This document shows, piece by piece, positions 1-64,000 of a stretch of DNA of 64,000 nucleotides (positions are counted from its first letter, which is position 1; every line of letters starts with the position of its first letter). The position numbers and the translations under genes were made by a program. The stretch is from positions 1 to 64,000 of the forward strand of contig MGVE01000009.1 in NCBI GenBank assembly GCA_001800315.1, given 5' to 3'. The notes beneath the pieces are model-generated. The model searched no databases, had not been told where the DNA came from, and saw nothing but the letters and a program-made list of their open reading frames with translations. The stretch is from Elusimicrobia bacterium RIFOXYA2_FULL_47_53. Its GTDB lineage: Bacteria; Elusimicrobiota; Endomicrobiia; Endomicrobiales; XYA2-FULL-47-53.

Positions 1-160
1 TCTTTGCGCGCCCAAAGAAAGTTAAAATCAGGTACTGGGAATGACACAACAGAGATCCTTCTCTCCCTTCGGGAGATCAGGATGACGGCCTGGCTTATGA
101 CTTTAACTCTTTAAATACAGTTTTTAGAACTATGCTGTCCGTATGGGAAAAATGACCCTC
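1..160. repeat. Dispersed repeat fragments at the window edge
   Basis: No gene is visible here. Bases 1-37 match the end of repeat family D (full copies at 17034-17214 and 37323-37504), including the CAAAGAAAGTTAAAATCAGG segment, so an element probably continues beyond the left edge. Bases 40-110 carry the GGGAATGAC and CTTCGGGAGATCAGGATGAC modules seen in several other gaps of this window. Confidence 0.6.
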
Positions 161-1735
161 TTACAGTGAATATTTTTTCTTGAGTTCATTGACCTGCTCA
201 ATAAAGAAATCTCCGAGCTTGTCGGAGCTGATCGCCCCGCCGTCAAGCGTATGCGCCGGCGGCCTGTTAATATGCGCTTTTATAATAACATAATTTACGA
301 CAGCCGCCAGTGAAACTATAAGGACTGAGGCGGCTATGTAGCGGCGCCTCTCAATAAGTTTTTTAAATCCCGAAAACAGCCAGAACGCCAGGAGCGAAAA
401 CACGGACAGAAGGAAAAACGCGCCGCCGTCTATCCTGTCGCGCGAGACGGTTTTTGAAACAAAAGCCGAAATATTTGAAAAAATGCGCGACTGGCCGGCA
501 ACTATGTCTTTGGCGGAAACAAACCCCAGAAGATCAAGGCCGTTGTAATAGGCAAAAAACAGGCCCAGGGTCCAGGCGGCGCAAAACGCCGCGGCGCACC
601 AGAGAGCCGCTTTTACTTTCGGCCTGCCCTCGCCGGAGGCTAAAAGCTCTGCTATACCCAGCGCCGCAACGGGCAGAAGGCTTGTCATCTGGCGCAACCC
701 GAAGGAATATCCCTCCCAAAAAGCGACGCAGGAGGCGTTTATCAAAATCTGGGAAACAAATACAACCAGAAGTGGCACGAATATCACGGCTTTTTTTCCT
801 GCCCCCAGCAGCAGGCCGGCGAACGAGGCAAAAAACAGCGGAGTCCACAAAAGCATTCCGTGATAACTGGAAAACAATACTTTCCCTAAGGCAAAGTATT
901 CCAAAGAAAGGTTGAATTTCGCGGGCGCCGAGAAAAATGAGCCGTCAATAAACCGCCACAGAAAAAGCTGCGGCGAAATCCCCGCGATAAACGCCGCCAG
1001 CGCCACGGAAAGCAGAAGAAGCGACTTCCCCGCGCTTATCCTGCGCTCAAACACCCTGAACAGGATTTCAGCAGGCAGAACAAGCGCGAAAAGCGCCTCC
1101 TGCGGCCTTACCATGGCCAGCAGACCGCCTGATAATCCGAGCAGCAGGTAGCGCCTGAAATCCGCGTAGTTTTCAAGAGACGCGAGCCAGGCATAAATAT
1201 AAAGCGAAGAGGCGAAAGCCGTTATAGAGTGGGATGTTGAGGAAACCGCCGCGGAGTAAAACAGCATCGGCGTGCCCGCAAAAGCAAGAAGCGCTATCAG
1301 AACCGCGTTGTCTTTGTAGCGGAGGCGCTTAAGGGCTGAAACTATAAGCGTGAAGGCGCAGAAAGAATAAAACAGCGTGCCCATGTTCGTCCAGAACCAG
1401 AACCAGCCTGAGTAGGGCCCTGTTCCCTGCGGCATGAATATCCTGCCCGCGTAATAGAAAGGAAGCCAGAAAAATGCCGAACCGAAAGACCAGATATTGC
1501 TTATGTAACCCTGGGAAGTGACAGCGGGCGGCACGGGTATCCGCATATTAGTAAATTCGTTATAAAAATCAATATCGCCGTCAAACACCAGCGAAGGCAG
1601 GTAAGAAAAATACCCCTGCCCGTCCGGGAAAAGGTAATACGGATTTAAAAAAATATAGGCCAGCGCCAGAAAAATCGCGGCCGCCAGCAGGCTATTGAAT
1701 CCGACGGGTGATACTTCTTTATTTTTCTTGGACAT
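161..1735 (-). CDS. Multi-pass membrane protein, GT-C glycosyltransferase-like
   Basis: This 524-residue protein is almost entirely hydrophobic, with about ten predicted membrane helices, the first at residues 14-32. The loop after helix 1 has Asp38 in a FPDGQGYF context, where GT-C (PMT/ArnT-like) glycosyltransferases carry their catalytic acidic residue. GT-C enzymes move sugars from polyprenyl-phosphate donors at the outer face of the inner membrane. The substrate cannot be read from the sequence. It starts 13 bases after the priA stop, so it is probably the last gene of the gmk-to-priA transcript. It could instead be an uncharacterised membrane protein with only a fold-level resemblance. 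Confidence 0.6.
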   Translation of the reverse strand: MSKKNKEVSPVGFNSLLAAAIFLALAYIFLNPYYLFPDGQGYFSYLPSLVFDGDIDFYNEFTNMRIPVPPAVTSQGYISNIWSFGSAFFWLPFYYAGRIFMPQGTGPYSGWFWFWTNMGTLFYSFCAFTLIVSALKRLRYKDNAVLIALLAFAGTPMLFYSAAVSSTSHSITAFASSLYIYAWLASLENYADFRRYLLLGLSGGLLAMVRPQEALFALVLPAEILFRVFERRISAGKSLLLLSVALAAFIAGISPQLFLWRFIDGSFFSAPAKFNLSLEYFALGKVLFSSYHGMLLWTPLFFASFAGLLLGAGKKAVIFVPLLVVFVSQILINASCVAFWEGYSFGLRQMTSLLPVAALGIAELLASGEGRPKVKAALWCAAAFCAAWTLGLFFAYYNGLDLLGFVSAKDIVAGQSRIFSNISAFVSKTVSRDRIDGGAFFLLSVFSLLAFWLFSGFKKLIERRRYIAASVLIVSLAAVVNYVIIKAHINRPPAHTLDGGAISSDKLGDFFIEQVNELKKKYSL

Positions 1736-1748
1736 AATTTGATAGCCG

Positions 1749-3731
1749 TCAAATAATTGAAAGCGGGTCTATGTCAATATTGACCAGAACCCCTGGCATA
1801 TTAAAGGAGCGGATCTTGTCCGCGGCAAAATATATTTCTTTGATTCCGCCCTTTAAGAGGAGCTGGTAACGGAATAAATTCCTGAGTTTTGAATGCGCCG
1901 CCTGAGACGGCCCGAGCAATTCAAGAGAAAGTTTGTTCTCCTTAATAATTTTTGAAAGCGCTTCCGCCGAAGCCGCGCAGCCCTCCATAACGCGCTTCTC
2001 GTTTCTGCCGCGAAAAATCATGTTGCAGAGCCTTGTGAAAGGCGGGTAATTTGTCTGCCTGCGGAACTCAAGCTCCTTCTCGTAGAATGAAGCGTAATCG
2101 TGTTTCTGGGCCGCGAGCAGAGCGTAATGCGAAGAATGCTTTGACTGAACAATAACCTCTCCGCCCAGATCGCTTCTTCCGGAACGGCCCGCCACCTGAG
2201 TGATAAGCTGAAAGGTCCTCTCGGGAGCGCGAAAATCCGGAAGGTAAAGCGCCGTGTCGGCATCCACTACACCCACAAGCGTTACCCTGGGAAAATCAAA
2301 TCCCTTGGCGACCATCTGTGTGCCGAGCAGTATGTCAAAATTCTCGTTTTTAAATTCACGGTAGGCAGTCTCGTAAACGCCTTTTTTTGAGGCGGTGTCC
2401 CGGTCCAGGCGGAATACCCGCCCCTGGGGGAAGAGCCTTTTTAATTCCATTTCCACTTTCTGCGTGCCGACGCCGAAAAGCGCGAGGTTGTTCTCCCCGC
2501 AGGAAGGGCATTTTCCCGGCCAGGCCTGAGAGTAGCCGCAATAGTGGCACTTGAGGCCTTCGGGCTCTCGGTGAAACACCAGAGATATGGCGCAGTGCGG
2601 GCACTGCCACACCTGCCCGCAGGAAGGGCAGATTATCCCGGGAGAAAAACCCCTGCGGTTTAAAAATATTATCGCCTGCTCGCGCCGGGCCAGCACTCTT
2701 GTCAGGGCTTCAATGAGCGGCTTTGACAAAATTTTTGAGGCCCTGCCCAAATGGCCCGACTCCACGATTCTTACGGGCGGAAGATTCCTTGAGTCCACTC
2801 TCTCCGAAAGCTCCAGCAGAGTGAACTCGCCTTTTTTTGCCTTCCAGTACGACTCCACGCTGGGGGTTGCGGAACCTAAAACCACGGCGGCTTTTTCTAT
2901 CGCGGCTCTCGCTATGGCGACATCGCGCGTCAGATAGGCGGGCCTGTTTTCCTGCTTGTAGGTGGACTCGTGCTCCTCGTCAATTATTATCAGTCCCGGA
3001 TTTTTAAACGGCGCGAATACGGCCGAGCGCGCCCCGAGCATGACGCTTATTTCACCGCGGCGCGCCGCGTCCCAGGTCCTGTACCTTTCTCCGGCGGAAA
3101 GCTGGCTGTGCCACACGCCGACCCTGCCGGGAAAACGGCCCTTTACTATCTTTATAAACTGGGGAGTGAGGGAAATTTCGGGCAGAAGGAAAATCGCGGG
3201 CCTGCCGCGCGAAAGCGAATCGCGTATGCAGTTAAGGTAAACTTCGGTCTTGCCGGAACTTGTGACTCCGTGGAGAAGAAAAGTCTCGTTTTTGCCCTGG
3301 CGCATGGCCTCATAAATCGGCATAACAGACTTTTCCTGCGCCTCGCTCAGCGTGTGGGCGTTGTCCGGCTCGGGAAGCGCCTCAGCGCCGGGCTTATTTT
3401 TGGGTATTCTTTTCGGAGCCCTGAGATTTCCGGGAATTATGGTAAATAGCGCCTCGCCGAGACTGGAGCAATAACTCTTTGAGATCCATTCTGCAAGCGA
3501 CAAAAGTTGGGGGGTTAGAATCGGTTCGCTGTCCAGGGAAGAAATGATATCTTTTACGGTTTCCACATCGGAAGTTTCCAGCAGTTTGAGAACGAACCCA
3601 ACGGACTTGCTTTTCCCGAAAGGAACGACAACCCTCATGCCGGGCGCGATGGTGCCGCGCAGGTTCTCCGGTATGGAGTAGTGGAAGGTTTTTTCAAGTG
3701 GCAGAGAGAGAGCGACTTCGCAATAAAGCAT
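1749..3731 (-). CDS. priA: Primosomal protein N' (replication restart helicase PriA)
   Basis: PriA recognises stalled forks and D-loops and reloads the replicative helicase. The 660-residue protein has the N-terminal DNA-binding domain (about 1-100), a Walker A motif GVTSSGKT at 155-162, the DEEH box at 251-254, and the helicase-embedded zinc-binding block with eight cysteines (368, 371, 377, 380, 395, 398, 408, 411). Length is slightly below the usual 700-730. It follows the UDG gene by nine bases, and its position downstream of gmk-rpoZ-coaBC is a widely conserved arrangement. Identification is secure. Confidence 0.96.
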   Translation of the reverse strand: MLYCEVALSLPLEKTFHYSIPENLRGTIAPGMRVVVPFGKSKSVGFVLKLLETSDVETVKDIISSLDSEPILTPQLLSLAEWISKSYCSSLGEALFTIIPGNLRAPKRIPKNKPGAEALPEPDNAHTLSEAQEKSVMPIYEAMRQGKNETFLLHGVTSSGKTEVYLNCIRDSLSRGRPAIFLLPEISLTPQFIKIVKGRFPGRVGVWHSQLSAGERYRTWDAARRGEISVMLGARSAVFAPFKNPGLIIIDEEHESTYKQENRPAYLTRDVAIARAAIEKAAVVLGSATPSVESYWKAKKGEFTLLELSERVDSRNLPPVRIVESGHLGRASKILSKPLIEALTRVLARREQAIIFLNRRGFSPGIICPSCGQVWQCPHCAISLVFHREPEGLKCHYCGYSQAWPGKCPSCGENNLALFGVGTQKVEMELKRLFPQGRVFRLDRDTASKKGVYETAYREFKNENFDILLGTQMVAKGFDFPRVTLVGVVDADTALYLPDFRAPERTFQLITQVAGRSGRSDLGGEVIVQSKHSSHYALLAAQKHDYASFYEKELEFRRQTNYPPFTRLCNMIFRGRNEKRVMEGCAASAEALSKIIKENKLSLELLGPSQAAHSKLRNLFRYQLLLKGGIKEIYFAADKIRSFNMPGVLVNIDIDPLSII

Positions 3732-3740
3732 ACAAACCGT

Positions 3741-4460
3741 TTATATACCCATTGAACGCTTGAGCATTTTCATGTCTTCCCAAACATCTTTCTTGTACAC
3801 CGGGTTGCGCAGAAGCGCGGCCGGATGAAAGGTCGGCAGAAGTTTGGCTCCGCGGTAATCGTAATAACGGCCGCGAAGCTTGCTTATGGTAATCTCCGTG
3901 GCAAGCAAAGCTTTGGCGGCGGAAGAGCCGAGCGCGCAGATAAACTCGGGCTTGATAATGTCTATTTGTTTTTCAAGATAACCGATGCACTCGGCGGCTT
4001 CTTCGGGCGTTGGCGGCCTGTCGTTGGCCCTTTTTTCAGGATCGCTGGGGTCTATCATGGGATGGCATTTCACCACATTGGCTATAAAAACATCTTCCCT
4101 TTTAAGGCCGATGGATTCAATAATTTTTGTAAGCAGTTGGCCGGCGCGCCCCACAAACGGCTCTCCCTTGTGGTCTTCGTCAAAACCCGGGCCTTCTCCC
4201 ACGAACATGAGCCGCGCTTTGGGATTACCCACGCCGAAAACAAAATTCAGGCGGGATTTTCCAAGGGGGCACTTGCGGCAACCGGAAATCTGTTTTTTGT
4301 ATTCTTCAAGCGTCGGGAGCTTGCCGCCGGGCGCGGCCGCTTTGACGGTTTTGACCGCCGTTGCAGGCAGTATTATTTCCTCTTCGCCAAAAGCCAGATA
4401 TTCCGCGAGGCAGCCTTTCGCGAGTTTAAGAAGCTGAGAGTATTGCGAGCGATTCATCAA
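3741..4460 (-). CDS. Family 4 uracil-DNA glycosylase
   Basis: This enzyme removes uracil from DNA to start base excision repair. The 239-residue protein has the family 4 hallmarks: four cysteines placed for a [4Fe-4S] cluster (61, 64, 132, 158), the GEGPGFDED motif near 88-96 and the HPAALLRNP motif near 212. The first 50 residues are an extra poorly conserved arm; some homologues called phage SPO1 polymerase-related proteins have the same arm. The start overlaps the end of coaB by 35 bases, so a later Met is possible. Endonuclease IV at 52056, which acts later in the same pathway, is in the window but not linked. Confidence 0.93.
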
Positions 4461-5058
4461 TTATCCTTTTAGCGAGAATTTCTTTGCTCGCGGTTTTTGA
4501 GTCTGTTATTTTTCCTTTTTTATCAATAAGCCAGGCCCGTGTTTTCCGCGCGGCGATTGAAGAAGGATAGTTGGCCACCACAAGATCCATGTTTTTTGCC
4601 TTCAGTTTTTTCGCCGCCCGCTCCAGAAGATTCTCCGATTCAAGGCAGAAACCGACCAGCGCCCTGCCGCCCTTTACGCATCCGGCGTATCCGGCGATAT
4701 CGGGATTTTTTACAAGCTTAAGTTTAAGCTCTCCGGAATCTTTCTTGAATTTGCGGCGAAGCATCCTCTCGGGCCTGAAATCTGAAACCGCCGCGGCCGC
4801 GATTATTACATCGGCCTTGCTGATATTGCTTTTGACAAGGGTAAACATATCGCGGGCAGAAACGGCCTTAAGAAGCTTAACCCCTTTGGGAGCGGCAAGG
4901 CTTACAGGCCCGCTTACAAGAATAACTTTGTGCCCTCGTTTACCGGCCTCTCCGGCCAGAAGATACCCCATTAATCCCGACGAGGCGTTGGACAAATACC
5001 TGACGGGGTCAATATATTCTCTTGTGGGGCCCGCGGTAATCAAAAATGTTTTTTTCAT
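4426..5058 (-). CDS. coaB: Phosphopantothenate-cysteine ligase, stand-alone CoaB domain
   Basis: CoaB couples cysteine to 4'-phosphopantothenate using a nucleotide triphosphate, a middle step of coenzyme A synthesis. The 210-residue protein is only the synthetase half of the usual bifunctional Coa[20 protein letters not shown] and the ASSGLMG loop at the start, then SDFRP and the LKLVKNPDI lysine segment. The decarboxylase half is a separate gene at 7957-8526, about 2.9 kb upstream in the same direction. LemA ends directly before its start. Splitting is known in some bacteria, but here LemA-type genes occupy the gap. Confidence 0.93.
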
Positions 5059-5625
5059 TTAGAAAGCGACTTTCGGAACTTCCCTGGCTGCTTCCTCGGC
5101 TTTAAAATAGGAATCCTTTTTCTCAAAACCGGCGTAAGAAGCCACGATGTTGCTCGGGAAACGCTTTACCAGCACATTGTATTCCTTGACAGTTTCGTTG
5201 TATCTCTGCCTCGCCACGGCGACCCGGTTCTCGGTTCCGGCGAGCTCATCCTGCAGCCTCGCGAAATTCTCGCTGGCGCGCAGCTGAGGATACTGCTCCG
5301 CTATCATGAGCAGGCGCGATATGGCTCCGTCCATTTCCTGATTGGCCTTTATTTTTTCGTTTATGGTTTTCGCGGAACCGATTTTGGTTCTGGCGTTAGC
5401 CACAAATTCAAAAAGCTCTTTTTCATGTTTGGCGTAACCCTTTACCGTGTTAACAAGGTTGGGGATTAAATCATTTCTTCTCTGAAGCTGATTGTCTATC
5501 TGAGACCATTCCGTGGTGACGCTCTCGTTTAGGCTCACCAGCTTGTTGTACATTCCAATAAGGCCTACCGCAACAATAAGACAGAAGACGACTATAATGC
5601 CTAAAGCAGCTAATACTTTTTTCAT
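5059..5625 (-). CDS. lemA: LemA family membrane-anchored protein
   Basis: The 188-residue protein has one N-terminal membrane helix (residues 4-24) followed by an extended helical domain with the family signature around QLQRRNDLIPNLVNTVKGY and the later RYNETVKEYN and FPSNIVA segments. The bulk should lie outside the inner membrane. The LemA function is not settled; the family is usually encoded beside TPM-domain proteins, and a TPM gene is present at 7209-7934, separated by a nucleotidyltransferase-like gene and a repeat-filled gap. Its stop abuts the coaB start, so the two are co-transcribed. Confidence 0.92.
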   Translation of the reverse strand: MKKVLAALGIIVVFCLIVAVGLIGMYNKLVSLNESVTTEWSQIDNQLQRRNDLIPNLVNTVKGYAKHEKELFEFVANARTKIGSAKTINEKIKANQEMDGAISRLLMIAEQYPQLRASENFARLQDELAGTENRVAVARQRYNETVKEYNVLVKRFPSNIVASYAGFEKKDSYFKAEEAAREVPKVAF

Positions 5626-5651
5626 TTTTCCTCCGAGTAACTTCGCTTTTA

Positions 5652-6356
5652 TTATTTTATCTCATCAACAGCTTTAATAACTTTCTCAATCTGAGACATA
5701 TACTGTCCCATCAGCGCCCCGGCTTCCGAGGCCCCTTTTACCGCTGCTCCGTTTCTCAGCCTGATTATCTCTTCAAATATTGCGGCATCAATTCCGGTGC
5801 GGGCTGATAAAACTTTAAAGGAATCATATTTTTTCTCCGGCGCCTTCTCGCCGAAAAGCGTAACTACATGCCGAAACAGCACGGCAACAGAAGAAACTGT
5901 ATCAGCCATAATACCGCACAGAATTCCGGGTTTGCCTGCCGACATTATATACGACTGCCTCAGCTTTAAAAGTTTGCCTCTTAGCTCGTATTCGCACTCG
6001 TGGCGAAGATGCGTATTTTCCACTTTAAGCCCTGCCGCGACATCACTGCCGTGCAGGACCTTGTGCTTCTCTTTTATATCATTAAATTCTATCGGAAAAA
6101 CATCGCAGGCGCCGCGCAGTTCGCCGGCAGTAAAAAACATGGGCGGGCGGTTGCCCAAAGCTGTCCATTTCAGCGTATCAGAATGGAGCTTTTCCATCAG
6201 CTCCGGTCTGGCGGAACCAAGCACAACCAGAAGATTATGGTCGGAACCTTTCAGTTCCTCGCCGAAGGCCTTGGAGCCGTACAAAATGACGGATTCAAGT
6301 TCACCGCCCAGATTCTTTTTCAAGGCATCTAAATAATCATTCAATCCGTATGCCAT
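5652..6356 (-). CDS. Nucleotidyltransferase-fold protein with altered catalytic motif
   Basis: The N-terminal third (residues 10-60) has the Pol-beta-type nucleotidyltransferase signature: LYGSKAFGEE followed by GSDHNLLVVL. In active enzymes the second element is D-x-D; here it reads D-H-N, so one metal-binding acid is replaced. The remaining 150 residues are mainly helical, as in substrate-binding helical domains. Placement between lemA and the TPM gene, 26 bases from lemA, suggests it belongs to that set. It may be a nucleotide-binding regulator without transferase activity, or the Asn may still allow metal binding. The substrate is unknown. Confidence 0.65.
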   Translation of the reverse strand: MAYGLNDYLDALKKNLGGELESVILYGSKAFGEELKGSDHNLLVVLGSARPELMEKLHSDTLKWTALGNRPPMFFTAGELRGACDVFPIEFNDIKEKHKVLHGSDVAAGLKVENTHLRHECEYELRGKLLKLRQSYIMSAGKPGILCGIMADTVSSVAVLFRHVVTLFGEKAPEKKYDSFKVLSARTGIDAAIFEEIIRLRNGAAVKGASEAGALMGQYMSQIEKVIKAVDEIK

Positions 6357-6399
6357 ACAATTTCCTTTTTGACTAAAATTATCCGTCGCTGTTAAATTC

Positions 6400-6877
6400 T
6401 TTTGGTATTACGCCCGAAACCTTATTCTGGATTCCTGCTGGAGCAGGAATGACTACATTTTTTACAACGAGATTCTTCGCCCGCCACGGCGGACTCAGAA
6501 CGACGGCGTTTTGCAAAACGCAGAGCAAGCTCTGCAACTACAAAGACTTTTATTCTGGATCCCCGACAGAACATTTCGGGGATGACAGACTTGATGGATT
6601 CCAGACAGAACATTTTAAGTAATAAGTTTTAAGTTGTAAGCTTTAAGTGAACGACGGACTTCTTTGTGTCGTCATACCAGCGGAAGCTGGTATCCAGATG
6701 TTTTTCTGGATTCCTGCGTGTGCTCACATCTCGCACCCGTTGCAAGCTTGTGCGGCTTATTCGCCGCACTGCAACTGCAGGAATGACAGCGCTTTATGGA
6801 ACGCGCAGCTGCTTTCTTCGCAGAGCAAGCTCTGCAACTACAAAGACTTTTATTCTGGATCCCCGATAGAACATTCC
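6400..6877. repeat. Mosaic of dispersed palindromic repeats
   Basis: This gap has no convincing gene. It contains GTCAT...ATCCA palindromes at 6428-6453, 6556-6586 and 6671-6697. A segment of about 60 bases at 6452-6511 reappears nearly unchanged at 16430-16489. A direct duplication is also visible: 6519-6580 and 6817-6880 share about 60 bases including GCAGAGCAAGCTCTGC. The AAGTGAACGAC segment near 6650 is the uninterrupted form of the site that an element A copy occupies at 57598. Confidence 0.8.
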
Positions 6878-7205
6878 GGAGCCGCCAGCAAGTCTATGGC
6901 GGCGTCCTTGCAAAACAAAAGTTCCTGAGCCATCATGACTACCCCACCCAGCGAAGGAATTCTGTTTGCGCAAGGCCTTGAGGGTCCGACTTACGCTTCA
7001 AGGAGGACCCTCACGGAGCCGCCAGCAAGTCTATGGCGGCGTCCTTGCAAAACAGAAGTTCCTGAGCCATCATGACTATCCCACCTAGCGAAGGAATTTT
7101 GTTTGCGCAAGGCCTTGAGGGTCCGACTTACGCTTCAGGGAGGACCCTCACGGAGCCGCCAGCAAGTCTATGGCGGCGTCCTTGCAAAACAGAAGTTCCT
7201 GAGCC
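6878..7205. repeat. Tandem direct repeat, 137-base unit, about 2.4 copies
   Basis: Units begin at 6881, 7018 and 7155, exactly 137 bases apart, with only a few differences; the third copy stops after 51 bases, next to the stop of the TPM gene. Each unit contains two hairpins: GCCGCCA/TGGCGGC with a nine-base loop, and GAGGGTCC/GGACCCTC with a loop of about 16 bases. It has no spacer-repeat pattern and no evident coding content. Confidence 0.9.
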
Positions 7206-7208
7206 CCG

Positions 7209-7934
7209 CTACCAGCCGCGCGAAGCCCCGCCGCCACCCGACATCCCGCCGCCGAAACCGCCGAAGCCGCCTCCAAAACCGCCTCCCCCGATATAGGGGC
7301 CGCGGTACCCGGGATAATAGCGGCCTGTTCTTCCGTATTTTCTTCTTCTTAAACCGTTAACAATGGAAATAACTATTATAAACAAAACCAGAATGCCGAA
7401 GGCCGCGTTCTGAGAAGGTTTCCTGCGCGGGGCCGCAGGCTTGACGGAAAGCTCAACATTGGCGTCAGCCGCAATGATAGATGCCACCGCGAGCGACGAC
7501 TGCAGAAAACCTTCGCCGAAATTCCCCTGCCTGAAATAAGGCAGCATATAGGAGTCAAGAATGCTTCCGGCCTTGCCGTCGGGAATAATACCTTCAAGCC
7601 CGTAGCCAACCTCTATTCTGGCCGTTTTGTCTTTTACCGCGGCTATAATCAGAATGCCGTTATTTTTATCCTTTTTTCCTATGCCCCACTTGCTGAAAAG
7701 CTGTTCCGACAATTCCTCAATAGATCCGTTTTCAAGGCTCTCCACGGTAACAACGGCGATCTCCGCGGAAGTTTTGCGCTCCAGTTCAACGGCCGCGGCC
7801 TCTATCCTGCTCCTGTAATCGCTGTTAATAACGCCGGCGAAATCACTGACATGCCCGGAAGGGCGCGGGTAATCTTTGGCTAATAACAGCGCGGAGTTTA
7901 AAAGCAATAATAACGGCAAAACAATTTTACGCAT
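7209..7934 (-). CDS. TPM-domain secreted/membrane protein
   Basis: The 241-residue protein has a signal peptide (about 1-19), a TPM domain (about 28-150, starting at VSDFAGVIN and including AVVTVESLENGS and the RIEVGYGLEGIIPD region), one membrane helix near 182-200 and a glycine-rich tail ending in SGGGGASRGW. TPM proteins of this layout sit at the membrane with the domain outside; roles in phosphatase activity or in photosystem and respiratory complex assembly have been described for relatives. It lies between coaC and the repeat block, with lemA further along the same strand, matching the frequent LemA-TPM pairing. Confidence 0.88.
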   Translation of the reverse strand: MRKIVLPLLLLLNSALLLAKDYPRPSGHVSDFAGVINSDYRSRIEAAAVELERKTSAEIAVVTVESLENGSIEELSEQLFSKWGIGKKDKNNGILIIAAVKDKTARIEVGYGLEGIIPDGKAGSILDSYMLPYFRQGNFGEGFLQSSLAVASIIAADANVELSVKPAAPRRKPSQNAAFGILVLFIIVISIVNGLRRRKYGRTGRYYPGYRGPYIGGGGFGGGFGGFGGGMSGGGGASRGW

Positions 7935-7956
7935 GTATTTCCTGTGTTGAATTGGG

Positions 7957-8526
7957 TTATTTTGAAAGGATTGTATCGGCCGTGCGCAGGATGTTATTTA
8001 AGTCGGTGAGCCGGCCGGAACCGATAACACCGCAGGCAAGCTCTCCCTTATCCGGGCCGGCAAAATACATTCCATACTCCTTAAGGAGCGCGATGTTTCT
8101 TTTCGTGGCCGGATTTTTCCACATACCGTCGTTCATGGCCGGACAGATAAGCACTTTTTTATCAAATGCCAGCACCACGCTTGAAAGCAGGTCCTGGGCT
8201 CTTCCGCACGCAAGCCGCGCTATCGCGTCGGCGCTGGCGGGAGCGATTATTATCATATCCGCCCAGTCTGAAAGGGATATGTGGTCCATCTCCCAGTCCG
8301 ATGAATCAAACATATCCTGATATACTTTATTAGCCGAGACCGTCTGAAGCGTAAGCGGCGTGACAAAACGGGCCCCGTTTACGGTAAGCAGGCATTTTAC
8401 CGACGCACCGCGCGCGCGCAAAAGCCTCACAAGCTCCGGAGCCTTGTAGGCCGCTATGGAACCGCTTATGCCCAGCAGTATTTTCCTGCCGGACAACGGC
8501 TCAGCCTTTTTTCTTTGGTTTTTCAT
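7957..8526 (-). CDS. coaC: Phosphopantothenoylcysteine decarboxylase, stand-alone CoaC
   Basis: CoaC is an FMN flavoprotein that decarboxylates 4'-phosphopantothenoylcysteine to 4'-phosphopantetheine. The 189-residue protein shows GISGSIAAYKAPEL, the catalytic His in MDHISLSDWAD, the APASADAIAR segment (APASANT- in most relatives), PAMNDGMW, and the substrate-clamp cysteine in ELACGVIGSGRL. It lacks the CoaB half found fused in most bacteria; that half is at 4426-5058. The start overlaps rpoZ by 26 bases, consistent with the conserved gmk-rpoZ-coaBC order. Confidence 0.93.
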   Translation of the reverse strand: MKNQRKKAEPLSGRKILLGISGSIAAYKAPELVRLLRARGASVKCLLTVNGARFVTPLTLQTVSANKVYQDMFDSSDWEMDHISLSDWADMIIIAPASADAIARLACGRAQDLLSSVVLAFDKKVLICPAMNDGMWKNPATKRNIALLKEYGMYFAGPDKGELACGVIGSGRLTDLNNILRTADTILSK

Positions 8527-8803
8527 CTTTCTCTTCTTTCACGGTCTTTTCTTCGCCCTCTTCTTCTTTCTCGGGCGCGGACTTCGCGGCCTTGGCGGTG
8601 GCTTTATTTATCTCGTCCTCGGTGACAACTCCCGAGGTAACATCATCCATGGCTTTTTTAATAAGCTCGGAATTGCTCAGATTTTTTCCTTCATCGGACC
8701 TTTTGAGAAGAATGGACCAGTCCCTAATAACCTTTATCAGATGGAACCTTCCTTCTTTGAAATCAAGCATCATCTTTTTGCCAGGTTTCTTCGTTTCGCT
8801 CAC
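8501..8803 (-). CDS. rpoZ: RNA polymerase omega subunit (divergent)
   Basis: A 100-residue protein between gmk and coaC. The segment GRFHLIKVIRDWSILLKR followed by SELIKKAMDDVTSGVVT resembles the omega core that contacts beta-prime, and the C-terminal 30 residues are a charged Lys/Glu tail. Position is the main support, because rpoZ typically sits exactly here; sequence similarity alone is modest. If it is not omega, it is a small charged protein of unknown role. Confidence 0.72.
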   Translation of the reverse strand: MSETKKPGKKMMLDFKEGRFHLIKVIRDWSILLKRSDEGKNLSNSELIKKAMDDVTSGVVTEDEINKATAKAAKSAPEKEEEGEEKTVKEEKDEKPKKKG

Positions 8804-8840
8804 TTGTGCTTCCTCCTTGATTCCGGCCAGCGGAATAATT

Positions 8841-9440
8841 CTATTTTTTAAAACTTGTGTTTGAAATATTTCTGACTCTTCTGTGCTCGGCCAGAATTAT
8901 GGCCTCAATTTCCAGCGCGGCCCTGTTCAGCTTGTCGTTTATAACAAGATACTCGTATTTTTTTAAGCAGGCTATCTCATTTTTAGCGTTAAGGAGCCTT
9001 CTTCTGATAACTTCTTCGCTGTCCTGCCCGCGGCCCTTCAGCCTTTTCTCAAGATCCTTAAAAGACGGAGCCATTACAAATATGAGAACCGAATTGTTAA
9101 AATGCTTTTTTACGCTGAACCCGCCCTGCACATCAATATTAAGAATAACATCTCTTCCCAGGGCGATATTCTTTTTCAGCGGCGCCTTGGGAGTGCCGTA
9201 ATAGTTGCCGTGCACGACAGCCCACTCAACCAGCCCGCCGGAACGAATGAGGCTCTGGAACTTCTGCTTTGAGAGAAAATAATAGTCGCGCCCGTTTTTT
9301 TCGCCGGGCCTCGGGGGCCTCGTGGTGCAGGAAATTGAACGGCGGAAATTACGGTTCCTCGCGATTATCGTATCGCAGAGAGTTGATTTGCCGGCCCCCG
9401 AGGGAGCCGAGATGACTATTAAAAGCCCTTTGTTCTTCAT
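8841..9440 (-). CDS. gmk: Guanylate kinase
   Basis: Phosphorylates GMP to GDP with ATP. The 199-residue protein has the P-loop APSGAGKST at about 12-20, the GMP-binding block SCTTRPPRPGE and the GRDYYF and VEWAVVHGNYYGTP segments, all standard for the family. It is the first gene of the gmk-rpoZ-coaC series. A good promoter (TTGATT, 17 bases, TAAAAT) sits directly upstream and places the likely transcription start at or beside the ATG, so the mRNA may be leaderless. Confidence 0.96.
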   Translation of the reverse strand: MKNKGLLIVISAPSGAGKSTLCDTIIARNRNFRRSISCTTRPPRPGEKNGRDYYFLSKQKFQSLIRSGGLVEWAVVHGNYYGTPKAPLKKNIALGRDVILNIDVQGGFSVKKHFNNSVLIFVMAPSFKDLEKRLKGRGQDSEEVIRRRLLNAKNEIACLKKYEYLVINDKLNRAALEIEAIILAEHRRVRNISNTSFKK

Positions 9441-9446
9441 AGGTAG

Positions 9447-9475
9447 ATTTTATTAAAATAGTATGGCTAAATCAA
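9447..9475 (-). promoter_or_regulatory. Sigma-70-type promoter for gmk
   Basis: On the minus strand: TTGATT (9470-9475), a 17-base spacer and TAAAAT (9447-9452). The gmk ATG begins seven bases after the -10 box. Confidence 0.65.
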
Positions 9476-9537
9476 ATGGTTTTATATTCAGACAGCGACC
9501 GGTGGTTGACAGGCCCTTACCGTAGTGTTAGGAAATT

Positions 9538-9685
9538 GAGTCAAGTGAAAAACCCTTAAAAATGCCCTGTCATTGCGATCTCCCGAAGGGAGAGAGGCAA
9601 TCTCGCCTCACCATCGGAAACTACGAGATTGCTTCGTCGTTGCACTCCTCGCAAAGACAGACCAAAACACTTTTTCAACTGACTT
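9538..9685. mobile_element. Element A copy 1: MITE-like repeat with terminal inverted repeats
   Basis: A 148-base non-coding unit with ends GAGTCAAGTGAAAAA and TTTTTCAACTGACTT, an imperfect inverted pair. Read on the minus strand, its interior matches the copy at 57598-57741 along the whole length, including the GCAATCTCGT...GCGAGATTGC inner arms. The flanks AAATT and GAATT could be a decayed five-base target duplication. It carries no transposase, so it would move only with an enzyme encoded elsewhere. Confidence 0.82.
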
Positions 9686-9695
9686 GAATTCGCAA

Positions 9696-10187
9696 TTAAC
9701 CTATCAAAAGCGCGAGCAATGCCAGGACAAAAGAACCGGCCGTAACCCACGGCGACTTTAAAATATCAGTTTTGCTCGGCTCCGTACTTTTTGCCGACAT
9801 TGACTTAAGATAGCCCACATCTTCCCTTATCTGGGCTATTTCGGAACGAATGACACCAAGCTCAGCGTCCAGATCCTTGACCCTGTTCTGATCCAAACGC
9901 AGGGCGCCCTGGTCGGAAATCATCTTTTTGAGATCCCTGTCGGCTTTCTTCATGGCCTCAATTTCGGCTGAAACCGAATCGTATCTTCCCTTAAGATACT
10001 CAAGCTTATAGTTCAAATCGCTTAGGGCGCTGTTTACCTCGCGCTCTTCCCTGGGGAAGGCTGCCGCGGCCACCGCAGCGGTTGAAATCACCGCTTGCTG
10101 CTGAGCGGTCGTGCCCTGGTCAAGCGCCAGCGCCGCCGAAAAGAAGCATAACGGCAGAATTACGGACAAACATAAATATTTTTTCAT
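9696..10187 (-). CDS. Exported coiled-coil protein with C-terminal membrane anchor
   Basis: Not a recognised family. The start chosen is the ATG at 10187, which has GAGG just upstream and begins a signal peptide (MKKYLCLSVILPL...ALA); longer frames run back into rluD. The 163-residue product has a signal sequence, a heptad-rich helical region (about 60-130) and a hydrophobic C-terminal segment WVTAGSFVLALLALLIG that probably spans the membrane. Seven bases separate it from the rluD stop, so it is in the same transcript. A structural envelope role is possible but not shown. Confidence 0.7.
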   Translation of the reverse strand: MKKYLCLSVILPLCFFSAALALDQGTTAQQQAVISTAAVAAAAFPREEREVNSALSDLNYKLEYLKGRYDSVSAEIEAMKKADRDLKKMISDQGALRLDQNRVKDLDAELGVIRSEIAQIREDVGYLKSMSAKSTEPSKTDILKSPWVTAGSFVLALLALLIG

Positions 10188-10194
10188 AATAGCC

Positions 10195-11082
10195 TCAATG
10201 TTTTTTGGACAGCCATGCCATATCTTTCGGCAGTTTTGCCGAAAATTCAACCTTCTTTGCTTTTGAAGGATGCGTAAAAGATAATTTATGCGCATGCAGG
10301 AACTGCCGTTCAAAGGACTTCTCGCCTATTTTCAGCGGCCCGCCGTAAGTCTCGTCTCCCAGCACGGGGTGGCCTATGAACGCGAAATGGCTTCTTATCT
10401 GGTGAGTCCTTCCGGTTATCGGGTGCGCCGCTACCACCGTATATCCGCTGTGTCGGCTTAAAACCTTAAACTCGGTTATTGCCATTTTCTTTGCCAGCGG
10501 CCCCACCACTATTTTTCGCCTGTCCTGGTGCGACCGGCCCAGAGGAGCCTCTATCCTGCCCTCATTTTCCGAAACATTTCCGCCGACGGCAGCTATATAT
10601 TCCTTGCTGATTGTTCTGTTTTGAAACTGCTTCACCAGGCTTGCCTTAACTTTTTCATTCTTTGCCACGACCATTACGCCGGAGGTGTCTTTGTCAAGCC
10701 GGTGCACAAGGTACGGAACAAACTTGCCTTTAAAATGGCCGGCCAGCGCGTTTACAAGCGTGCCTTCGGGATGCCCGCAGGCGGGATGAACCACAAGCCC
10801 CGGCCGTTTGTTGACTACAATGATGTCTTTATCTTCGTAAACTATCTCAAGAGGAATATTTTCCGGCTTAATTTTATTTTCTTTGTTTACTATTATAATT
10901 TCAATCTCATCGCCTTCCTTGAGCCTGCAGGACGAGGCTGTTTTCTGAGAATTGACCAGCACATGTCCCATATCTATCAGGCGCTGAAAATAACCGCGCG
11001 AGTATTCCTTTAAGCATGATGCAAGGTAGGCATCCACGCGCGTTCCGGCTGTTTCCACTTTCAAAATTATTTTATCTTTCAT
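10195..11082 (-). CDS. rluD: Large-subunit pseudouridine synthase, RluD family
   Basis: Converts uridine to pseudouridine in 23S rRNA. The 295-residue protein has an N-terminal S4 RNA-binding domain (about 10-70), then the RluA/RluD catalytic domain with the Asp motif HRLDKDTSGVMVVAK near 130 and the late TGRTHQIRSHF signature. The S4 domain and length favour RluD over RluA or RluC, though paralogue assignment is not certain. It overlaps the end of lgt by 11 bases. Confidence 0.9.
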   Translation of the reverse strand: MKDKIILKVETAGTRVDAYLASCLKEYSRGYFQRLIDMGHVLVNSQKTASSCRLKEGDEIEIIIVNKENKIKPENIPLEIVYEDKDIIVVNKRPGLVVHPACGHPEGTLVNALAGHFKGKFVPYLVHRLDKDTSGVMVVAKNEKVKASLVKQFQNRTISKEYIAAVGGNVSENEGRIEAPLGRSHQDRRKIVVGPLAKKMAITEFKVLSRHSGYTVVAAHPITGRTHQIRSHFAFIGHPVLGDETYGGPLKIGEKSFERQFLHAHKLSFTHPSKAKKVEFSAKLPKDMAWLSKKH

Positions 11083-11827
11083 TTTTCCTTGTAAAAAAAA
11101 TAATCAGGCCCGCCAACAGGGACAGTAACGACAAACTCTGAGCCGGCGACAGGCCCAGAATATAGGAGCCTCTCTCGTCGCCTCTGAAAAATTCAACCGC
11201 GAAACGCAGAGCAGAATAAAGCGCAAGGTACATCGCCAGAACCCGGCCCGGCCTGTTATTGCGCCTTAAAAATCCGTCAAGGAACAAAAATATGACAAAG
11301 TTGCCGGCCGCCTCGTAAAGCTGAACCGGATGAAGGCTTATGCCAGTCGGAGCAAGCGCCGCGGAGCTTGTATATTCCACCGCCCAGGGAAGATGGCATT
11401 CCCTTCCGTAGCAGCAGCCCGCGAAAAAACAACCCAGCCTGCCGAACACATGCCCAAGCGCCACGGCAGGGGCGAAAATATCGGTTAGTTTCCAGATATT
11501 TATTTTGCGGCGGGCGGCAAAAACAAATATGGCGCCGGCCGCGAAAACAAAACCGCCGTAGTAAACCAGCCCGCCCTGCCAGACTTTGAAAATGTCAATT
11601 AAATTACCGGCGTATAAGTCCCATTCTACTACCACATAATTGAGGCGGGCGCCGATAATTCCGAATAGCACCGCGAACAGCACCGCGTCGTAGACGCTGT
11701 CTTTTGTGATGGAGAATCTGTTTGCCCGGCTCAGCATGTAGCGCAGGCCAAAAAACAAGCCTGCCGCCACGAGAAGCCCGTAGGTTCTTAAAGTTACCGG
11801 CCCGAATTCAAAAATTGTTGGAAACAT
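11072..11827 (-). CDS. lgt: Prolipoprotein diacylglyceryl transferase
   Basis: Lgt attaches diacylglycerol to the lipobox cysteine of prelipoproteins in the inner membrane, the first step of lipoprotein maturation. The 251-residue multi-pass protein shows GIIGARLNYV, WQGGLVYYGG, the signature HVFGRLGCFFAGCCYG and HPVQLYEA. LspA, the next enzyme, is encoded directly upstream (12050-12511), and a predicted lipoprotein is at 33281. A 168-base repeat (element B) fills the lspA-lgt gap. Confidence 0.96.
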   Translation of the reverse strand: MFPTIFEFGPVTLRTYGLLVAAGLFFGLRYMLSRANRFSITKDSVYDAVLFAVLFGIIGARLNYVVVEWDLYAGNLIDIFKVWQGGLVYYGGFVFAAGAIFVFAARRKINIWKLTDIFAPAVALGHVFGRLGCFFAGCCYGRECHLPWAVEYTSSAALAPTGISLHPVQLYEAAGNFVIFLFLDGFLRRNNRPGRVLAMYLALYSALRFAVEFFRGDERGSYILGLSPAQSLSLLSLLAGLIIFFTRKNER

Positions 11828-11881
11828 TATGCTGTCCGATACGCCGGCGAATAGCTTTGGCTCAGTAACGGCGCCGCCGCG

Positions 11882-12049
11882 TTTAACCCGAATTTTGCAT
11901 TAGGCGCGAGAACCGAGGCGAACAAGGCAGAGGCTTTTTTGACTAAAAAAGAGGAAGCGTAGCGGTGACTACGGTTGAGCTTTTTTAGGATGAAAAAGTC
12001 CCACAGGGTTTGACGAATTCCGTGTCCTGATGCAAAATTTGGGTTTAAA
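11882..12049. repeat. Element B copy 1: 168-base structured repeat with inverted ends
   Basis: Ends are TTTAACCCGAATTTTGCA (11882-11899) and TGCAAAATTTGGGTTTAAA (12031-12049), nearly perfect inverted repeats. The interior has CCGAGGCGAACAAGGCAGAGGC and a nested hairpin AAAAAAG-CGTAG/CTACG-CTTTTTT. The copy at 40372-40539 has exactly the same length, but its stem is CGATG/CATCG, a compensating change. The unit ends at the base before the lspA stop codon and lies inside the lspA-lgt transcript. Confidence 0.85.
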
Positions 12050-12511
12050 TCACCGGGCTTCATTTTTCGGTTTGCCTGAAATCATAAAATCTATTATGAG
12101 GAGCACCGCGCCGATGGTTATACAGGAGTCAGCCACATTGAAAGCCGGCCAGTGGTATGAGCCGATACTAAAATCAATAAAATCAACGACGCCGCCTCTC
12201 GCTATCCTGTCAATGAGATTGCCGACGGCTCCCGAAAATACAAGCAGAAGCGGAAGCTTAAGATACTGCGGCACCCGGCGCCTGTTTTTCAGATACCAAA
12301 GCAAGGCTACGGAAACAGCTGTAAACGAGAACAGGGTAAAGACTGTGTTTGAGCCGCTAAAACCTCTGAACATGCTGAAAGCCACGCCGGTATTGACTAC
12401 ATAAACCAGGTTTAAAAAAGGCGCGAGCGTCAGGCTTTCTCCCTGGAACAAATTAGCCGTAACCAGGTATTTTGTCAGCTGATCTAAACCGATCAACGCG
12501 CCTGAATACAA
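12050..12511 (-). CDS. lspA: Lipoprotein signal peptidase (signal peptidase II)
   Basis: LspA cleaves the signal peptide from diacylglyceryl-modified prolipoproteins. It has DQLTK near the start, VVNTGVAFS, GAVGNLIDR with a catalytic Asp, and WPAFNVADS with the second catalytic Asp; about four membrane helices. No ATG is available: the frame starts at TTG (12511), or five codons earlier at a CTG (12526) preceded by AGGGGG, which gives the more typical N-terminus with two Lys and a full first helix. An in-frame stop excludes anything longer. It follows ileS, a common pairing. Confidence 0.93.
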   Translation of the reverse strand: MYSGALIGLDQLTKYLVTANLFQGESLTLAPFLNLVYVVNTGVAFSMFRGFSGSNTVFTLFSFTAVSVALLWYLKNRRRVPQYLKLPLLLVFSGAVGNLIDRIARGGVVDFIDFSIGSYHWPAFNVADSCITIGAVLLIIDFMISGKPKNEAR

Positions 12512-12527
12512 AATAAATTTTTTCAGT

Positions 12528-15314
12528 TTATTCCCCCTTGGGAGCGGACTTTTCCAGCTCGCTTACGCAGCGCGGGCAGAGGTTTTCTGAGAATTTATTA
12601 TTTTTACTGACATCTTCTTTATGGCGCCAGCATCTCTGGCATTTTTCACGGGTGGATTTTGAGGCGGAAACATCCTGAGTTTCGCCTTCCTTTATAGCCG
12701 CGTCCCAGGTGCCGATTGAAAGTGAAACCGTCTCGGCGTCAACATTATATTTTGAGGCAAAACCTTTTTCCAGAACAACCTCGGCGCGGGCTTCAAGGTT
12801 TGAACCGATCTCCTTGTTTTTTCGCAGAGCCTCAAAAGCCGTCATGGCTTTTTCCCTCAGTTCAAAAAGCTTCGCCCATTTCTCCAGATCCGCAGCTGAG
12901 ATTTTAAGCGATTCATCGTATTTCGGGAATTCCGCAAGAAAAACCGAGTCCGGCAGGCGGTTGTCGGAACTTCTCATTTCCTGCCAGGCCTCTTCCGCGG
13001 TAAAGGAAAGTATCGGAGCGACGAGCCTTATGATAACAGAGCTTATCTCGTAAAGCGCGCTCTGGGCGCTTCTTCTGTTAAGCGAGTCCGTTCCGTCGCA
13101 GTAAAGCGTGTCTTTGAGTGCGTCAAGGTAAAATCCGCTCAAAAATACCGTGCAGAAATTGTTTATGGAACCCGCCGCTTTGTGAAACTCATAGGTTTCA
13201 TAGGCTGCCGAGACTTCCTTTATGAGGTCCTGCAGGCGGCTCAAGGCGAAGCGGTCAATCTGTCGCATTTGAGCGAGCGGAAGACGGGTTTGGTCATTTA
13301 GGCCGTAGATATTTCCCATCAGAAAACGCAGGGTATTGCGGATTTTGCGGTACGAATCAATTAAGCCTTTAAGTATTTCCTGCGATATTCTTATATCCTC
13401 GCGGTAATCGCTGGTGGAAACCCAGAGCCTGAGAATGTCGGCTCCGTATTTCTCTATTATCTCGCCGGGCAGAATAACATTCCCGACTGACTTGGACATT
13501 TTCTTGCCTTCTCCGTCCACCACGAAACCGTGGGTCAGAACAGTCTTATACGGAGCCTGGCCTCTTAGAGCGACAGCCGGCATGAGCGAGGTCTGGAACC
13601 AGCCTCTATGCTGGTCGCTTCCCTCAAGGTACATGTCCGCGGGAAGCCTCAGCGAATCAAAGTTTCCGCTGGCCAGCACCGCCTCGGAAGATACGCCGGA
13701 ATCAAACCAGACATCAAGGATATCTTCCTCTTTTCTGAAAGTTTTTCCGGAACATTTAGAACATTGAGGATTGTGCCCCGCAAGAAGTTCTTCCGCGGTT
13801 TTCTCAAACCATATATCGGCGCCTTTTTCGGAGAAAAGCGAAGCGATATGAGAGATTATTTTATCGTCAACAACTGGCTCGCCGCACTCGGTACAGTAAA
13901 AAATCGGTATCGGCACGCCCCAGAGCCGCTGGCGGCTTAAGCACCAGTCGGGCCTGGTCTCCAGCATGCCCGTCATGCGGTTTTGGCCGTAAGCCGGAAC
14001 CCAACTGACTTTGCCCGCGGCCTCAAGCAGCCGGGCGCGAAGGTTATTATGCTCAACGCTCATAAACCACTGCGGCGTGGCCCTGAATATCACGGCCTTT
14101 TTGCAGCGCCAGCAGTGCGGATAGGAGTGCTCAAATTTTTCGTCAAATAAAAGCGCGCCAAGGCCTTTAAGTTTTTCCACAATAAGCGGATTGGCGGCGA
14201 AAACCTTATGCCCTTTAAATTCCGGCACCTCGTCGGTGAAAATTCCGCGGTCGTTAACCGGAGAAATAATATCAAGCTTGTACTTAAGGCCCACGGCATA
14301 GTCTTCCTGGCCGTGGCCCGGGGCGATATGCACCACGCCCGTGCCGTCCTCAAGGGTTACATAATCGGCGAGAACTCCCTTTGATTCGCGTTCAACCAGA
14401 GGGTTTTTGCAAATTATCCCTTCAAGGTCCTTGCCGCCGAAACCGCTGAGAATTTTATATTCCGAAGCTCCAATTTTTTCGGCTACGACCGGCAGAAGCT
14501 TTTTTGAAAGCACAAGCAGTTCCCTGGAGCCGTCGCTGCCTTTAAGTTCGGCATTCACATAATCGGACTCGGGATGGAAAGCCAGGGCGACATTGGCGGG
14601 CAGGGTCCACGGGGTAGTCGTCCAGATTAAAACGCTGGTATCTTTTTCAAGCTTTACCGGAGAAGAAACTACTTTAAACTTAACATAAACCGAATGGGAA
14701 ATATGGTTGGCGTATTCCACTTCGGCGTCGGCGAGGGCGGTTTCGCAGGTCGGGCACCAGTAAACCGGTTTTTTCTGCCTGAATATGTAGCCTTCTTTGG
14801 CGAGCCTGCCGAAAACTCCGGCTATCGCCCCTTCATATTTCGGGTCCAGCGTCAGGTACGGCTTTTCCCAGTCGCCGAGCACCCCGAGGCGTTTGAATTC
14901 GTTTCTCTGAATGTCTATAAATTTTTTCGCGAAAGCCGCGGCCTGTTTGCGGAAGGCCACTCTTTCCACCTTGTGCTTGTCAAGTTTCATGTCCTTGAGG
15001 CACTGCTGTTCAATGGGCAGGCCGTGGCAGTCCCAACCGGGAGTATAAGGAGCGTCAAAACCCGACATTGCCTTGTGTTTTATTATTATGTCTTTAAGAA
15101 TTTTATTTAGAGAGGTCCCGAGGTGTATGTGGCCGTTGGCGTAGGGCGGGCCGTCATGAAGCACAAACACGGGCCTGCCGGAATTTTTTTCCCGCATCTT
15201 ATGATAGATTTTTTTATCATCCCACTCTTTCTGAAAAACGGGCTCGCGGGCGGGAAGGTTCGCCTTCATCTGGAAATTAGTCTGCGGGAGATTTACTGTT
15301 TTTGAATAATCCAT
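12528..15314 (-). CDS. ileS: Isoleucyl-tRNA synthetase
   Basis: Class I synthetase that charges tRNA-Ile. The 928-residue protein has the HIGH motif in [14 protein letters not shown] (about 53-66), the KMSKS motif in KKMSKSVGN (about 605), a large editing domain between them and a C-terminal zinc-binding region (CQRCW and CPRC). Length and the C-terminal zinc cysteines fit the bacterial type 1 form. It lies between mtnA and lspA, with an eight-base gap to mtnA. Confidence 0.97.
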
Positions 15315-15321
15315 GATAGTT

Positions 15322-16350
15322 TTATTTTTGCCTCAATGCTTTTTTTATTTCTCCGGGCTTAAAAACCCCGTTCTCGGTTATTATGGCCGTTATCAGCCCG
15401 GCGGGCGTGACATCAAAAGCCGGGTGGCAGGCTATCGTGCCCTTGGGAGCTATGAGCCTGTCGTTTACATAAAGCACTTCCTTTACCGAACGCTCTTCTA
15501 TGACTATCCTGCCGCCGTTTGAGGTTTTTGGGTCAATCGTTGAAACCGGCGCGGCCACATAAAATGGGACTTTATGGTATCTGGCAAGTATTGACAGAGA
15601 GTAGGTGCCTATCTTGTTGGCGGCGTCGCCGTTGGCGGCTATGCGGTCGGCTCCGACTATAACAGCTCCAATCCCGCAGGTTTTCATAATGTGGCCCGCC
15701 ATATTGTCGGTCAAAAGCCTGTAAGGAATCTTCTCCTGTTTCATTTCCCACGCGGTGAGCCTGGCTCCCTGAAGATAGGGGCGGGTTTCATCAACATATA
15801 CCAATTTAATTTTGCCCTGGCTGTAGGCGGAGCGGATAACTCCAAGAGCGGTGCCGTAACCGGCCGTCGCGAGAGCGCCCGCGTTGCAGTGGGTAATAAC
15901 CATGGAATTTTTCTTAAGAAGCGCGGCGCCGTAGCTCCCGATCCTTTTGTTTACAGAAATATCTTCGTCGTAGACCTCAAGAGCCTCCCTGACAAGCCGG
16001 GACTTGAGCCCCTCGGGAGTTCCCGAGAAACCGTCCACGATATCTTCAATTCTCTTAAGGGCCCAGAAAAGATTAACGGCTGTCGGCCGGCTTGAGGCAA
16101 GCCTTCCGGCGGCTTTCAAAAGATAGGATTTCATGGCCGAAAGAGACTTAAAATCTTTTTCAAGCGCCGCGAGCGCCATGCCAAACGCCGCCGCCACGCC
16201 AATAGCGGGCGCGCCGCGGATAATCATATCCTTAATGGCACGGTAAACGGATTCATAATTCCCGCATTCCACATAGCGTATCCTGGAAGGCAGGAGCAGC
16301 TGGTTTAATATGTATACTCTGTTGTTTTTCCAATAAAGCGTTCTTATCAT
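15322..16350 (-). CDS. mtnA: Methylthioribose-1-phosphate isomerase
   Basis: Isomerises methylthioribose 1-phosphate to methylthioribulose 1-phosphate in methionine salvage. The 342-residue protein shows [29 protein letters not shown] with the catalytic Cys, [15 protein letters not shown], and [18 protein letters not shown] with the catalytic Asp. These separate it from archaeal and eukaryotic initiation factor 2B relatives. No other methionine salvage gene is in the window, so it may work with a partial pathway. It heads the ileS-lspA-lgt-rluD series, after a repeat-filled gap. Confidence 0.93.
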
Positions 16351-16427
16351 AAATCGCCTCTATCCGCTGTGATTACCCTAAACTTTTTTTGAACGGCTGA
16401 AAAATTTAATGACTTCTTGAAATGGAA

Positions 16428-16715
16428 TGACTACATTTTTTACAACGAGATTCTTCGCCCGCCACAGCGGACTCAGAACGACGGCGTTTTGTGGATTCCG
16501 GACAAAACATTTTAAGCTATAAGTTTTAAGTTGTAAGTTATAAGTGAACGACGCTTCTGTGTCGTCATCCCAGAGGCAGTAATCTGGGATCCACTTCCTT
16601 GAGTCATTAACAAAATGCCATTGTTCTGGATTCCGGACGGAAACTCTCCGGAATGACGGCGTGTAGCGCTTCTGTGTCGTCATCCCAGAGGCAGTAGTCT
16701 GGGATCCAGCCTTTA
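16428..16715. repeat. Mosaic of dispersed palindromic repeats
   Basis: No gene is seen. Bases 16430-16489 repeat 6452-6511. GTCAT...ATCCA-type palindromes occur at 16564-16593, 16627-16657 and 16679-16708, with stems CCCAGA/TCTGGG or TTCCGGA/TCCGGAA. The segment around 16528-16555 is the empty version of the site filled by element A at 57598. Confidence 0.8.
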
Positions 16716-16847
16716 CAGACTGTGTGGCAATGTCATCCTGAGCGTTAGCGAAGGATCGCGAAGTTATTGTTACCATAGAGATGCTTCACTGCGTTCAGCA
16801 TGACAGCAACTCAAAGTCCTCGTTAATGGCAGTTATGACACAGTCTG
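16716..16847. mobile_element. Element C copy 1: MITE-like repeat, TTA target duplication
   Basis: A 132-base non-coding unit with inverted ends CAGACTGTGT and ACACAGTCTG. It is flanked on both sides by TTA (16713-16715 and 16848-16850). A shorter copy at 51909-51982 shares both ends, lacks 58 internal bases and is flanked by GGA on both sides. No transposase is encoded. Confidence 0.85.
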
Positions 16848-16870
16848 TTAGTCTTACTTCTGGATTCCGG

Positions 16871-16966
16871 AGTGGCGGCCCAATGCTTTGAATAAAATCA
16901 GCCGGCCTCCCAGGCGAATGCGAAGCATTCTTCACCCGTCCAAAGACGGGTGATTTTTCGCCGCGG
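16871..16966. repeat. Hairpin segment interrupting a palindromic repeat
   Basis: A unit of the TGGATTCCGG...CCGGAATGAC palindrome (intact at 16627-16657 and 31843-31873) is split here by about 96 bases. The inserted part contains CACCCGTC-CAAA-GACGGGTG inside a longer GCGAA/TTCGC stem. Its borders are less certain than those of elements A and C. Confidence 0.55.
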
Positions 16967-17033
16967 GACAGAAACTCTCCGGAATGACGGCACAGTTGTG
17001 ACTTAAGCCTTTAAGGGGCTTTTGGGTTGCGTA

Positions 17034-17214
17034 CCCCTTCCGAGCCGATTATGAGCAAAAGAATTTTTGGAGGCCTTCAGTCTTGCCTGTTTGACCTGCC
17101 GACAAGGCAGGGAGTTTGCAAGACTGCCAAAATACTTTTGCGAATGGCTCGCGGGTGGCGAGTTTCTTTATTATCGTTCTTTGCTCGCCCAAAGAAAGTT
17201 AAAATCAGGTGTCG
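17034..17214 (-). repeat. Element D copy 1: 181-base structured repeat
   Basis: Read on the minus strand it begins CGACACCTGATTTTAACTTT and matches 37323-37504, which is 182 bases. The two copies are nearly identical over the first 50 bases, then differ in sequence but keep pairing: outer stem CGAGCC/GGCTCG here against AAGGCT/AGCCTT there. The inner stems AGTCTTGC/GCAAGACT and CTGCC/GGCAG are specific to this copy. Similarity continues outward to about 17300. Bases 17300-17425 show only short repeat scraps. Confidence 0.8.
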
Positions 17215-17425
17215 GGAATGACGACACTTTACGGAACGCGCGGCAAGCTGCGCAGCTACGGAATCATTTTTACTACGGGATTGCTTCTCTCCCTGCGGGA
17301 GATCGCAATGACGCGGCCTTATTAAGGCTCTTGGACAGCCGTGCCAAAACTATCTTTAAAATAAAAACGCAAAACGCGAATAAAATCTATCCGCATCTTG
17401 CCGTCAAACCGCCAGCCGAAATGCT

Positions 17426-17689
17426 CTAAGGGATGGTTTCCAGGACTTCCTCAAGCTCTTCTTCCGAACGGCCGCATATCTCTATTGTTTTTTCGCGGCC
17501 CCGCTCGCCTTTTCTCAGCAGGACCATGCTTTTCTTCACTTCAAAAAACTCGGCAAGAAACTCGCAGAGCTCGCAGTTCGCCTTTCCTTCAACCGCGGGC
17601 GCCGATACTTTTACCCTTAAGATGGAGCCAATTCTTCCGACAACCTCGTTTTTCTTTGCGTTAGGGATTACTCTGACTTTTATTATCAT
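17426..17689 (-). CDS. DUF167/YggU family protein
   Basis: An 87-residue protein of the small DUF167 family, recognisable from IKVRVIPNAKKNEV at the start, the RVKVSAPAVEGKAN core and the basic segment LLRKGERGREKTIEI. Structures of relatives are known but the function is not. It is immediately downstream of proC and yggS, a common arrangement for this family. The sequence is full length. Confidence 0.9.
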   Translation of the reverse strand: MIIKVRVIPNAKKNEVVGRIGSILRVKVSAPAVEGKANCELCEFLAEFFEVKKSMVLLRKGERGREKTIEICGRSEEELEEVLETIP

Positions 17690-17709
17690 TAAATAAATAC
17701 CCCTTTTGC

Positions 17710-18516
17710 TTACCTGGCTAGTTCGCCGGCTCTTTTTTTAGCTTTTTTCATCGCGTTTTTAAATATCCCGGGAAGTTTGTTTTCCTGCATATATTTTACC
17801 GCGGCCTCGGTCGTTCCGCCAGGAGAAGTTACCTTCATCCGCAGCTCGCGCGCGGAGACGCCGTCGCCCCGGAGCATCGCGGCCGCGCCAGCGATCGTCT
17901 GCCTGGCAAGCTCCGAAGCCGTTTTGCCGTCCAGACCCATTTCTAAGCCGGCCTCTTCCATTAACTGAGCGACATAAAAAATATACGCGGGCCCCGAACC
18001 CGAAAGAGCGGTAACGGCGTTAAGTTTTGATTCGGGAACAATGACGGCAAGCCCCGCGGAGGCAAATATTCCCCGGGCGGCGCTTAAGGCTTTTTTGCCG
18101 GCGGATTTCCCTTTTGAAATTCCGGCCGCGCCCATTGAAACCAGCGCGGGAGTATTAGGCATGACCCTGACAACAGCGGTTCCTTCAGGCAAATAGTTTT
18201 CAATGAACTTAGTGGTTATGCCTGCCGCTATTGAAATAACCAGGCTGTCTTTGTTTATGAACCGGCCGCAATAGCTCAGAAGTTCTTCCATCTGCTGAGG
18301 CTTGACGGCCAGCAGAACAATTTTGCCCTCGGCGCAGGCCCTGGCCGGATCAGGCTCAACCGCGACACCGTATTTTTTGCGGATATAAGCGAGCCTTTTG
18401 CCGTTAATATCCGAAGCTAATATTTCGGATCTTTTATATTTAGCGTTACTTAAAAGCGCGTTTATTACGGCCTCAGCCATATTTCCTGCGCCTATAAAAA
18501 CTATTTTCTTACCCAT
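17710..18516 (-). CDS. proC: Pyrroline-5-carboxylate reductase
   Basis: Catalyses the last step of proline synthesis, reducing pyrroline-5-carboxylate with NAD(P)H. The 268-residue protein has the N-terminal Rossmann motif GAGNMAEA, the LLAVKPQQM segment, the signature ALSGSGPAYIFYVAQLMEEA and SPGGTTEAAVKYM near the end. It overlaps yggS by eight bases. Confidence 0.95.
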   Translation of the reverse strand: MGKKIVFIGAGNMAEAVINALLSNAKYKRSEILASDINGKRLAYIRKKYGVAVEPDPARACAEGKIVLLAVKPQQMEELLSYCGRFINKDSLVISIAAGITTKFIENYLPEGTAVVRVMPNTPALVSMGAAGISKGKSAGKKALSAARGIFASAGLAVIVPESKLNAVTALSGSGPAYIFYVAQLMEEAGLEMGLDGKTASELARQTIAGAAAMLRGDGVSARELRMKVTSPGGTTEAAVKYMQENKLPGIFKNAMKKAKKRAGELAR

Positions 18517-19201
18517 TGTATTTCCGCTCTCCGAAAATCGCGCTGCCTACCCTGACCATCGTGGAGCCTTCCTCTATGGCTGACTCAAAATCTCCCGACA
18601 TCCCCATGGATAATATCTCAAAACTTTCAAAATCCCGCTTACATGAATCAAAAATTGATTTTAACCGCGCGAAATACGGCCTAGCATTTTCTCTGTCATC
18701 AAAATACGGGGCCATACCCATTATTCCGCGCAACCTTATGTTGGATAAATTCCGGGCCTGAGCGATAAAATCCCGCACTGCTTCCGGAGCCAGCCCGAAC
18801 TTTGTGTTTTCAGCTGAAACCTTGACCTCAATAAGGCAGTCCTGAACTTTGCCCGAGGCGGCCGCGCACGAATTTATCTCCGTTGCAAGCCTAAGGCTGT
18901 CAACCGACTGTATTAAATCAAAGAGCTCAACGGCTTTTTTCGCCTTATTTGTCTGAAGATGCCCGATAAAATGTTTTCTGACTTCTATATTTCCGGCTGA
19001 GATCAGGCTGAATTTTACCTGGGCTTCCTGTATTTTATTCTCGCCGATGTCTTTAATGCCGAGAGATATAGCTTCGCTGACCGTAACCGCCGGAACGGTC
19101 TTCGTAACTCCGATCAGGGTTACTGAACCGGGCTCCCTGCCCGCTTTTTGGCAAGCGGCAGCTATCCTGCCGATAACTGAATTGATATTATCTTTTAGCA
19201 T
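18509..19201 (-). CDS. yggS: PLP homeostasis protein, YggS family
   Basis: A pyridoxal-phosphate-binding protein of the YggS/PROSC family, involved in PLP and amino acid homeostasis without a known enzyme reaction. The fold-type III barrel is recognisable from IGVTKTVP (PLP lysine), HFIGHLQTNKAKKAV, the QSVDS segment and LSMGMSGDFESAIEEGSTMVR near the end. The frame is open further upstream to 19252, but the ATG at 19201 matches the family N-terminus and avoids running into the groEL terminator. Confidence 0.9.
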   Translation of the reverse strand: MLKDNINSVIGRIAAACQKAGREPGSVTLIGVTKTVPAVTVSEAISLGIKDIGENKIQEAQVKFSLISAGNIEVRKHFIGHLQTNKAKKAVELFDLIQSVDSLRLATEINSCAAASGKVQDCLIEVKVSAENTKFGLAPEAVRDFIAQARNLSNIRLRGIMGMAPYFDDRENARPYFARLKSIFDSCKRDFESFEILSMGMSGDFESAIEEGSTMVRVGSAIFGERKYNG

Positions 19202-19237
19202 TTCTGGATTCGTAATTATAGCATATTTTTCAATATA

Positions 19238-19277
19238 AATAAAGAACCCCAAACAGCCGGTTTACGGCTATTTGGGG
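19238..19277 (-). terminator. Intrinsic terminator of groESL
   Basis: On the minus strand, CCCCAAATAGCCG and CGGCTGTTTGGGG pair around a five-base loop, followed by TTCTTTATTT. It lies 42 bases after the groEL stop. Confidence 0.85.
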
Positions 19278-19318
19278 CCCATTTTATCTGTTATTTGCTG
19301 TTCGTTTTATCCCTGATT

Positions 19319-20947
<1,629 letters not shown>

Positions 20948-20962
20948 TCACCTCAGGTAATT

Positions 20963-21250
20963 TTATTCTATTATTCCAAGGATATCGTCCTGATGCATAA
21001 TCAGGTGTTCAACATCCTCTATCTTAACTTCCGTGCCGGAATACTTTCCGTAAAGCACTTTGTCGCCGACCTTTAAATCCATGGGGATAAGCTTGCCGTC
21101 GTCTCCGATTTTTCCCTTTCCTACCGCAACCACTTCTCCTTCCTGCGGCTTTTCTTTGGCCGTGTCAGGAATAATAATTCCGCCTTTTTTGACTTCTTTC
21201 TGCTCCAGCGGTTTTACAAGAACCCTGTCTCCTAACGGTCTCATTTTCAT
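20963..21250 (-). CDS. groS: Co-chaperonin GroES
   Basis: The 95-residue co-chaperonin caps the GroEL ring. It begins [15 protein letters not shown] and has the [22 protein letters not shown]-terminal pattern. The frame is open further upstream, but the ATG at 21250 is preceded by a strong AGGAGGTGA ribosome-binding site and matches the family start. Confidence 0.97.
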
Positions 21251-21337
21251 ACCGTTCACCTCCTGTTGGATTTTATAAACTGCTAAAAGTGCCGTATTGA
21301 CGCCTCCATTTTCACGGAACAGCGGGCGCAAATTAAA

Positions 21338-21364
21338 TTAGCACTCGCTTTTAGCAAGTGCTAA
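21338..21364 (-). promoter_or_regulatory. CIRCE operator (HrcA-type) of groESL
   Basis: TTAGCACTC, nine bases, AAGTGCTAA. This is the CIRCE inverted repeat with one mismatch from the nine-base consensus arm. It abuts the -10 box, so HrcA-type repression of groESL after heat shock is expected. No hrcA gene is in the window. Confidence 0.93.
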
Positions 21365-21393
21365 TTATAACAAAATCTATAAAATTTTGTCAA
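21364..21393 (-). promoter_or_regulatory. groESL promoter
   Basis: On the minus strand, TTGACA (21388-21393), an 18-base spacer and TATAAT (21364-21369), both perfect hexamers. The CIRCE element begins at the last base of the -10 box. Confidence 0.9.
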
Positions 21394-21494
21394 GCGGCTG
21401 AAAAAATATTTTTTCAGCGCCCCTGCCGCGAAAAATCCCGACGGAAAAATAAATATTTTAAAAAACTGCCCGCGTTTCGCGCAACCCGGCTATT

Positions 21495-22235
21495 TCAAAA
21501 TTTTATGCCAAGCCCCATATTGTACCCCATGCCGCCGTTCACAAAACCGCCGCCAATATGCAGGTATGTGAAAGGAACCAGGCTTAAATTTATTCCCGCT
21601 TCGGCCCTGACGCCGCTGGCGCTGCCCGTAAGGCTCGTAATGGAAGAATCGGGAGTAATCGTGGTGGAATCCATGCCGACAAGCACATATGGATCAACGA
21701 TCGGTATGTTAAATGAAATTACACCGGCCGCGCTGATTGTCGCGGCTTTAAATTTGTTGGCATCCGACTTTACATCCAGGTTATTATACAGGACCTGAAC
21801 GGAAATGGAAGGAAAAAGCGGTATATTTTCCTTAAGAAGGCCGTATCTTATTCCCAAGCCAGTCATATTCGCGCCTGAATATGCCACATATCTGCCTATA
21901 AGGTCCAGCTTGCCCGGCAGGCCTATTTCAGCCTGCAGCATCGGCAAAGCTATAGCGTCAAGACCTGCGGCCTTGACTATCTTATTGTCATCTGAAACCG
22001 ATTTGCCGGATATATGAATTCCTACATCAAACCCCGGAAACCCGAGCGCCTTGCCCTGATGGCAGGCCGCGCCGCCGATAACCGCCCCGAGGTCAGCGGC
22101 GAAACTGTCCAGATTCTTCTGAATAAGGCTTGTTGCTCCTGTTAAATTGCTTGTGAATTCATCAAAAAATGACGCTGAAAACCCTCTTCCGGCTACAAAA
22201 AACATTAAAATTACCATCAACATGAGCTTTTTCAT
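21495..22235 (-). CDS. Predicted outer-membrane beta-barrel protein
   Basis: Unrecognised family. The ATG at 22235, behind GGAGGC, begins a signal peptide (MKKLMLMVILMFFVAGRGFSA). The 246-residue product then has an amphipathic helical stretch, a Cys-His pair near residue 70, and alternating strand-like segments with many Gly and aromatic residues, ending GLGIKF with a terminal Phe as in many outer-membrane barrels. It stands alone between groESL and coaX. A porin-like or structural role is inferred from form only. Confidence 0.6.
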   Translation of the reverse strand: MKKLMLMVILMFFVAGRGFSASFFDEFTSNLTGATSLIQKNLDSFAADLGAVIGGAACHQGKALGFPGFDVGIHISGKSVSDDNKIVKAAGLDAIALPMLQAEIGLPGKLDLIGRYVAYSGANMTGLGIRYGLLKENIPLFPSISVQVLYNNLDVKSDANKFKAATISAAGVISFNIPIVDPYVLVGMDSTTITPDSSITSLTGSASGVRAEAGINLSLVPFTYLHIGGGFVNGGMGYNMGLGIKF

Positions 22236-22354
22236 ATTTTGCCTCCTGTATTTAATAAACATATTGAAAATTCAACACTATCTAAACAATGTGTCCCATG
22301 GACAATAATTATTAGCGGGAGATATCAACATCTTTATCCACAAAACTCACCACC

Positions 22355-23140
22355 CTAAGCTCTTCCTTTTTCCCAGATAAGCCTTATCCCCTCAAGAGTG
22401 AGTTCATTTACTATGTGTTTCACCTCTCTGATCTCGGGTATAATAAGCTGCGCAAGCCCTCCGGTTGCTATTACTTTTGGCTTACCCCCCATCTCGGCCG
22501 ATATATTGCTCAAAAGCTCCTTAATCAGCCCTACATACCCATGGTATATGCCCGACTGAATGCTGGCGGCGGTGGTTTTGCCGATGGCTTTCAGGGGCTT
22601 TGCTATGCTGACAAGCGGAAGTTTTGCCGTCCTTTTTGCCAGCGATTCCGCGGATATCATCGGACCCGGAGCTATAGCTCCGCCCATATACTCGCCTTTT
22701 TTGTTTATGCAGTCAAAAGTTGTGGCTGTGCCAAAATCAATAATAATAAGGTTAGCGCCGAAAAACTCCTTGCCGGCCACCGCGTTGGCTATCCTGTCGG
22801 CGCCCACATCGGCCGGATTTGTATAAAGCACATTCATGGGAAGTTTTTCTTTACAGCAGACGAAGAATGCCTTCTGTTTTAAATATTCCCTGGAAACCTC
22901 GGCAAAGACGCTGTCCAGAACGGGCACGACGCTGGCAACCGCGACGGCCCTGATATCGGAAACATTTATGGCGGCGTAATGGAAAAAATCCAGAATCTGG
23001 GTTCCGTATTCATCGGAGGTATTGGACTTAACCGTGGAAAGCCTCCAGATTTTTGACGGTCCCCGTTTGCTGCGGCCGCCGTCAAATTCAAAAAGACCGA
23101 GCGTAATATTAGTATTGCCTATATCTATGGCTAAAAACAT
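22355..23140 (-). CDS. coaX: Type III pantothenate kinase
   Basis: Phosphorylates pantothenate, the first committed step to coenzyme A, with the ASKHA fold and a requirement for a monovalent cation. The 261-residue protein has AIDIGNTNITLGLF at the start, PADVGADRIANAV, IIDFGTATTFD, GGAIAPGP and the late ATGGLAQLI. Together with the separate coaC and coaB genes it gives the window three coenzyme A steps. It follows the fumarase beta-subunit gene with no gap, so it is probably co-transcribed with the fumarase/malic enzyme genes. Confidence 0.95.
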   Translation of the reverse strand: MFLAIDIGNTNITLGLFEFDGGRSKRGPSKIWRLSTVKSNTSDEYGTQILDFFHYAAINVSDIRAVAVASVVPVLDSVFAEVSREYLKQKAFFVCCKEKLPMNVLYTNPADVGADRIANAVAGKEFFGANLIIIDFGTATTFDCINKKGEYMGGAIAPGPMISAESLAKRTAKLPLVSIAKPLKAIGKTTAASIQSGIYHGYVGLIKELLSNISAEMGGKPKVIATGGLAQLIIPEIREVKHIVNELTLEGIRLIWEKGRA

Positions 23141-23668
23141 TTATGCGTTCCTCCGGAATAAATCCCCGCCGGCCGCGTCGTTCGCGACTATGACGGGAAA
23201 ATCAACGACTTCAAATTTATAAACCGCTTCGGGGCCCAGGTCCTCAAAAGCCACCACCTCGGATTTTTTGACTTTTGAAGACAACAAAGCCGCCACGCCG
23301 CCAGTCGCGGCAAGATACACGGCGCCGAACTCTTTTAAGGCGTCTCTTACTTCCTGCGCTCTCGGTCCCTTGCCAATTGAAGCTTTAAGCCCCATTGACA
23401 AAAGTTTTGGCGTAAACTTATCCATCCGCGAAGAGGTGGTGGGGCCGCAGGGGCCGGCGGCACTTCCGGGCTTTGCCGGAGCGGGGCCGCAATAATATAT
23501 TATGGATTTCTCCATGTCAACGGGAAGAGGCCTGCCGCTTTCAATAAGCCCCATGAAGCGCTTGTGAGCGGCGTCACGGGCGGTATAGATGATACCGCTT
23601 AATAAAATTTTATCTCCGGCTTTTAACTGCGCGGCTTTTGATATTAACTGTTCGGTTGTCAGGTTCAT
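23141..23668 (-). CDS. Class I fumarate hydratase, beta (C-terminal) subunit
   Basis: Class I fumarases are [4Fe-4S] enzymes that hydrate fumarate to malate; in many anaerobes the two halves are separate polypeptides. This 175-residue protein is the C-terminal half, with GDKILLSGIIYTARDAAH, GPAPAKPGSAAGPCGPTTSSRMD, the GLKASIGKG segment and VVDFPVIVANDAAG. The alpha half is at 24462-25301, separated by a DUF3800 gene. Tartrate dehydratase has the same build and cannot be excluded, but the malic enzyme next door favours fumarase. Confidence 0.9.
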   Translation of the reverse strand: MNLTTEQLISKAAQLKAGDKILLSGIIYTARDAAHKRFMGLIESGRPLPVDMEKSIIYYCGPAPAKPGSAAGPCGPTTSSRMDKFTPKLLSMGLKASIGKGPRAQEVRDALKEFGAVYLAATGGVAALLSSKVKKSEVVAFEDLGPEAVYKFEVVDFPVIVANDAAGGDLFRRNA

Positions 23669-23804
23669 GATAGTATTAAATTAACTCTTTGTGTACTCCC
23701 TTGACAAAAACATAAAATTCTGCTAATTTCATATTGACGAGTAAGTCCTTGTGCGTGGGGTTCCGTATGGTTCCTCGTAAATAGCGCTCAAGGCTTTGTC
23801 ATTT

Positions 23805-24443
23805 TCAGGCAAACAGCGATTTTTCTTCCCTCACCTTGTCGGAAATAATTTTGTAATACGAATCATCTTTTTTTTCAATCTTCCTGAATACAGCCCAGCA
23901 AACGAAATCCACTATCTGTAGGCATTTTTCCTGCGAAGGAGTCCGTATTTCAATTGAAATCATACGCTGATGATTTGAATTTATCTGTTTGTTCAGATAC
24001 TCCTTAAAATTCTCATTAAGAAATTTGTTTGTTTCTCTTTTTGACGCTATCAGGGTAATATTATCCAGAGGTATTAGTTTTTTCGTGTAAATCCTGTCCA
24101 ACAAGATATTTACAACATAATTGTAAAAAACATGCTTCTCATTATGAAACCTTGTGTATACCTTTTTTTTGTCAAGATAAATTGAAATTATTGACACATC
24201 TTTTTGAGCCAGCAAAGAAAGCAATCGTTCTCTTGTTTTTGGGTGTTCCTTAACACAATGCAACACTCCGCTGTGATGTCTTATCTCTTTATTGCTTAAA
24301 ATAGAAAATACTTTTTTAACTATTTTCTCAACAGGCCTTTTATCATTAACAAAGAGACAGGAAACAACAAAATAATGCGATGTTTTAACCTTATCAAAAT
24401 CAAAGCCCAAATCACCACTTTCATCCAGAAAAATATACGACAA
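23805..24443 (-). CDS. DUF3800 domain protein inside the fumarase operon
   Basis: The 212-residue protein has the DUF3800 pattern: the acidic start YIFLDESGDLGFDF and a late LQIVDFVCWAVFRKIEKKDDSYY segment. DUF3800 proteins often occur in mobile or defence-rich regions; their activity is not established, and the acidic residues suggest an RNase H-like metal site. Translation appears to start at TTG behind a strong GGGGGGAT site. The gene is much richer in A+T than its fumarase neighbours and separates the two fumarase subunits, both signs of late insertion. The 136-base gap down to fumB has no recognised feature. Confidence 0.8.
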   Translation of the reverse strand: MSYIFLDESGDLGFDFDKVKTSHYFVVSCLFVNDKRPVEKIVKKVFSILSNKEIRHHSGVLHCVKEHPKTRERLLSLLAQKDVSIISIYLDKKKVYTRFHNEKHVFYNYVVNILLDRIYTKKLIPLDNITLIASKRETNKFLNENFKEYLNKQINSNHQRMISIEIRTPSQEKCLQIVDFVCWAVFRKIEKKDDSYYKIISDKVREEKSLFA

Positions 24444-24461
24444 GCTATCCCCCCAACGCTG

Positions 24462-25301
24462 TCAAATTATTCCCGTTATCCTTCTGCAGGAGTGGCACTG
24501 CATGCTTACCGCGACCGGCAGAGAGGCTATGTGGCAGGGAGCCGGCTCTATGTGCACGGCCAGGGCCGTTGTCCTGCCGCCCAGGCCCATGGGGCCGATA
24601 CCCAGTTCGTTAATATCTTTTAGAAGTTCTTTTTCTTTTGCCTCGTAGCCAGCGTTTTTGGCTCCGGAACCGATTTCGCGCAGGAGGGCTTTCTTTGCCA
24701 GCTTCGCCACACCGGAAAAACTTCCTCCGATACCAACACCGACTACAAGCGGCGGACAGGAGTTGACTCCCTTTTCCCTGATCAGCTCAAGAATAAAATC
24801 CTTTATGTCCTGCCAGGAAGCCGAGGGCGTGAACATTTTAAGGGCGCTGGCATTTTCACTGCCGCCGCCCTTTGGCAGAATGGTTATCTCTATTTTTTCG
24901 CCAGGCGCGGAATCAATATACAACTGGACCGGAGTGTTGTTCAAAGTGTTTTTTCTCTCAAAGGGGTCATTGACTATTGATGTCCTGAGATAGCCGCCGG
25001 TGTACCCCTGCGCGACGCCATTATTGACAGCCTCTTCCAAAGTGCCGCCGGTTACCGCGACGCCGCCCCCAAGCTTAATAAAAACCTCCGCGATACCGGT
25101 GTCCTGGCAAAGAGCGATCTCATTTTTCGTGGCGCTCCGGGCGTTTTGCAGAATTTCGCCTAAAATGTCGCGGGCCGATCCGTTTTCTTTCTGATAGGCG
25201 GCCTCTATTGAGCGCCAGACATCCCCGGGCAGAAAATAATTCGCCTGCTGGCAAAGTTTCGCCACGGCTTCGGATATTTTTTTAGCTTCCACCTGCCTCA
25301 T
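24462..25301 (-). CDS. Class I fumarate hydratase, alpha (N-terminal) subunit
   Basis: The 279-residue iron-sulfur half of the two-part fumarase. Three cysteines suited to hold the [4Fe-4S] cluster are visible in EIALCQDTG, GVNSCPPLVVGVGIGG and SMQCHSCRR. GPMGLGGRTTALAVHIE is also typical. It follows the malic enzyme by 11 bases. The beta half is displaced 0.8 kb downstream by the DUF3800 gene, so equal expression of the halves depends on read-through or coupling. Confidence 0.93.
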   Translation of the reverse strand: MRQVEAKKISEAVAKLCQQANYFLPGDVWRSIEAAYQKENGSARDILGEILQNARSATKNEIALCQDTGIAEVFIKLGGGVAVTGGTLEEAVNNGVAQGYTGGYLRTSIVNDPFERKNTLNNTPVQLYIDSAPGEKIEITILPKGGGSENASALKMFTPSASWQDIKDFILELIREKGVNSCPPLVVGVGIGGSFSGVAKLAKKALLREIGSGAKNAGYEAKEKELLKDINELGIGPMGLGGRTTALAVHIEPAPCHIASLPVAVSMQCHSCRRITGII

Positions 25302-25312
25302 ACTTTTCCTTC

Positions 25313-26638
25313 TTACGGTTTAATAAAACCTTTTTTCATCATGTTCTGGGTTATCGCGCGGCTGCGGGTAATCATCGCCTTTGCCTGGCTGTATATTTTT
25401 GAGCGCGAAAGTTTTATATCAGCTATCTGCTGTTCAATGGCCTTCATTCCTACGGCAGCCGCGACCCTCGGATAGACATCCCAGTCATCCATCGTGGGAA
25501 GTATCTGAGTGGGTTTAAGCCTGCTTTCTTTAATGCAGGCAGCGAGTTCTAACGCGGCCGTAATGCACATCTCGTCGGTTATCGTGGAGGCTCTGACATC
25601 AAGCGTCCCGCGGAAAACGCCCGGGAAACCCAGCGAGTTATTCACCTGGTTTGGAAAATCGCTTCTGCCGGTGGCCACGATAAAAGCTCCCGCCTCTTTG
25701 GCTTCCCAGGGCCATATTTCGGGCACGGGATTAGCGCAAACGAAGACGATGGGATTCGGCGCCATCTTTTTTATCCATTCTTTTTTTATAACTCCGGGCC
25801 CGGGCGCCGAAAGAGCTATTACGGCATCGGCATTCTCAAGCGCCTCGGCCGTGCCGCCGACAATATTCTGGCCATTTGTTATGCGGCACATCTCCCATTT
25901 TTCATGATACCCCGATTTTAATTCTGTCCTGCCGCGGTGAAGAGTGCCTTCGGAATCCGTCATCACTATTTTCAGCGGGTCGGCGCCGAATTTCATCAGC
26001 AAACTCGCTATCCTGATATTCGCCGCGCCGGCTCCGACAAGAGTTATCTTTACCGATGATATTTTTTTCTTAGCCAGCTTAAGTGCATTGATAAATCCCG
26101 CGAGGGTCACAAGCGCGGTTCCCTGCTGGTCATCGTGCCACACCGGTATGCGGCATTCTTTTCTGAGCCTGTTTAATATGGGGAAGCACTTGGGCTGTTC
26201 TATATCCTCTAAATTAATCCCGCCGAAGGAAGGCTGCAGGATTTTAACGGTCTCAATGATTTTATCCTGGTCTTTAGTGTCAAGACAAATGGGAAAAGCG
26301 TCCACCGCACCGAGATACTTAAACAACAGCGCCTTGCCTTCCATAACCGGCAGGCCGGCCTCAGGGCCTATGTTGCCAAGCCCCAGCACCCTTGTTCCGT
26401 CAGAAACTATCGCTATAGTGTTCCATTTATTCGTGAACTCGTACACAAGCTCCGGATTGGCGTAAATGTCTTTGCAGACCGCGGCCACCCCCGGGCTGTA
26501 CCATACGGCGAAATCGTCAAAGCTCTTCACGCGGCACTTTGGCAGAATTTCTATTTTACCTTTATAATATGGGTGCAGTTTCCTGGCCAGTTTAGACGGT
26601 TTTTCAGCCGCCTTAAGCAGTTTGTTCACATTTTTCAT
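25313..26638 (-). CDS. NAD(P)-dependent malic enzyme
   Basis: Oxidatively decarboxylates malate to pyruvate. The 441-residue protein has the malic N-terminal domain with YSPGVAAVC, SDGTRVLGLGNIGPEAGLPVMEGKA and PVWHDDQQGTALVTLAG, and an NAD-binding domain with LVGAGAANIRIASLL. It is the short bacterial form without a phosphotransacetylase tail. Cofactor preference cannot be called. With fumarase it forms a fumarate-malate-pyruvate module. Confidence 0.93.
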   Translation of the reverse strand: MKNVNKLLKAAEKPSKLARKLHPYYKGKIEILPKCRVKSFDDFAVWYSPGVAAVCKDIYANPELVYEFTNKWNTIAIVSDGTRVLGLGNIGPEAGLPVMEGKALLFKYLGAVDAFPICLDTKDQDKIIETVKILQPSFGGINLEDIEQPKCFPILNRLRKECRIPVWHDDQQGTALVTLAGFINALKLAKKKISSVKITLVGAGAANIRIASLLMKFGADPLKIVMTDSEGTLHRGRTELKSGYHEKWEMCRITNGQNIVGGTAEALENADAVIALSAPGPGVIKKEWIKKMAPNPIVFVCANPVPEIWPWEAKEAGAFIVATGRSDFPNQVNNSLGFPGVFRGTLDVRASTITDEMCITAALELAACIKESRLKPTQILPTMDDWDVYPRVAAAVGMKAIEQQIADIKLSRSKIYSQAKAMITRSRAITQNMMKKGFIKP

Positions 26639-26655
26639 TAATTATCCCTTTCCCT

Positions 26656-26690
26656 AAAAAATATAACGAACGGGGGATTTTTCCCGTTCG
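26656..26690 (-). terminator. Intrinsic terminator after the GAF-HD-GYP gene
   Basis: On the minus strand CGAACGGG and CCCGTTCG pair around an eight-base loop, followed by TTATATTTTTT. It separates the pilB/HD-GYP unit from the malic enzyme gene. Confidence 0.82.
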
Positions 26691-26711
26691 CAGGCACTGA
26701 TAAAACTCTAT

Positions 26712-27788
26712 TTATACGGCTGCTTCAAAAAATTCTTTCAGAAACAGACCGACTATCTCCGGATCAAACCTGGTTTCCTGCCCCAGTTTGAGCATCGCTC
26801 TTACCTTCTCTTCAGCCAGGCCGCTCATCCTCATTTCATCAACCGCTTCCGCCACAGCCACTATCCTGGCGCCAAGCGGGATCGCCTCGCCTTTTATCCC
26901 GTCGGGATATCCGGTGCCGTCAAAATTTTCGTGATGATGCCGCACTATGGCAACCGCGCCTTTGAGGAGATTTATGTTTTTAATCATTTCCGAACCAAGT
27001 TTGGGATGGTTTGTCTCGGCGTCGCGGCCGCGGACAGTCACTATGCCTTCGTTTATGGAAAGATCATCGTGGATATTTATAATTCCGATATCGTGCAAAA
27101 GCGCGCCGTAGTATATGTCTTTATAAACTTTCTCTGAAATCTTCATCTGCTTGGCAAGCGAAGTGGAAAGCTGGGCGACCCGCCAGGAATGGCCGGAGAG
27201 ATTTTTGTTTTTAGACTCAATGGCCTGGGTGAGAATTTCAATTATATTAACAAAAAAGTTTCTCTGATCCTCGGAAGTCCTGGCGTTATTAATACTGACC
27301 GCGGCGAGTGAAGCGACGCTTTCAAGCGCCGAGGTGTCATTGTCGTCAAATTCTCCGCCGCTGTTTTTATTGAGAACCTCAACAATACCGATAAGCTCTT
27401 TTTCTATCATCATGGGAACGCAGATTATTGACCTTGTAACGAAACCCGATGTTTTATCCATCAGGGCATTGAACCTGGGGTCCTTTGACACATCGTTTAC
27501 TATCAAGGGCTTCTGTTCTTTAGCGACCAGCCCGGCTATTCCCTGGCCGACCTTAACTTTCATTTTCTGGACCACTCCGCCCTTTTCGCCGGTAGCGACC
27601 TTAAAGGAAAGCGTCTCCTTGTCGTCGTCAAGAAGCATTATGGATGACGCCTCGGCATCCAGCATTCTCTCAGCGACGCCGCCGATACGCTTGAGCAGGG
27701 CGTCCACATCAAGAATAGACGATATGCCTTTGGCTATATCAAATATTTCTTTTAAGCATTCAATTTTGGTTTTTGATTCTTTCGCCAT
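26712..27788 (-). CDS. GAF-HD-GYP protein, putative cyclic di-GMP phosphodiesterase
   Basis: The 358-residue protein has an N-terminal GAF sensor domain (about 18-165) and a C-terminal HD-GYP domain. The latter has GHSWRVAQLS, LLHDIGIINI (the HD pair) and HHHENFDGTGYPDGI (HHE and GYP). HD-GYP enzymes hydrolyse cyclic di-GMP with two or three metal ions, and all residues needed appear present. There are no membrane helices, so it is cytoplasmic. It begins 14 bases after a PilB/GspE ATPase gene, suggesting control of pili or secretion by cyclic di-GMP. The GAF ligand is unknown. Confidence 0.9.
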   Translation of the reverse strand: MAKESKTKIECLKEIFDIAKGISSILDVDALLKRIGGVAERMLDAEASSIMLLDDDKETLSFKVATGEKGGVVQKMKVKVGQGIAGLVAKEQKPLIVNDVSKDPRFNALMDKTSGFVTRSIICVPMMIEKELIGIVEVLNKNSGGEFDDNDTSALESVASLAAVSINNARTSEDQRNFFVNIIEILTQAIESKNKNLSGHSWRVAQLSTSLAKQMKISEKVYKDIYYGALLHDIGIINIHDDLSINEGIVTVRGRDAETNHPKLGSEMIKNINLLKGAVAIVRHHHENFDGTGYPDGIKGEAIPLGARIVAVAEAVDEMRMSGLAEEKVRAMLKLGQETRFDPEIVGLFLKEFFEAAV

Positions 27789-27802
27789 TTTATTCTCCCG
27801 GC

Positions 27803-29527
27803 CTATTGCGCGACAGCCAGTATTTCCTCTACGGTAGTAAGTCCCATTGTAACTTTGACAAGGCCGTCTTCAAGCAGAGTCCTCATTCCGTTTTTGCGGG
27901 CAAGTTCTCTCACGGGGCCCGCCGCGATTTCCTTAAGCAGGAGCGCGCGGATCTGGTCGTCCATCACAAGCAGTTCGTGAATGCCGGCACGCCCTTTGTA
28001 CCCGCCGTGGTTGCAGACATCGCAGCCGCGCCCTCTGTAAAATACCGCCTTGGAGGTGTCTATATTATTTTTGTGCAGATAGTCTATGTATTCCTTCTCC
28101 AGTTCAACCTTTTCCTTGCATTCGGGGCATATCCTTCTGACAAGCCTCTGGGCCAGTATGCACTCTATGGACGAGGAAATAAGAAAGCTCGGTATGCCCA
28201 TTTCGTGAAGTCGAGCCACGGCCGAGGGCGCGTCATTCGTATGTATGGTGGAAAACACAAGATGTCCAGTCATGGCGGCTTCCATAGCTATCTGGGCGGT
28301 TTCCTTATCTCTTATTTCTCCGACCATTATAACATCTGGGTCCTGCCTGAGGAAGGAACGCAGGGCCGCGGCAAAATCAAAACCAATTTCCTGCACAACA
28401 TTTACCTGAATAATTCCGGGCAGATTGTATTCCACGGGGTTTTCGGCCGTAAGAATTTTTGTGTCGGGAGAATTGATGGAGTTTAAAGCCGCGTAGAGAG
28501 TCGTGGATTTACCCGAACCGGTCGGGCCGCAGACCAATATCAGACCGTAAGGCTTTGAAAGCGAGGCCCTGAATTTTTCTATCGTATCCGGCAGAAAGCC
28601 CATCTTGTCCATATCCACCCTGACCGAGGCGCGGTCTAACACACGCATCACGCAGGATTCTCCGAAAACCGTGGGAACAATATTTACGCGGAACTCAATG
28701 GGGTTGCCTTTCGCCATTACCTGAATGCGGCCGTCCTGGGGGCGGCGGCGTTCGGTTATATCCATCTGCTCCGTCATGATTTTTAGTTTTGCTATTATGG
28801 CGTTTCTGTACGAGTACGGAACCTGGAACGGGGCCTCTCTGAGCGCTCCGTCCACCCTGTATCTTACCATAAAAGTTTTCTCAAACGGCTCTATGTGAAT
28901 ATCGGAAGCCTTCTGCTGAAGCGCCCCGAGAATTATGGCGTTTACAAGCCTTTCAACTTCGGGAGCCGAGGCGTCAACTTCAGTAACTTCAACTTTCTGA
29001 TCTTCTTTCTCGGCAAGCTTAATGTCATCGCTTGATTCTTCTTTCAGGGTTCCTATTATCTGGTCAAGCTTAACCGCTCCTGCAAGGCCGTAGGCCTTAT
29101 CCAGGACTTTACTAATGTCTTCAGGCAGAGCAAGGTAAGGCTGAACCTCAAAATTAGTACGCAGCTGTATGTCTTCAATTACAAAAAAATCTTTGGGATC
29201 CGACATGGCCACAAAGAGGATATTATCTTCTTTGACAAAAGGGACGGCCCTGTGCCTTCTGGCGGCAGCCTCCGGTATTACTTTTACGGTCTCGGGGTCT
29301 ATCTCAATCTCGTCAAGGTTCACGGCTTTCACGCCCCATTCCTGGGAAAGCGTGCGCAAGAGGTCCACGCGGCTCATCAAATTGATGCGGACCACGACCG
29401 ACTGCAGGGGTTCGTTTGTTTTTTTGGATTCTTCTGCTGCCAGGTTTAATTGTTCTTCGGTGAGAATTTTATTGTCAAAGAGTATTTCTTTGACTGTTTT
29501 TCTGCGGACAGCACTTTTTGAGCTCAT
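27803..29527 (-). CDS. Type IV pilus / type II secretion assembly ATPase (PilB/GspE)
   Basis: Hexameric ATPase powering pilus or pseudopilus assembly. The start chosen is the ATG at 29527 (MSSKSAVRRK); a longer open frame reads into upstream non-coding DNA. The 574-residue protein has an N-terminal MshEN-like domain (about 10-150), a Walker A motif GPTGSGKSTTL (about 330), AENPVEY, the Walker B segment MVGEIRDKETA, the His box TIHTNDAPSA and a CPEC...CDVC zinc element near the end. MshEN domains in relatives bind cyclic di-GMP. No other pilus gene is in the window, so PilB and GspE cannot be separated. Confidence 0.94.
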   Translation of the reverse strand: MSSKSAVRRKTVKEILFDNKILTEEQLNLAAEESKKTNEPLQSVVVRINLMSRVDLLRTLSQEWGVKAVNLDEIEIDPETVKVIPEAAARRHRAVPFVKEDNILFVAMSDPKDFFVIEDIQLRTNFEVQPYLALPEDISKVLDKAYGLAGAVKLDQIIGTLKEESSDDIKLAEKEDQKVEVTEVDASAPEVERLVNAIILGALQQKASDIHIEPFEKTFMVRYRVDGALREAPFQVPYSYRNAIIAKLKIMTEQMDITERRRPQDGRIQVMAKGNPIEFRVNIVPTVFGESCVMRVLDRASVRVDMDKMGFLPDTIEKFRASLSKPYGLILVCGPTGSGKSTTLYAALNSINSPDTKILTAENPVEYNLPGIIQVNVVQEIGFDFAAALRSFLRQDPDVIMVGEIRDKETAQIAMEAAMTGHLVFSTIHTNDAPSAVARLHEMGIPSFLISSSIECILAQRLVRRICPECKEKVELEKEYIDYLHKNNIDTSKAVFYRGRGCDVCNHGGYKGRAGIHELLVMDDQIRALLLKEIAAGPVRELARKNGMRTLLEDGLVKVTMGLTTVEEILAVAQ

Positions 29528-29682
29528 AAGATACCCATCCCTAGGATAGATGCTGTTTAATAAACTCTTGACGGAAGCCCGGCCTCGGGCCTCAACATGG
29601 ATTATATATGAATTTGCCGCAAAAATCAACAAAAATATTGCTTAATTTTTGCCAACAAATAAGGAGCGAGTGGGTAAGCCGG

Positions 29683-30906
29683 TCAGTAGCTGTAGTTAAA
29701 GCTTATGCCGAAGGAATGTCCGTCGTAGTTGTAAGGCAGGTATTTTTCAAATTTCATGTTTGAAGTCTGGGACTGATAGCCGTAGTAGAATACCGTTCTT
29801 GTCACTTCATTGGGCTTTAAGGTAAAACCGGTGGAAACGATCATAAGGCTGTTGCCCTGAGTGCCGTCAACAAAATTGTTTTCCATGTCTCTGGGCGGAC
29901 GGGCGGAGTAGAATCTCCAGTCCCATTCAGTATTAAAGAAATATTCCCATCTGGATCCGAGCATTACTGAAACCGGTATTACTATGCTCAACTCCTGGTA
30001 ATCGTAGTATTTGCCGATATACTTCACCGGAACCGTTGATGTAGCCACCGTGAAATGCTGGTAATTCTGGTTTGATGTCTTTATTTTGTAGCCCAAAGAC
30101 GGGGTCAGTACCAGCAGGTCCCATAATTTGCGCGTATAATCCGCTGAAAAAGCTATCGTCATATCTTTCTGCAGTTCGGCCGAATAATAGGTTCCGTCGG
30201 CTTGAATTGAATCTGTAATAACCTTCTGTTTCTGGTAATTGAGCATTGAAACATCAAGCCCGCCGTTAATATCCTTGTATGTGGCCTTCAGCCCCGCCTG
30301 AATAATGCCATGGTTCTGCTTGCCGGTAGAGGCCTCGGCGTCCTCGCCTCCCGTCTGAAATTCGGAGAGAAGGTCGGTATAGTTCGGGAATGAAAGAAAA
30401 TGATACTGCAACTGAGCCGTGGCTTTTAAATCGGCGTTTATTTTCCTTTCCAGGCCAAGAGATCCCCCGGCGCGGTTGAAATCGTAAAGGCCGCTGCCCC
30501 ACACCTCGTTTGTGCCGGTTCTTTTATACTCCGTCATGTAGTCAAACTGTGTTTTAAGCGTATACTCCGGCATGAAATTATAGTGGTGGCGCAAAACCAT
30601 TATGTGATCCATGGCCCGGTCGGAGAATTTCTCCCCTTCCTGCTTGCGAAACCCGGGACCCGTATACTTTAATTCATAAAATCCTATTATCCGGTGTTTT
30701 TCGCTCGGCTGGACTATCAGTCCGAGATCGTTGACGAGATTTGCCGAAAACATCCAGTTGCCCTTATTGGGAACCGTTATGCCTTCGGTAAATGAAAGCG
30801 AGTAATAGGGGGCTATCTTCAGATCGGCCGCGACGGCGGAGGCGGACGCGAAAATAACCGCGGAAAGAAGTGATAATTTAATCAGCGTTCTCATAGTTTT
30901 TTTCAT
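29683..30906 (-). CDS. Predicted outer-membrane beta-barrel protein
   Basis: A 407-residue exported protein of no recognised family. It has a signal peptide (about 1-27, ending SASAVAA) and then dense alternating hydrophobic/polar strands rich in Tyr, Phe and Trp, ending FGISFNYSY. This is the composition of an outer-membrane barrel of perhaps 14-18 strands. It starts two bases after the stop of the gene at 30909, so the two are one transcript and probably work together. Confidence 0.65.
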   Translation of the reverse strand: MKKTMRTLIKLSLLSAVIFASASAVAADLKIAPYYSLSFTEGITVPNKGNWMFSANLVNDLGLIVQPSEKHRIIGFYELKYTGPGFRKQEGEKFSDRAMDHIMVLRHHYNFMPEYTLKTQFDYMTEYKRTGTNEVWGSGLYDFNRAGGSLGLERKINADLKATAQLQYHFLSFPNYTDLLSEFQTGGEDAEASTGKQNHGIIQAGLKATYKDINGGLDVSMLNYQKQKVITDSIQADGTYYSAELQKDMTIAFSADYTRKLWDLLVLTPSLGYKIKTSNQNYQHFTVATSTVPVKYIGKYYDYQELSIVIPVSVMLGSRWEYFFNTEWDWRFYSARPPRDMENNFVDGTQGNSLMIVSTGFTLKPNEVTRTVFYYGYQSQTSNMKFEKYLPYNYDGHSFGISFNYSY

Positions 30907-30908
30907 GA

Positions 30909-31655
30909 TCAGAAGTACCAGTGCCAGGCCAGGAACGGATGGAAGACAAACAGTCCTTCAGGGAAAATATCCATGCCGAGTTCCAGGTGTTTGTGAGACA
31001 TCATTATTCTTGACACTATTTTTTTGTACTTAAACCCGTAAGCCGCCTGAGCCACAACGAAGGAATCTTTTCCCACCTCATGGCTGATACCGGTAAAAAA
31101 GAAGGTGTCGGCCACCTGGAAGCCCAAGGATGACATCTGGAAGGCTCCCATGACAACCGGGGTTGAAAGCTGGACATTCATGCTTATGGCGGAATACTTG
31201 CCTCCGCCGAAAATCTTAGTTTTCTCTGTCGCGGCCCTGCTTATTATAAGCCCCACCGAATAATCGTTAAAAACCGGCTTAACGCTATTCCCGTCGTCAG
31301 AAGAAGGAATCGCCCTTAAGGCCAGCATATCTCCGTACATGCCCGAGATGTCCACCTGGGGTATATTCCCGTCAGCGTTAAGAAGTTTAACTTTTAAATT
31401 GAGGCTTCCCCAGGTCAGGGGAAAGAATGTCGGAAAGAAATTGAAACGAATCGCCCCGCGGCGTTTGGTGGGAACCGGAGAAAAATCCTCGTTGTCCGAG
31501 TGCAGGTTGAAGAAAAAGTCTCCCGGGTCGTCCAAAAATTTTAAACCGAGGTCTATCACTTCCTGAGGGACACCGGCGCCTGAATCAGCGGCGCGGGCCG
31601 GAGACAGAAAGGAAGCCGATATAAGAATAGAGAGCAGCAACGCCGTCTTTTTCAT
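30909..31655 (-). CDS. Exported protein of unknown function, barrel-like
   Basis: The 248-residue product has a signal peptide (MKKTALLLSILISASFLSPARA) and a strand-rich body with a DDPGDFFFNLHSDNEDFSPVP segment near the mature start and an aromatic C-terminus ending HWYF. No known domain is recognised. Two in-frame ATGs are close (31661 and 31655); a consensus promoter places the transcription start at about 31656, which leaves only the second inside the mRNA, as a nearly leaderless start. It is translated just ahead of the beta-barrel gene at 29683. Confidence 0.6.
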   Translation of the reverse strand: MKKTALLLSILISASFLSPARAADSGAGVPQEVIDLGLKFLDDPGDFFFNLHSDNEDFSPVPTKRRGAIRFNFFPTFFPLTWGSLNLKVKLLNADGNIPQVDISGMYGDMLALRAIPSSDDGNSVKPVFNDYSVGLIISRAATEKTKIFGGGKYSAISMNVQLSTPVVMGAFQMSSLGFQVADTFFFTGISHEVGKDSFVVAQAAYGFKYKKIVSRIMMSHKHLELGMDIFPEGLFVFHPFLAWHWYF

Positions 31656-31662
31656 TGTCATT

Positions 31663-31691
31663 ATTCTACCAAAGGAAAATGTGCGTGTCAA
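31663..31691 (-). promoter_or_regulatory. Consensus promoter, probably giving a leaderless mRNA
   Basis: On the minus strand, TTGACA (31686-31691), a 17-base spacer and TAGAAT (31663-31668). The expected start of transcription is at or next to the ATG at 31655. Confidence 0.78.
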
Positions 31692-31734
31692 CCGACTTTT
31701 CAATCCTCAGCTGCTTCACGGGGTTTGACGGTTA

Positions 31735-31918
31735 AGACCTCACCGGATATGAAAGTCACCCTGAACGAAGTGAAGGGTCTCGTTTTTCATCCAACGACGA
31801 GATTGCTTCTCTCCCTGCGGGAGATCGCAAGGACGGCGTTTGTGGATTCCGGACAGAACACTTCCGGAATGACGGCCTGTCCGAGATGGTGAGGCGCATC
31901 CTTAACGGAGGATTAGGA
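31735..31918. repeat. Dispersed repeat modules
   Basis: Contains the GTCACCCTGAACGAAGTGAA module (also near 51716 and, reversed, near 57880), the GAGATTGCTTCTCTCCCTGC module, the palindrome TTCCGGACAG...TTCCGGAATGAC at 31843-31873, and a GTCCGAGATGGTGAGGCG tail found reversed near 57348. No gene is seen. Confidence 0.75.
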
Positions 31919-32374
31919 TCAATCCTTGTAAATCAACTTATTTATTATGCCGGCCAGAGGCACAAGCAGATAATCCGTCTGCCTGACAGAAATCCTTCTA
32001 CCGTCGGGTTTAGACATAATTTCAAGCGCCTCCCTGGTGATGCGCAGAAGCGGAAGCACTATCTCATGAAGCATAAGATATAATATCGTGACGCTCAGCG
32101 ACAGCATTATAACTATGTTTACCGCGGCTATAACGGCATAGGTGGAAATAAAACGGGAAACATCGCTGGATACGCCGGCGGGATTTAAACCGTAATTCCC
32201 GAAACTGGCCTTTGTCATCAGGAACTTAATACCAAGAAGCAGGACCGCCGAGCTCAACAGTATCGCGGCGCTTATCGGCACAAGGGCCTTCACGAAAAGG
32301 CTGCGCAGAACTTTCTTGTCGCTCTCGGTTAGAGCTCTTTTTTTTCTTTTTTCCACGGTGTTTCTGTGGTTCAT
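31919..32374 (-). CDS. Two-helix membrane protein with HAMP-like segment
   Basis: A 151-residue protein with a basic N-terminus, a first membrane helix near 29-52, a short periplasmic loop and a second helix near 80-106. The tail has a HAMP-like pattern (LPLLRITREALEIMSKPDGR... then LVPLAGIINKLI). HAMP modules normally pass signals to a kinase, cyclase or chemotaxis output, but none follows here and the protein simply ends. It may be a stand-alone partner of the exported FecR/lipoprotein set upstream. Function unknown. Confidence 0.65.
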   Translation of the reverse strand: MNHRNTVEKRKKRALTESDKKVLRSLFVKALVPISAAILLSSAVLLLGIKFLMTKASFGNYGLNPAGVSSDVSRFISTYAVIAAVNIVIMLSLSVTILYLMLHEIVLPLLRITREALEIMSKPDGRRISVRQTDYLLVPLAGIINKLIYKD

Positions 32375-32408
32375 TAGTGGCCTATCCTTATAAAACGGGT
32401 TGCTAAAC

Positions 32409-33263
32409 TTAAATATTGACCAGATAAGTCAGGCCCGCGATAATTCTGTAGTCATAGGAGCGGAACTTCTCTTCACCCAGAGAAAGCCCGAATCCGAATT
32501 TAGTTTTAAGGCTTCCCCTGTTGTACCTGGCCCCTAAATCTAATTCCATCCTTGAACCCGAAGAACCGCTCTGAGCGGTTCCCGCAATGGAGGACTGCCC
32601 TATACTTGAATATAAAAACTCAGCCAGCAGGCTGACGCTTTCTATTTTTTTGCAGGCAAATTCAGCTCCAATGCCCAGGGAAAGCACATCGCCCGGGTTT
32701 AACTTAACCTGCGAGGAGTCATCCGTGTATTCGGCCGTCAAATCGTATGAAAGGTTGGCATTTACGACGGCCGCCCCGAGATCTCTGCTTAAGGCCATCA
32801 ACGGCGTTATATCATAACCCGCCCGGTATTTTTTCTCGCCGAACGGCAAAGCCAGGCTCAGGCCCGCGCCGAATTTATAATCGCCGTCCAGCAGGCTGAT
32901 TTTGCCGCCAATTACCTGGTCGGCCAGGTATGCTTTTGAATCGGTGGACGAGGAGCCGCCGGCTTCGCTTTTTGTCGCGGCCGAAACATAGGGCATCTGA
33001 AGAAATGCCTCAATTCTGTCGGTTACTCCGTACCTGCAGAAAAGCGGAGCGGACAACGAGGAGCTCGTGAGTTTGCTTAACTCGTTTCCGGCATCATCAA
33101 CAAAAATCGTATAGTCATGTCTGTAATTAATGTCCGTGAGTCCCAATTCAATGACATTGGCTCCTATCGTACTGCCGGCCTTTTCTAAAACCAGCGGCTC
33201 TGCCGATATAAACGAAGCTGCGCCGGATAAGAGAACTGCTGTTAACGCTAAAAATTTCTTCAT
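32409..33263 (-). CDS. Predicted outer-membrane beta-barrel protein
   Basis: A 284-residue exported protein with signal peptide (about 1-21) and a strand-rich body. Motifs such as CRYGVTDRIEAFLQMPYV and GLSLALPFGEKKY resemble outer-membrane porin-like proteins of the transporter/phenol-degradation type, but the match is at pattern level only. It starts 17 bases after the lipoprotein gene at 33281, behind AGGAGC, and is likely co-transcribed with it. Confidence 0.62.
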   Translation of the reverse strand: MKKFLALTAVLLSGAASFISAEPLVLEKAGSTIGANVIELGLTDINYRHDYTIFVDDAGNELSKLTSSSLSAPLFCRYGVTDRIEAFLQMPYVSAATKSEAGGSSSTDSKAYLADQVIGGKISLLDGDYKFGAGLSLALPFGEKKYRAGYDITPLMALSRDLGAAVVNANLSYDLTAEYTDDSSQVKLNPGDVLSLGIGAEFACKKIESVSLLAEFLYSSIGQSSIAGTAQSGSSGSRMELDLGARYNRGSLKTKFGFGLSLGEEKFRSYDYRIIAGLTYLVNI

Positions 33264-33280
33264 GCGATTATGCTCCTGAA

Positions 33281-34111
33281 TTACTGTATCTCATGCCGCT
33301 CGCCTGCCGCGTCAAGATAATAACCCGTATAGTTGCCGACGGAAGCGTTAAATGTAAGGTAAACTCTCGCCACGATCTGGCTCTGGTAGAGAATGTCGCC
33401 TTCGTGTTTATAAACGCCGCTCGCGTCCTTTGTGTAAGTAAATGTTCCTGAGTAGCCGCCTCCGGTGGAAACGAGCGAAGAGGTGCCCGATTTCGGAATT
33501 CCTATTTGTTGTCCGGCTATGATTGTCTGATCCATGGTAATGCCGGCGAGAGTCTCGGTAAACGATCCGCCCACAGGATCGGCAGAGGTTATGGTGCCAG
33601 ACATCGTCTCGGCGCCCGCGGCGTCGCGGACAACATCAAACTCGCCGGACCAGCCGCCGTAAGTATAAGTTGTTGATATCCTGACCCTTATTCTTCTTAT
33701 AGCCGTGCCCATAAATATCTGGGAGTCGGAAAGAACGCTGCCCGCGGCGTCCATAAGCTGAATTTTAATGGTTGATGTCACGCCGGTGTACTCTCTCCAG
33801 CCGTCGCCGTCGGTGTCGGCCGGCAATCCGCCCGCGGGGACTCTTGAAATGGATTCCAAAACGGGGGCAGGTATTCCTATCCCGCTTCCCATGGCGCCCG
33901 CCGCCGGGGCTATATTAGCCGACTGCAGCACAAAGGCCGCGGATTGAGCGGCTGCCGTGCTGCTGTCGCCGCTGGTTGTGGCCGCGCCCGCCGATGATCC
34001 CGAAACCACGCTCGTGCCGACAAGCTTTTCCTTCGTCTTATTGTCACCGCAGGAAACCACCGCGAAAAGAAGCGGGAGAAGCGCAATGAGTGCCCGGTAT
34101 TTTTGAAACAT
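33281..34111 (-). CDS. Predicted lipoprotein
   Basis: The ATG at 34111, behind AGGAGG, begins a lipoprotein signal with lipobox VVSC (MFQKYRALIALLPLLFAVVSC). The 276-residue product has a Ser/Thr/Ala/Gly-rich linker (about 25-70), a DTDGDGWREYTG calcium-loop-like motif near 110 and a strand-rich domain with Thr/Gly-rich repeats. No known family is recognised. It sits between a FecR-domain gene and a barrel gene, suggesting an envelope complex. Modification would need Lgt and LspA, both encoded in this window. Confidence 0.68.
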   Translation of the reverse strand: MFQKYRALIALLPLLFAVVSCGDNKTKEKLVGTSVVSGSSAGAATTSGDSSTAAAQSAAFVLQSANIAPAAGAMGSGIGIPAPVLESISRVPAGGLPADTDGDGWREYTGVTSTIKIQLMDAAGSVLSDSQIFMGTAIRRIRVRISTTYTYGGWSGEFDVVRDAAGAETMSGTITSADPVGGSFTETLAGITMDQTIIAGQQIGIPKSGTSSLVSTGGGYSGTFTYTKDASGVYKHEGDILYQSQIVARVYLTFNASVGNYTGYYLDAAGERHEIQ

Positions 34112-34141
34112 TATTTTTCCTCCTGCTGCCGTAACATGCAA

Positions 34142-34186
34142 AACAAAAACCAAACCGCTTTAACGGAATTTCTTAAGCGTTTTGGT
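34142..34186 (-). terminator. Terminator-like hairpin after the FecR gene
   Basis: On the minus strand CCAAAACGCTT pairs with AAGCGGTTTGG, followed by TTTTTGTTTT. It lies in the 95-base gap before the lipoprotein gene. With no clear promoter after it, partial read-through may set the expression of the downstream genes. Confidence 0.75.
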
Positions 34187-34206
34187 TGTTGTCATATGGT
34201 ATTCAT

Positions 34207-35823
34207 TTAATTGTTAACATTATCCGCTGTATCGTTGTTTGAGTTGTCGTCCGATGAAGAGCTGCTGCCGAACTCTCCCATCTGGGTGGCCAGCTTTTGG
34301 GCGACGGCCAGAGCGAGATCCGGAGTAACTACAAGGTCAAGGTTGCCCTTTGCGAGGAAATCAGAACCGTCAAGTTTCCTGCAAAATGTTATCTCTTCGG
34401 CCGCGACCTGCTTCATTATGGTGAAGGGATTGTCTGACGAGGAAAGGAAGCCGCCGAGCGTCAGGATTCCGCCGTTATTGTTTATCGCGTAGGCCTCGGT
34501 GTAAAGCCTTACAAAATTCGTGCTCCCGTCCTTGGTAATTTTCAACTGGGGTGATATGGCCCAGACCCACATCTCGTCTTTATCGTTTCCGTCGCCGTCG
34601 GATCCTTCCTTAAACAGCGCGTTCGCGTCCTCCTGGGCGTCGTAAGCGGCATCAACCTTCCAGCCGTTAATATAGGTATTCATGACAAGCCCGTCTTCTT
34701 CAAGCGCTTTGCCATCCTCTTTAAGGCTGCCCTTTGGTTTCCAGTCTCCGGTAACCTTAAACTCGTCTTCCTGATTGGTCATTCTTACCTCAACCATCTG
34801 AGGGTGAAGGTCTTTGTCCTTTGAGGCAATAAAACCAGGCCACTCCGTTATCTGCTCGGGAAGGGCCATATTCATTTTAATCTTTATATCCAGAATATCC
34901 AGGCGCGCCGTGTTGGGAACCGCAAAACCCCAGCCCTGCCTGTTTGAATATACATAATCGCTTCTCTTTGTCAGGTTTAATATCTGAATCGTGCTGTTGT
35001 CCGGCCTTAAAAGGTGCTGTTCAACCCTGACAATGTTCCCGTGCACATCGCGCAGAGTCCTGCCGGAAGAGATATCGGATTCTTTTATTTCATTTGTTAT
35101 TTCCCTTGTCACTTCTATGTCGGAACGCATATCGCCGACTATATCGCGCAGCTCCATGCGCAAATCGTTGAGTTCATCTTTTAAATTTTCTTTCTTCGCC
35201 TCTTTTTCTTTGTCCTTTTCCTGCCCCTGGTTTTCCGTGCCGTTGTCTTCCGCCCCTTCGTAACCCTGCCACTCCTGCTCTTCGGCGGCAACTTCTTCGG
35301 CGGTCATGGCCCTGGGCTCGGAGGGTTTGCCTGTGTCATCGGCACTGCTTAACTGCCCCTGGACTACATCAAGATTATTGCTAAAATTAAGGTCGCTGAA
35401 ATTAACCTTGCCCTCTATAACGGCAAGAATACCTTCCCATGAAATTATGAACTCCGTTCCGCGCACCGAACAGACCGCCACCGGCGTCTTGACCTGGAAT
35501 TTTTTGCCGGCAAGAAGTTTTACTCTGGCTCTTATCTTTCCCGCCAGCATGCTCAGGACGCTGCCGTCGCTGCCGGTAGAAATCTCCATCTCTGTGTTCT
35601 GCCTGACCCATACTCTCGTGTGTTCGTCCACTCTGAGTATGGCCTTGCTGTCCTGCATCGTCTTGATTTTATCTTTTTCCGATAAAAGCATGCCCTGTTT
35701 CGCTTCAGACCATTTCTGGTCGTGAAAAACGGCGGCAGAGCCCGAAAGGTACGAAAGCTTGACCTCCGAGAACGCCATGACCGGCAAAAGCAGCGCCGCA
35801 ACTGTTATAAGTATTTTTTTCAT
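34207..35823 (-). CDS. FecR-domain exported protein
   Basis: The 538-residue protein has a signal peptide (about 1-19), a FecR domain (about 25-150, with VRQNTEMEI and the signature KTPVAVCSVRGTEFII), a Lys/Glu-rich coiled coil (about 190-250) and a strand-rich C-terminal region. In TonB systems FecR relays signals to a sigma factor, but here there is no N-terminal cytoplasmic part, sigma factor or TonB receptor. The form is that of the secreted FecR-domain proteins common in uncultured diderms. A perfect consensus promoter precedes it. Confidence 0.82.
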   Translation of the reverse strand: MKKILITVAALLLPVMAFSEVKLSYLSGSAAVFHDQKWSEAKQGMLLSEKDKIKTMQDSKAILRVDEHTRVWVRQNTEMEISTGSDGSVLSMLAGKIRARVKLLAGKKFQVKTPVAVCSVRGTEFIISWEGILAVIEGKVNFSDLNFSNNLDVVQGQLSSADDTGKPSEPRAMTAEEVAAEEQEWQGYEGAEDNGTENQGQEKDKEKEAKKENLKDELNDLRMELRDIVGDMRSDIEVTREITNEIKESDISSGRTLRDVHGNIVRVEQHLLRPDNSTIQILNLTKRSDYVYSNRQGWGFAVPNTARLDILDIKIKMNMALPEQITEWPGFIASKDKDLHPQMVEVRMTNQEDEFKVTGDWKPKGSLKEDGKALEEDGLVMNTYINGWKVDAAYDAQEDANALFKEGSDGDGNDKDEMWVWAISPQLKITKDGSTNFVRLYTEAYAINNNGGILTLGGFLSSSDNPFTIMKQVAAEEITFCRKLDGSDFLAKGNLDLVVTPDLALAVAQKLATQMGEFGSSSSSDDNSNNDTADNVNN

Positions 35824-35861
35824 ATTATTCCTCCGCCTGCTAAGTCTCTTTCCTCAGCCAA

Positions 35862-35890
35862 ATTATAATATATAGGTATAGAGGTGTCAA
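35862..35890 (-). promoter_or_regulatory. Perfect consensus promoter for the FecR gene
   Basis: On the minus strand, TTGACA (35885-35890), a 17-base spacer and TATAAT (35862-35867). A leader of about 33 bases with a GGAGG site follows, then the ATG at 35823. This predicts strong basal expression. Confidence 0.88.
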
Positions 35891-35919
35891 TAACCCGCTG
35901 ATGTGCTTTTTGACACAGC

Positions 35920-35955
35920 AAAAACGAACAACCCGCCCGGGAGGTTTCCCGCGCG
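35920..35955 (-). terminator. Intrinsic terminator of the MalK-type gene
   Basis: Directly after the stop at 35958, on the minus strand, a GC-rich hairpin (CGCGGGA-AACC-TCCCGGG) is followed by TTGTTCGTTTTT. It isolates the ATPase gene from the FecR gene. Confidence 0.72.
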
Positions 35956-35957
35956 CC

Positions 35958-37061
35958 TCAGACTATTGATTCGCCGGTAGCTATGTCAAAAATGTGGATT
36001 TTATTGAGGTTTATGACCAGTTCCATAAGCTGGTTTGATTTTGCCTGGTTGTGAGCGTCAACTTTGCATACAATTGTATTTTTTCCGGTATTTAAATGCA
36101 GGAATATCTCGCTGCCCAGCGGTTCAACCACATCAACCGTCGCGCTGATAACATTGCCGTCCTTGTGTCCCAGTGTGTAAAAAAGCTTGTCATACATATC
36201 TTCGGGCCTTATTCCCAGAAGAACCCTCTGCCCGATGTGGCGGACTATTCTTTCCCTGAACCCTTCCGGCAGTTTAATTTCAAATGTGCCTTCATTGAGA
36301 AAAATGCTCTCGTCCCTTTTTACCACCTCGGCTTCAACGAAATTCATGGGCGGGCTTCCTACAAAGCCTGCCACAAACTTGTTGCGCGGGTTGTCGTAGA
36401 GTTTCAGGGGGCCGTCCACCTGCTGAATAGCTCCGTCTTTCATTATGCAGATTTTGTCTCCCATAGTCATGGCTTCCGTCTGGTCGTGCGTAACATATAT
36501 AATGGTGCTCTGAAGGCGCTCATGCAGCTTCTTGAGTTCGGCCCTCATCTGCACCCTTAATTTCGCGTCTAAGTTTGAGAGGGGCTCGTCAAATAAAAAC
36601 ACCTTGGGTTTGCGTACTATGGCCCGGCCTACCGCGACCCTCTGGCGCTGGCCGCCCGAAAGCTGTTTGGGCTTTCTCTCAAGCAGGTGCTGAATGTTGA
36701 GGATCTCCGCCGCCTCTTTTACCCTTGAATCAATTTCATTTTTGCTGTAACCGCGCAGTTTCAGGCCAAAACCCATATTGTCGTAAACCGTCATATGGGG
36801 GTAAAGGGCATAATTCTGGAATACCATGGCGATATCCCTGTCTTTGGGAGGCAGGTCGTTGACTTTTCTGTCGCCAATATACACATCCCCGCTGGTAATC
36901 TCTTCAAGTCCCGCGACCATGCGCAGTGTCGTGGTCTTTCCGCAGCCCGAGGGCCCCACCAGTATACAGAACTCCCTGTCAGCTATTTCCATGGAGAAAT
37001 CTTTTACAACTTCAATATCTCCGAACTTTTTGCAGATCTTGCTTAACATTACCCGAGCCAT
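35958..37061 (-). CDS. ABC sugar-importer ATPase, MalK/UgpC type
   Basis: The 367-residue ATPase has Walker A GPSGCGKTTT (about 38-47), the Q-loop in FQNYALYPHMT, the ABC signature LSGGQRQRVAVGRA, Walker B VFLFDEPLSNLD and the switch His in VTHDQTEA. The C-terminal 130 residues form the OB/TOBE domain typical of carbohydrate importers. No permease or binding protein is nearby; such orphan MalK proteins often serve several importers. It is a single-gene unit with its own promoter and terminator. Confidence 0.93.
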   Translation of the reverse strand: MARVMLSKICKKFGDIEVVKDFSMEIADREFCILVGPSGCGKTTTLRMVAGLEEITSGDVYIGDRKVNDLPPKDRDIAMVFQNYALYPHMTVYDNMGFGLKLRGYSKNEIDSRVKEAAEILNIQHLLERKPKQLSGGQRQRVAVGRAIVRKPKVFLFDEPLSNLDAKLRVQMRAELKKLHERLQSTIIYVTHDQTEAMTMGDKICIMKDGAIQQVDGPLKLYDNPRNKFVAGFVGSPPMNFVEAEVVKRDESIFLNEGTFEIKLPEGFRERIVRHIGQRVLLGIRPEDMYDKLFYTLGHKDGNVISATVDVVEPLGSEIFLHLNTGKNTIVCKVDAHNQAKSNQLMELVINLNKIHIFDIATGESIV

Positions 37062-37113
37062 GTTTATTATCTCCGGTGAAAAATCAATCAGAATTAAAGA
37101 AAATGCTTACTGG

Positions 37114-37142
37114 ATTATATACTTTTTGTATGCCTTAGTCAA
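37114..37142 (-). promoter_or_regulatory. Promoter of the MalK-type ATPase gene
   Basis: On the minus strand, TTGACT (37137-37142), a 17-base spacer and TATAAT (37114-37119), giving a leader of about 46 bases. Confidence 0.85.
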
Positions 37143-37221
37143 ACAACGCAGCGGGGCTTTAAGCCGGCCCAAATTGAACCAATTTAAAAAGCCTTAATAA
37201 TATCCTGCGAACCCGGAGGAT

Positions 37222-37504
37222 GAGGCAATCTCGTAGTCAAAACGATTCCGTAGTTGCGGAGCTTGCCCTGCGTTTAAGGTAGTAGCGCGGCTTGTCGCGC
37301 GTTCCGTCGGATGCCGCCGTTCCGACACCTGATTTTAACTTTCTTTGGATGCGCAAAGAAAGTTAATAAAGAAACGCACCCCTAAGGCTATTCGTTTGAA
37401 ATATTTCGGCACCTGCGGAACTCGCCCGCCAAAAGACCGGCGGACTCAGACAGTCCTCGCTGAAATCCCCGAAATATTTCTCACTCATGGACAGCCTTAA
37501 AGGG
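37222..37504 (+). repeat. Element D copy 2 with outer flank
   Basis: The core 37323-37504 is the 182-base partner of 17034-17214. It opens with the hairpin AACTTTCTTTG/CAAAGAAAGTT, then an outer stem AAGGCT/AGCCTT, a middle stem GAAATATTTCGG/CCGAAATATTTC and an inner CCGCC/GGCGG. Bases 37222-37322 match the outer flank of the other copy (about 17215-17300, reversed) with an extra insertion of about 28 bases. The rest of the gap to 37568 shows no feature. Confidence 0.8.
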
Positions 37505-37568
37505 GAGCAGAAGGACAAATACTTGAATTATTTGTTTTGCTGCGAAAGCCAGTCTGAATGCGACAACG

Positions 37569-38936
37569 CTATTTTGGTTTTTCGCTCAATGATTTTGAGT
37601 ATTCCTTTACGCCGTTGCGTCCGTTCGCCTTAACCCAGTAAAGCGCCTGATCGGCGGCCGACAACAGCTCCTCCATTGAAGGGCCGTCGTCAGGAAAATG
37701 GCTTACTCCTATGCTGATAGTGGCTTTGAAAATATCGCTCCCGCGCGAGAATTCCGCTTTTGCCACGGCCGCCCTGATGCTTTCGGCAAGAGCCAGGGTT
37801 TCCCTGGGCGTTATCATATGAAGCAGAATCATGAATTCCTCGCCGCCGTAACGGCCGACAAGGTCGCCGGGCCTCGCTTTGGCGGTAAACAGTTTAGCGA
37901 GAGACGCGAGCACCTCGTCTCCCACCACATGGCCGTAGGTATCGTTGATCTTCTTAAAATGGTCAATATCAAGCATTATTATGGAAAATTTGGTTTTATA
38001 CCTTTCGGCCCTCTTTACCTCGGCGTCAAGCCTCTCTAAGAAGTATTCCCTGCGGTGCAGCCCGGTCAGGCCGTCAACGCGCGAGCGGTCTTTGACCTCG
38101 GCGAAAAGCCTGGTGCGCACTATTCCCAGCGCGATGAGCGGAATAAATATAGCCCCCTCTTCAAGGTAGCGCGAGGAGTAATCCTGTTCAACGGTAAGAA
38201 ATATCGCGGCAAGGAATTTTCTGTCCATTTTGACGGGCCAGAAAACCACCGCGTCTTTATCTATCCATTCCGGAGGGACAAGCACCTTAGGTTCGCTTTC
38301 TTTGAAAAATTTGGATTCCTCAACAAACTCCAGCCACTGATTCTTCTGCTCCGGATTTGAGAAAAGCAGCGGCTTCCAGCGGCTTTTTTCCCAGGAAAAT
38401 ATCGTAATGGTTTTTATGCCGGGCCTGTCAAGCAGTATCCTCTGCAAATGCTCTATGACCTCGCTTGTTTCCATGTGTTCCACCAGTTCCCTGCCGAGCA
38501 CATAGAGTTTGTTAATTTTTTCAATCTCTCTTTCAAATTCCTTCCTCTCGCTTTTCAGCCTCGTGACATCGGACTGTAGCTGGGTGAGCCGTTCAAGAGC
38601 GGGGAAATAGCGCCTTCTGAAATCCTGTTCTTCAAGCGTTTTAACCCTCTTGAAATAAAACGGTATCACAACGGTGCCTATCAGAAACACGCAAAGCGAG
38701 GCACTTGTAAGGTTCAAAATAAAACCGCGATCCAGCAACAGCAGGGCCAGGGCGGCGCCGTTTAGAATGACAGCCGCCGACGGCAGGGCGAAAGAAGCAA
38801 ACAGGCTGGCCAGAATAAGAAAGTATACCCAGACCTGCCTGAATTCACTTGAAGGCAGAACAAAGTATACCGCTCCGAAAAGCACGGTTATTAAAAAAAC
38901 TTTAATGTACCTTAATATTTTATCTTTTGATCCCAT
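37569..38936 (-). CDS. Membrane-bound diguanylate cyclase (GGDEF)
   Basis: The 455-residue protein has four or five N-terminal membrane helices (about 10-95), a coiled linker, a GAF-like region (about 150-280) and a C-terminal GGDEF domain. The active site reads GRYGGEEF, and an allosteric I-site RPGD lies five residues ahead, so it should make cyclic di-GMP with product inhibition. It follows the related gene at 38939 by two bases. Confidence 0.9.
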   Translation of the reverse strand: MGSKDKILRYIKVFLITVLFGAVYFVLPSSEFRQVWVYFLILASLFASFALPSAAVILNGAALALLLLDRGFILNLTSASLCVFLIGTVVIPFYFKRVKTLEEQDFRRRYFPALERLTQLQSDVTRLKSERKEFEREIEKINKLYVLGRELVEHMETSEVIEHLQRILLDRPGIKTITIFSWEKSRWKPLLFSNPEQKNQWLEFVEESKFFKESEPKVLVPPEWIDKDAVVFWPVKMDRKFLAAIFLTVEQDYSSRYLEEGAIFIPLIALGIVRTRLFAEVKDRSRVDGLTGLHRREYFLERLDAEVKRAERYKTKFSIIMLDIDHFKKINDTYGHVVGDEVLASLAKLFTAKARPGDLVGRYGGEEFMILLHMITPRETLALAESIRAAVAKAEFSRGSDIFKATISIGVSHFPDDGPSMEELLSAADQALYWVKANGRNGVKEYSKSLSEKPK

Positions 38937-38938
38937 AA

Positions 38939-40315
38939 TTACGCCGATATCACGACTTTGTTTCTTCCGTCGGACTTTGCCCTGTAGAGCGCCTCGTCCG
39001 AAAGGCTCAGAAGTTCTTTGTTGCCCTCTATTTTCTCGGCCAGTTTCGCCACTCCCACGCTGACGGTGATGCGCGCCTGCACGGGCTTAAAGCTCTCCAC
39101 GGGCAGGAAAAACTTTTCGGTTTCCACCGCTTTTCTTATTGACTCGCAGACTTTAAAAGCCTCTCTTATGTCGGTCTGCATCATCATCACGGCGAACTCT
39201 TCTCCGCCGTAGCGGCACAGAAAATCGGTTTCTCTGAAGCGGTGCCTCAAAAGGTCCGAGAGCTGCCGCAAAACCGCGTCTCCCGCCATATGGCCGTAGG
39301 TATCGTTGATATCCTTAAAATGGTCTATGTCTATCAGGGCGACGCTCAACTGCAGCTGGTGCCTGTTGGACCTCTGGATTTCTTCGTCTAAGCGTTCCTT
39401 GAAATAGCGCTGGACATAAAGCCCGGTCAACCCGTCGGTTATCGCCAGCTCCTGGGTGCGTTTATACAGAAATACATTGTTAAGCGCCAGAGAGGCTATG
39501 CCGCCCAATATGGAAAGCAGGCGCAGGTCGGCTTCCGAAAATATCTCCGGCTGAGGAGAGGTTCCCTCAAGCATCCCCCACATATCATTTTCTATTTCAA
39601 GCGGGATGGCGATCATTGACTGAAATTTGGGTTTTTCTATGCTGAACCTGGTGTCTTTGGAAAGATCGCTTATCATAAGCGGCAGTTTCTGCCGTTTGAT
39701 ATATTTCGCGAAAAGATCCCCCTGCATATTTCTCCTGATTTTCCACGAGCCCCTGCCGATAAACCTTGCCGCGGATTCGGTCAGAAGCGGCAGAATTTTT
39801 TCTTCCTGAAGCGTTGTGCAGAATATCTGCACCATCTGGCCGAGAGATTTGTAGTCCGATATCTGTTTGGAAAGCCCGATTCTTTTATTCTTTATGTCGG
39901 ACATCTCCGAGACGAAATAAGACAACTTTGTCTCCAGCACCTCCTCCTGCTCGCGCATATTGTTCTGCTTATCCACATATTCCTGCTGATAATTCTTTAT
40001 CGCGAAAAATACGCCCCAAAGCCAGACGACTTCCAGAAAATAGATGAGCGGATAGTAGCTCGTATGTGTCAGGACAACGCACATCATGCCTATCAGCGTC
40101 GCCAGGCCGAGCAGGATACTGCCGTAGAGCAGGCCGGAAAAGAGAAACAAAACGGTGAGAATAATCGCGCTAAGCGGAAAAATCAGAATGCCGGGCTGGG
40201 AAGATTTGATGAGGTTGTAAATCCAGACAAGAAAAGCAAAGCCGGAAAGTATGGGAACCGCGAGGCTTTGAATTATTTCAGAAACTACCTGTTCTTTTAT
40301 CTCTTTAGAATCCAT
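38939..40315 (-). CDS. Membrane-bound diguanylate cyclase with GAF domain (GGDEF)
   Basis: The 458-residue protein has about five N-terminal membrane helices (about 15-115), a coiled coil, a GAF domain (about 160-290) and a GGDEF domain with active-site CRYGGEEF and I-site RETD. The start is uncertain: the ATG at 40315 is used here and a TTG 12 bases earlier is possible; neither has a clear ribosome-binding site. Its architecture repeats that of the gene at 37569, so the pair probably arose by duplication. An element B copy fills its 5' leader. Confidence 0.9.
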   Translation of the reverse strand: MDSKEIKEQVVSEIIQSLAVPILSGFAFLVWIYNLIKSSQPGILIFPLSAIILTVLFLFSGLLYGSILLGLATLIGMMCVVLTHTSYYPLIYFLEVVWLWGVFFAIKNYQQEYVDKQNNMREQEEVLETKLSYFVSEMSDIKNKRIGLSKQISDYKSLGQMVQIFCTTLQEEKILPLLTESAARFIGRGSWKIRRNMQGDLFAKYIKRQKLPLMISDLSKDTRFSIEKPKFQSMIAIPLEIENDMWGMLEGTSPQPEIFSEADLRLLSILGGIASLALNNVFLYKRTQELAITDGLTGLYVQRYFKERLDEEIQRSNRHQLQLSVALIDIDHFKDINDTYGHMAGDAVLRQLSDLLRHRFRETDFLCRYGGEEFAVMMMQTDIREAFKVCESIRKAVETEKFFLPVESFKPVQARITVSVGVAKLAEKIEGNKELLSLSDEALYRAKSDGRNKVVISA

Positions 40316-40371
40316 ATTTTGAATCAATTAAAAAACATTTTCCGGACTGAGAATTTCGGTTAAACAGGTTC

Positions 40372-40539
40372 TTTAAACCCGAATTTTGCAATAGAAGCGA
40401 GTACCGAGGCGAGCGAGGCCGAGGCTTTTGTGACGGAAAAAGTGAAAGCGATGCAGGGACATCGGTTGAGCTTTTTGCGGATACAAAAGTCCGACATCGC
40501 TCGACGAATACCGCTCTCTATTGCAAAATTCGGGTTAAA
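40372..40539. repeat. Element B copy 2: 168-base structured repeat in a 5' leader
   Basis: Ends TTTAAACCCGAATTTTGCA (40372-40390) and TGCAAAATTCGGGTTAAA (40522-40539) are inverted repeats. Inside are CCGAGGCGAGCGAGGCCGAG and the nested stem AAAAAG-CGATG/CATCG-CTTTTT. The length equals copy 1 at 11882-12049, with compensating stem differences. A promoter at 40548-40576 would transcribe it as the leader of the diguanylate cyclase pair. Confidence 0.87.
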
Positions 40540-40547
40540 CTGACTCT

Positions 40548-40576
40548 ATTCTAATCAATAAATATTATATTATCAA
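40548..40576 (-). promoter_or_regulatory. Promoter upstream of element B and the diguanylate cyclases
   Basis: On the minus strand, TTGATA (40571-40576), a 17-base spacer and TAGAAT (40548-40553). Transcription would cross element B before reaching the coding start near 40315, giving a leader of about 225 bases. Confidence 0.72.
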
Positions 40577-40593
40577 GGCATTTCTAAATGTTT

Positions 40594-41937
40594 TTACGCT
40601 CTTTTAAGGTAAACGACTGTCTCTACATGAAAGGTCTGGGGGAACATGTCCACCGGGACAATTTTGACGACCTCGTACCTGCCGCCAAGACAGATAGCTT
40701 TGAGGTCTCTGGCAAGGGTGGACGGATTGCATGAAACATATACTATCTTGGCGGGCGCCTCAGCCGTTATAAACTCAATAATTTTGGGGGTCAATCCGCT
40801 CCTGGGCGGATCAACCACCAGCGAATCAAACTCCAGCTCTTTGTTCAGCTTTACCCAGTTTTCAACGCTCCCTTCAACAAACTCAATATTTTCAATTTTA
40901 TTTAAAAGGCTGTTCTCGCGGGCGTTTTTTACGGCATCGGGAATTTGTTCCACGCCGTAGACGCGGCCGGTGCAGGGAGCCAGGACAAGTCCGATTGTCC
41001 CCGTTCCGCAATAGAGGTCCAGCACCCGGTCGGTTTTTGCCCACGGCGCGATGTCAACAACCGTTTCATATAATTTTTCGCAGGCGTATGTGTTTGTCTG
41101 AAAAAATGAGAAGGGCGAAATATTAAATCCGTATTCTCTGTTTTTTACTATCAGCTTTTCATGGATTACCGGAGCGCCGGAGAGAAGCGTCAGCTCATCG
41201 GCGTAAACCGCGTCTGAGGGCCTGGAATTAACGGTCCAATAAACGCTGGCCGCCTTGTTCCCGAGCTCTTTAACCAGTGGAGCGAAGAATTCCGCGGAAA
41301 CGGCGCCATCTTTATTTGTGACGATATTTACAAGAACCTCGGAACTTCTTTTTGCTTTCCGCAAAACGAGATGGCGGTAGAAACCCGACTGCAGCTTCTT
41401 ATCGTAAACCGGTTTGCCGGAATTTTGGGCGAAGTCCATAACCGTATCAAATACGGACATCGTGTCTTTGTCGGCTATAAAACAGGGCGGAACCGGCACA
41501 TAGCGGTTGAATTCTTTTTTAACATGCAGGCCCGCGAGGAGCCGACCGTCCTGGGCGAAAAAGCTGAACTCCATTTTATTCCTGTAGCCGAGCTCTTCCG
41601 GGCTCGGCACCGTGGCGCCTATCAGGGGCTCGTACTCTTTGAGCTGTTCGCATACATAGCTCCGCTTTATTTCAAGCTGGTTGGCATACCCCGTATGCTG
41701 AAACGAACAGCCTCCGCAGAACCCGAACGAGGGGCAGACCGGGGCCCGCCTTATGGGCGAAGCGCTTAAAACCGAAAGCAGGATTGCTTCCTTGAAAGAC
41801 TTCTTACTTTTAATAATTTTTACTTCCGCGGTTTCTCCCGGCAGGGCGCCGTCAAAGAAAACAGCCGTGCCGTCTTCTCCGCGCGCGAGCGCTTTACCCG
41901 GGTAAACAATTTTTTCCACTTTAACGGTTGATTTCAT
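40594..41937 (-). CDS. rRNA/tRNA uracil-C5 methyltransferase, RlmD/TrmA family
   Basis: Transfers a methyl group from S-adenosylmethionine to C5 of uridine in RNA. The 447-residue protein has an N-terminal TRAM domain, an iron-sulfur cysteine cluster (CPSFGFCGGCSF, about 70-80, plus a Cys near 150), the SAM site DLYCGTGTIGLVLA, VVDPPRSGL and the catalytic Cys in VYVSCNPSTLARD. The cluster and TRAM domain point to the RumA/RlmD/RlmC group; the exact target uridine cannot be called. Confidence 0.92.
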   Translation of the reverse strand: MKSTVKVEKIVYPGKALARGEDGTAVFFDGALPGETAEVKIIKSKKSFKEAILLSVLSASPIRRAPVCPSFGFCGGCSFQHTGYANQLEIKRSYVCEQLKEYEPLIGATVPSPEELGYRNKMEFSFFAQDGRLLAGLHVKKEFNRYVPVPPCFIADKDTMSVFDTVMDFAQNSGKPVYDKKLQSGFYRHLVLRKAKRSSEVLVNIVTNKDGAVSAEFFAPLVKELGNKAASVYWTVNSRPSDAVYADELTLLSGAPVIHEKLIVKNREYGFNISPFSFFQTNTYACEKLYETVVDIAPWAKTDRVLDLYCGTGTIGLVLAPCTGRVYGVEQIPDAVKNARENSLLNKIENIEFVEGSVENWVKLNKELEFDSLVVDPPRSGLTPKIIEFITAEAPAKIVYVSCNPSTLARDLKAICLGGRYEVVKIVPVDMFPQTFHVETVVYLKRA

Positions 41938-41953
41938 TTATTTTTCCGGAAGG

Positions 41954-44236
41954 TTACTCAAAATTGAAGTTGCCGCCCGCCAAAACCTTGAGGCAGGCGT
42001 CCACCACTAAGGTATCGTAATACGAACCCCTGCGGGCGGTAATTTCTTCTATGGCCTTTTCCATGCCGAGGTTAGCCCTGTAAGGCCTGTGAAACGCCAT
42101 GGCTTCAACGACATCCGCCACGCCGATAATACGCGCTTCAAGCAAAATATCGTCTCCGGAAAGGCCCAGCGGGTATCCGGTGCCGTCTATCCGTTCGTGA
42201 TGCTGAAGGACTATCTGCGCGACAGGCCAGGTGAAGGGAATTGTTTTAAGAATGTCATAACCCACTTTGGGGTGAATTTTTATAAGGCCCATTTCCAGAT
42301 CCATGAGCTTTCCTGGCTTATTTAAAATTTCGGCGGGCACATATATCTTGCCGATATCGTGGAGCGTCGCGGAGACGCGTATTCCGTCAATCTTATCCTG
42401 GGGCAGTTTCATTTCCCTTGCTATCGCGCAGGCCAGAAGCATCACCCTGTGCTGATGCCCCGCCGTGTAGGAATCCCTTTTCTCGGCTGTGGAGGCGAGG
42501 GCGTTTACGGTTTCCTCAAGAGTAATCTGCAGTTTTTTAAAACTTTTCTCAAGCTCTTCCTCAGCTTTTTTGTGCTCGGTTATATCCTTCATGGTTTCTA
42601 TTGAGGCTATAAGCTCGCCCCTGGTGTTGTAAACGGGCGCCGCGTCAAAAACGATATACCTTTCCCTGCCGCCGAGATTTTTGAACCACTCCTCGCTATG
42701 AAGCCCCTCGGCCAGCACATCCGATCTTTCATAGCTCATATGGTAGCCGTCGGCGTCGCCGCTTTTTCCGTCAATGATAAGGTCCGCCAGCAGCGGCCTC
42801 TTCTGCGGATAAAATGCCTTCCAGTGCAGGTCGGTATTTACCATGCCGTGGTCGCCGGAACCGGTAAGTTTTTCGCAGGCCTTGTTCCATATTATTACTT
42901 TATGGTTCGCGTCCAGCACGAAGGCCGGAGTAGTGGAGCTCTGGATAAGTTTCGCGGAGAACTCCTTCTGTTCCAGGATGTCCTCTTCGGATTTTACGCG
43001 CTCGGTCATATCCACCATCGTTGTTCTGATACCCACGACCTCGCCTTTTATGTCGCGGTCAAGGGCGTCGTCTATGGAAACATATATTTTTGTGCCGTCT
43101 TTCTTAATGTAAACCCTGTTTTCCGACTTGCCGAACTGCCTGCCGGTGAGCTTCATCTGGAACCGCTCCCTGGCTTTTTCGCGCTGTTCAGGGAGAATAA
43201 AATCAAAAATATGTTTTCCCACCATCTCTTCGGGTTTATAGCCCAGCAATTTGCTCTCGGTCTGATTAACCCTGGTGATAACACCGTTTGAGTCAAGCGT
43301 ATGGTAGGCGATAGGAGCGTTATCCCACAATTCTTTTAATCGTTCCTCGCTCTCCAGCAGAGCCCTGGATGTTGAATTCCGCTCAGTTATGTCTATCAGC
43401 GAAACAAGGCTTCTTTTCGTGCCGGGTATCATGGTAACCGTAAGAAAAGTGTCGCGGACCGCTCCGTTTTTTGCCACAAAATGAGTTTCGTAATTCCTCG
43501 GAGCGCTGCCAGGGTCCGTCCTCCTGGCCGCGTGGAAGCCCTTCATTTTTTCCAGATCGTCTTTGTGTATTATAGCGGTCCAGCTGATTTTACCTTCTAT
43601 CTCGTTTTTCGTGTACCCGGAAAACTTCTCAAACTCGGCGTTTATAAGCGAGATTGTCGTGTCTTCTTCCACTATGGCCATCGCCGTTCCGGTACTCTCA
43701 AAAAACGCCCTGTATTTCGCTTCGGAATCCTTTATGGTTTTCTCGGCGAGTTTTTGAAAAGTTATGTCTTCTCCGGAACTCAGGGTGCCGGCCGGCTGTC
43801 CGTTTTTGTCCTTGAGCAGGGAGACATACCAGGCGATATTCTTGCGCTCTCCGTTTTTACACAGCACGGGAAACTCAACATACTCGTTCGGCTTAAGGTC
43901 GCCGGAAATTATCATACGGAAAACCGACCTCGCCTCGGGCCTGACATCTTCCGGTATAAATGTTTCAAACCAGTTTTTGCCCAGGATTTCTTTTTCGCCG
44001 AGCCCTAATATTTCACTGCCTTTGCGGTTAATAAGGCTGACCGCCTCGTTTTTATCTATGGCAAGCAGAATCACGCTCGCGACATCAAGGTATCTCTGCG
44101 TTCTGTCTCTTTCCTGGCGCAGTTCTTCCTCAACGCGCTCGTGCCTGCCCTCAAGCTCTTCAAGCTCGGCAACGCGGGCCTTAAGCCGTTTGATCTCTTC
44201 CTGCTGTTTGTCCTTTGCGGGTTTTTCGTTTTTCAT
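41954..44236 (-). CDS. Multi-PAS HD-GYP sensor, putative cyclic di-GMP phosphodiesterase
   Basis: The 760-residue protein starts with a coiled coil (about 5-45), has four PAS domains in series (roughly 48-165, 170-285, 298-412, 425-560), a second coiled link, and a C-terminal HD-GYP domain: GHQHRVMLLA, TLHDIGKIYVP and QHHERIDGTGYPLGL. All catalytic residues look intact. There are no membrane helices, so it should sense cytoplasmic redox state, gases or small ligands. It lies 16 bases ahead of the methyltransferase gene. Its likely counterparts are the two diguanylate cyclases at 37569-40315. Confidence 0.93.
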   Translation of the reverse strand: MKNEKPAKDKQQEEIKRLKARVAELEELEGRHERVEEELRQERDRTQRYLDVASVILLAIDKNEAVSLINRKGSEILGLGEKEILGKNWFETFIPEDVRPEARSVFRMIISGDLKPNEYVEFPVLCKNGERKNIAWYVSLLKDKNGQPAGTLSSGEDITFQKLAEKTIKDSEAKYRAFFESTGTAMAIVEEDTTISLINAEFEKFSGYTKNEIEGKISWTAIIHKDDLEKMKGFHAARRTDPGSAPRNYETHFVAKNGAVRDTFLTVTMIPGTKRSLVSLIDITERNSTSRALLESEERLKELWDNAPIAYHTLDSNGVITRVNQTESKLLGYKPEEMVGKHIFDFILPEQREKARERFQMKLTGRQFGKSENRVYIKKDGTKIYVSIDDALDRDIKGEVVGIRTTMVDMTERVKSEEDILEQKEFSAKLIQSSTTPAFVLDANHKVIIWNKACEKLTGSGDHGMVNTDLHWKAFYPQKRPLLADLIIDGKSGDADGYHMSYERSDVLAEGLHSEEWFKNLGGRERYIVFDAAPVYNTRGELIASIETMKDITEHKKAEEELEKSFKKLQITLEETVNALASTAEKRDSYTAGHQHRVMLLACAIAREMKLPQDKIDGIRVSATLHDIGKIYVPAEILNKPGKLMDLEMGLIKIHPKVGYDILKTIPFTWPVAQIVLQHHERIDGTGYPLGLSGDDILLEARIIGVADVVEAMAFHRPYRANLGMEKAIEEITARRGSYYDTLVVDACLKVLAGGNFNFE

Positions 44237-44434
44237 GTTTTTGTTCCGTCACTGATTATACGAAAATAATCTCATAACCTCAAGCCGCGCGCTATGAATC
44301 AGCGGGATGTCCCACCTAAGCACTGTTTAATAAAAAACTGCATAACAGCAAGAATTATTTAAATGGCCGCCAAAATCATATAAACAGAACTGCTCTAATG
44401 CAATTTCCAGTAAATATGCCTTATTATTCAAGCC

Positions 44435-47152
44435 CTATTTTATTATAGCGATTTTCCCTATTTTCTTCTGGGCGCGGTTGTCCGGGTTGACTATATAATA
44501 AATATATACACCGGAGGCGACCTTCTCCCCACTATTATTTTGTGCGTTCCAGACTACAAGGCCGTCGCCGTCAGCTTCGCTGAATTCCGCGACAAGTTCG
44601 CCGGCGATATTGAATATATTTATATCGGCTTTTGCGGTTAGGTCCTTAAATACTATTCCGGCGCCATATGAGGTCCTGTCAAATTCTCCCCCGCTGCCAG
44701 GCTTGTAAGGGTTCGGAAAGACCTTAACATTATCCAGATCGGAGGAAGGCGCAATTACGCTTACAAGAGCGAACATTGAAAAATGGTTTATCTGCACCGA
44801 AACAGTCTTTGCGGCTTTGTCCAACGCGTATTCGGGTGATACTTGTACCCATTCCTGGCTTGCTTCATCAAAATTTAATATCCTTAAACCCTCTGCGCGC
44901 ACGGGTGGTGCGGTATTGTCTATAATCTCATTATTGTCTGTGTCAGGATAGGCAAGCGTAAGCGTCATAGGTTTGTTGAATACAGAGACAGTTGAGCCGC
45001 CGATGTCGTAGTACTTCAGGTCAACGATGGAATCTTCCATCAAAATCTTATTCTTCAGCTTTAACTTATCAGCGCCAACTACAAGCTTTGCTCTCATTGC
45101 GGGTGCCGCGCTGTTTTTGGCATTTGCGTCAATTATTATATAGCCGTCGCAGGGAACCGCCCCTTCCGGAAGCAATACCTTAACCTCGCCAAATGAAAGG
45201 TTGTCGGCTTTCTGTTCCTGCTGGCCTGATGTATTCGCGTGAATGAGCGTTATACCTGCAGGCAGCGGCTGGGTCCCGGCAGTTGCATATACATTGCCGG
45301 TATCAATCCCGCTGATATTATAGGCGCAAATTGAATACTGATAAGTCGTGGCAAGCGATAACCCCGAATTACAATAAGTGTTAACATCCTGTTCTAAATC
45401 TGCCACAGCTGACCAAGTTGAGCCATCCATAGTTCGCTTTATCTTATAACCAGCAGCCGCACTTTTATCCCAGCTTAAAACAACACAGTGCCTGCCGTCA
45501 GTTGAGGTTTTGAAATTCGCAGGCGCTTGAGCCAGCGTAACAGCTTCCATCTGCGCTGCTGTTCCCTGTCCGTAATCGTTGTAAGGCTTAATATATCGCT
45601 GGTATTTTGTGTTTGGCGTAAGGCCGGACTCAAGCCAGGAAGTAGTGGCCTTATCCAGCTCCTGAAGCAGTGTATTGTCAGCTTTTGAGAATATGCGGTA
45701 TCCGCTAACCACGGCGGCATCGGTACTGTTCCATACCCAGGTTACGCTTGCGTCAGTCGCAAGCACAGCAGAAGCGCCGGATATCTCAGGAAATGGTATG
45801 GGCGAAGTTACATCAAGCGATGCAGATGTGTTTGATGGCAGGTAATAGTAGCCGTCGCCGGCATATTCTACGGAAATATTGAATATATTCTGGTCAAGGT
45901 GTATCTCGGGATAAACTGTTGCTGTGCCGCTGCTGTTTGTTATGGCGGTATAGGATGTGTTGTTTATGGTAAATACTATTACCTGGTTGGCAAGTTCAGC
46001 TGAATCAAGCTTGGTAAGCGTTGCCTTAAATATCGCGGTTTCATGCTGCGGTACGGTAGTATCACCGGAATAGACAAGTTGTGTCTGGTTTGGCACTACA
46101 GATACAATAGAGTTGGTTCTCGTTTCTTCCGGTACGCTTGGAAAATATACGGTTGCGTAATTTGTAATAGACGCTCCTGAAGCCATGCTCCCCTTTGCCG
46201 AAACAGTAATATCAAATTTTCCGCCTTGCCTTGAGCCGACCTCGCCTTCGTTATCCATATATACCGTTAAAAGCCGGGTATCGTCATCGTACTCATACTC
46301 AAAAGTCGCGGCAGTTTCGGAACTTGTAAGGTAGTTTATGCGTTTGCAGTTGGAAACGATAACAGAAGAATCATCAATGTCCGTATCCAAAATATCCGCA
46401 ACATACACGCCATAGGCGATGCCTTCCCCTTCGTTTTCAAATTCCACGGTATAGGTGAGCGTCTGACCTGCAGAAATGCTGCCGTCAGGGCCGTACATTA
46501 TGTTAGGGTCGTGGGCAACACCAATAATACCAAGTATTTTTTTCCATATTTCGTCTTTCCCGTCACATTCATCTTTATTTTTATCTCTATTACTAAATAT
46601 CTTTTCAAGATCCACTTCTTCACCATTATGGGTTACATGTATATCCAAATGAGAACCATCGCCATGTTCCGAGTACACACTTCCCGTATTTCCCATCTCT
46701 GCAATTTGTGCGCCGCCAACAACCTCACTATCCCTCGATGGCAAGATACTATTATATTTTAAATGCCTGTATGATGATTTCCAGCCTCCGCCATGATTAA
46801 TATCAATATAATTCCCTTGCGCACGTTTTTTTGCATCATTTACTCCAGCATAGTTCGGATTAGTATACACGGTAGATTTATCCTCATCATTATCTAAATC
46901 ATTTACAACCTCTTCCACAATACCATCTCCAAGAGAATATACTGGATCAGTAATAATACCATCAATATCCGTTGACCCATGTATTTTATTCTCATGATTT
47001 ACCCTTGGTTCATTAAAGCCACTTGTTATTTGATGATTAGAACCCCTATCTGTAGGCCAAAACACTTCAAAATCAGGCTGTGGAATATTCCCAGCAAAAA
47101 GAATTGAAGCTGGAATAATCATTAGAACAAAAAGCACTATTTTGTTTTTCAT
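44435..47152 (-). CDS. Secreted M23 peptidase-domain protein with FlgD-like C-terminus
   Basis: The 905-residue protein has a signal peptide (1-20), an M23-type domain (about 30-185) with the zinc motifs HGSTD and HLDIH, a CARDB/DUF11-like domain (about 215-345), a big Ig-like domain, two fibronectin type III-like domains (about 450-635), a strand-rich region, and a C-terminal FlgD-like domain (NPYKPG... to VASGVYIYYI) as used for surface sorting. M23 enzymes cut peptidoglycan cross-links. The 5' part down to about 46500 is clearly richer in A+T than the rest, and the change falls at the M23/CARDB border, so the gene may be chimeric. Confidence 0.8.
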   Translation of the reverse strand: MKNKIVLFVLMIIPASILFAGNIPQPDFEVFWPTDRGSNHQITSGFNEPRVNHENKIHGSTDIDGIITDPVYSLGDGIVEEVVNDLDNDEDKSTVYTNPNYAGVNDAKKRAQGNYIDINHGGGWKSSYRHLKYNSILPSRDSEVVGGAQIAEMGNTGSVYSEHGDGSHLDIHVTHNGEEVDLEKIFSNRDKNKDECDGKDEIWKKILGIIGVAHDPNIMYGPDGSISAGQTLTYTVEFENEGEGIAYGVYVADILDTDIDDSSVIVSNCKRINYLTSSETAATFEYEYDDDTRLLTVYMDNEGEVGSRQGGKFDITVSAKGSMASGASITNYATVYFPSVPEETRTNSIVSVVPNQTQLVYSGDTTVPQHETAIFKATLTKLDSAELANQVIVFTINNTSYTAITNSSGTATVYPEIHLDQNIFNISVEYAGDGYYYLPSNTSASLDVTSPIPFPEISGASAVLATDASVTWVWNSTDAAVVSGYRIFSKADNTLLQELDKATTSWLESGLTPNTKYQRYIKPYNDYGQGTAAQMEAVTLAQAPANFKTSTDGRHCVVLSWDKSAAAGYKIKRTMDGSTWSAVADLEQDVNTYCNSGLSLATTYQYSICAYNISGIDTGNVYATAGTQPLPAGITLIHANTSGQQEQKADNLSFGEVKVLLPEGAVPCDGYIIIDANAKNSAAPAMRAKLVVGADKLKLKNKILMEDSIVDLKYYDIGGSTVSVFNKPMTLTLAYPDTDNNEIIDNTAPPVRAEGLRILNFDEASQEWVQVSPEYALDKAAKTVSVQINHFSMFALVSVIAPSSDLDNVKVFPNPYKPGSGGEFDRTSYGAGIVFKDLTAKADINIFNIAGELVAEFSEADGDGLVVWNAQNNSGEKVASGVYIYYIVNPDNRAQKKIGKIAIIK

Positions 47153-47168
47153 AAGACCTATTTACTTA

Positions 47169-48473
47169 TTAATAAGCTCCATTAATATAAAACAATTTAC
47201 TCCTATTTTGATTAAAAGCGGTCTCGTAAGTAATAATTGAAGAACCATTGTCTGATGATTGAAAAACGCTACACAATCCAGCAAGATTTACCGACCATAT
47301 TTCCTCTCCACTTATATCGTACATTTCAATAACACTGCCTACGCTCTTAGATTTTACTGGATACTTTAACACAACAACATTTTTATCTTCTAATGTTAAG
47401 AGATAATTGCCATTTATTTCATACCTAAAATCATTGTTATCAATTTTAGTCAAAATGCTTTCATTTTTATTTAGAATCAATATCTTCTCATTTACCCCTC
47501 TTTTATCAATATTTTTATTTGCTTCAAATGATGTAAGATAATGTTTTCCCAGTCTATAACGAGTTTCATCAATCGGAGAAATAAAAGTTTCTCCTTTAAA
47601 ATATGTCTTCTTTTTTTTCGATGTTTTTTCAACCAATATTCTCTTTTTGCCAATTTCGTATACTCTAAACACCCATTCCCGAGAATGCAGTTTTGGGGAG
47701 TCAAATATTGAACTGTCTATACTTGACAGATAGTTACCATTTACTTCGGAAATAATTCCAGCAACACTCATCACAACGCTTTTATCAATTGCATACAAAT
47801 CACTATCTTTGATTATATATCGCCCATCTTTTGACATCCATGCCTGACTCTTAACATCTTTCCTATTTATTTTCCATAAAATATCACCTTTTGAATTTAA
47901 TAAATAATAATCGTCTTTCGGATCGCCAGATTCAGCAAGAACAGGGCTAATAAATATGTGTTTTCCATCCGGCGAAATAGCAGGATTACCCATTAAATCC
48001 AAAGACCACAACAAATCACCTTTTTCAGTAAAGAATAGTACTTTCCTTACATATCTTTCATCAAATATTTTCATTGACTTTTCTTCAACACTTCCAACCA
48101 TTCTTGATTCTTGGACAATCTCACTCACTGTACATGCAACATATGCACCGTTTTTACTTATGACTGCATTGCTAATTACATAAACACCAGTCGAGTTTTT
48201 GTACTCAAATTCCCAAAGAACATTGCGATGACTATCCATTGCAATCAATTTACTACCGAAATAAGTGTTTTTCGTGCCACTATAATACATATCATCTTTT
48301 ATTGAATTAAATTGAGGTTCTATTGACACAAGGATCTTTGTTCCATCGCCACTAATTCCCATGGCATTAATTCGCGAAGGAAATTCTTTTTCCCACAATA
48401 TCCTCTCCGCAGAAAAAGCGCAAAAAGGCATACCAAAAATAAACACAAACAGTAAAAACGATTTCATTTTCAT
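47169..48473 (-). CDS. Exported beta-propeller-like protein of unknown function
   Basis: The 434-residue protein has a signal peptide (about 1-21) and then repeated blade-like segments (ILWEKEF, NVLWEFEY, GDLLWSLDL, GDILWKINR, EEIWSVNLAG) typical of PQQ-like or WD-type propellers. No catalytic motif is seen. It lies 16 bases ahead of the M23 gene and is strongly A+T-rich, as are the adjoining ends of both neighbours. It may bind or stabilise the neighbouring surface proteins. Confidence 0.65.
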   Translation of the reverse strand: MKMKSFLLFVFIFGMPFCAFSAERILWEKEFPSRINAMGISGDGTKILVSIEPQFNSIKDDMYYSGTKNTYFGSKLIAMDSHRNVLWEFEYKNSTGVYVISNAVISKNGAYVACTVSEIVQESRMVGSVEEKSMKIFDERYVRKVLFFTEKGDLLWSLDLMGNPAISPDGKHIFISPVLAESGDPKDDYYLLNSKGDILWKINRKDVKSQAWMSKDGRYIIKDSDLYAIDKSVVMSVAGIISEVNGNYLSSIDSSIFDSPKLHSREWVFRVYEIGKKRILVEKTSKKKKTYFKGETFISPIDETRYRLGKHYLTSFEANKNIDKRGVNEKILILNKNESILTKIDNNDFRYEINGNYLLTLEDKNVVVLKYPVKSKSVGSVIEMYDISGEEIWSVNLAGLCSVFQSSDNGSSIITYETAFNQNRSKLFYINGAY

Positions 48474-48485
48474 TAAAAACTCCTC

Positions 48486-51400
48486 TTAATCATGATCTCC
48501 ATCTGGATTATATGTTGGGAAAATGCCATCAGCAGCATCATTATCAAGCAGATATAAATCTGCGCTCAAAGGAGTTCCTTGAGGCAGACCCCATAAGATT
48601 TTAAATTTTCCATTCAATTTTTTAACAGACTTTGCATCTATTAAGGATATATTCCACCGAACTACAGGACTAGAATAATAGTTATCATTTTCATCCCAAC
48701 AAGACAGATCATATTTTTTATGCTCACCTGAAGCTGCAATATAGGTACATTTTACTGGTGGGAATAGAACTATACTTTTGTTTGTTGCGGCAGCCAATCC
48801 ATTATTCTTCACCTCAATAGTATAGGTAACTGTCTGTCCGGGGCTTGCGGCGCCGGGTCCAAACAGTTCAACTTCTATATCAGGTTGAGGCGATTCGCCT
48901 ATATCCAGTTTAGTCACGACAAACCACATGGATTTGGTTGTGCTGTTTTTCAATAATCCTGAAGCTGTGCCGAACATGGGGTTGTCCAGCATCAGCTTTA
49001 GCGTTATCTCTTCAGCGCTTATGGCATCGGCAAAGCCCCAACCCATGCCCGATAATCCGCCCCACTGGTAAGACAAAATAGTGAAGCCGTCCTTATCGTA
49101 TATATTGCCGGTATCGTTTATATAAACATTGGTCAGGATAGTTTTAATATTGCCCGTATATCCTCCGGCAAGCGTGCCCTGCGCCGATGTCTGCAGGAAG
49201 TTTAGTCCTGTATTTGCATATTCCTGCTGGCTATCATAGGTTAAGGAACCAACGAGGCGCAGCCTCCCGCTTGAAATGCTTCCGCCGCCCGTTGTATTAA
49301 CACGGAACGACCATGTGGCAGCCAGTGTGTCGTAGGTGTTGCTGTTTGCTAAAGATTCCAAGAGGCAGCCGTCAAACGAACCGTCCACAACGCCTTCCAT
49401 AACGCCTTTCAAATAGAGTTTTCTTTCAGTTGTGTTCAGATACGCCATACCATAGATTTGGCCCTGATAATTTACCCCGTCTAAAGTCCCGCTCCACGCG
49501 CCTTTATAGAAGCCCTTGTCCTTGTAGCCGCCGGTATTTATGGTAACTATAGCTATTGTGGATATATTTATACTCCCTGATAAAGTGCCACTTGCGGTAA
49601 GCGAGCCTTTTGCGGTTTTCACCAATATGGTTTCGGTAAGCTGTGATGTTGAAACATGTCCTACGGCTGAATTAGATATGCCGCTTGGCGAATCGGCTGA
49701 AACTGTAGGTACCATCTTCGTGCCAGCTTCGGCCTCAGGGTTGCCGCCGGTGCCTGCGGTAGTATTGATTGAACCTGAATAGGTTGAATTGTTATAAAAC
49801 ACAGCTATCCTGCCGCCTGCACCACCTCCGGCAGAACTACCGGTATCGCCGTTGCCGCCGTTCGCGTTTATTACCCCGCTTCCAGCAAACTGATCCGCAA
49901 TAATATATATGCTTCCACCGCTTCCTCCACCACCGCCATTAGAACCTGAATGATAACCGCTAAAACCATTGGCGTTTATTGCGCCATCGTTTGTAAGAGT
50001 ACCGTCAACTGTAAGTTTTACCTTGCCACCACCGGCGCCACCTAAAGCAAGACCGTTGCCGACACCGCCGCCTGAACCGAGATAGCTCGGACTCATCATA
50101 CTTCCGTAAGAGAGGCCGCCTGCTCCGCTTGATGTGCCTCCGTTTCCGCCGTAACCGCCGCCCGCACCGTCTATACCGGCTGTACCGCCACCTGCGCCTT
50201 CGCCGTTAGAATATGTAACACCGTCGCCGCCATGATATCCCATGCCGTTCACATTTATCTGGCCGCCGGAATTTATTGTAAGGTTACCGTTGACTGTAAT
50301 ATCAAATTCCGGGTCTGCTGCTGAGTGGCTCACAAGACCGCCGGAATATACAGTCATATTATTCACCGTTAGCCCCGAGTTAACATAAAGCACCCCTGAT
50401 GAGTTTATGCTTGCCGCGCCGGTTATATTGAACTGACCTGCGCCTATATATATAGTCGCACCGTTTGAAAGGTTCAGGTCTGCTATGGATGAAGTGCCGG
50501 AACTGTAAAATATGCCGTTGTTGTCAAGGTTAAGCGCCGACGCGGTAAGCGTTGAAGTGGATTGGAGCACGCATTTATTTTCAGCGATAATATTGTCAAA
50601 TTGGCCGCAAAGATAAGTGATGCCGCCTATTTTGTTGTTATTATTTACAAACACATCGCCGTAGGATTGTGATGTGCTTTTTTTGTATATCGTACCCGCG
50701 CCGCCGCGGTTGGCATCGTTATTACCGCTGTATGCTGAAATAGCATAAGCTGAATTGTCCGTCGTGTAATACAGCGCTATCCTGCCGCCAGCTCCGCCGC
50801 CATTGTAAGTATCTCCACCAGGCCCGCCGTTAGCTTTGATACTACCATCCCCGCTTAGAGTGTTAGCTAAAATATATACGCAGCCGCCAGAACCGCCACC
50901 GCCATAACCGGGGAAGTTTGCTCCGCCGTTTGCACCGTTTGCGGTAATTATTCCACTATTAAATATTTCGCCAGTTGCAACTATCTTTATTCTGCCGCCG
51001 CCTGCTCCCCCGCCGGCATTACCGCTTCCAACACCGCCACCGGATCCAAAATCAGTTGGATTTGCAATACTTCCATAAGATATTCCACCATAGCCGTAGG
51101 CTTCCCATGAGCGGTAAATACCTATACCTCCGACACCTCCATAACCTGCCCCACCGGCACAAGTTGCTGCAGTTCCACCGCCAGAGCCTTCACCATTAAT
51201 TATTGAAGACCCGTTGCCGCCCCGATACCCTGCGCCGTCAGCACTTATTTTACCAGTTGCACTTATTGTTATTGAGGAGCATATGAGTTCAAGCCAGCCG
51301 CTTGTGCCAGAACCGATATAAGAACGGACATTTAAGGTGCCGTCAATCTGTACAAAGCTCGCATAGGTATGGGTTCCGCTTGAAGTGTAGGTTTCGCCGA

Positions 51401-51596
51401 CAGGTATGATAAGATAGTTTGTGGTATCAGTAATTACAGAGAAGCCGCTTTGCGGAAAAATCACCTGAAAGAATAGAACCGTTGAAAATAAAAAAAATCC
51501 GTAAAGCTTTTTAGCGTGCTTTACAGGATAAAACAATGCTTTGAATTTCTTATGGAAACTTGCCAACGCCTTGCACCCCACGCTCTTATCCCCCAC
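48486..51596 (-). CDS. Large glycine-rich secreted surface protein with duplicated module
   Basis: The 1036-residue protein has an unusual basic N-terminus before a hydrophobic export segment (about 31-50), then two homologous glycine-rich modules (about 110-290 and 440-630). Each has GEGxGGGTA, SYGSxxxPxxxGSGGGVG, GGAGGGxxK, GGGGSGGxxYI and GGGAGGRIA blocks. A non-repetitive strand-rich part and a C-terminal CARDB/DUF11-like domain (about 900-990) follow. The frame starts at GTG (51596); a second GTG at 51581 has GGGGG ahead of it and is plausible. The last 300 bases are A+T-rich. Probably a surface adhesin or matrix protein; no enzyme domain is seen. Confidence 0.72.
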   Translation of the reverse strand: MGDKSVGCKALASFHKKFKALFYPVKHAKKLYGFFLFSTVLFFQVIFPQSGFSVITDTTNYLIIPVGETYTSSGTHTYASFVQIDGTLNVRSYIGSGTSGWLELICSSITISATGKISADGAGYRGGNGSSIINGEGSGGGTAATCAGGAGYGGVGGIGIYRSWEAYGYGGISYGSIANPTDFGSGGGVGSGNAGGGAGGGRIKIVATGEIFNSGIITANGANGGANFPGYGGGGSGGCVYILANTLSGDGSIKANGGPGGDTYNGGGAGGRIALYYTTDNSAYAISAYSGNNDANRGGAGTIYKKSTSQSYGDVFVNNNNKIGGITYLCGQFDNIIAENKCVLQSTSTLTASALNLDNNGIFYSSGTSSIADLNLSNGATIYIGAGQFNITGAASINSSGVLYVNSGLTVNNMTVYSGGLVSHSAADPEFDITVNGNLTINSGGQINVNGMGYHGGDGVTYSNGEGAGGGTAGIDGAGGGYGGNGGTSSGAGGLSYGSMMSPSYLGSGGGVGNGLALGGAGGGKVKLTVDGTLTNDGAINANGFSGYHSGSNGGGGGSGGSIYIIADQFAGSGVINANGGNGDTGSSAGGGAGGRIAVFYNNSTYSGSINTTAGTGGNPEAEAGTKMVPTVSADSPSGISNSAVGHVSTSQLTETILVKTAKGSLTASGTLSGSINISTIAIVTINTGGYKDKGFYKGAWSGTLDGVNYQGQIYGMAYLNTTERKLYLKGVMEGVVDGSFDGCLLESLANSNTYDTLAATWSFRVNTTGGGSISSGRLRLVGSLTYDSQQEYANTGLNFLQTSAQGTLAGGYTGNIKTILTNVYINDTGNIYDKDGFTILSYQWGGLSGMGWGFADAISAEEITLKLMLDNPMFGTASGLLKNSTTKSMWFVVTKLDIGESPQPDIEVELFGPGAASPGQTVTYTIEVKNNGLAAATNKSIVLFPPVKCTYIAASGEHKKYDLSCWDENDNYYSSPVVRWNISLIDAKSVKKLNGKFKILWGLPQGTPLSADLYLLDNDAADGIFPTYNPDGDHD

Positions 51597-51614
51597 ACAT
51601 TTTAGACACTTAGC

Positions 51615-51643
51615 TATATATAATAATCGCGTTTCATTGTCAA
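51615..51643 (-). promoter_or_regulatory. Consensus promoter for the glycine-rich surface protein gene
   Basis: On the minus strand, TTGACA (51638-51643), a 17-base spacer and TATATA (51615-51620). The transcription start falls about 12 bases before the first GTG, which favours the second GTG (51581) as the translation start. Confidence 0.78.
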
Positions 51644-51699
51644 ATATTTGTGCGCCCCCTAACCCTCAGACAGCACCTGAGGCGTGACGGCGAAGATTT

Positions 51700-51908
51700 T
51701 ACCGTACCTGTAAAGTCACACTGAACGAAGTGAAGGGTCTCGTTTTTTATCCAACGACGAGATTCTTCTCTCCCTGCGGGAGATCAGAACAACGACAACG
51801 ACACAACGAGATTGCTTCGTTCCTCGCAATGACATCCTTTTGTGGATTCCGGACAGAACAATTCCGGAATGACAGCGTGTGGCGCTTTTGTGTCGTCATA
51901 CCAGCGGA
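51700..51908. repeat. Dispersed repeat modules
   Basis: Carries GTCACACTGAACGAAGTGAA, two GAGATT(G)CTTC modules and a palindrome TGGATTCCGG...CCGGAATGAC at 51843-51873. The palindrome that starts near 51897 is split by element C and resumes at 51983. Confidence 0.75.
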
Positions 51909-51982
51909 CAGACTGTGTGGCAATGTCATCCTGCATGACAACAACTCAAAGCCCTCGTTAATGGCAGTTATGACACAGTCTG
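51909..51982. mobile_element. Element C copy 2: internally deleted, GGA target duplication
   Basis: A 74-base unit with the same ends as the 132-base copy at 16716-16847 but without 58 central bases. It is flanked by GGA on both sides (51906-51908, 51983-51985). It splits a palindrome whose uninterrupted form, CATACCAGCGGAAGCTGG, is present at 6673-6690, so the insertion point can be read exactly. Confidence 0.88.
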
Positions 51983-52055
51983 GGAAGCTGGTATCCAGTG
52001 GTTTTTCTGGATCCCAGACTGGACATTTCCGGGATGACAGACTGGCTTTGTGATA

Positions 52056-52922
52056 TTAAGCCTTTAAAGGGCTTTTTTGCTTTCTCCACTTTTTAAGTTT
52101 TGAAAGATTTTCAAGATCCGCGGTTTCGGAATCCTTCGGCGTTTCAAGAATGCCCGCCTCGGCAATATCCTTGACGCGTTCAATAAAATACTTGAAACCT
52201 TCCGCCCCTATATAACCTTTCGCTATGTGTTCGTGCCTGTCTCTCCGCGAGGAAAGCGGAGCCATTGAATCGTTGAAATGAACGCACTTTAAATATTTAA
52301 GCCCTATCAGGGAATCAAATTCCGAGAGAGCCTTGTCTATGCCTTTCGCGCAGGATATATCGTAACCGGCGGCGAAAGCGTGCGCGGTGTCAAAACAGAC
52401 CCCGATTCGTTTCTTATTTTTTATGCCGTCAATCATTGCGGCAATCTCTTGAAAGGCGCTCCCCATTCTTCTGCCGCCTCCGGCCGTGTTTTCCAAAAGC
52501 AGGGAGACATCGCCGGCTGACTCTTCAAAAGCCTTATTGACGGCATCCACGACTTTTTTGATGCCGGTTTCGCGGGTCGCGGTTTCGGAATACGCGCCGG
52601 GATGAATTACAAGGTAATCGGCACGCAAAATATCGGAAACGGTAAGGTCGTCAATAAGCGCCTTTAAGGACATTGCGTAGAGTTTTTGCTTTGAGGTCGC
52701 AATATTTGGCAGGTAAGGAGTATGCACGACAAGCGGAGCTATCCCGCTCCGGTTCCGGGAAGCCTTAAATTCCCTGATATCTCCCTCGGGCGGCATTGTC
52801 ATGCGCCACATGCGAGGGCTTCTGGTAAATATCTGCATGGCTTCGCATTCAATATTTTTGGCTTCCTCAAGCGCGCCCGGCAGGCCTTTCCTTAACGAAC
52901 AGTGAACTCCGAATCTGATCAT
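52056..52922 (-). CDS. nfo: Endonuclease IV
   Basis: AP endonuclease with a TIM barrel and three zinc ions that cuts at abasic sites. The 288-residue protein shows HTPYLPNIAT, LVIHPGAY, LLLENTAGGG, CFDTAHAFAAGYD, KCVHFNDS, DRHEHIAKGYIG and ILETP, covering the usual metal ligands. It overlaps the next gene (DUF3820) by four bases. It acts downstream of glycosylases such as the UDG at 3741. Confidence 0.95.
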   Translation of the reverse strand: MIRFGVHCSLRKGLPGALEEAKNIECEAMQIFTRSPRMWRMTMPPEGDIREFKASRNRSGIAPLVVHTPYLPNIATSKQKLYAMSLKALIDDLTVSDILRADYLVIHPGAYSETATRETGIKKVVDAVNKAFEESAGDVSLLLENTAGGGRRMGSAFQEIAAMIDGIKNKKRIGVCFDTAHAFAAGYDISCAKGIDKALSEFDSLIGLKYLKCVHFNDSMAPLSSRRDRHEHIAKGYIGAEGFKYFIERVKDIAEAGILETPKDSETADLENLSKLKKWRKQKSPLKA

Positions 52923-53146
52923 TTCGTATTATCCTTAAGCGGTTTCAGCATGTTTTCCAGTCCGCCCTCTTTTAATTCAAGTATTTCTTTCATCAGCGCG
53001 CCCAGCCGGCCCTTGGGAAACCCTTTTCTCGCAAACCAGATAAAATAATGCTCAGGCACATCAATAAGCCGCCAGTTGGAATATTTTCCAAAAGGCATAC
53101 GCGCGTTGGCGAGATCAATGAGGTGCTTTTTGTCCATATCAACCAT
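52919..53146 (-). CDS. DUF3820 family small protein
   Basis: A 75-residue protein with the family pattern MPFGKYSNWRLIDVPEHYF...WFARKGFPKGRLGALM. The function is unknown; the family is widespread and small. Its stop overlaps the nfo start (ATGA), so translation is likely coupled. A second Met three codons in is an alternative start. Confidence 0.85.
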   Translation of the reverse strand: MVDMDKKHLIDLANARMPFGKYSNWRLIDVPEHYFIWFARKGFPKGRLGALMKEILELKEGGLENMLKPLKDNTK

Positions 53147-53319
53147 ATTGCCGTATATGATACTCTTTTATGAGCATAAGATAAAGGCTGGCAACTGACG
53201 GGCATGAAGGTTGTGAGGCAGGATATACCGGGGGAGGCGTAAAAGCTGGCGGACTGCTTTATACTATCGTAATAGGGTTAACCGTGTGAGAATAAAATAT
53301 AATCTGGAGTAAGGAGTGT

Positions 53320-53541
53320 TTATAATTTGGGCGAGTTTTCTAAAACATTAAAAATATCGGGATTATTTAATGCCTCGGTCAAATCTTTTTTTGTCATAAA
53401 ACCATTGTTTTTAAAGTAAGAAAGTTGTTTGTATTTTTGTTGGCTACTATGGTTCGACTTATCAATCACTCGCCTTAGCTTCTTTCCCCATAGGTTCCTA
53501 TTATGTCTTTGTTTGGCGATTAGCCAATAATGAGCCCTTTG
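53320..53541 (-). pseudogene. Possible remnant of a small gene
   Basis: A minus-strand frame stays open for 73 codons without a proper ATG start. It reads AHYWLIAKQRHNRNLWGKK at its beginning and MTKKDLTEALNNPDIFNVLE near its end, which look protein-like. A GTG with AAGG ahead of it lies inside. It begins just after the AlbA_2 gene, within a short GGCTAAT-type repeat. It may be the decayed end of a larger gene or the frameshifted tail of its neighbour. The rest of 53147-53561 shows nothing recognised. Confidence 0.3.
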
Positions 53542-53561
53542 TTAGCCGTATTAGCCGATTA

Positions 53562-54923
53562 TTAGCCCTTTAGCTTGTATATAGTTCCCCGACCGGTTAC
53601 CCCTACCCTGACAAGAACTTGCTTGCTAACCATATCTTTTAGGTCAATAGTAGCCATAGGTTTTGAAATATCCGTCAATTCTTGATATTGCTTATTCGTT
53701 ATCTTTCCTTTTTCTTTAACATAGGCGACAGCTTTTATCTGTCTTTCGTTAAGGCCAAGCTTTTGCAAGTTCTCTTCAGTATGGGTGTCCTTTGAGAATG
53801 TTATCTGAAAGCCTTTTTGGCGTTCTTTTATGGCCGGGATAGGAACTTCTGCATCGTTGCATAGATGAACCATTTTACCTATACCGCTCCCCCACTGTTC
53901 AATGAATTCAATGTCAAAGAAGACCTTTGCAATTCCCTTGTTTCGTGTATCGGAATCATGCGTCTTAAATAAATCTTCTACGGAAACATTAGGTGCTAAT
54001 CCTCCGGGATTCCATATCTCAAGCCGGTCATCGTGTATTCGTACGCTTATATTGGAAGAAACGAGATAATCTCTGTGACATACGGCATTGATAAGAGCTT
54101 CCCTAATAGCGTCAAGCGGATAATCCCAAACATTTTTACGCCGCGGCTCGCCAGTCATTACAAATTTAACGCTTATGTTCTTTTTGATAAAATCCATCGC
54201 CAAATCTACCTGGTCAATTAATGTTCCCTCAACCATGTCATCATCAATTACAAGCGACTCATTCTTGAATCTTCCGCAATGGATTACTGCCTGTTGTACA
54301 TACCTCATCGGACGCTTGCCAAAAAGAAGCAGGGCGGCCCAGGCAGGAACACCATCTTTGATAAACTCAAGTTTTTTCAATATCTCTAAGACAGTTTCAT
54401 CTTTGGGGATTTTTCGGCGGCCGGTTTCATTGGCAGTATCTCTATATGCAAACACTTTTTTTTCATCTATGTCTTTTAAGGAATATCCTGCGGCTTGAGT
54501 TAAATCCCAGCTCATATCAAGCGACTTATAGTGCATATCGGCGATTTCTTGCGGGGTCATCAAGCGGTTGCTGTTCTTAACCCTTCTAAAGCACTTACCC
54601 TTAATAGCTACGGGCTTAATGGGGCATTCTTTAATAGTGATAACTGCGATGATTTTATTGTCAACGGTAAGTTGCTCTACATCGGGGATTACGCGGGGAT
54701 TGCTTGCTTGGGTGATCTGGTTTATCCAATCGTTTATGGTTTCTTTGCCAATCTGAATTCCTTTTATTGTGCCATTGTCTGAGACACCTACTATAATGGT
54801 ACCGCCTTTGGAATTAGAAAACGCCCCGGCAGTTTCTACGGCCTCTCTGTCGAAGCTTTCTTTGAAGTCCAATGTCTCGGACTCACCCTTGCTAATGATT
54901 ACTTTAAGTTCTTCCGGTGTCAT
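53562..54923 (-). CDS. AlbA_2 / ATP-binding transcriptional regulator-like protein
   Basis: The 453-residue protein has an N-terminal AlbA_2 (Schlafen-type) domain (about 1-125, with ETLDFKESF, FSNSKGGTIIVGVSDNG and CFRRVKNSNR), a C-terminal helicase-like ATP-binding region (about 230-370, with REALINAVCHRDY and EQWGSGIGKM) and a winged helix at the end. Such proteins are often annotated as RecG-like or as transcriptional regulators, and some belong to defence islands. No toxin or nuclease partner is next to it. It is more A+T-rich than average and stands alone with its own promoter. Confidence 0.82.
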   Translation of the reverse strand: MTPEELKVIISKGESETLDFKESFDREAVETAGAFSNSKGGTIIVGVSDNGTIKGIQIGKETINDWINQITQASNPRVIPDVEQLTVDNKIIAVITIKECPIKPVAIKGKCFRRVKNSNRLMTPQEIADMHYKSLDMSWDLTQAAGYSLKDIDEKKVFAYRDTANETGRRKIPKDETVLEILKKLEFIKDGVPAWAALLLFGKRPMRYVQQAVIHCGRFKNESLVIDDDMVEGTLIDQVDLAMDFIKKNISVKFVMTGEPRRKNVWDYPLDAIREALINAVCHRDYLVSSNISVRIHDDRLEIWNPGGLAPNVSVEDLFKTHDSDTRNKGIAKVFFDIEFIEQWGSGIGKMVHLCNDAEVPIPAIKERQKGFQITFSKDTHTEENLQKLGLNERQIKAVAYVKEKGKITNKQYQELTDISKPMATIDLKDMVSKQVLVRVGVTGRGTIYKLKG

Positions 54924-54941
54924 AGTTACCCTACGAATATG

Positions 54942-54970
54942 ATTTTACATTTTTTATATGTCTTTGGCAA
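54942..54970 (-). promoter_or_regulatory. Promoter of the AlbA_2 gene
   Basis: On the minus strand, TTGCCA (54965-54970), a 17-base spacer and TAAAAT (54942-54947), about 20 bases before the ATG at 54923. Confidence 0.65.
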
Positions 54971-55039
54971 CAAAACGCAAAATACGGATAGACTAATTCT
55001 CAGACAGAGCCGGGGCTAAGACTGGGCTTAAAATCGGGC

Positions 55040-55068
55040 TTTTTCAATTGACTCAAATATTGTATAAT
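55040..55068 (+). promoter_or_regulatory. Amidase promoter built on a solo element A end
   Basis: TTTTTCAATTGACTC (55040-55054) is identical to the right end of element A, with no matching left end nearby. TATAAT at 55063-55068 follows, and the amidase ATG begins eight bases after it. TTTTCA inside the element end could act as a weak -35 with a 16-base spacer. Confidence 0.5.
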
Positions 55069-55075
55069 CTGCCCT

Positions 55076-56908
55076 ATGAACACAAGAATACTGTTTCTGG
55101 CCTATGTTTTACTATCCCATTTTGCCGCGACTGCGTGTTTCGCGTCGGAAGGCACGGCTGACGAAAAGGCGTTGCCGGCAACAAAGAGCTACGCCGGCGC
55201 GGGTATTCCGTTTAATATAGCCCATCCGAAAGAAGGCCAGCAGCTGCCATACCTGAAATCTTCCTTTGTTTTCGGTTCCGCCGATCCGCGCGGCAAACTC
55301 TACATTAACGGCGCGGAGACTCCAATCTTTGAAAGCGGCGGATTTCTTGCCATGGTTCCATATTCAACCGGAACTTTCTCAATAATCGCCGAACTGAAAA
55401 TATTTGAGAGCTCCAAAACAATTACAAGAACTATATTTGTGGCTCCCCCCGCGGAAACACCTCCCGCCTCGCCCTTAACCCTTATTTCGTCTAAACCGGA
55501 AATGGACTTATCTCTCAGGACGGGAGAAACATTTATTATTGAATGCAGGGGCAGCCCCGGGGCTAATGCATTGGCCAAAATTAAAGGCTCCAAAGGAGTA
55601 ATTAATTTAAGCGAAACGGCACCAGGCTCCGGGATTTACCGTTTTCTTTACAGGATTAAGCCGGGCGATAATTTCAAGGACTCCGAGATCTCCGTAACGC
55701 TTGAGAATAAAAAGGGCAGAAAATCCATTGTCGCCTCCGGAAAAATATCTAAACTTGAACCGGATTCGTTCTGGCAGGCGGAGGTTTCAGCCGATAACGC
55801 TGTTGTCCGTTCCGGTTACGCTTTAACGCCTGCGGATAAGGCGGGATATGTTTTATTTCCTCCCCAGGGAACAAAGTTTCTTGTCACGGGCAGGCGCGGC
55901 CAGGAACTGGAAGTGCGTTTAAATCAGGCCCGCAGCGGCTGGATCGGAGAAACCGAGGTCAGGCCCGCCGGCCATAGCACCCCCAGGATAACCAGCGGCA
56001 ATTTAATTGTCAGCTACCAAAAACCGAATTCGCTGCTGCGCTTATATCTTGGCGCGAAGCCGCCCTTTGAAGTTACGGCTTCTCCCGCGGAGGACAAGAT
56101 TGACATAAGGTTTTTCGGAGTGGTTTCAAACACGGACTGGATAAATTACGAGTCCACTTCTTCCATAATAAGTTTTGTTGAGTGGTTTCAGGATGACACG
56201 GAGACATTCCGAGTGACACTGCACTTAAAAGAGACTAACTGGTGGGGCTACGACGCGAGGTTTGAAAACGGAAGTTTTGTTTTTGAGATCCGCCGGCCCG
56301 AAAAAATCCCGGCCGCTGATTCAACCCTAAAAGGCATTATGGTAGCCATTGACGCGGGACACGGGCCCGAAACAGGGGCCGTGGGCCCAACGGGCCTTGA
56401 AGAAAAAAATGTAAACCTTAGTATCGCGCTTTCGCTTGAAAAAATGCTTTTAGCACAGGGGGCGGAAGTAACTATGATTCGCAGAGGGAATGAACCGGTA
56501 AGCCTTTACGATAGAATAAGAAAAGCCCAGAACATCAAAGCCGATATGCTGATAAGCATCCACAACAACGCGCTTCCCGAGGGGCAGAACCCGCTGGTAA
56601 AAAACGGGTTCGGCGCGTATTATTACTACCCGCAAAGTTTCGCGCTTGCCCAGGAGATTCATGATTCTCTGGCAAAAGCATTTTCTTCTTCATATTCAAA
56701 GTACCCGCTGAGAGACGACGGACTTTACTACGGCAACCTCGCTCTCGCCAGGGTTCCGCAGATGCCTGCGGTGCTTGTTGAGTGCGCTTACATAATCGTG
56801 CCGCGCGAGGAATCGCTGCTTAGAAACGCGGGATTTCAAAATGCCTGCGCGCAGGCTATAACTTCCGGTATAAAAAAGTTTGTCGCGGCTAAGAAAAAGC
56901 GGAAGTAA
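55076..56908 (+). CDS. N-acetylmuramoyl-L-alanine amidase (Amidase_3) with long N-terminal region
   Basis: Cuts the bond between muramic acid and the stem peptide during wall remodelling. The 610-residue protein has a signal peptide (about 1-24), about 390 residues of strand-rich domains (an Ig-like segment, an SH3-like region near 255-300 and an AMIN-like region near 305-415), then Amidase_3 (about 421-605). The zinc ligands appear in DAGHG, GLEEKNVN and SIHNN, with the catalytic Glu in LVECAYI. It is the only large plus-strand gene before 63001. The mRNA is probably leaderless. Confidence 0.93.
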   Translation: MNTRILFLAYVLLSHFAATACFASEGTADEKALPATKSYAGAGIPFNIAHPKEGQQLPYLKSSFVFGSADPRGKLYINGAETPIFESGGFLAMVPYSTGTFSIIAELKIFESSKTITRTIFVAPPAETPPASPLTLISSKPEMDLSLRTGETFIIECRGSPGANALAKIKGSKGVINLSETAPGSGIYRFLYRIKPGDNFKDSEISVTLENKKGRKSIVASGKISKLEPDSFWQAEVSADNAVVRSGYALTPADKAGYVLFPPQGTKFLVTGRRGQELEVRLNQARSGWIGETEVRPAGHSTPRITSGNLIVSYQKPNSLLRLYLGAKPPFEVTASPAEDKIDIRFFGVVSNTDWINYESTSSIISFVEWFQDDTETFRVTLHLKETNWWGYDARFENGSFVFEIRRPEKIPAADSTLKGIMVAIDAGHGPETGAVGPTGLEEKNVNLSIALSLEKMLLAQGAEVTMIRRGNEPVSLYDRIRKAQNIKADMLISIHNNALPEGQNPLVKNGFGAYYYYPQSFALAQEIHDSLAKAFSSSYSKYPLRDDGLYYGNLALARVPQMPAVLVECAYIIVPREESLLRNAGFQNACAQAITSGIKKFVAAKKKRK

Positions 56909-56952
56909 AAATAATTCGGATCACTCTGAAGGGTTTGGAAGGTTATATTTAA

Positions 56953-56977
56953 GGGACTTCCCTTTTTAGAAAGTCCC
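56953..56977. terminator. Weak hairpin between convergent genes
   Basis: GGGACTT and AAGTCCC pair around an 11-base loop, between the ends of the amidase gene and the small minus-strand ORF. Neither strand has a strong U-run, so it is at best a weak bidirectional terminator. Confidence 0.45.
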
Positions 56978-56990
56978 CAAAATACAAATT

Positions 56991-57035
56991 TTATTTCTTT
57001 TTCGCTTTCTTTTTTGCTTTTTTCTTTGCAGCCAT
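56991..57035 (-). CDS. Tiny lysine-rich peptide MAAKKKAKKKAKKK
   Basis: A 14-codon frame of Met, Ala and Lys only, starting at 57035 behind a near-perfect GGAGGTGAT ribosome-binding site. A strong promoter lies at 57181-57209 and a leader with a terminator-like hairpin lies in between. The peptide resembles the Ala/Lys tails of histone H1-like proteins, so it could bind nucleic acid or membranes. It is too short for homology, so the support is the expression signals and the strict composition. Confidence 0.55.
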   Translation of the reverse strand: MAAKKKAKKKAKKK

Positions 57036-57040
57036 CCCGA

Positions 57041-57157
57041 TCACCTCCCTGTTGTGACACTTATCGGAAATAAAAAAGCCACGCAATAAAACTGCGCGGC
57101 CAATGCTATCGGGTTATTTTCGTCGTAATTATTTCTATTCGAAAAATTGTCATTCAT
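57041..57157 (-). CDS. Possible 38-residue leader ORF upstream of the lysine-rich peptide
   Basis: From the ATG at 57157, preceded by GAAAGGGG, a 38-codon frame (MNDNFSNRNNYDENN...TTGR) runs to a TGA inside the next ribosome-binding site. The terminator-like hairpin at 57072-57100 lies within it, so translation of this frame would disrupt the hairpin. No homologue is recognised, and it may be only an open leader. Confidence 0.35.
   Translation of the reverse strand: MNDNFSNRNNYDENNPIALAAQFYCVAFLFPISVTTGR
57072..57100 (-). terminator. Terminator or attenuator hairpin in the small-ORF leader
   Basis: On the minus strand GCCGCGCA and TGCGTGGC pair around a seven-base loop, directly followed by TTTTTT. 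It lies about 75-100 bases after the promoter start and before the lysine-rich ORF, so it could end a short RNA or regulate read-through. Confidence 0.75.
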
Positions 57158-57180
57158 GCCCCTTTCAAGTTTCTGAAATA

Positions 57181-57209
57181 ATTATACATCATATTTTTTA
57201 ATATAACAA
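57181..57209 (-). promoter_or_regulatory. Strong promoter with AT-rich upstream region
   Basis: On the minus strand, TTGTTA (57204-57209), exactly 17 bases and TATAAT (57181-57186). The bases upstream on that strand (57210-57240) are almost pure A/T, like an UP element. Confidence 0.82.
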
Positions 57210-57290
57210 TAATTTATTTTAAATTTTTTATTTATTTTTTGTGTTTGCGCGCGAACCTGGGCAGTTCTCCGGTAAGAAGGCGGGGTTATT

Positions 57291-57592
57291 CTGATTATAA
57301 CTTTCTTTGAACGCGCAAAGATAGTAAGTAAAGAAACTTGCGACGCCTCACCATCTCGGACCGGCCGTCATTCCAGAAATGTTCTGTCTGGAATCCAGAA
57401 CAATGGCATTTTATTAATGACTCAAAGAAGTGGATCCCAGACTACTACCTCTGGGATGACGACACAAACTAGTCTGTCATCCCTACCCCCGATTGCGGCA
57501 CTTGAGGGCAAACTCCAGCAGGGATCCAGAAAAACCTCTGGATACCAGCTTCTGCTGGTATGACGACACGAAGAAGTTCGCCGTTCACTTAT
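57291..57592. repeat. Mosaic of dispersed repeats, including an element D fragment
   Basis: Bases 57291-57342 match the opening of element D (CTTTCTTTG...GCAAAG...AAAGAAAC). GTCAT...ATCCA-type palindromes occur at 57367-57398, 57431-57460 and 57539-57564. Bases 57385-57460 match 16560-16640 reversed. No gene is seen. Confidence 0.78.
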
Positions 57593-57597
57593 AACTT

Positions 57598-57741
57598 GAG
57601 TCAATTGAAAAAGTGTTTCAGGCCGTCTTTGCGAGGAGCGCAACGACGCGGCAATCTCGTCGTTCCCGACGGAAAAGCGAGATTGCTTCACCCTGCGGGC
57701 TCGCAATGACAGGGTCTAATTAAGGGTTTTTCAATTGACTC
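57598..57741. mobile_element. Element A copy 2: MITE-like, perfect ends, 5-base target duplication
   Basis: A 144-base non-coding unit with perfect inverted ends GAGTCAATTGAAAAA and TTTTTCAATTGACTC. It is flanked by AACTT on both sides (57593-57597 and 57742-57746). Removing the unit and one AACTT restores a sequence present uninterrupted at 16528-16555 (minus strand: CACTTATAACTTACAACTTA). Filled and empty sites are therefore both visible. Confidence 0.92.
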
Positions 57742-57746
57742 AACTT

Positions 57747-58104
57747 ACAACTTACATCTTAAAACTTATTACTTAAAATATTCTGTCCGGAATCCACAAA
57801 CGCCGTCATTGTGATCTTCCGCAGGGAGATAATATTCTCGTCGTTTGAGGAAAAACGAGACCCTTCACTTCGCTCAGGGTGACTTTATATGTCTGATGAA
57901 ATCTTCACCGGCAGGCATGGGCTCTATCCGAGGATTAGGGGATCTGGAGTATGCTTGACTAAAACCTGCTATTTATATAGAATCTCACAGTCAAGCCGAA
58001 TTGAAAACTATAACAATATATGTATGCCGAGGTGTCCGCCACTACTGCGGGCGGATTTGCTTCACCAACTGCTTCCGCAGTTGGTTCCTTGAATATTATA
58101 GATT
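57747..58104. repeat. Dispersed repeat modules, no gene
   Basis: Bases 57747-57900 contain the reversed TTAAGT-rich module, a TCCGGAATCCAC half-palindrome and the reversed AACGAGACCCTTCACTTCGC module, matching 31750 and 51720. Bases 57900-58104 contain only short hairpins (CCGCCACTACTGCGGGCGG; CCAACTGCTTCCGCAGTTGG). Confidence 0.65.
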
Positions 58105-58269
58105 GAGTCAATTGAAAAAGCCTGTTTCAGGAGCGAAATTTTGGGCTTTGTGCCGAGGCAAGGCGGCCGAAGCGAGCATATGCTCCACGGAGTATATGTA
58201 AACTGAGGACAACGAAGCCGCAGGCCAAAGGCCGAAATTGCAGCCCGAAAGAGGTTTTTCAACTGACTC
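58105..58269. mobile_element. Element A ends around an element B-like core
   Basis: A 165-base unit with ends GAGTCAATTGAAAAA and TTTTTCAACTGACTC like element A. Its interior is unlike the other A copies; it has GCCGAGGCAAGGCGGCCGAAGC and a hairpin CATATGCTCC/GGAGTATATG, the same layout as element B (GAGGC blocks, then a stem, then a TTGAG/CTGAG segment). The flanks AGATT and AGAGA do not form a clean duplication. Confidence 0.75.
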
Positions 58270-58326
58270 AGAGAAGTTACAGTGTGCGGTTATCTGACAA
58301 GCTAATCAAACAAAAAATAGTTTATT

Positions 58327-58413
58327 GCCGAGGTGGCGGAACTGGCAGACGCGTCAGACTCAAAATCTGAAGTCACTTTGGGTGGCGTGTGGGTTCAACT
58401 CCCACCCTCGGCA
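58327..58413 (+). tRNA. tRNA-Leu (anticodon CAA)
   Basis: An 87-base class II tRNA. Acceptor arms GCCGAGG/CCTCGGC close, the anticodon stem TCAGA/TCTGA holds the loop CTCAAAA (anticodon CAA, reading UUG), a long variable arm follows, and the T arm is GTGGG-TTCAACT-CCCAC. CCA is not encoded. A seven-T run follows at once and should end transcription. Confidence 0.96.
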
Positions 58414-58435
58414 TTTTTTTAATCTATAGTTTTTA

Positions 58436-59119
58436 CTAAATACCAAGAAGTTCCCCGACAGGAATAATTTCATATCCTCTTTTTTTGAGCTCTTCAATAA
58501 TCAGCGGCAGCGCTTCAACAGTGCTCTCTCTTTTCACTCCTCCGTCATGCATAAGAAAAATCGCGCCGGGCTTGATGTTTTTAATATATTCCGCGGCCAG
58601 CTCGCTGCCGGTCATTTTCTTCCAGTCGCAGCCGAAACTCCAGTTTACAAGAACCATGTCATGCCTTCCGGCGACTTCCCGCACCCAGGGTTTCACGAAT
58701 CCATAGGGCATACGCATCAGCCGCGGCTTAAGGCCCGATATTTTTTCCAAAGCGGCATTGGCCCGGGCTATCTCCCCGGACAAAAGCTCTTCCTTGTCAT
58801 CTTTTTTATACGAGTAGAAATTAGGATGCGTGTACGAGTGAGCGCCCACCTCGTGGCCGTCATTATAGACGCTTTTTACAATTTCGGACCTCGCGGCGGC
58901 CAGCTGGCCTTCCATAAAAAAAGTGGCTTTGATATTGCCGGCTTTTAGAATTTCCAAAATTTTGGGCGTAAATTTTCCCGGGCCATCATCAAAAGTCAGA
59001 GCTACGGCTTTTCTGTCTTTGTTCCCCTGGGCGAAAAACGGCGCCATTTTCTGTTCCGAGTTTACTTCCGCGGAAATAACCGCGGCTAAAACAAACAATA
59101 AAAACACAGTTTTTTTCAT
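58436..59119 (-). CDS. Polysaccharide deacetylase family protein (CE4)
   Basis: The 227-residue protein has a signal peptide (about 1-18) and a NodB-type domain with LTFDDGPGKFTP (catalytic and metal Asp), HSYTHPNF (metal His pair), RMPYGF and LMHDGG. CE4 enzymes remove acetyl groups from peptidoglycan or other N-acetylated glycans outside the cytoplasmic membrane. The ATG at 59119 overlaps the stop of the permease gene (ATGA) and begins the signal peptide; longer frames read back into that gene. It is the last gene of a five-gene envelope operon. Confidence 0.93.
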   Translation of the reverse strand: MKKTVFLLFVLAAVISAEVNSEQKMAPFFAQGNKDRKAVALTFDDGPGKFTPKILEILKAGNIKATFFMEGQLAAARSEIVKSVYNDGHEVGAHSYTHPNFYSYKKDDKEELLSGEIARANAALEKISGLKPRLMRMPYGFVKPWVREVAGRHDMVLVNWSFGCDWKKMTGSELAAEYIKNIKPGAIFLMHDGGVKRESTVEALPLIIEELKKRGYEIIPVGELLGI

Positions 59120-60738
59120 CTTTGCCCCGATTCTAAAGATTTCAGGCCGAAGCGGAGCGGCAGGACTACCGCAATGAGATTGACCGCTAACAGCCCGCCG
59201 GCAACCCACGGAAGTCCGTACGAAAGATTCCGCGCGCTGTAATAATTCTGTATGGGTATCGCCCATAAGCCCATATTCACAAGAAGATAAAAAAGAGCGG
59301 AGACCATAAAAAGCAGGCCGCCCGGCGAAGACTCTATCTCGGAAACATTCGTGGAATCATATTTTGGGAAAATTGAACCCAGCCCCACCGCCATGGAACA
59401 CAGGCCAAGGCCCATAATTGTGACAGCAAGCGCGAATATGGCCGTAAGGGCCATGTCTGCTTTTAGAATGAAGCCGGAAAAAATTACGAGCGAGGAGCCG
59501 AAAATCACCATAGGGAGCGAACCATAAACAAGTTTTTCAAAAATAAATTTTGCCGGAGAAAACGGGAAAGAACGGACAAGCCAGAGGCTCTCGCCTTCAA
59601 GGCTGACCGAAGGAAATACGAACCTCAGAGCGACCGCCGAGAGCATGAAACCTATAAGGCCGAGGTTAAAATATGTCACGAGGTTTTGAATATATAAGGT
59701 TTCAAGCGGAAGCTTGTAGAGGCTGAAAAGATAAACCACAATCAGCGCGCCCAGCAAAACCAGCTGAGACCATTGGCTGGCGTCCCTGAAGAAAATCGTG
59801 AGATCTTTTCTGAAGAACGCCTGCAAAGGCATTCTTTTTACATAGGAGTTCGTTCGTCTTTGTCCGGATCCCCCAAAAATCTGAGCCGAAGCCCAGCCTT
59901 CAAAATAATATTTTCTGGCAAATAAAATAAGCGTGGCAAATAACAACGCCGCGCAGCCGTACAGAAGCGCCGAATTCAAAGCAACACCTTTAAGCGATCC
60001 CGCGGAGGAAGCAAGAATGCCCGCGGTAAGCCACCAGGAGGGAAGATAAGGCGCGGTCGGAGCATCCAGATAACGAAGGTATTGCGATACCAGCTCCAGA
60101 GCGTCGGGCCTTAAAAGCCGTTCCGGCTGAAGAAATCTCAGCAGAATATATATGCCAGTCACAAACATTACTCCCGAGAAAAGCAAAATATCCCTCGTCT
60201 TTCTTCTGGGAAGCAGTTTCATAAGTATCAGGCACAAAAAAATTCCCAGGCTCCCTGATATAACCAGGAACGGAACTGTCAGGACAAACCCGGAGACATA
60301 AAACCAAAACGAGAGATGCTTTACGGACCCGAGCGCCCCCACAAACGGGATTAGCAAAAGCAGTACCATCCAGGAAGAATAAAATATCGTTTCAAACGCT
60401 TTGTAAACAAATATCCCGCGTACCCCCAAAGGTTTTGTCATAAGCCACGGAAGGTCCCTGCTGGAAAATAGCGTATTAAACGAAGCTATAAGGCTTGAAA
60501 TAATTACCATGGAAAACGATGTCAGAAAAACGAGCGCGAGGAGTTTATTGGTCAGCAGAGGGCCAATCAACTGAACAGAATTGAGCTCCTTTAACAGGCG
60601 CCAGGCTCCGGCGTAAATACCCAGAATAAAAGCGCAGGCGGTTATCAGCATCAAGGCCGCCTTTATCTCCCCGCCGAGGCTCATGCGGACAATCTTGTTC
60701 CTGATGCTTTTTAATTTAATTGAAAGAATGATTTTCAT
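59116..60738 (-). CDS. ABC-2 type exporter, permease subunit
   Basis: The 540-residue protein has about 12 membrane helices in two halves, an internal soluble stretch near 290-320 and the conserved FRKDLTIFFRDASQW segment before the second half. This is the layout of large ABC-2 permeases that work with a single ATPase. The ATG at 60738 is preferred over a TTG 24 bases earlier. The ATPase at 60827 is the obvious partner. The substrate is unknown; the deacetylase next door suggests an envelope glycan or lipid. Confidence 0.8.
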   Translation of the reverse strand: MKIILSIKLKSIRNKIVRMSLGGEIKAALMLITACAFILGIYAGAWRLLKELNSVQLIGPLLTNKLLALVFLTSFSMVIISSLIASFNTLFSSRDLPWLMTKPLGVRGIFVYKAFETIFYSSWMVLLLLIPFVGALGSVKHLSFWFYVSGFVLTVPFLVISGSLGIFLCLILMKLLPRRKTRDILLFSGVMFVTGIYILLRFLQPERLLRPDALELVSQYLRYLDAPTAPYLPSWWLTAGILASSAGSLKGVALNSALLYGCAALLFATLILFARKYYFEGWASAQIFGGSGQRRTNSYVKRMPLQAFFRKDLTIFFRDASQWSQLVLLGALIVVYLFSLYKLPLETLYIQNLVTYFNLGLIGFMLSAVALRFVFPSVSLEGESLWLVRSFPFSPAKFIFEKLVYGSLPMVIFGSSLVIFSGFILKADMALTAIFALAVTIMGLGLCSMAVGLGSIFPKYDSTNVSEIESSPGGLLFMVSALFYLLVNMGLWAIPIQNYYSARNLSYGLPWVAGGLLAVNLIAVVLPLRFGLKSLESGQR

Positions 60739-60826
60739 ATTTTGAGCAATTTTAAAAACCAATTTGAGTCCGCTGGGAAACCTCTTTCGGGCCGTTTTTG
60801 CGGAGAGTTAGAACAGCGCCGGCCGG

Positions 60827-61576
60827 CTACAGCAACTCAAGCAGTTCGCTGTACCGGCTTCCGCCCGTGAGATGCAGGAACAGCTCTTCAAGGGTGCCTT
60901 CCTGCCGCGCCCTTTTTTTGAGTTCCTCAACGGTGCCAAGAGCTATTATTCTTCCATTTTGAATAATTCCTATCCTGTGGGCAAGCCTCTCGGCGATTTC
61001 AAGCACATGCGTGCACATAAACACAGCTACACCTTTGGCTGAAAGGCGCGTAATAATTTCTTTGACCATTTTCGCGCTCTTGGGATCAAGGCCCACCAGC
61101 GGCTCGTCAAGAAAAATAACCTTGGGCTGGTGAAGCAAAACGCTCGCGAGAACTAGTTTCTGTTTCATGCCGTGCGAGTAGGCCTCTATCATCTCTCCGG
61201 CCCAGGGTGAAAGTTCAAACATGGACAGCAGTTCAGGGATCCGCTGCTTTTGTTCGTCTATTCCCACCTTATATATGTCTCCGACAAGCCTCATGAACTC
61301 AAAACCCGTAAGATGAGGGTAAACATAAGGCTGATCCGAAACAAAACCGGTTATTGACTTTGCTTCAATCGGGTTTTTTCGCAAATCAAAATTACCGATA
61401 ACCGCCGACCCGGCCGTCGGCTGAAGTATGCCGGTAAACAGCTTGACCGTAGTGGTCTTTCCGGCTCCGTTAGGGCCGAGAAAAGCGAATATCTCGCCGG
61501 GCGGTATCTCAATGTTTAAATTGTCCACCGCCGTAAGGCTTCCGAATTTCCTGGTAAGGTTAACGGCTTTAATCAT
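60827..61576 (-). CDS. ABC-2 type exporter, ATPase subunit
   Basis: The 249-residue ATPase has Walker A GPNGAGKTTT (about 34-43), the Q-loop region GFVSDQPYVYPHLT, the signature YSHGMKQKLVLASVL, Walker B VIFLDEPLVGLDP and the switch His in CTHVLEIAE. This pattern is the CcmA/multidrug-type ATPase used with ABC-2 permeases. It overlaps the start of its gene with the kinase-like gene by four bases and precedes the permease by 88 bases. Confidence 0.93.
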   Translation of the reverse strand: MIKAVNLTRKFGSLTAVDNLNIEIPPGEIFAFLGPNGAGKTTTVKLFTGILQPTAGSAVIGNFDLRKNPIEAKSITGFVSDQPYVYPHLTGFEFMRLVGDIYKVGIDEQKQRIPELLSMFELSPWAGEMIEAYSHGMKQKLVLASVLLHQPKVIFLDEPLVGLDPKSAKMVKEIITRLSAKGVAVFMCTHVLEIAERLAHRIGIIQNGRIIALGTVEELKKRARQEGTLEELFLHLTGGSRYSELLELL

Positions 61577-62160
61577 GATAAAAAGGCCTTCGCGAATGAA
61601 GTCAGCACCATAGCGGAGGTGAGAGGCATCCAGAAATTATCGTTTAGCGGCCACGGCATGACCTCTATGGATGTCGCCACGAGCGCTCCCCAGAACGCAA
61701 GCGGCCAGTCAAGGAAGAACATTCCGATCCCGAAACAAACCGCGAAACAGGCTATACTGCCTTCAATGGTTTTTTCGTTGAGTATTTTATTTTTGCCGTG
61801 CCGGCGCCCGACAAGCGCCGCCACCGCGTCGCCGAAAGCCAGGTAAAGCAGGCTTGCGGTTACTATATTTTTGTCCTGGAAAATTAGCATGGTAAAAAAC
61901 GAACCGGAGAAAGTCCAAAGCAGGCCGCTGATCTGCGTCTCTTCCTCCTTTCTATGCACGCCTCCGAGGACATTGAGTATCCATTTGTTCAGCCTTGAGT
62001 TATTGAGGCGGAGCGCCTCCGTGACCGCTATCGCGAAAATCAAAATTCCCATAGCCTGCAGAACCAGAATCCTGGGAAGGAACCAATAGGCCGCGATATA
62101 CAATAAGATAAGAAAATGGAACAGTTTTCTTTTTACTTCATCCTGGCTAAAAAATCCCAT
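61573..62160 (-). CDS. CTP-dependent lipid kinase-like membrane protein (dolichol/phytol/DAG kinase family)
   Basis: The 195-residue protein has six or seven membrane helices. It matches the SEC59/Dgk1/phytol kinase group in KRKLFHFLILLYI at the start and in FGDAVAALVGRRHGKNKI...KTIEGSIACF. Members phosphorylate polyprenols, phytol or diacylglycerol, usually with CTP. The ATG at 62160 fits the family N-terminus. It overlaps the M50 gene by 28 bases and the ATPase gene by four, so the three are translationally linked. Confidence 0.82.
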   Translation of the reverse strand: MGFFSQDEVKRKLFHFLILLYIAAYWFLPRILVLQAMGILIFAIAVTEALRLNNSRLNKWILNVLGGVHRKEEETQISGLLWTFSGSFFTMLIFQDKNIVTASLLYLAFGDAVAALVGRRHGKNKILNEKTIEGSIACFAVCFGIGMFFLDWPLAFWGALVATSIEVMPWPLNDNFWMPLTSAMVLTSFAKAFLS

Positions 62161-62843
62161 AGCAAAACCGCCTTTGCATAAAGCATACTGCAAATCAACA
62201 GAGTGGTGTTGTAACTGCCGGCAAAAAAGCTTTTGAGAGCAACCGAACCCGGAAAAACTAACTTTAAAAGAACCGGAAGCATAATGAAGTTAACAGTTGC
62301 TATAAAAATTGAGGAAAAAAATATTCCGTAGAGCTTCAGGTCGCTTTGTCCCTGCTTTAGGGCAAAATGAGTCAGGCTGAAATGAAACGCCAGGCTAAAA
62401 CCCATGGCGAAAATAAAATACGGCTGGTAATCCCCCAGTTTCCAGAATTTGGCTCCGACAGCGTACACTATCATCAGGACAACGCTGTAGAACGGAACAA
62501 AATAGGGAGCCAGCGAAATCAAAACATTGGTTTTTGAAAGAATTACGCTTCCCCCGGAAGATGAAACCTTAAAACTCTTGAGCTTCGCTCCGCTGATAAT
62601 TCCGGCCAGCGCGTGAGTAAGCTCATGGGCGAAAACATAAAGCCTCACGGGCTTGGGGAAAAATGCCTGGAAAATAAAATAGGAGCCCAGCCCGCCCCAG
62701 AAGGGCAGGGTGCTGTAATCGGCCTTTCCGGCGAAATCCGCCACCAACCCGGTAAAACGCCAGACCAGAGCGGCCGCGACCGGCAGCATAAATACAGCTA
62801 TGATAAACCGCGCTAAAGCAGGCGCTCTTTTGCTGAATTTCAT
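62133..62843 (-). CDS. M50-like membrane metalloprotease
   Basis: The 236-residue protein has about six membrane helices and a zinc motif HELTH in FAHELTHALAGIISGA near 73-88, followed by a GGSVILSKTNVLISLAPYFVP region as in M50/site-2 protease relatives. The usual C-terminal NPDG is not obvious; QSDLKLYG occupies a similar place. It may cut a membrane-anchored regulator or surface protein. It is the first gene of the operon ending with the deacetylase. Confidence 0.72.
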   Translation of the reverse strand: MKFSKRAPALARFIIAVFMLPVAAALVWRFTGLVADFAGKADYSTLPFWGGLGSYFIFQAFFPKPVRLYVFAHELTHALAGIISGAKLKSFKVSSSGGSVILSKTNVLISLAPYFVPFYSVVLMIVYAVGAKFWKLGDYQPYFIFAMGFSLAFHFSLTHFALKQGQSDLKLYGIFFSSIFIATVNFIMLPVLLKLVFPGSVALKSFFAGSYNTTLLICSMLYAKAVLLWDFLARMK

Positions 62844-62885
62844 ATATAAAATAGACTGAATTTTTGCTTATTTTATTGATTTTTT

Positions 62886-62914
62886 AGTTTAGCAACTTTG
62901 CGTGGCAAAGTCAA
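62886..62914 (-). promoter_or_regulatory. Promoter of the M50-to-deacetylase operon
   Basis: On the minus strand, TTGACT (62909-62914), a 17-base spacer and TAAACT (62886-62891). Its -35 box is two bases from the -35 box of the divergent promoter at 62917. Confidence 0.7.
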
Positions 62915-62916
62915 TA

Positions 62917-62945
62917 TTGACACGAGGTTTCCAATTGCATATAAT
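62917..62945 (+). promoter_or_regulatory. Perfect consensus promoter for the PAS-GGDEF gene
   Basis: TTGACA (62917-62922), 17 bases and TATAAT (62940-62945). A leader of about 50 bases with a small GTCC/GGAC hairpin leads to the ATG at 63001. Confidence 0.9.
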
Positions 62946-63000
62946 ATTTACGCTAAGCCGAAGCTGAGCCGTCCTGCGGCAACGGACAAACTTAATTATC

Positions 63001-64000
63001 ATGAAAAAATCTCCCGCAAAAAGCGCTTCTTCTGCCGAAACTCTTCATAAATCAATTTTTGAAAACCTTCCGGACATGTCCATTATTATTGATCCTGCCG
63101 ATTATAGCATCGTTGACGCTAACAAAAACTACTTAAACAAAGAAGGCCTGAGCCGCGAGGATATAGCAGGAAAGAAGTGTTATGACATTACCCATAAAAG
63201 AACCTCCCCCTGCCGCGGCCCTTCCGATAAATGCCCCATGAAAGCGACGCTAAAAAACGGGGAGATTTCCTCCACGCGACACATTCACTTTGATAAAAAA
63301 TACAATCCATATTATGTTGAAGTCGTCACGACTCCCGTCAAAGACCCGATACGCGGCAAAAACTATATTTTGCACATTTCAAGGAACCTTCCGGCCACCG
63401 AGAATGCGGGAGGCAGGCACGACAAATCATACCTTGACCGCCTGAAATCGCTTATAGTAAAAGATCCCCTGACCGGGGCCTTCAATTACCGCTATCTCAT
63501 GGAACGCCTGCCCATAGAGATCAGCCGCGCGCGCCGCTACGAACACCCGTTTTCGGTAGCGATAATTGATATAGACTTTTTCAAGTCTATCAACGACGCT
63601 TACGGGCATCTCGCCGGTGACAGGGTAATAGAAGAATTTGCCGGTTTTCTTTCCGGCATTCTCAGGAACAGCGATGTGCTCACCCGCATGGGAGGTGAGG
63701 AGTTTACGGTTCTCATGCCTCATTCCGACGAAGCGGCCTCTCAAAGGATGGCAAACAGGATACTTGAGGCTCTCGGCACGCATGTCTTTGACAAATCGGA
63801 AAATTCCATAAAAGTAAAAGCCAGCATCGGCATAGCCTGCCTTTCGGATAAAATTTTTGACAAGCTCGGAAAGAAAATGCTTGAAGCGGCCGACAACGCC
63901 CTGAGACGGGCAAAAAACGCCGGAGGCAACACCGTTGTCCTTTCCAGCGAATACTACGCCGGAGACGAAGAAGCAGGCGCGGCAAAAACACCCGAGCTGG
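63001..64000 (+). CDS. PAS-GGDEF diguanylate cyclase (runs off the right edge)
   Basis: The frame is open from the ATG at 63001 to the last base, giving 333 codons so far. It has a PAS domain (about 16-130) with a cysteine pattern CYDITHKRTSPCRGPSDKCP, which could bind a metal, heme or iron-sulfur group, and a GGDEF domain (about 150-315) with active-site TRMGGEEF and I-site RNSD five residues ahead. It should be an active, product-inhibited diguanylate cyclase without membrane helices. The beginning of a possible C-terminal extension is cut off by the window. Confidence 0.9.
   Translation, partial: MKKSPAKSASSAETLHKSIFENLPDMSIIIDPADYSIVDANKNYLNKEGLSREDIAGKKCYDITHKRTSPCRGPSDKCPMKATLKNGEISSTRHIHFDKKYNPYYVEVVTTPVKDPIRGKNYILHISRNLPATENAGGRHDKSYLDRLKSLIVKDPLTGAFNYRYLMERLPIEISRARRYEHPFSVAIIDIDFFKSINDAYGHLAGDRVIEEFAGFLSGILRNSDVLTRMGGEEFTVLMPHSDEAASQRMANRILEALGTHVFDKSENSIKVKASIGIACLSDKIFDKLGKKMLEAADNALRRAKNAGGNTVVLSSEYYAGDEEAGAAKTPEL

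What the first reader, a model, noticed from the sequence alone, without database searches (positions are those of the whole stretch)
57593..57746. Element A: MITE-like insertion with its empty site in the same window
A 144-base unit with perfect 15-base inverted ends is flanked by AACTT on both sides. The same host repeat is present without the insertion at 16528-16555, with AACTT once. This shows real insertion with a five-base target duplication. A second full copy (9538-9685) lies in inverted orientation. No transposase is present, so a helper enzyme must act in trans.
Basis: seen in the sequence. Interest (0 to 1): 0.75.

Follow-up and report, generated by a model that had tools for sequence, protein, structure and literature searches.

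The report
MITE family carrying REP palindromes
The 144-base insert is a real small transposon without its own enzyme, one of about 40 in this uncultured bacterium, and in relatives the same ends carry other hairpin repeats, a class of repeats whose means of spreading is an open question.

Summary
Window 57598-57741 (144 bp) has perfect 15-bp inverted ends, GAGTCAATTGAAAAA, flanked by AACTT; the host repeat stands empty at 16520-16553. Genome-wide there are 103 such ends against 1 for the reversed pattern. Of 42 paired elements, 20 have a perfect 5-bp target duplication (4.4 expected); 18 of those fit AANTT (0.6% of 5-mers). Two copies in a relative fix the length at 5 bp. There are two subfamilies: A (about 150 bp, diverged) and B (169 bp; nine copies 94-100% like consensus, so recent). 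This is a MITE. No autonomous partner was found.

The same ends and 5-bp duplication recur in three other families of class Endomicrobiia (Elusimicrobiota) with different interiors. Most interiors hold CGTC-type REP palindromes, for which the literature reports no dedicated transposase. In 400 kb of one relative, 22 of 50 such REPs lie between facing ends (0.45% expected), and 13 of 14 end pairs contain one. So this MITE shell is a plausible vehicle for CGTC REPs. Many REPs in this window lie free of it, so it is not the only one.

The parts
57593..57597 (.). left target duplication AACTT
57598..57741 (+). element A, 144 bp, perfect 15-bp terminal inverted repeats GAGTCAATTGAAAAA; folds as one long hairpin
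57682..57711 (-). CGTC-type REP unit (tag TGTC) inside element A
57742..57746 (.). right target duplication AACTT
9538..9685 (-). second A copy, 148 bp, imperfect ends, flanks AAATT/GAATT; holds a CGTC-type REP at 9568-9601
58105..58269 (+). element B (169 bp counted with the outer TT/AA-type bases, 58103-58271), same ends as A, flanks AGATT/AGAGA, 56 bp upstream of a tRNA gene
16520..16553 (-). unfilled paralogous host repeat: array of ACTTANN 7-mers with AACTT targets
55040..55056 (-). lone end TTGAGTCAATTGAAAAA, 20 bp before the start of the amidase gene
37174..37235 (+). decayed A-type end (3 mismatches) followed by A-like sequence

Best explanation
Element A is a non-autonomous DNA transposon (MITE). 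A transposase supplied in trans recognises GAGTCARTTGAAAAA at both ends and makes a 5-bp staggered cut at an AANTT target; gap repair duplicates those 5 bp. Shown from sequence: conserved ends, 5-bp duplication, AANTT preference, empty paralogous site, repeated transposition (old A, recent B). Inferred: a DDE-type enzyme, because inverted ends with a fixed short duplication are typical of that class; the enzyme itself is unknown. Whatever lies between the ends is carried along. In class Endomicrobiia this cargo is often a pair of CGTC-type REP palindromes with tags facing outward, so the shell spreads REPs. That shells losing their ends leave free REPs is inferred only.
For: 103 end matches against 1 control; 42 delimited elements, 20 perfect 5-bp duplications against 4.4 expected, agreement at chance beyond 5 bp; 18 of 20 fit AANTT, 0.6% of 5-mers; copies with AAAGA/AAAGA and TGATT/TGATT fix the length at 5 bp; nine B copies 94-100% like consensus and two A copies 98.7% alike at different sites; same ends and duplications in G328, G003, G329 with other interiors; REPs enriched between facing ends: 22 of 50 against 0.45% at random in G328.
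Against: No transposase with these ends was found, so mobility is read from footprints only. In G000 only 2 of 17 REPs lie between facing ends, and 20 of 50 in G328 have no end nearby, so the shell is not the only carrier. Subfamily B carries no CGTC REP recognised here.
Confidence: 0.95

Rival explanations
1. The shell palindrome is only a landing site: REP units enter existing GAGTCAATTGAAAAA palindromes, and REPs move by their own Y1 (RAYT-like) enzyme while the shell is passive.
For: Y1_Tnp genes are present in G000 (5), G003 (8), G002 (15) and G328 (1); one lies beside an array of CGTC-type repeats. REP dimers inside palindromes were read as insertions into the palindrome in other bacteria (PMC3733652).
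Against: The 5-bp duplication flanks the outer ends, so the shell itself inserts. Near-identical shell-plus-interior copies lie at different sites. Later entry of REPs into shells is not excluded as an extra process.
Confidence: 0.15
2. The ends are not transposon ends but a conserved regulatory or terminator hairpin kept by selection; flanking AT-rich matches are coincidence.
For: Most copies are intergenic, 33 of 42 between tandem genes by simple ORF calls, and element A folds as a strong hairpin, z -7.5.
Against: Shuffling flanks among copies keeps their base composition and gives 4.4 perfect matches, not 20; agreement stops at 5 bp. A regulatory effect could be added but does not explain the duplication.
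Confidence: 0.02
3. The elements are deletion derivatives of a known IS family still present in the genome (type I MITEs).
For: This is the usual origin of bacterial MITEs (PMC10969869).
Against: No IS with these ends found; DDE_Tnp_1 and rve absent in G000, IS1380-, IS701- and Tn3-type domains absent in five carriers, the IS1182-type gene in G002 lacks the ends. Several families were not tested.
Confidence: 0.3

Closest known systems
Prokaryotic MITEs (review PMC10969869), for example Chunjie of Geobacter uraniireducens and QMITE2 of Coxiella burnetii
   Same: Under 500 bp, no gene, terminal inverted repeats, flanking direct repeats, intergenic, hairpin-forming, tens of copies with decayed derivatives.
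   Different: Here the interiors differ between genomes while the ends stay the same, most interiors are CGTC-type REP pairs, and no IS source was found.
CGTC-type REPs (PMC3733652), including dRS3 of Neisseria and RPE-4/RPE-6 of Rickettsia
   Same: Cargo units have the CGTC/TGTC tag, AT at the stem start, short loop and CCA-like tail.
   Different: Those repeats were described without end repeats or a transposase; here many lie between transposon ends with a 5-bp duplication.
REP dimers enclosed in palindromes in Halothiobacillus neapolitanus and Anabaena variabilis (PMC3733652, section on association with other repeats)
   Same: A REP pair enclosed in a longer palindrome; empty palindromes were not found there.
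   Different: There read as insertion of the REP into the palindrome; no target duplication is reported in the text read. Here the duplication shows that the outer unit moves.
REPINs moved by RAYT (Y1) transposases
   Same: Two inverted REPs, spread by an enzyme in trans; Y1 genes exist in these genomes.
   Different: The tag here is CGTC/TGTC rather than GTAG, a 5-bp duplication is present, and the Y1 genes examined lack these ends.

Membership tests
MITE | short (<500 bp), no coding capacity | tested here: met
   Almost all delimited elements are 62-290 bp; element A is 144 bp. The two longest pairings in the raw list (608 and 663 bp) are composite or uncertain.
MITE | terminal inverted repeats shared by many copies | tested here: met
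   103 matches to the end against 1 control; 42 facing pairs
MITE | target-site duplication of fixed length | tested here: met
   5 bp; 20 of 42 perfect against 4.4 expected; AAAGA/AAAGA and TGATT/TGATT
MITE | autonomous partner with the same ends (in the genome or a relative) | tested here: inconclusive
   None found; not every transposase family was searched
CGTC-type REP (cargo) | CGTC/TGTC tag, stem starting AT, short loop, CCA-like tail | tested here: met
   For many cargo units in G328 and G003. Element A units are longer-looped and end in CTC, so the fit is looser there.
CGTC-type REP (cargo) | not associated with a transposon | tested here: not met
   22 of 50 in G328 lie between facing MITE ends
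REPIN/RAYT system | GTAG-tagged REP pair next to a RAYT gene, no target duplication | tested here: not met
   Tag is CGTC/TGTC; duplication present; Y1 genes examined lack these ends
Tn3-family miniature elements | 5-bp duplication with long (about 38-bp) ends starting GGGG, and a Tn3 transposase | tested here: not met
   Ends are 15 bp starting GAGTC; no Tn3 transposase domain in five carriers

The most novel reading that the evidence does not exclude
CGTC-type REPs, reported to lack a transposase of their own, are spread in at least one bacterial class as cargo of TIR-bounded MITE shells moved by an unidentified transposase with a 5-bp AANTT target; the REP-in-palindrome structures noted in Halothiobacillus and Anabaena would be the same phenomenon.
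Probability: 0.35. Interest if true: 0.7.

Novelty: new variant of a known kind. Interest (0 to 1): 0.45.

Why it matters
The MITE itself is ordinary in kind. The cargo matters more: it offers a testable route by which CGTC REPs multiply, a question left open in 2013 (PMC3733652). There is also a recently active element (nine near-identical B copies) whose enzyme could not be found. That makes these genomes a place to look for a new transposase, or one not linked to its ends.

Tried and rejected
Duplication of 1 or 3 bp instead of 5: rejected by copies whose terminal bases differ (AAAGA/AAAGA, TGATT/TGATT). Autonomous element as facing ends 0.6-4 kb apart: only neighbouring MITEs or chance pairs. 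Autonomous element hidden in assembly gaps: contig ends share short overlaps with other repeats, among them IS-like ends beginning GGTARTGT, but no contig end examined starts in a GAGTCAATTGAAAAA end. Lone ends leading to a transposase: they lead to an amidase gene and other ORFs that do not look like transposases. Exact search of 85,000 genomes: 36 hits, judged to be about the chance level; only Endomicrobiia Yes70-21 has facing ends with a duplication. Viral contigs: one hit without a partner. A test of REPs near ends with 4 mismatches allowed was too lax (16-33% of random positions) and was replaced by a stricter one. An early extraction assumed that minus-strand loci were turned, which was wrong; it was redone with all loci on the plus strand.

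Full report
What was checked. The window lies in a 2.41-Mb, 20-contig genome (G000) of class Endomicrobiia, phylum Elusimicrobiota. This is inferred: G329, placed in the same class as G000, contains the same DNA as JASEHK010000036, 'Endomicrobiia bacterium Yes70-21'. Element A is exactly as described: AACTT, 144 bp with perfect 15-bp inverted ends, AACTT. The host repeat is an array of ACTTANN 7-mers, unfilled at 16520-16553. AACTT recurs in that array, so this one locus alone could be doubted, but the family removes the doubt.

Family in this genome. A BLAST search with element A gives 55 matches, and the end sequence 103 matches with up to 2 mismatches against 1 for the reversed pattern. Forty-two elements could be delimited. 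Twenty have identical 5-mers on both sides; shuffling the right flanks among copies gives 4.4 on average and never more than 11 in 2000 trials. The central base agrees in 35 of 42 against 11.9 expected, and agreement is at chance level beyond the 5 bp. Eighteen of the 20 perfect duplications fit AANTT, which makes up 0.6% of 5-mers in 304 kb of this genome. Because AANTT starts with AA and ends in TT, the TT...AA next to the ends could be taken as part of the element and the duplication as 1 or 3 bp. Two copies in relative G328, AAAGA/AAAGA and TGATT/TGATT, settle it as 5 bp with the element starting at GAGTC.

Subfamilies and age. Subfamily A is mostly about 144-152 bp, longer (about 177 bp) where a 27-bp palindrome is inserted. 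Its copies are diverged, though two are 98.7% alike at different sites. Subfamily B is 169 bp; nine of ten copies are 94-100% identical to their consensus, so transposition is recent on the scale of this lineage. A and B share ends and some left linkers. Most copies are intergenic; three were called inside ORFs by a simple ORF caller, which may include false starts.

Relatives. Among 58 relatives searched first, none shows a burst. Across 340 genomes of the phylum only a few carry the ends above chance: G328 strongly (28 ends), G003, and singly G329 and G002. In G328 the elements are 136-288 bp, in G003 137 bp and in G329 111 bp, with good duplications but different interiors.

Cargo. Most interiors contain CGTC-type REP palindromes as described by Di Nocera et al. 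(PMC3733652): CGTC/TGTC tag, stem starting AT, short loop, CCA-like tail. The window has 17 such units against 0 in the reversed sequence. In 400 kb of G328 taken as consecutive stretches, 22 of 50 REPs lie between facing ends, against 0.45% of random positions, and 13 of 14 facing-end pairs hold at least one REP. In 160 kb of G003, partly chosen around known ends, it is 4 of 5. In 304 kb of G000 including the window it is 2 of 17. So the shell is a major carrier in G328, but not the only home of these repeats. [quoted passage not shown]

The missing enzyme. No end leads into a recognisable transposase gene: not in facing pairs, not at the contig ends examined, not at the lone ends examined in G000 and G328. 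DDE_Tnp_1 and rve are absent from G000. IS1380-, IS701- and Tn3-type domains are absent from all five carriers. An IS1182-type gene in G002 lacks these ends. Y1 transposases are present but are not known to leave a 5-bp duplication (general knowledge). Several families remain untested, so 'absent' means not found with these tools.

Judgement. That this is a MITE with a 5-bp AANTT target duplication is nearly certain. That the enzyme is of DDE type is an inference from the duplication and the inverted ends. That shells spread CGTC REPs is well supported for G328 and plausible as a wider rule, but not shown beyond this class.

Noticed in passing
window 16488-16850, 51682-52050, 57344-57597, 6435-6720: Intergenic mosaics of several CGTC-type REPs and other repeats, largely the same blocks in the same order at four places, outside any MITE ends.
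   Followed up: partly
window 6877-7205: A 137-bp unit repeated in tandem about 2.4 times, 96-98% identical.
   Followed up: no
window 53562-54923 and 55040-55056: An AlbA_2 (Schlafen-type) plus RecG-C-terminal-like ATPase gene, divergent from an amidase gene, with a lone MITE end between them close to the amidase start.
   Followed up: partly
G000 contig ends C3, C16, C18, C20 (left or right) and C1, C18: Contigs break in a repeat with IS-like ends (GGTARTGT...GTGTGTAA), possibly an IS256-type element judged from its ends only.
   Followed up: no
L250 1462-2124 with repeats at 543-1205: A Y1 (RAYT-like) transposase gene stands beside a cluster of several CGTC-type repeats, although CGTC repeats are reported not to flank such genes.
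   Followed up: partly
L197 1427-1613 (G328): A second REP-like hairpin sits within the stem-loop of another REP inside a MITE, suggesting nested insertion of REPs.
   Followed up: no
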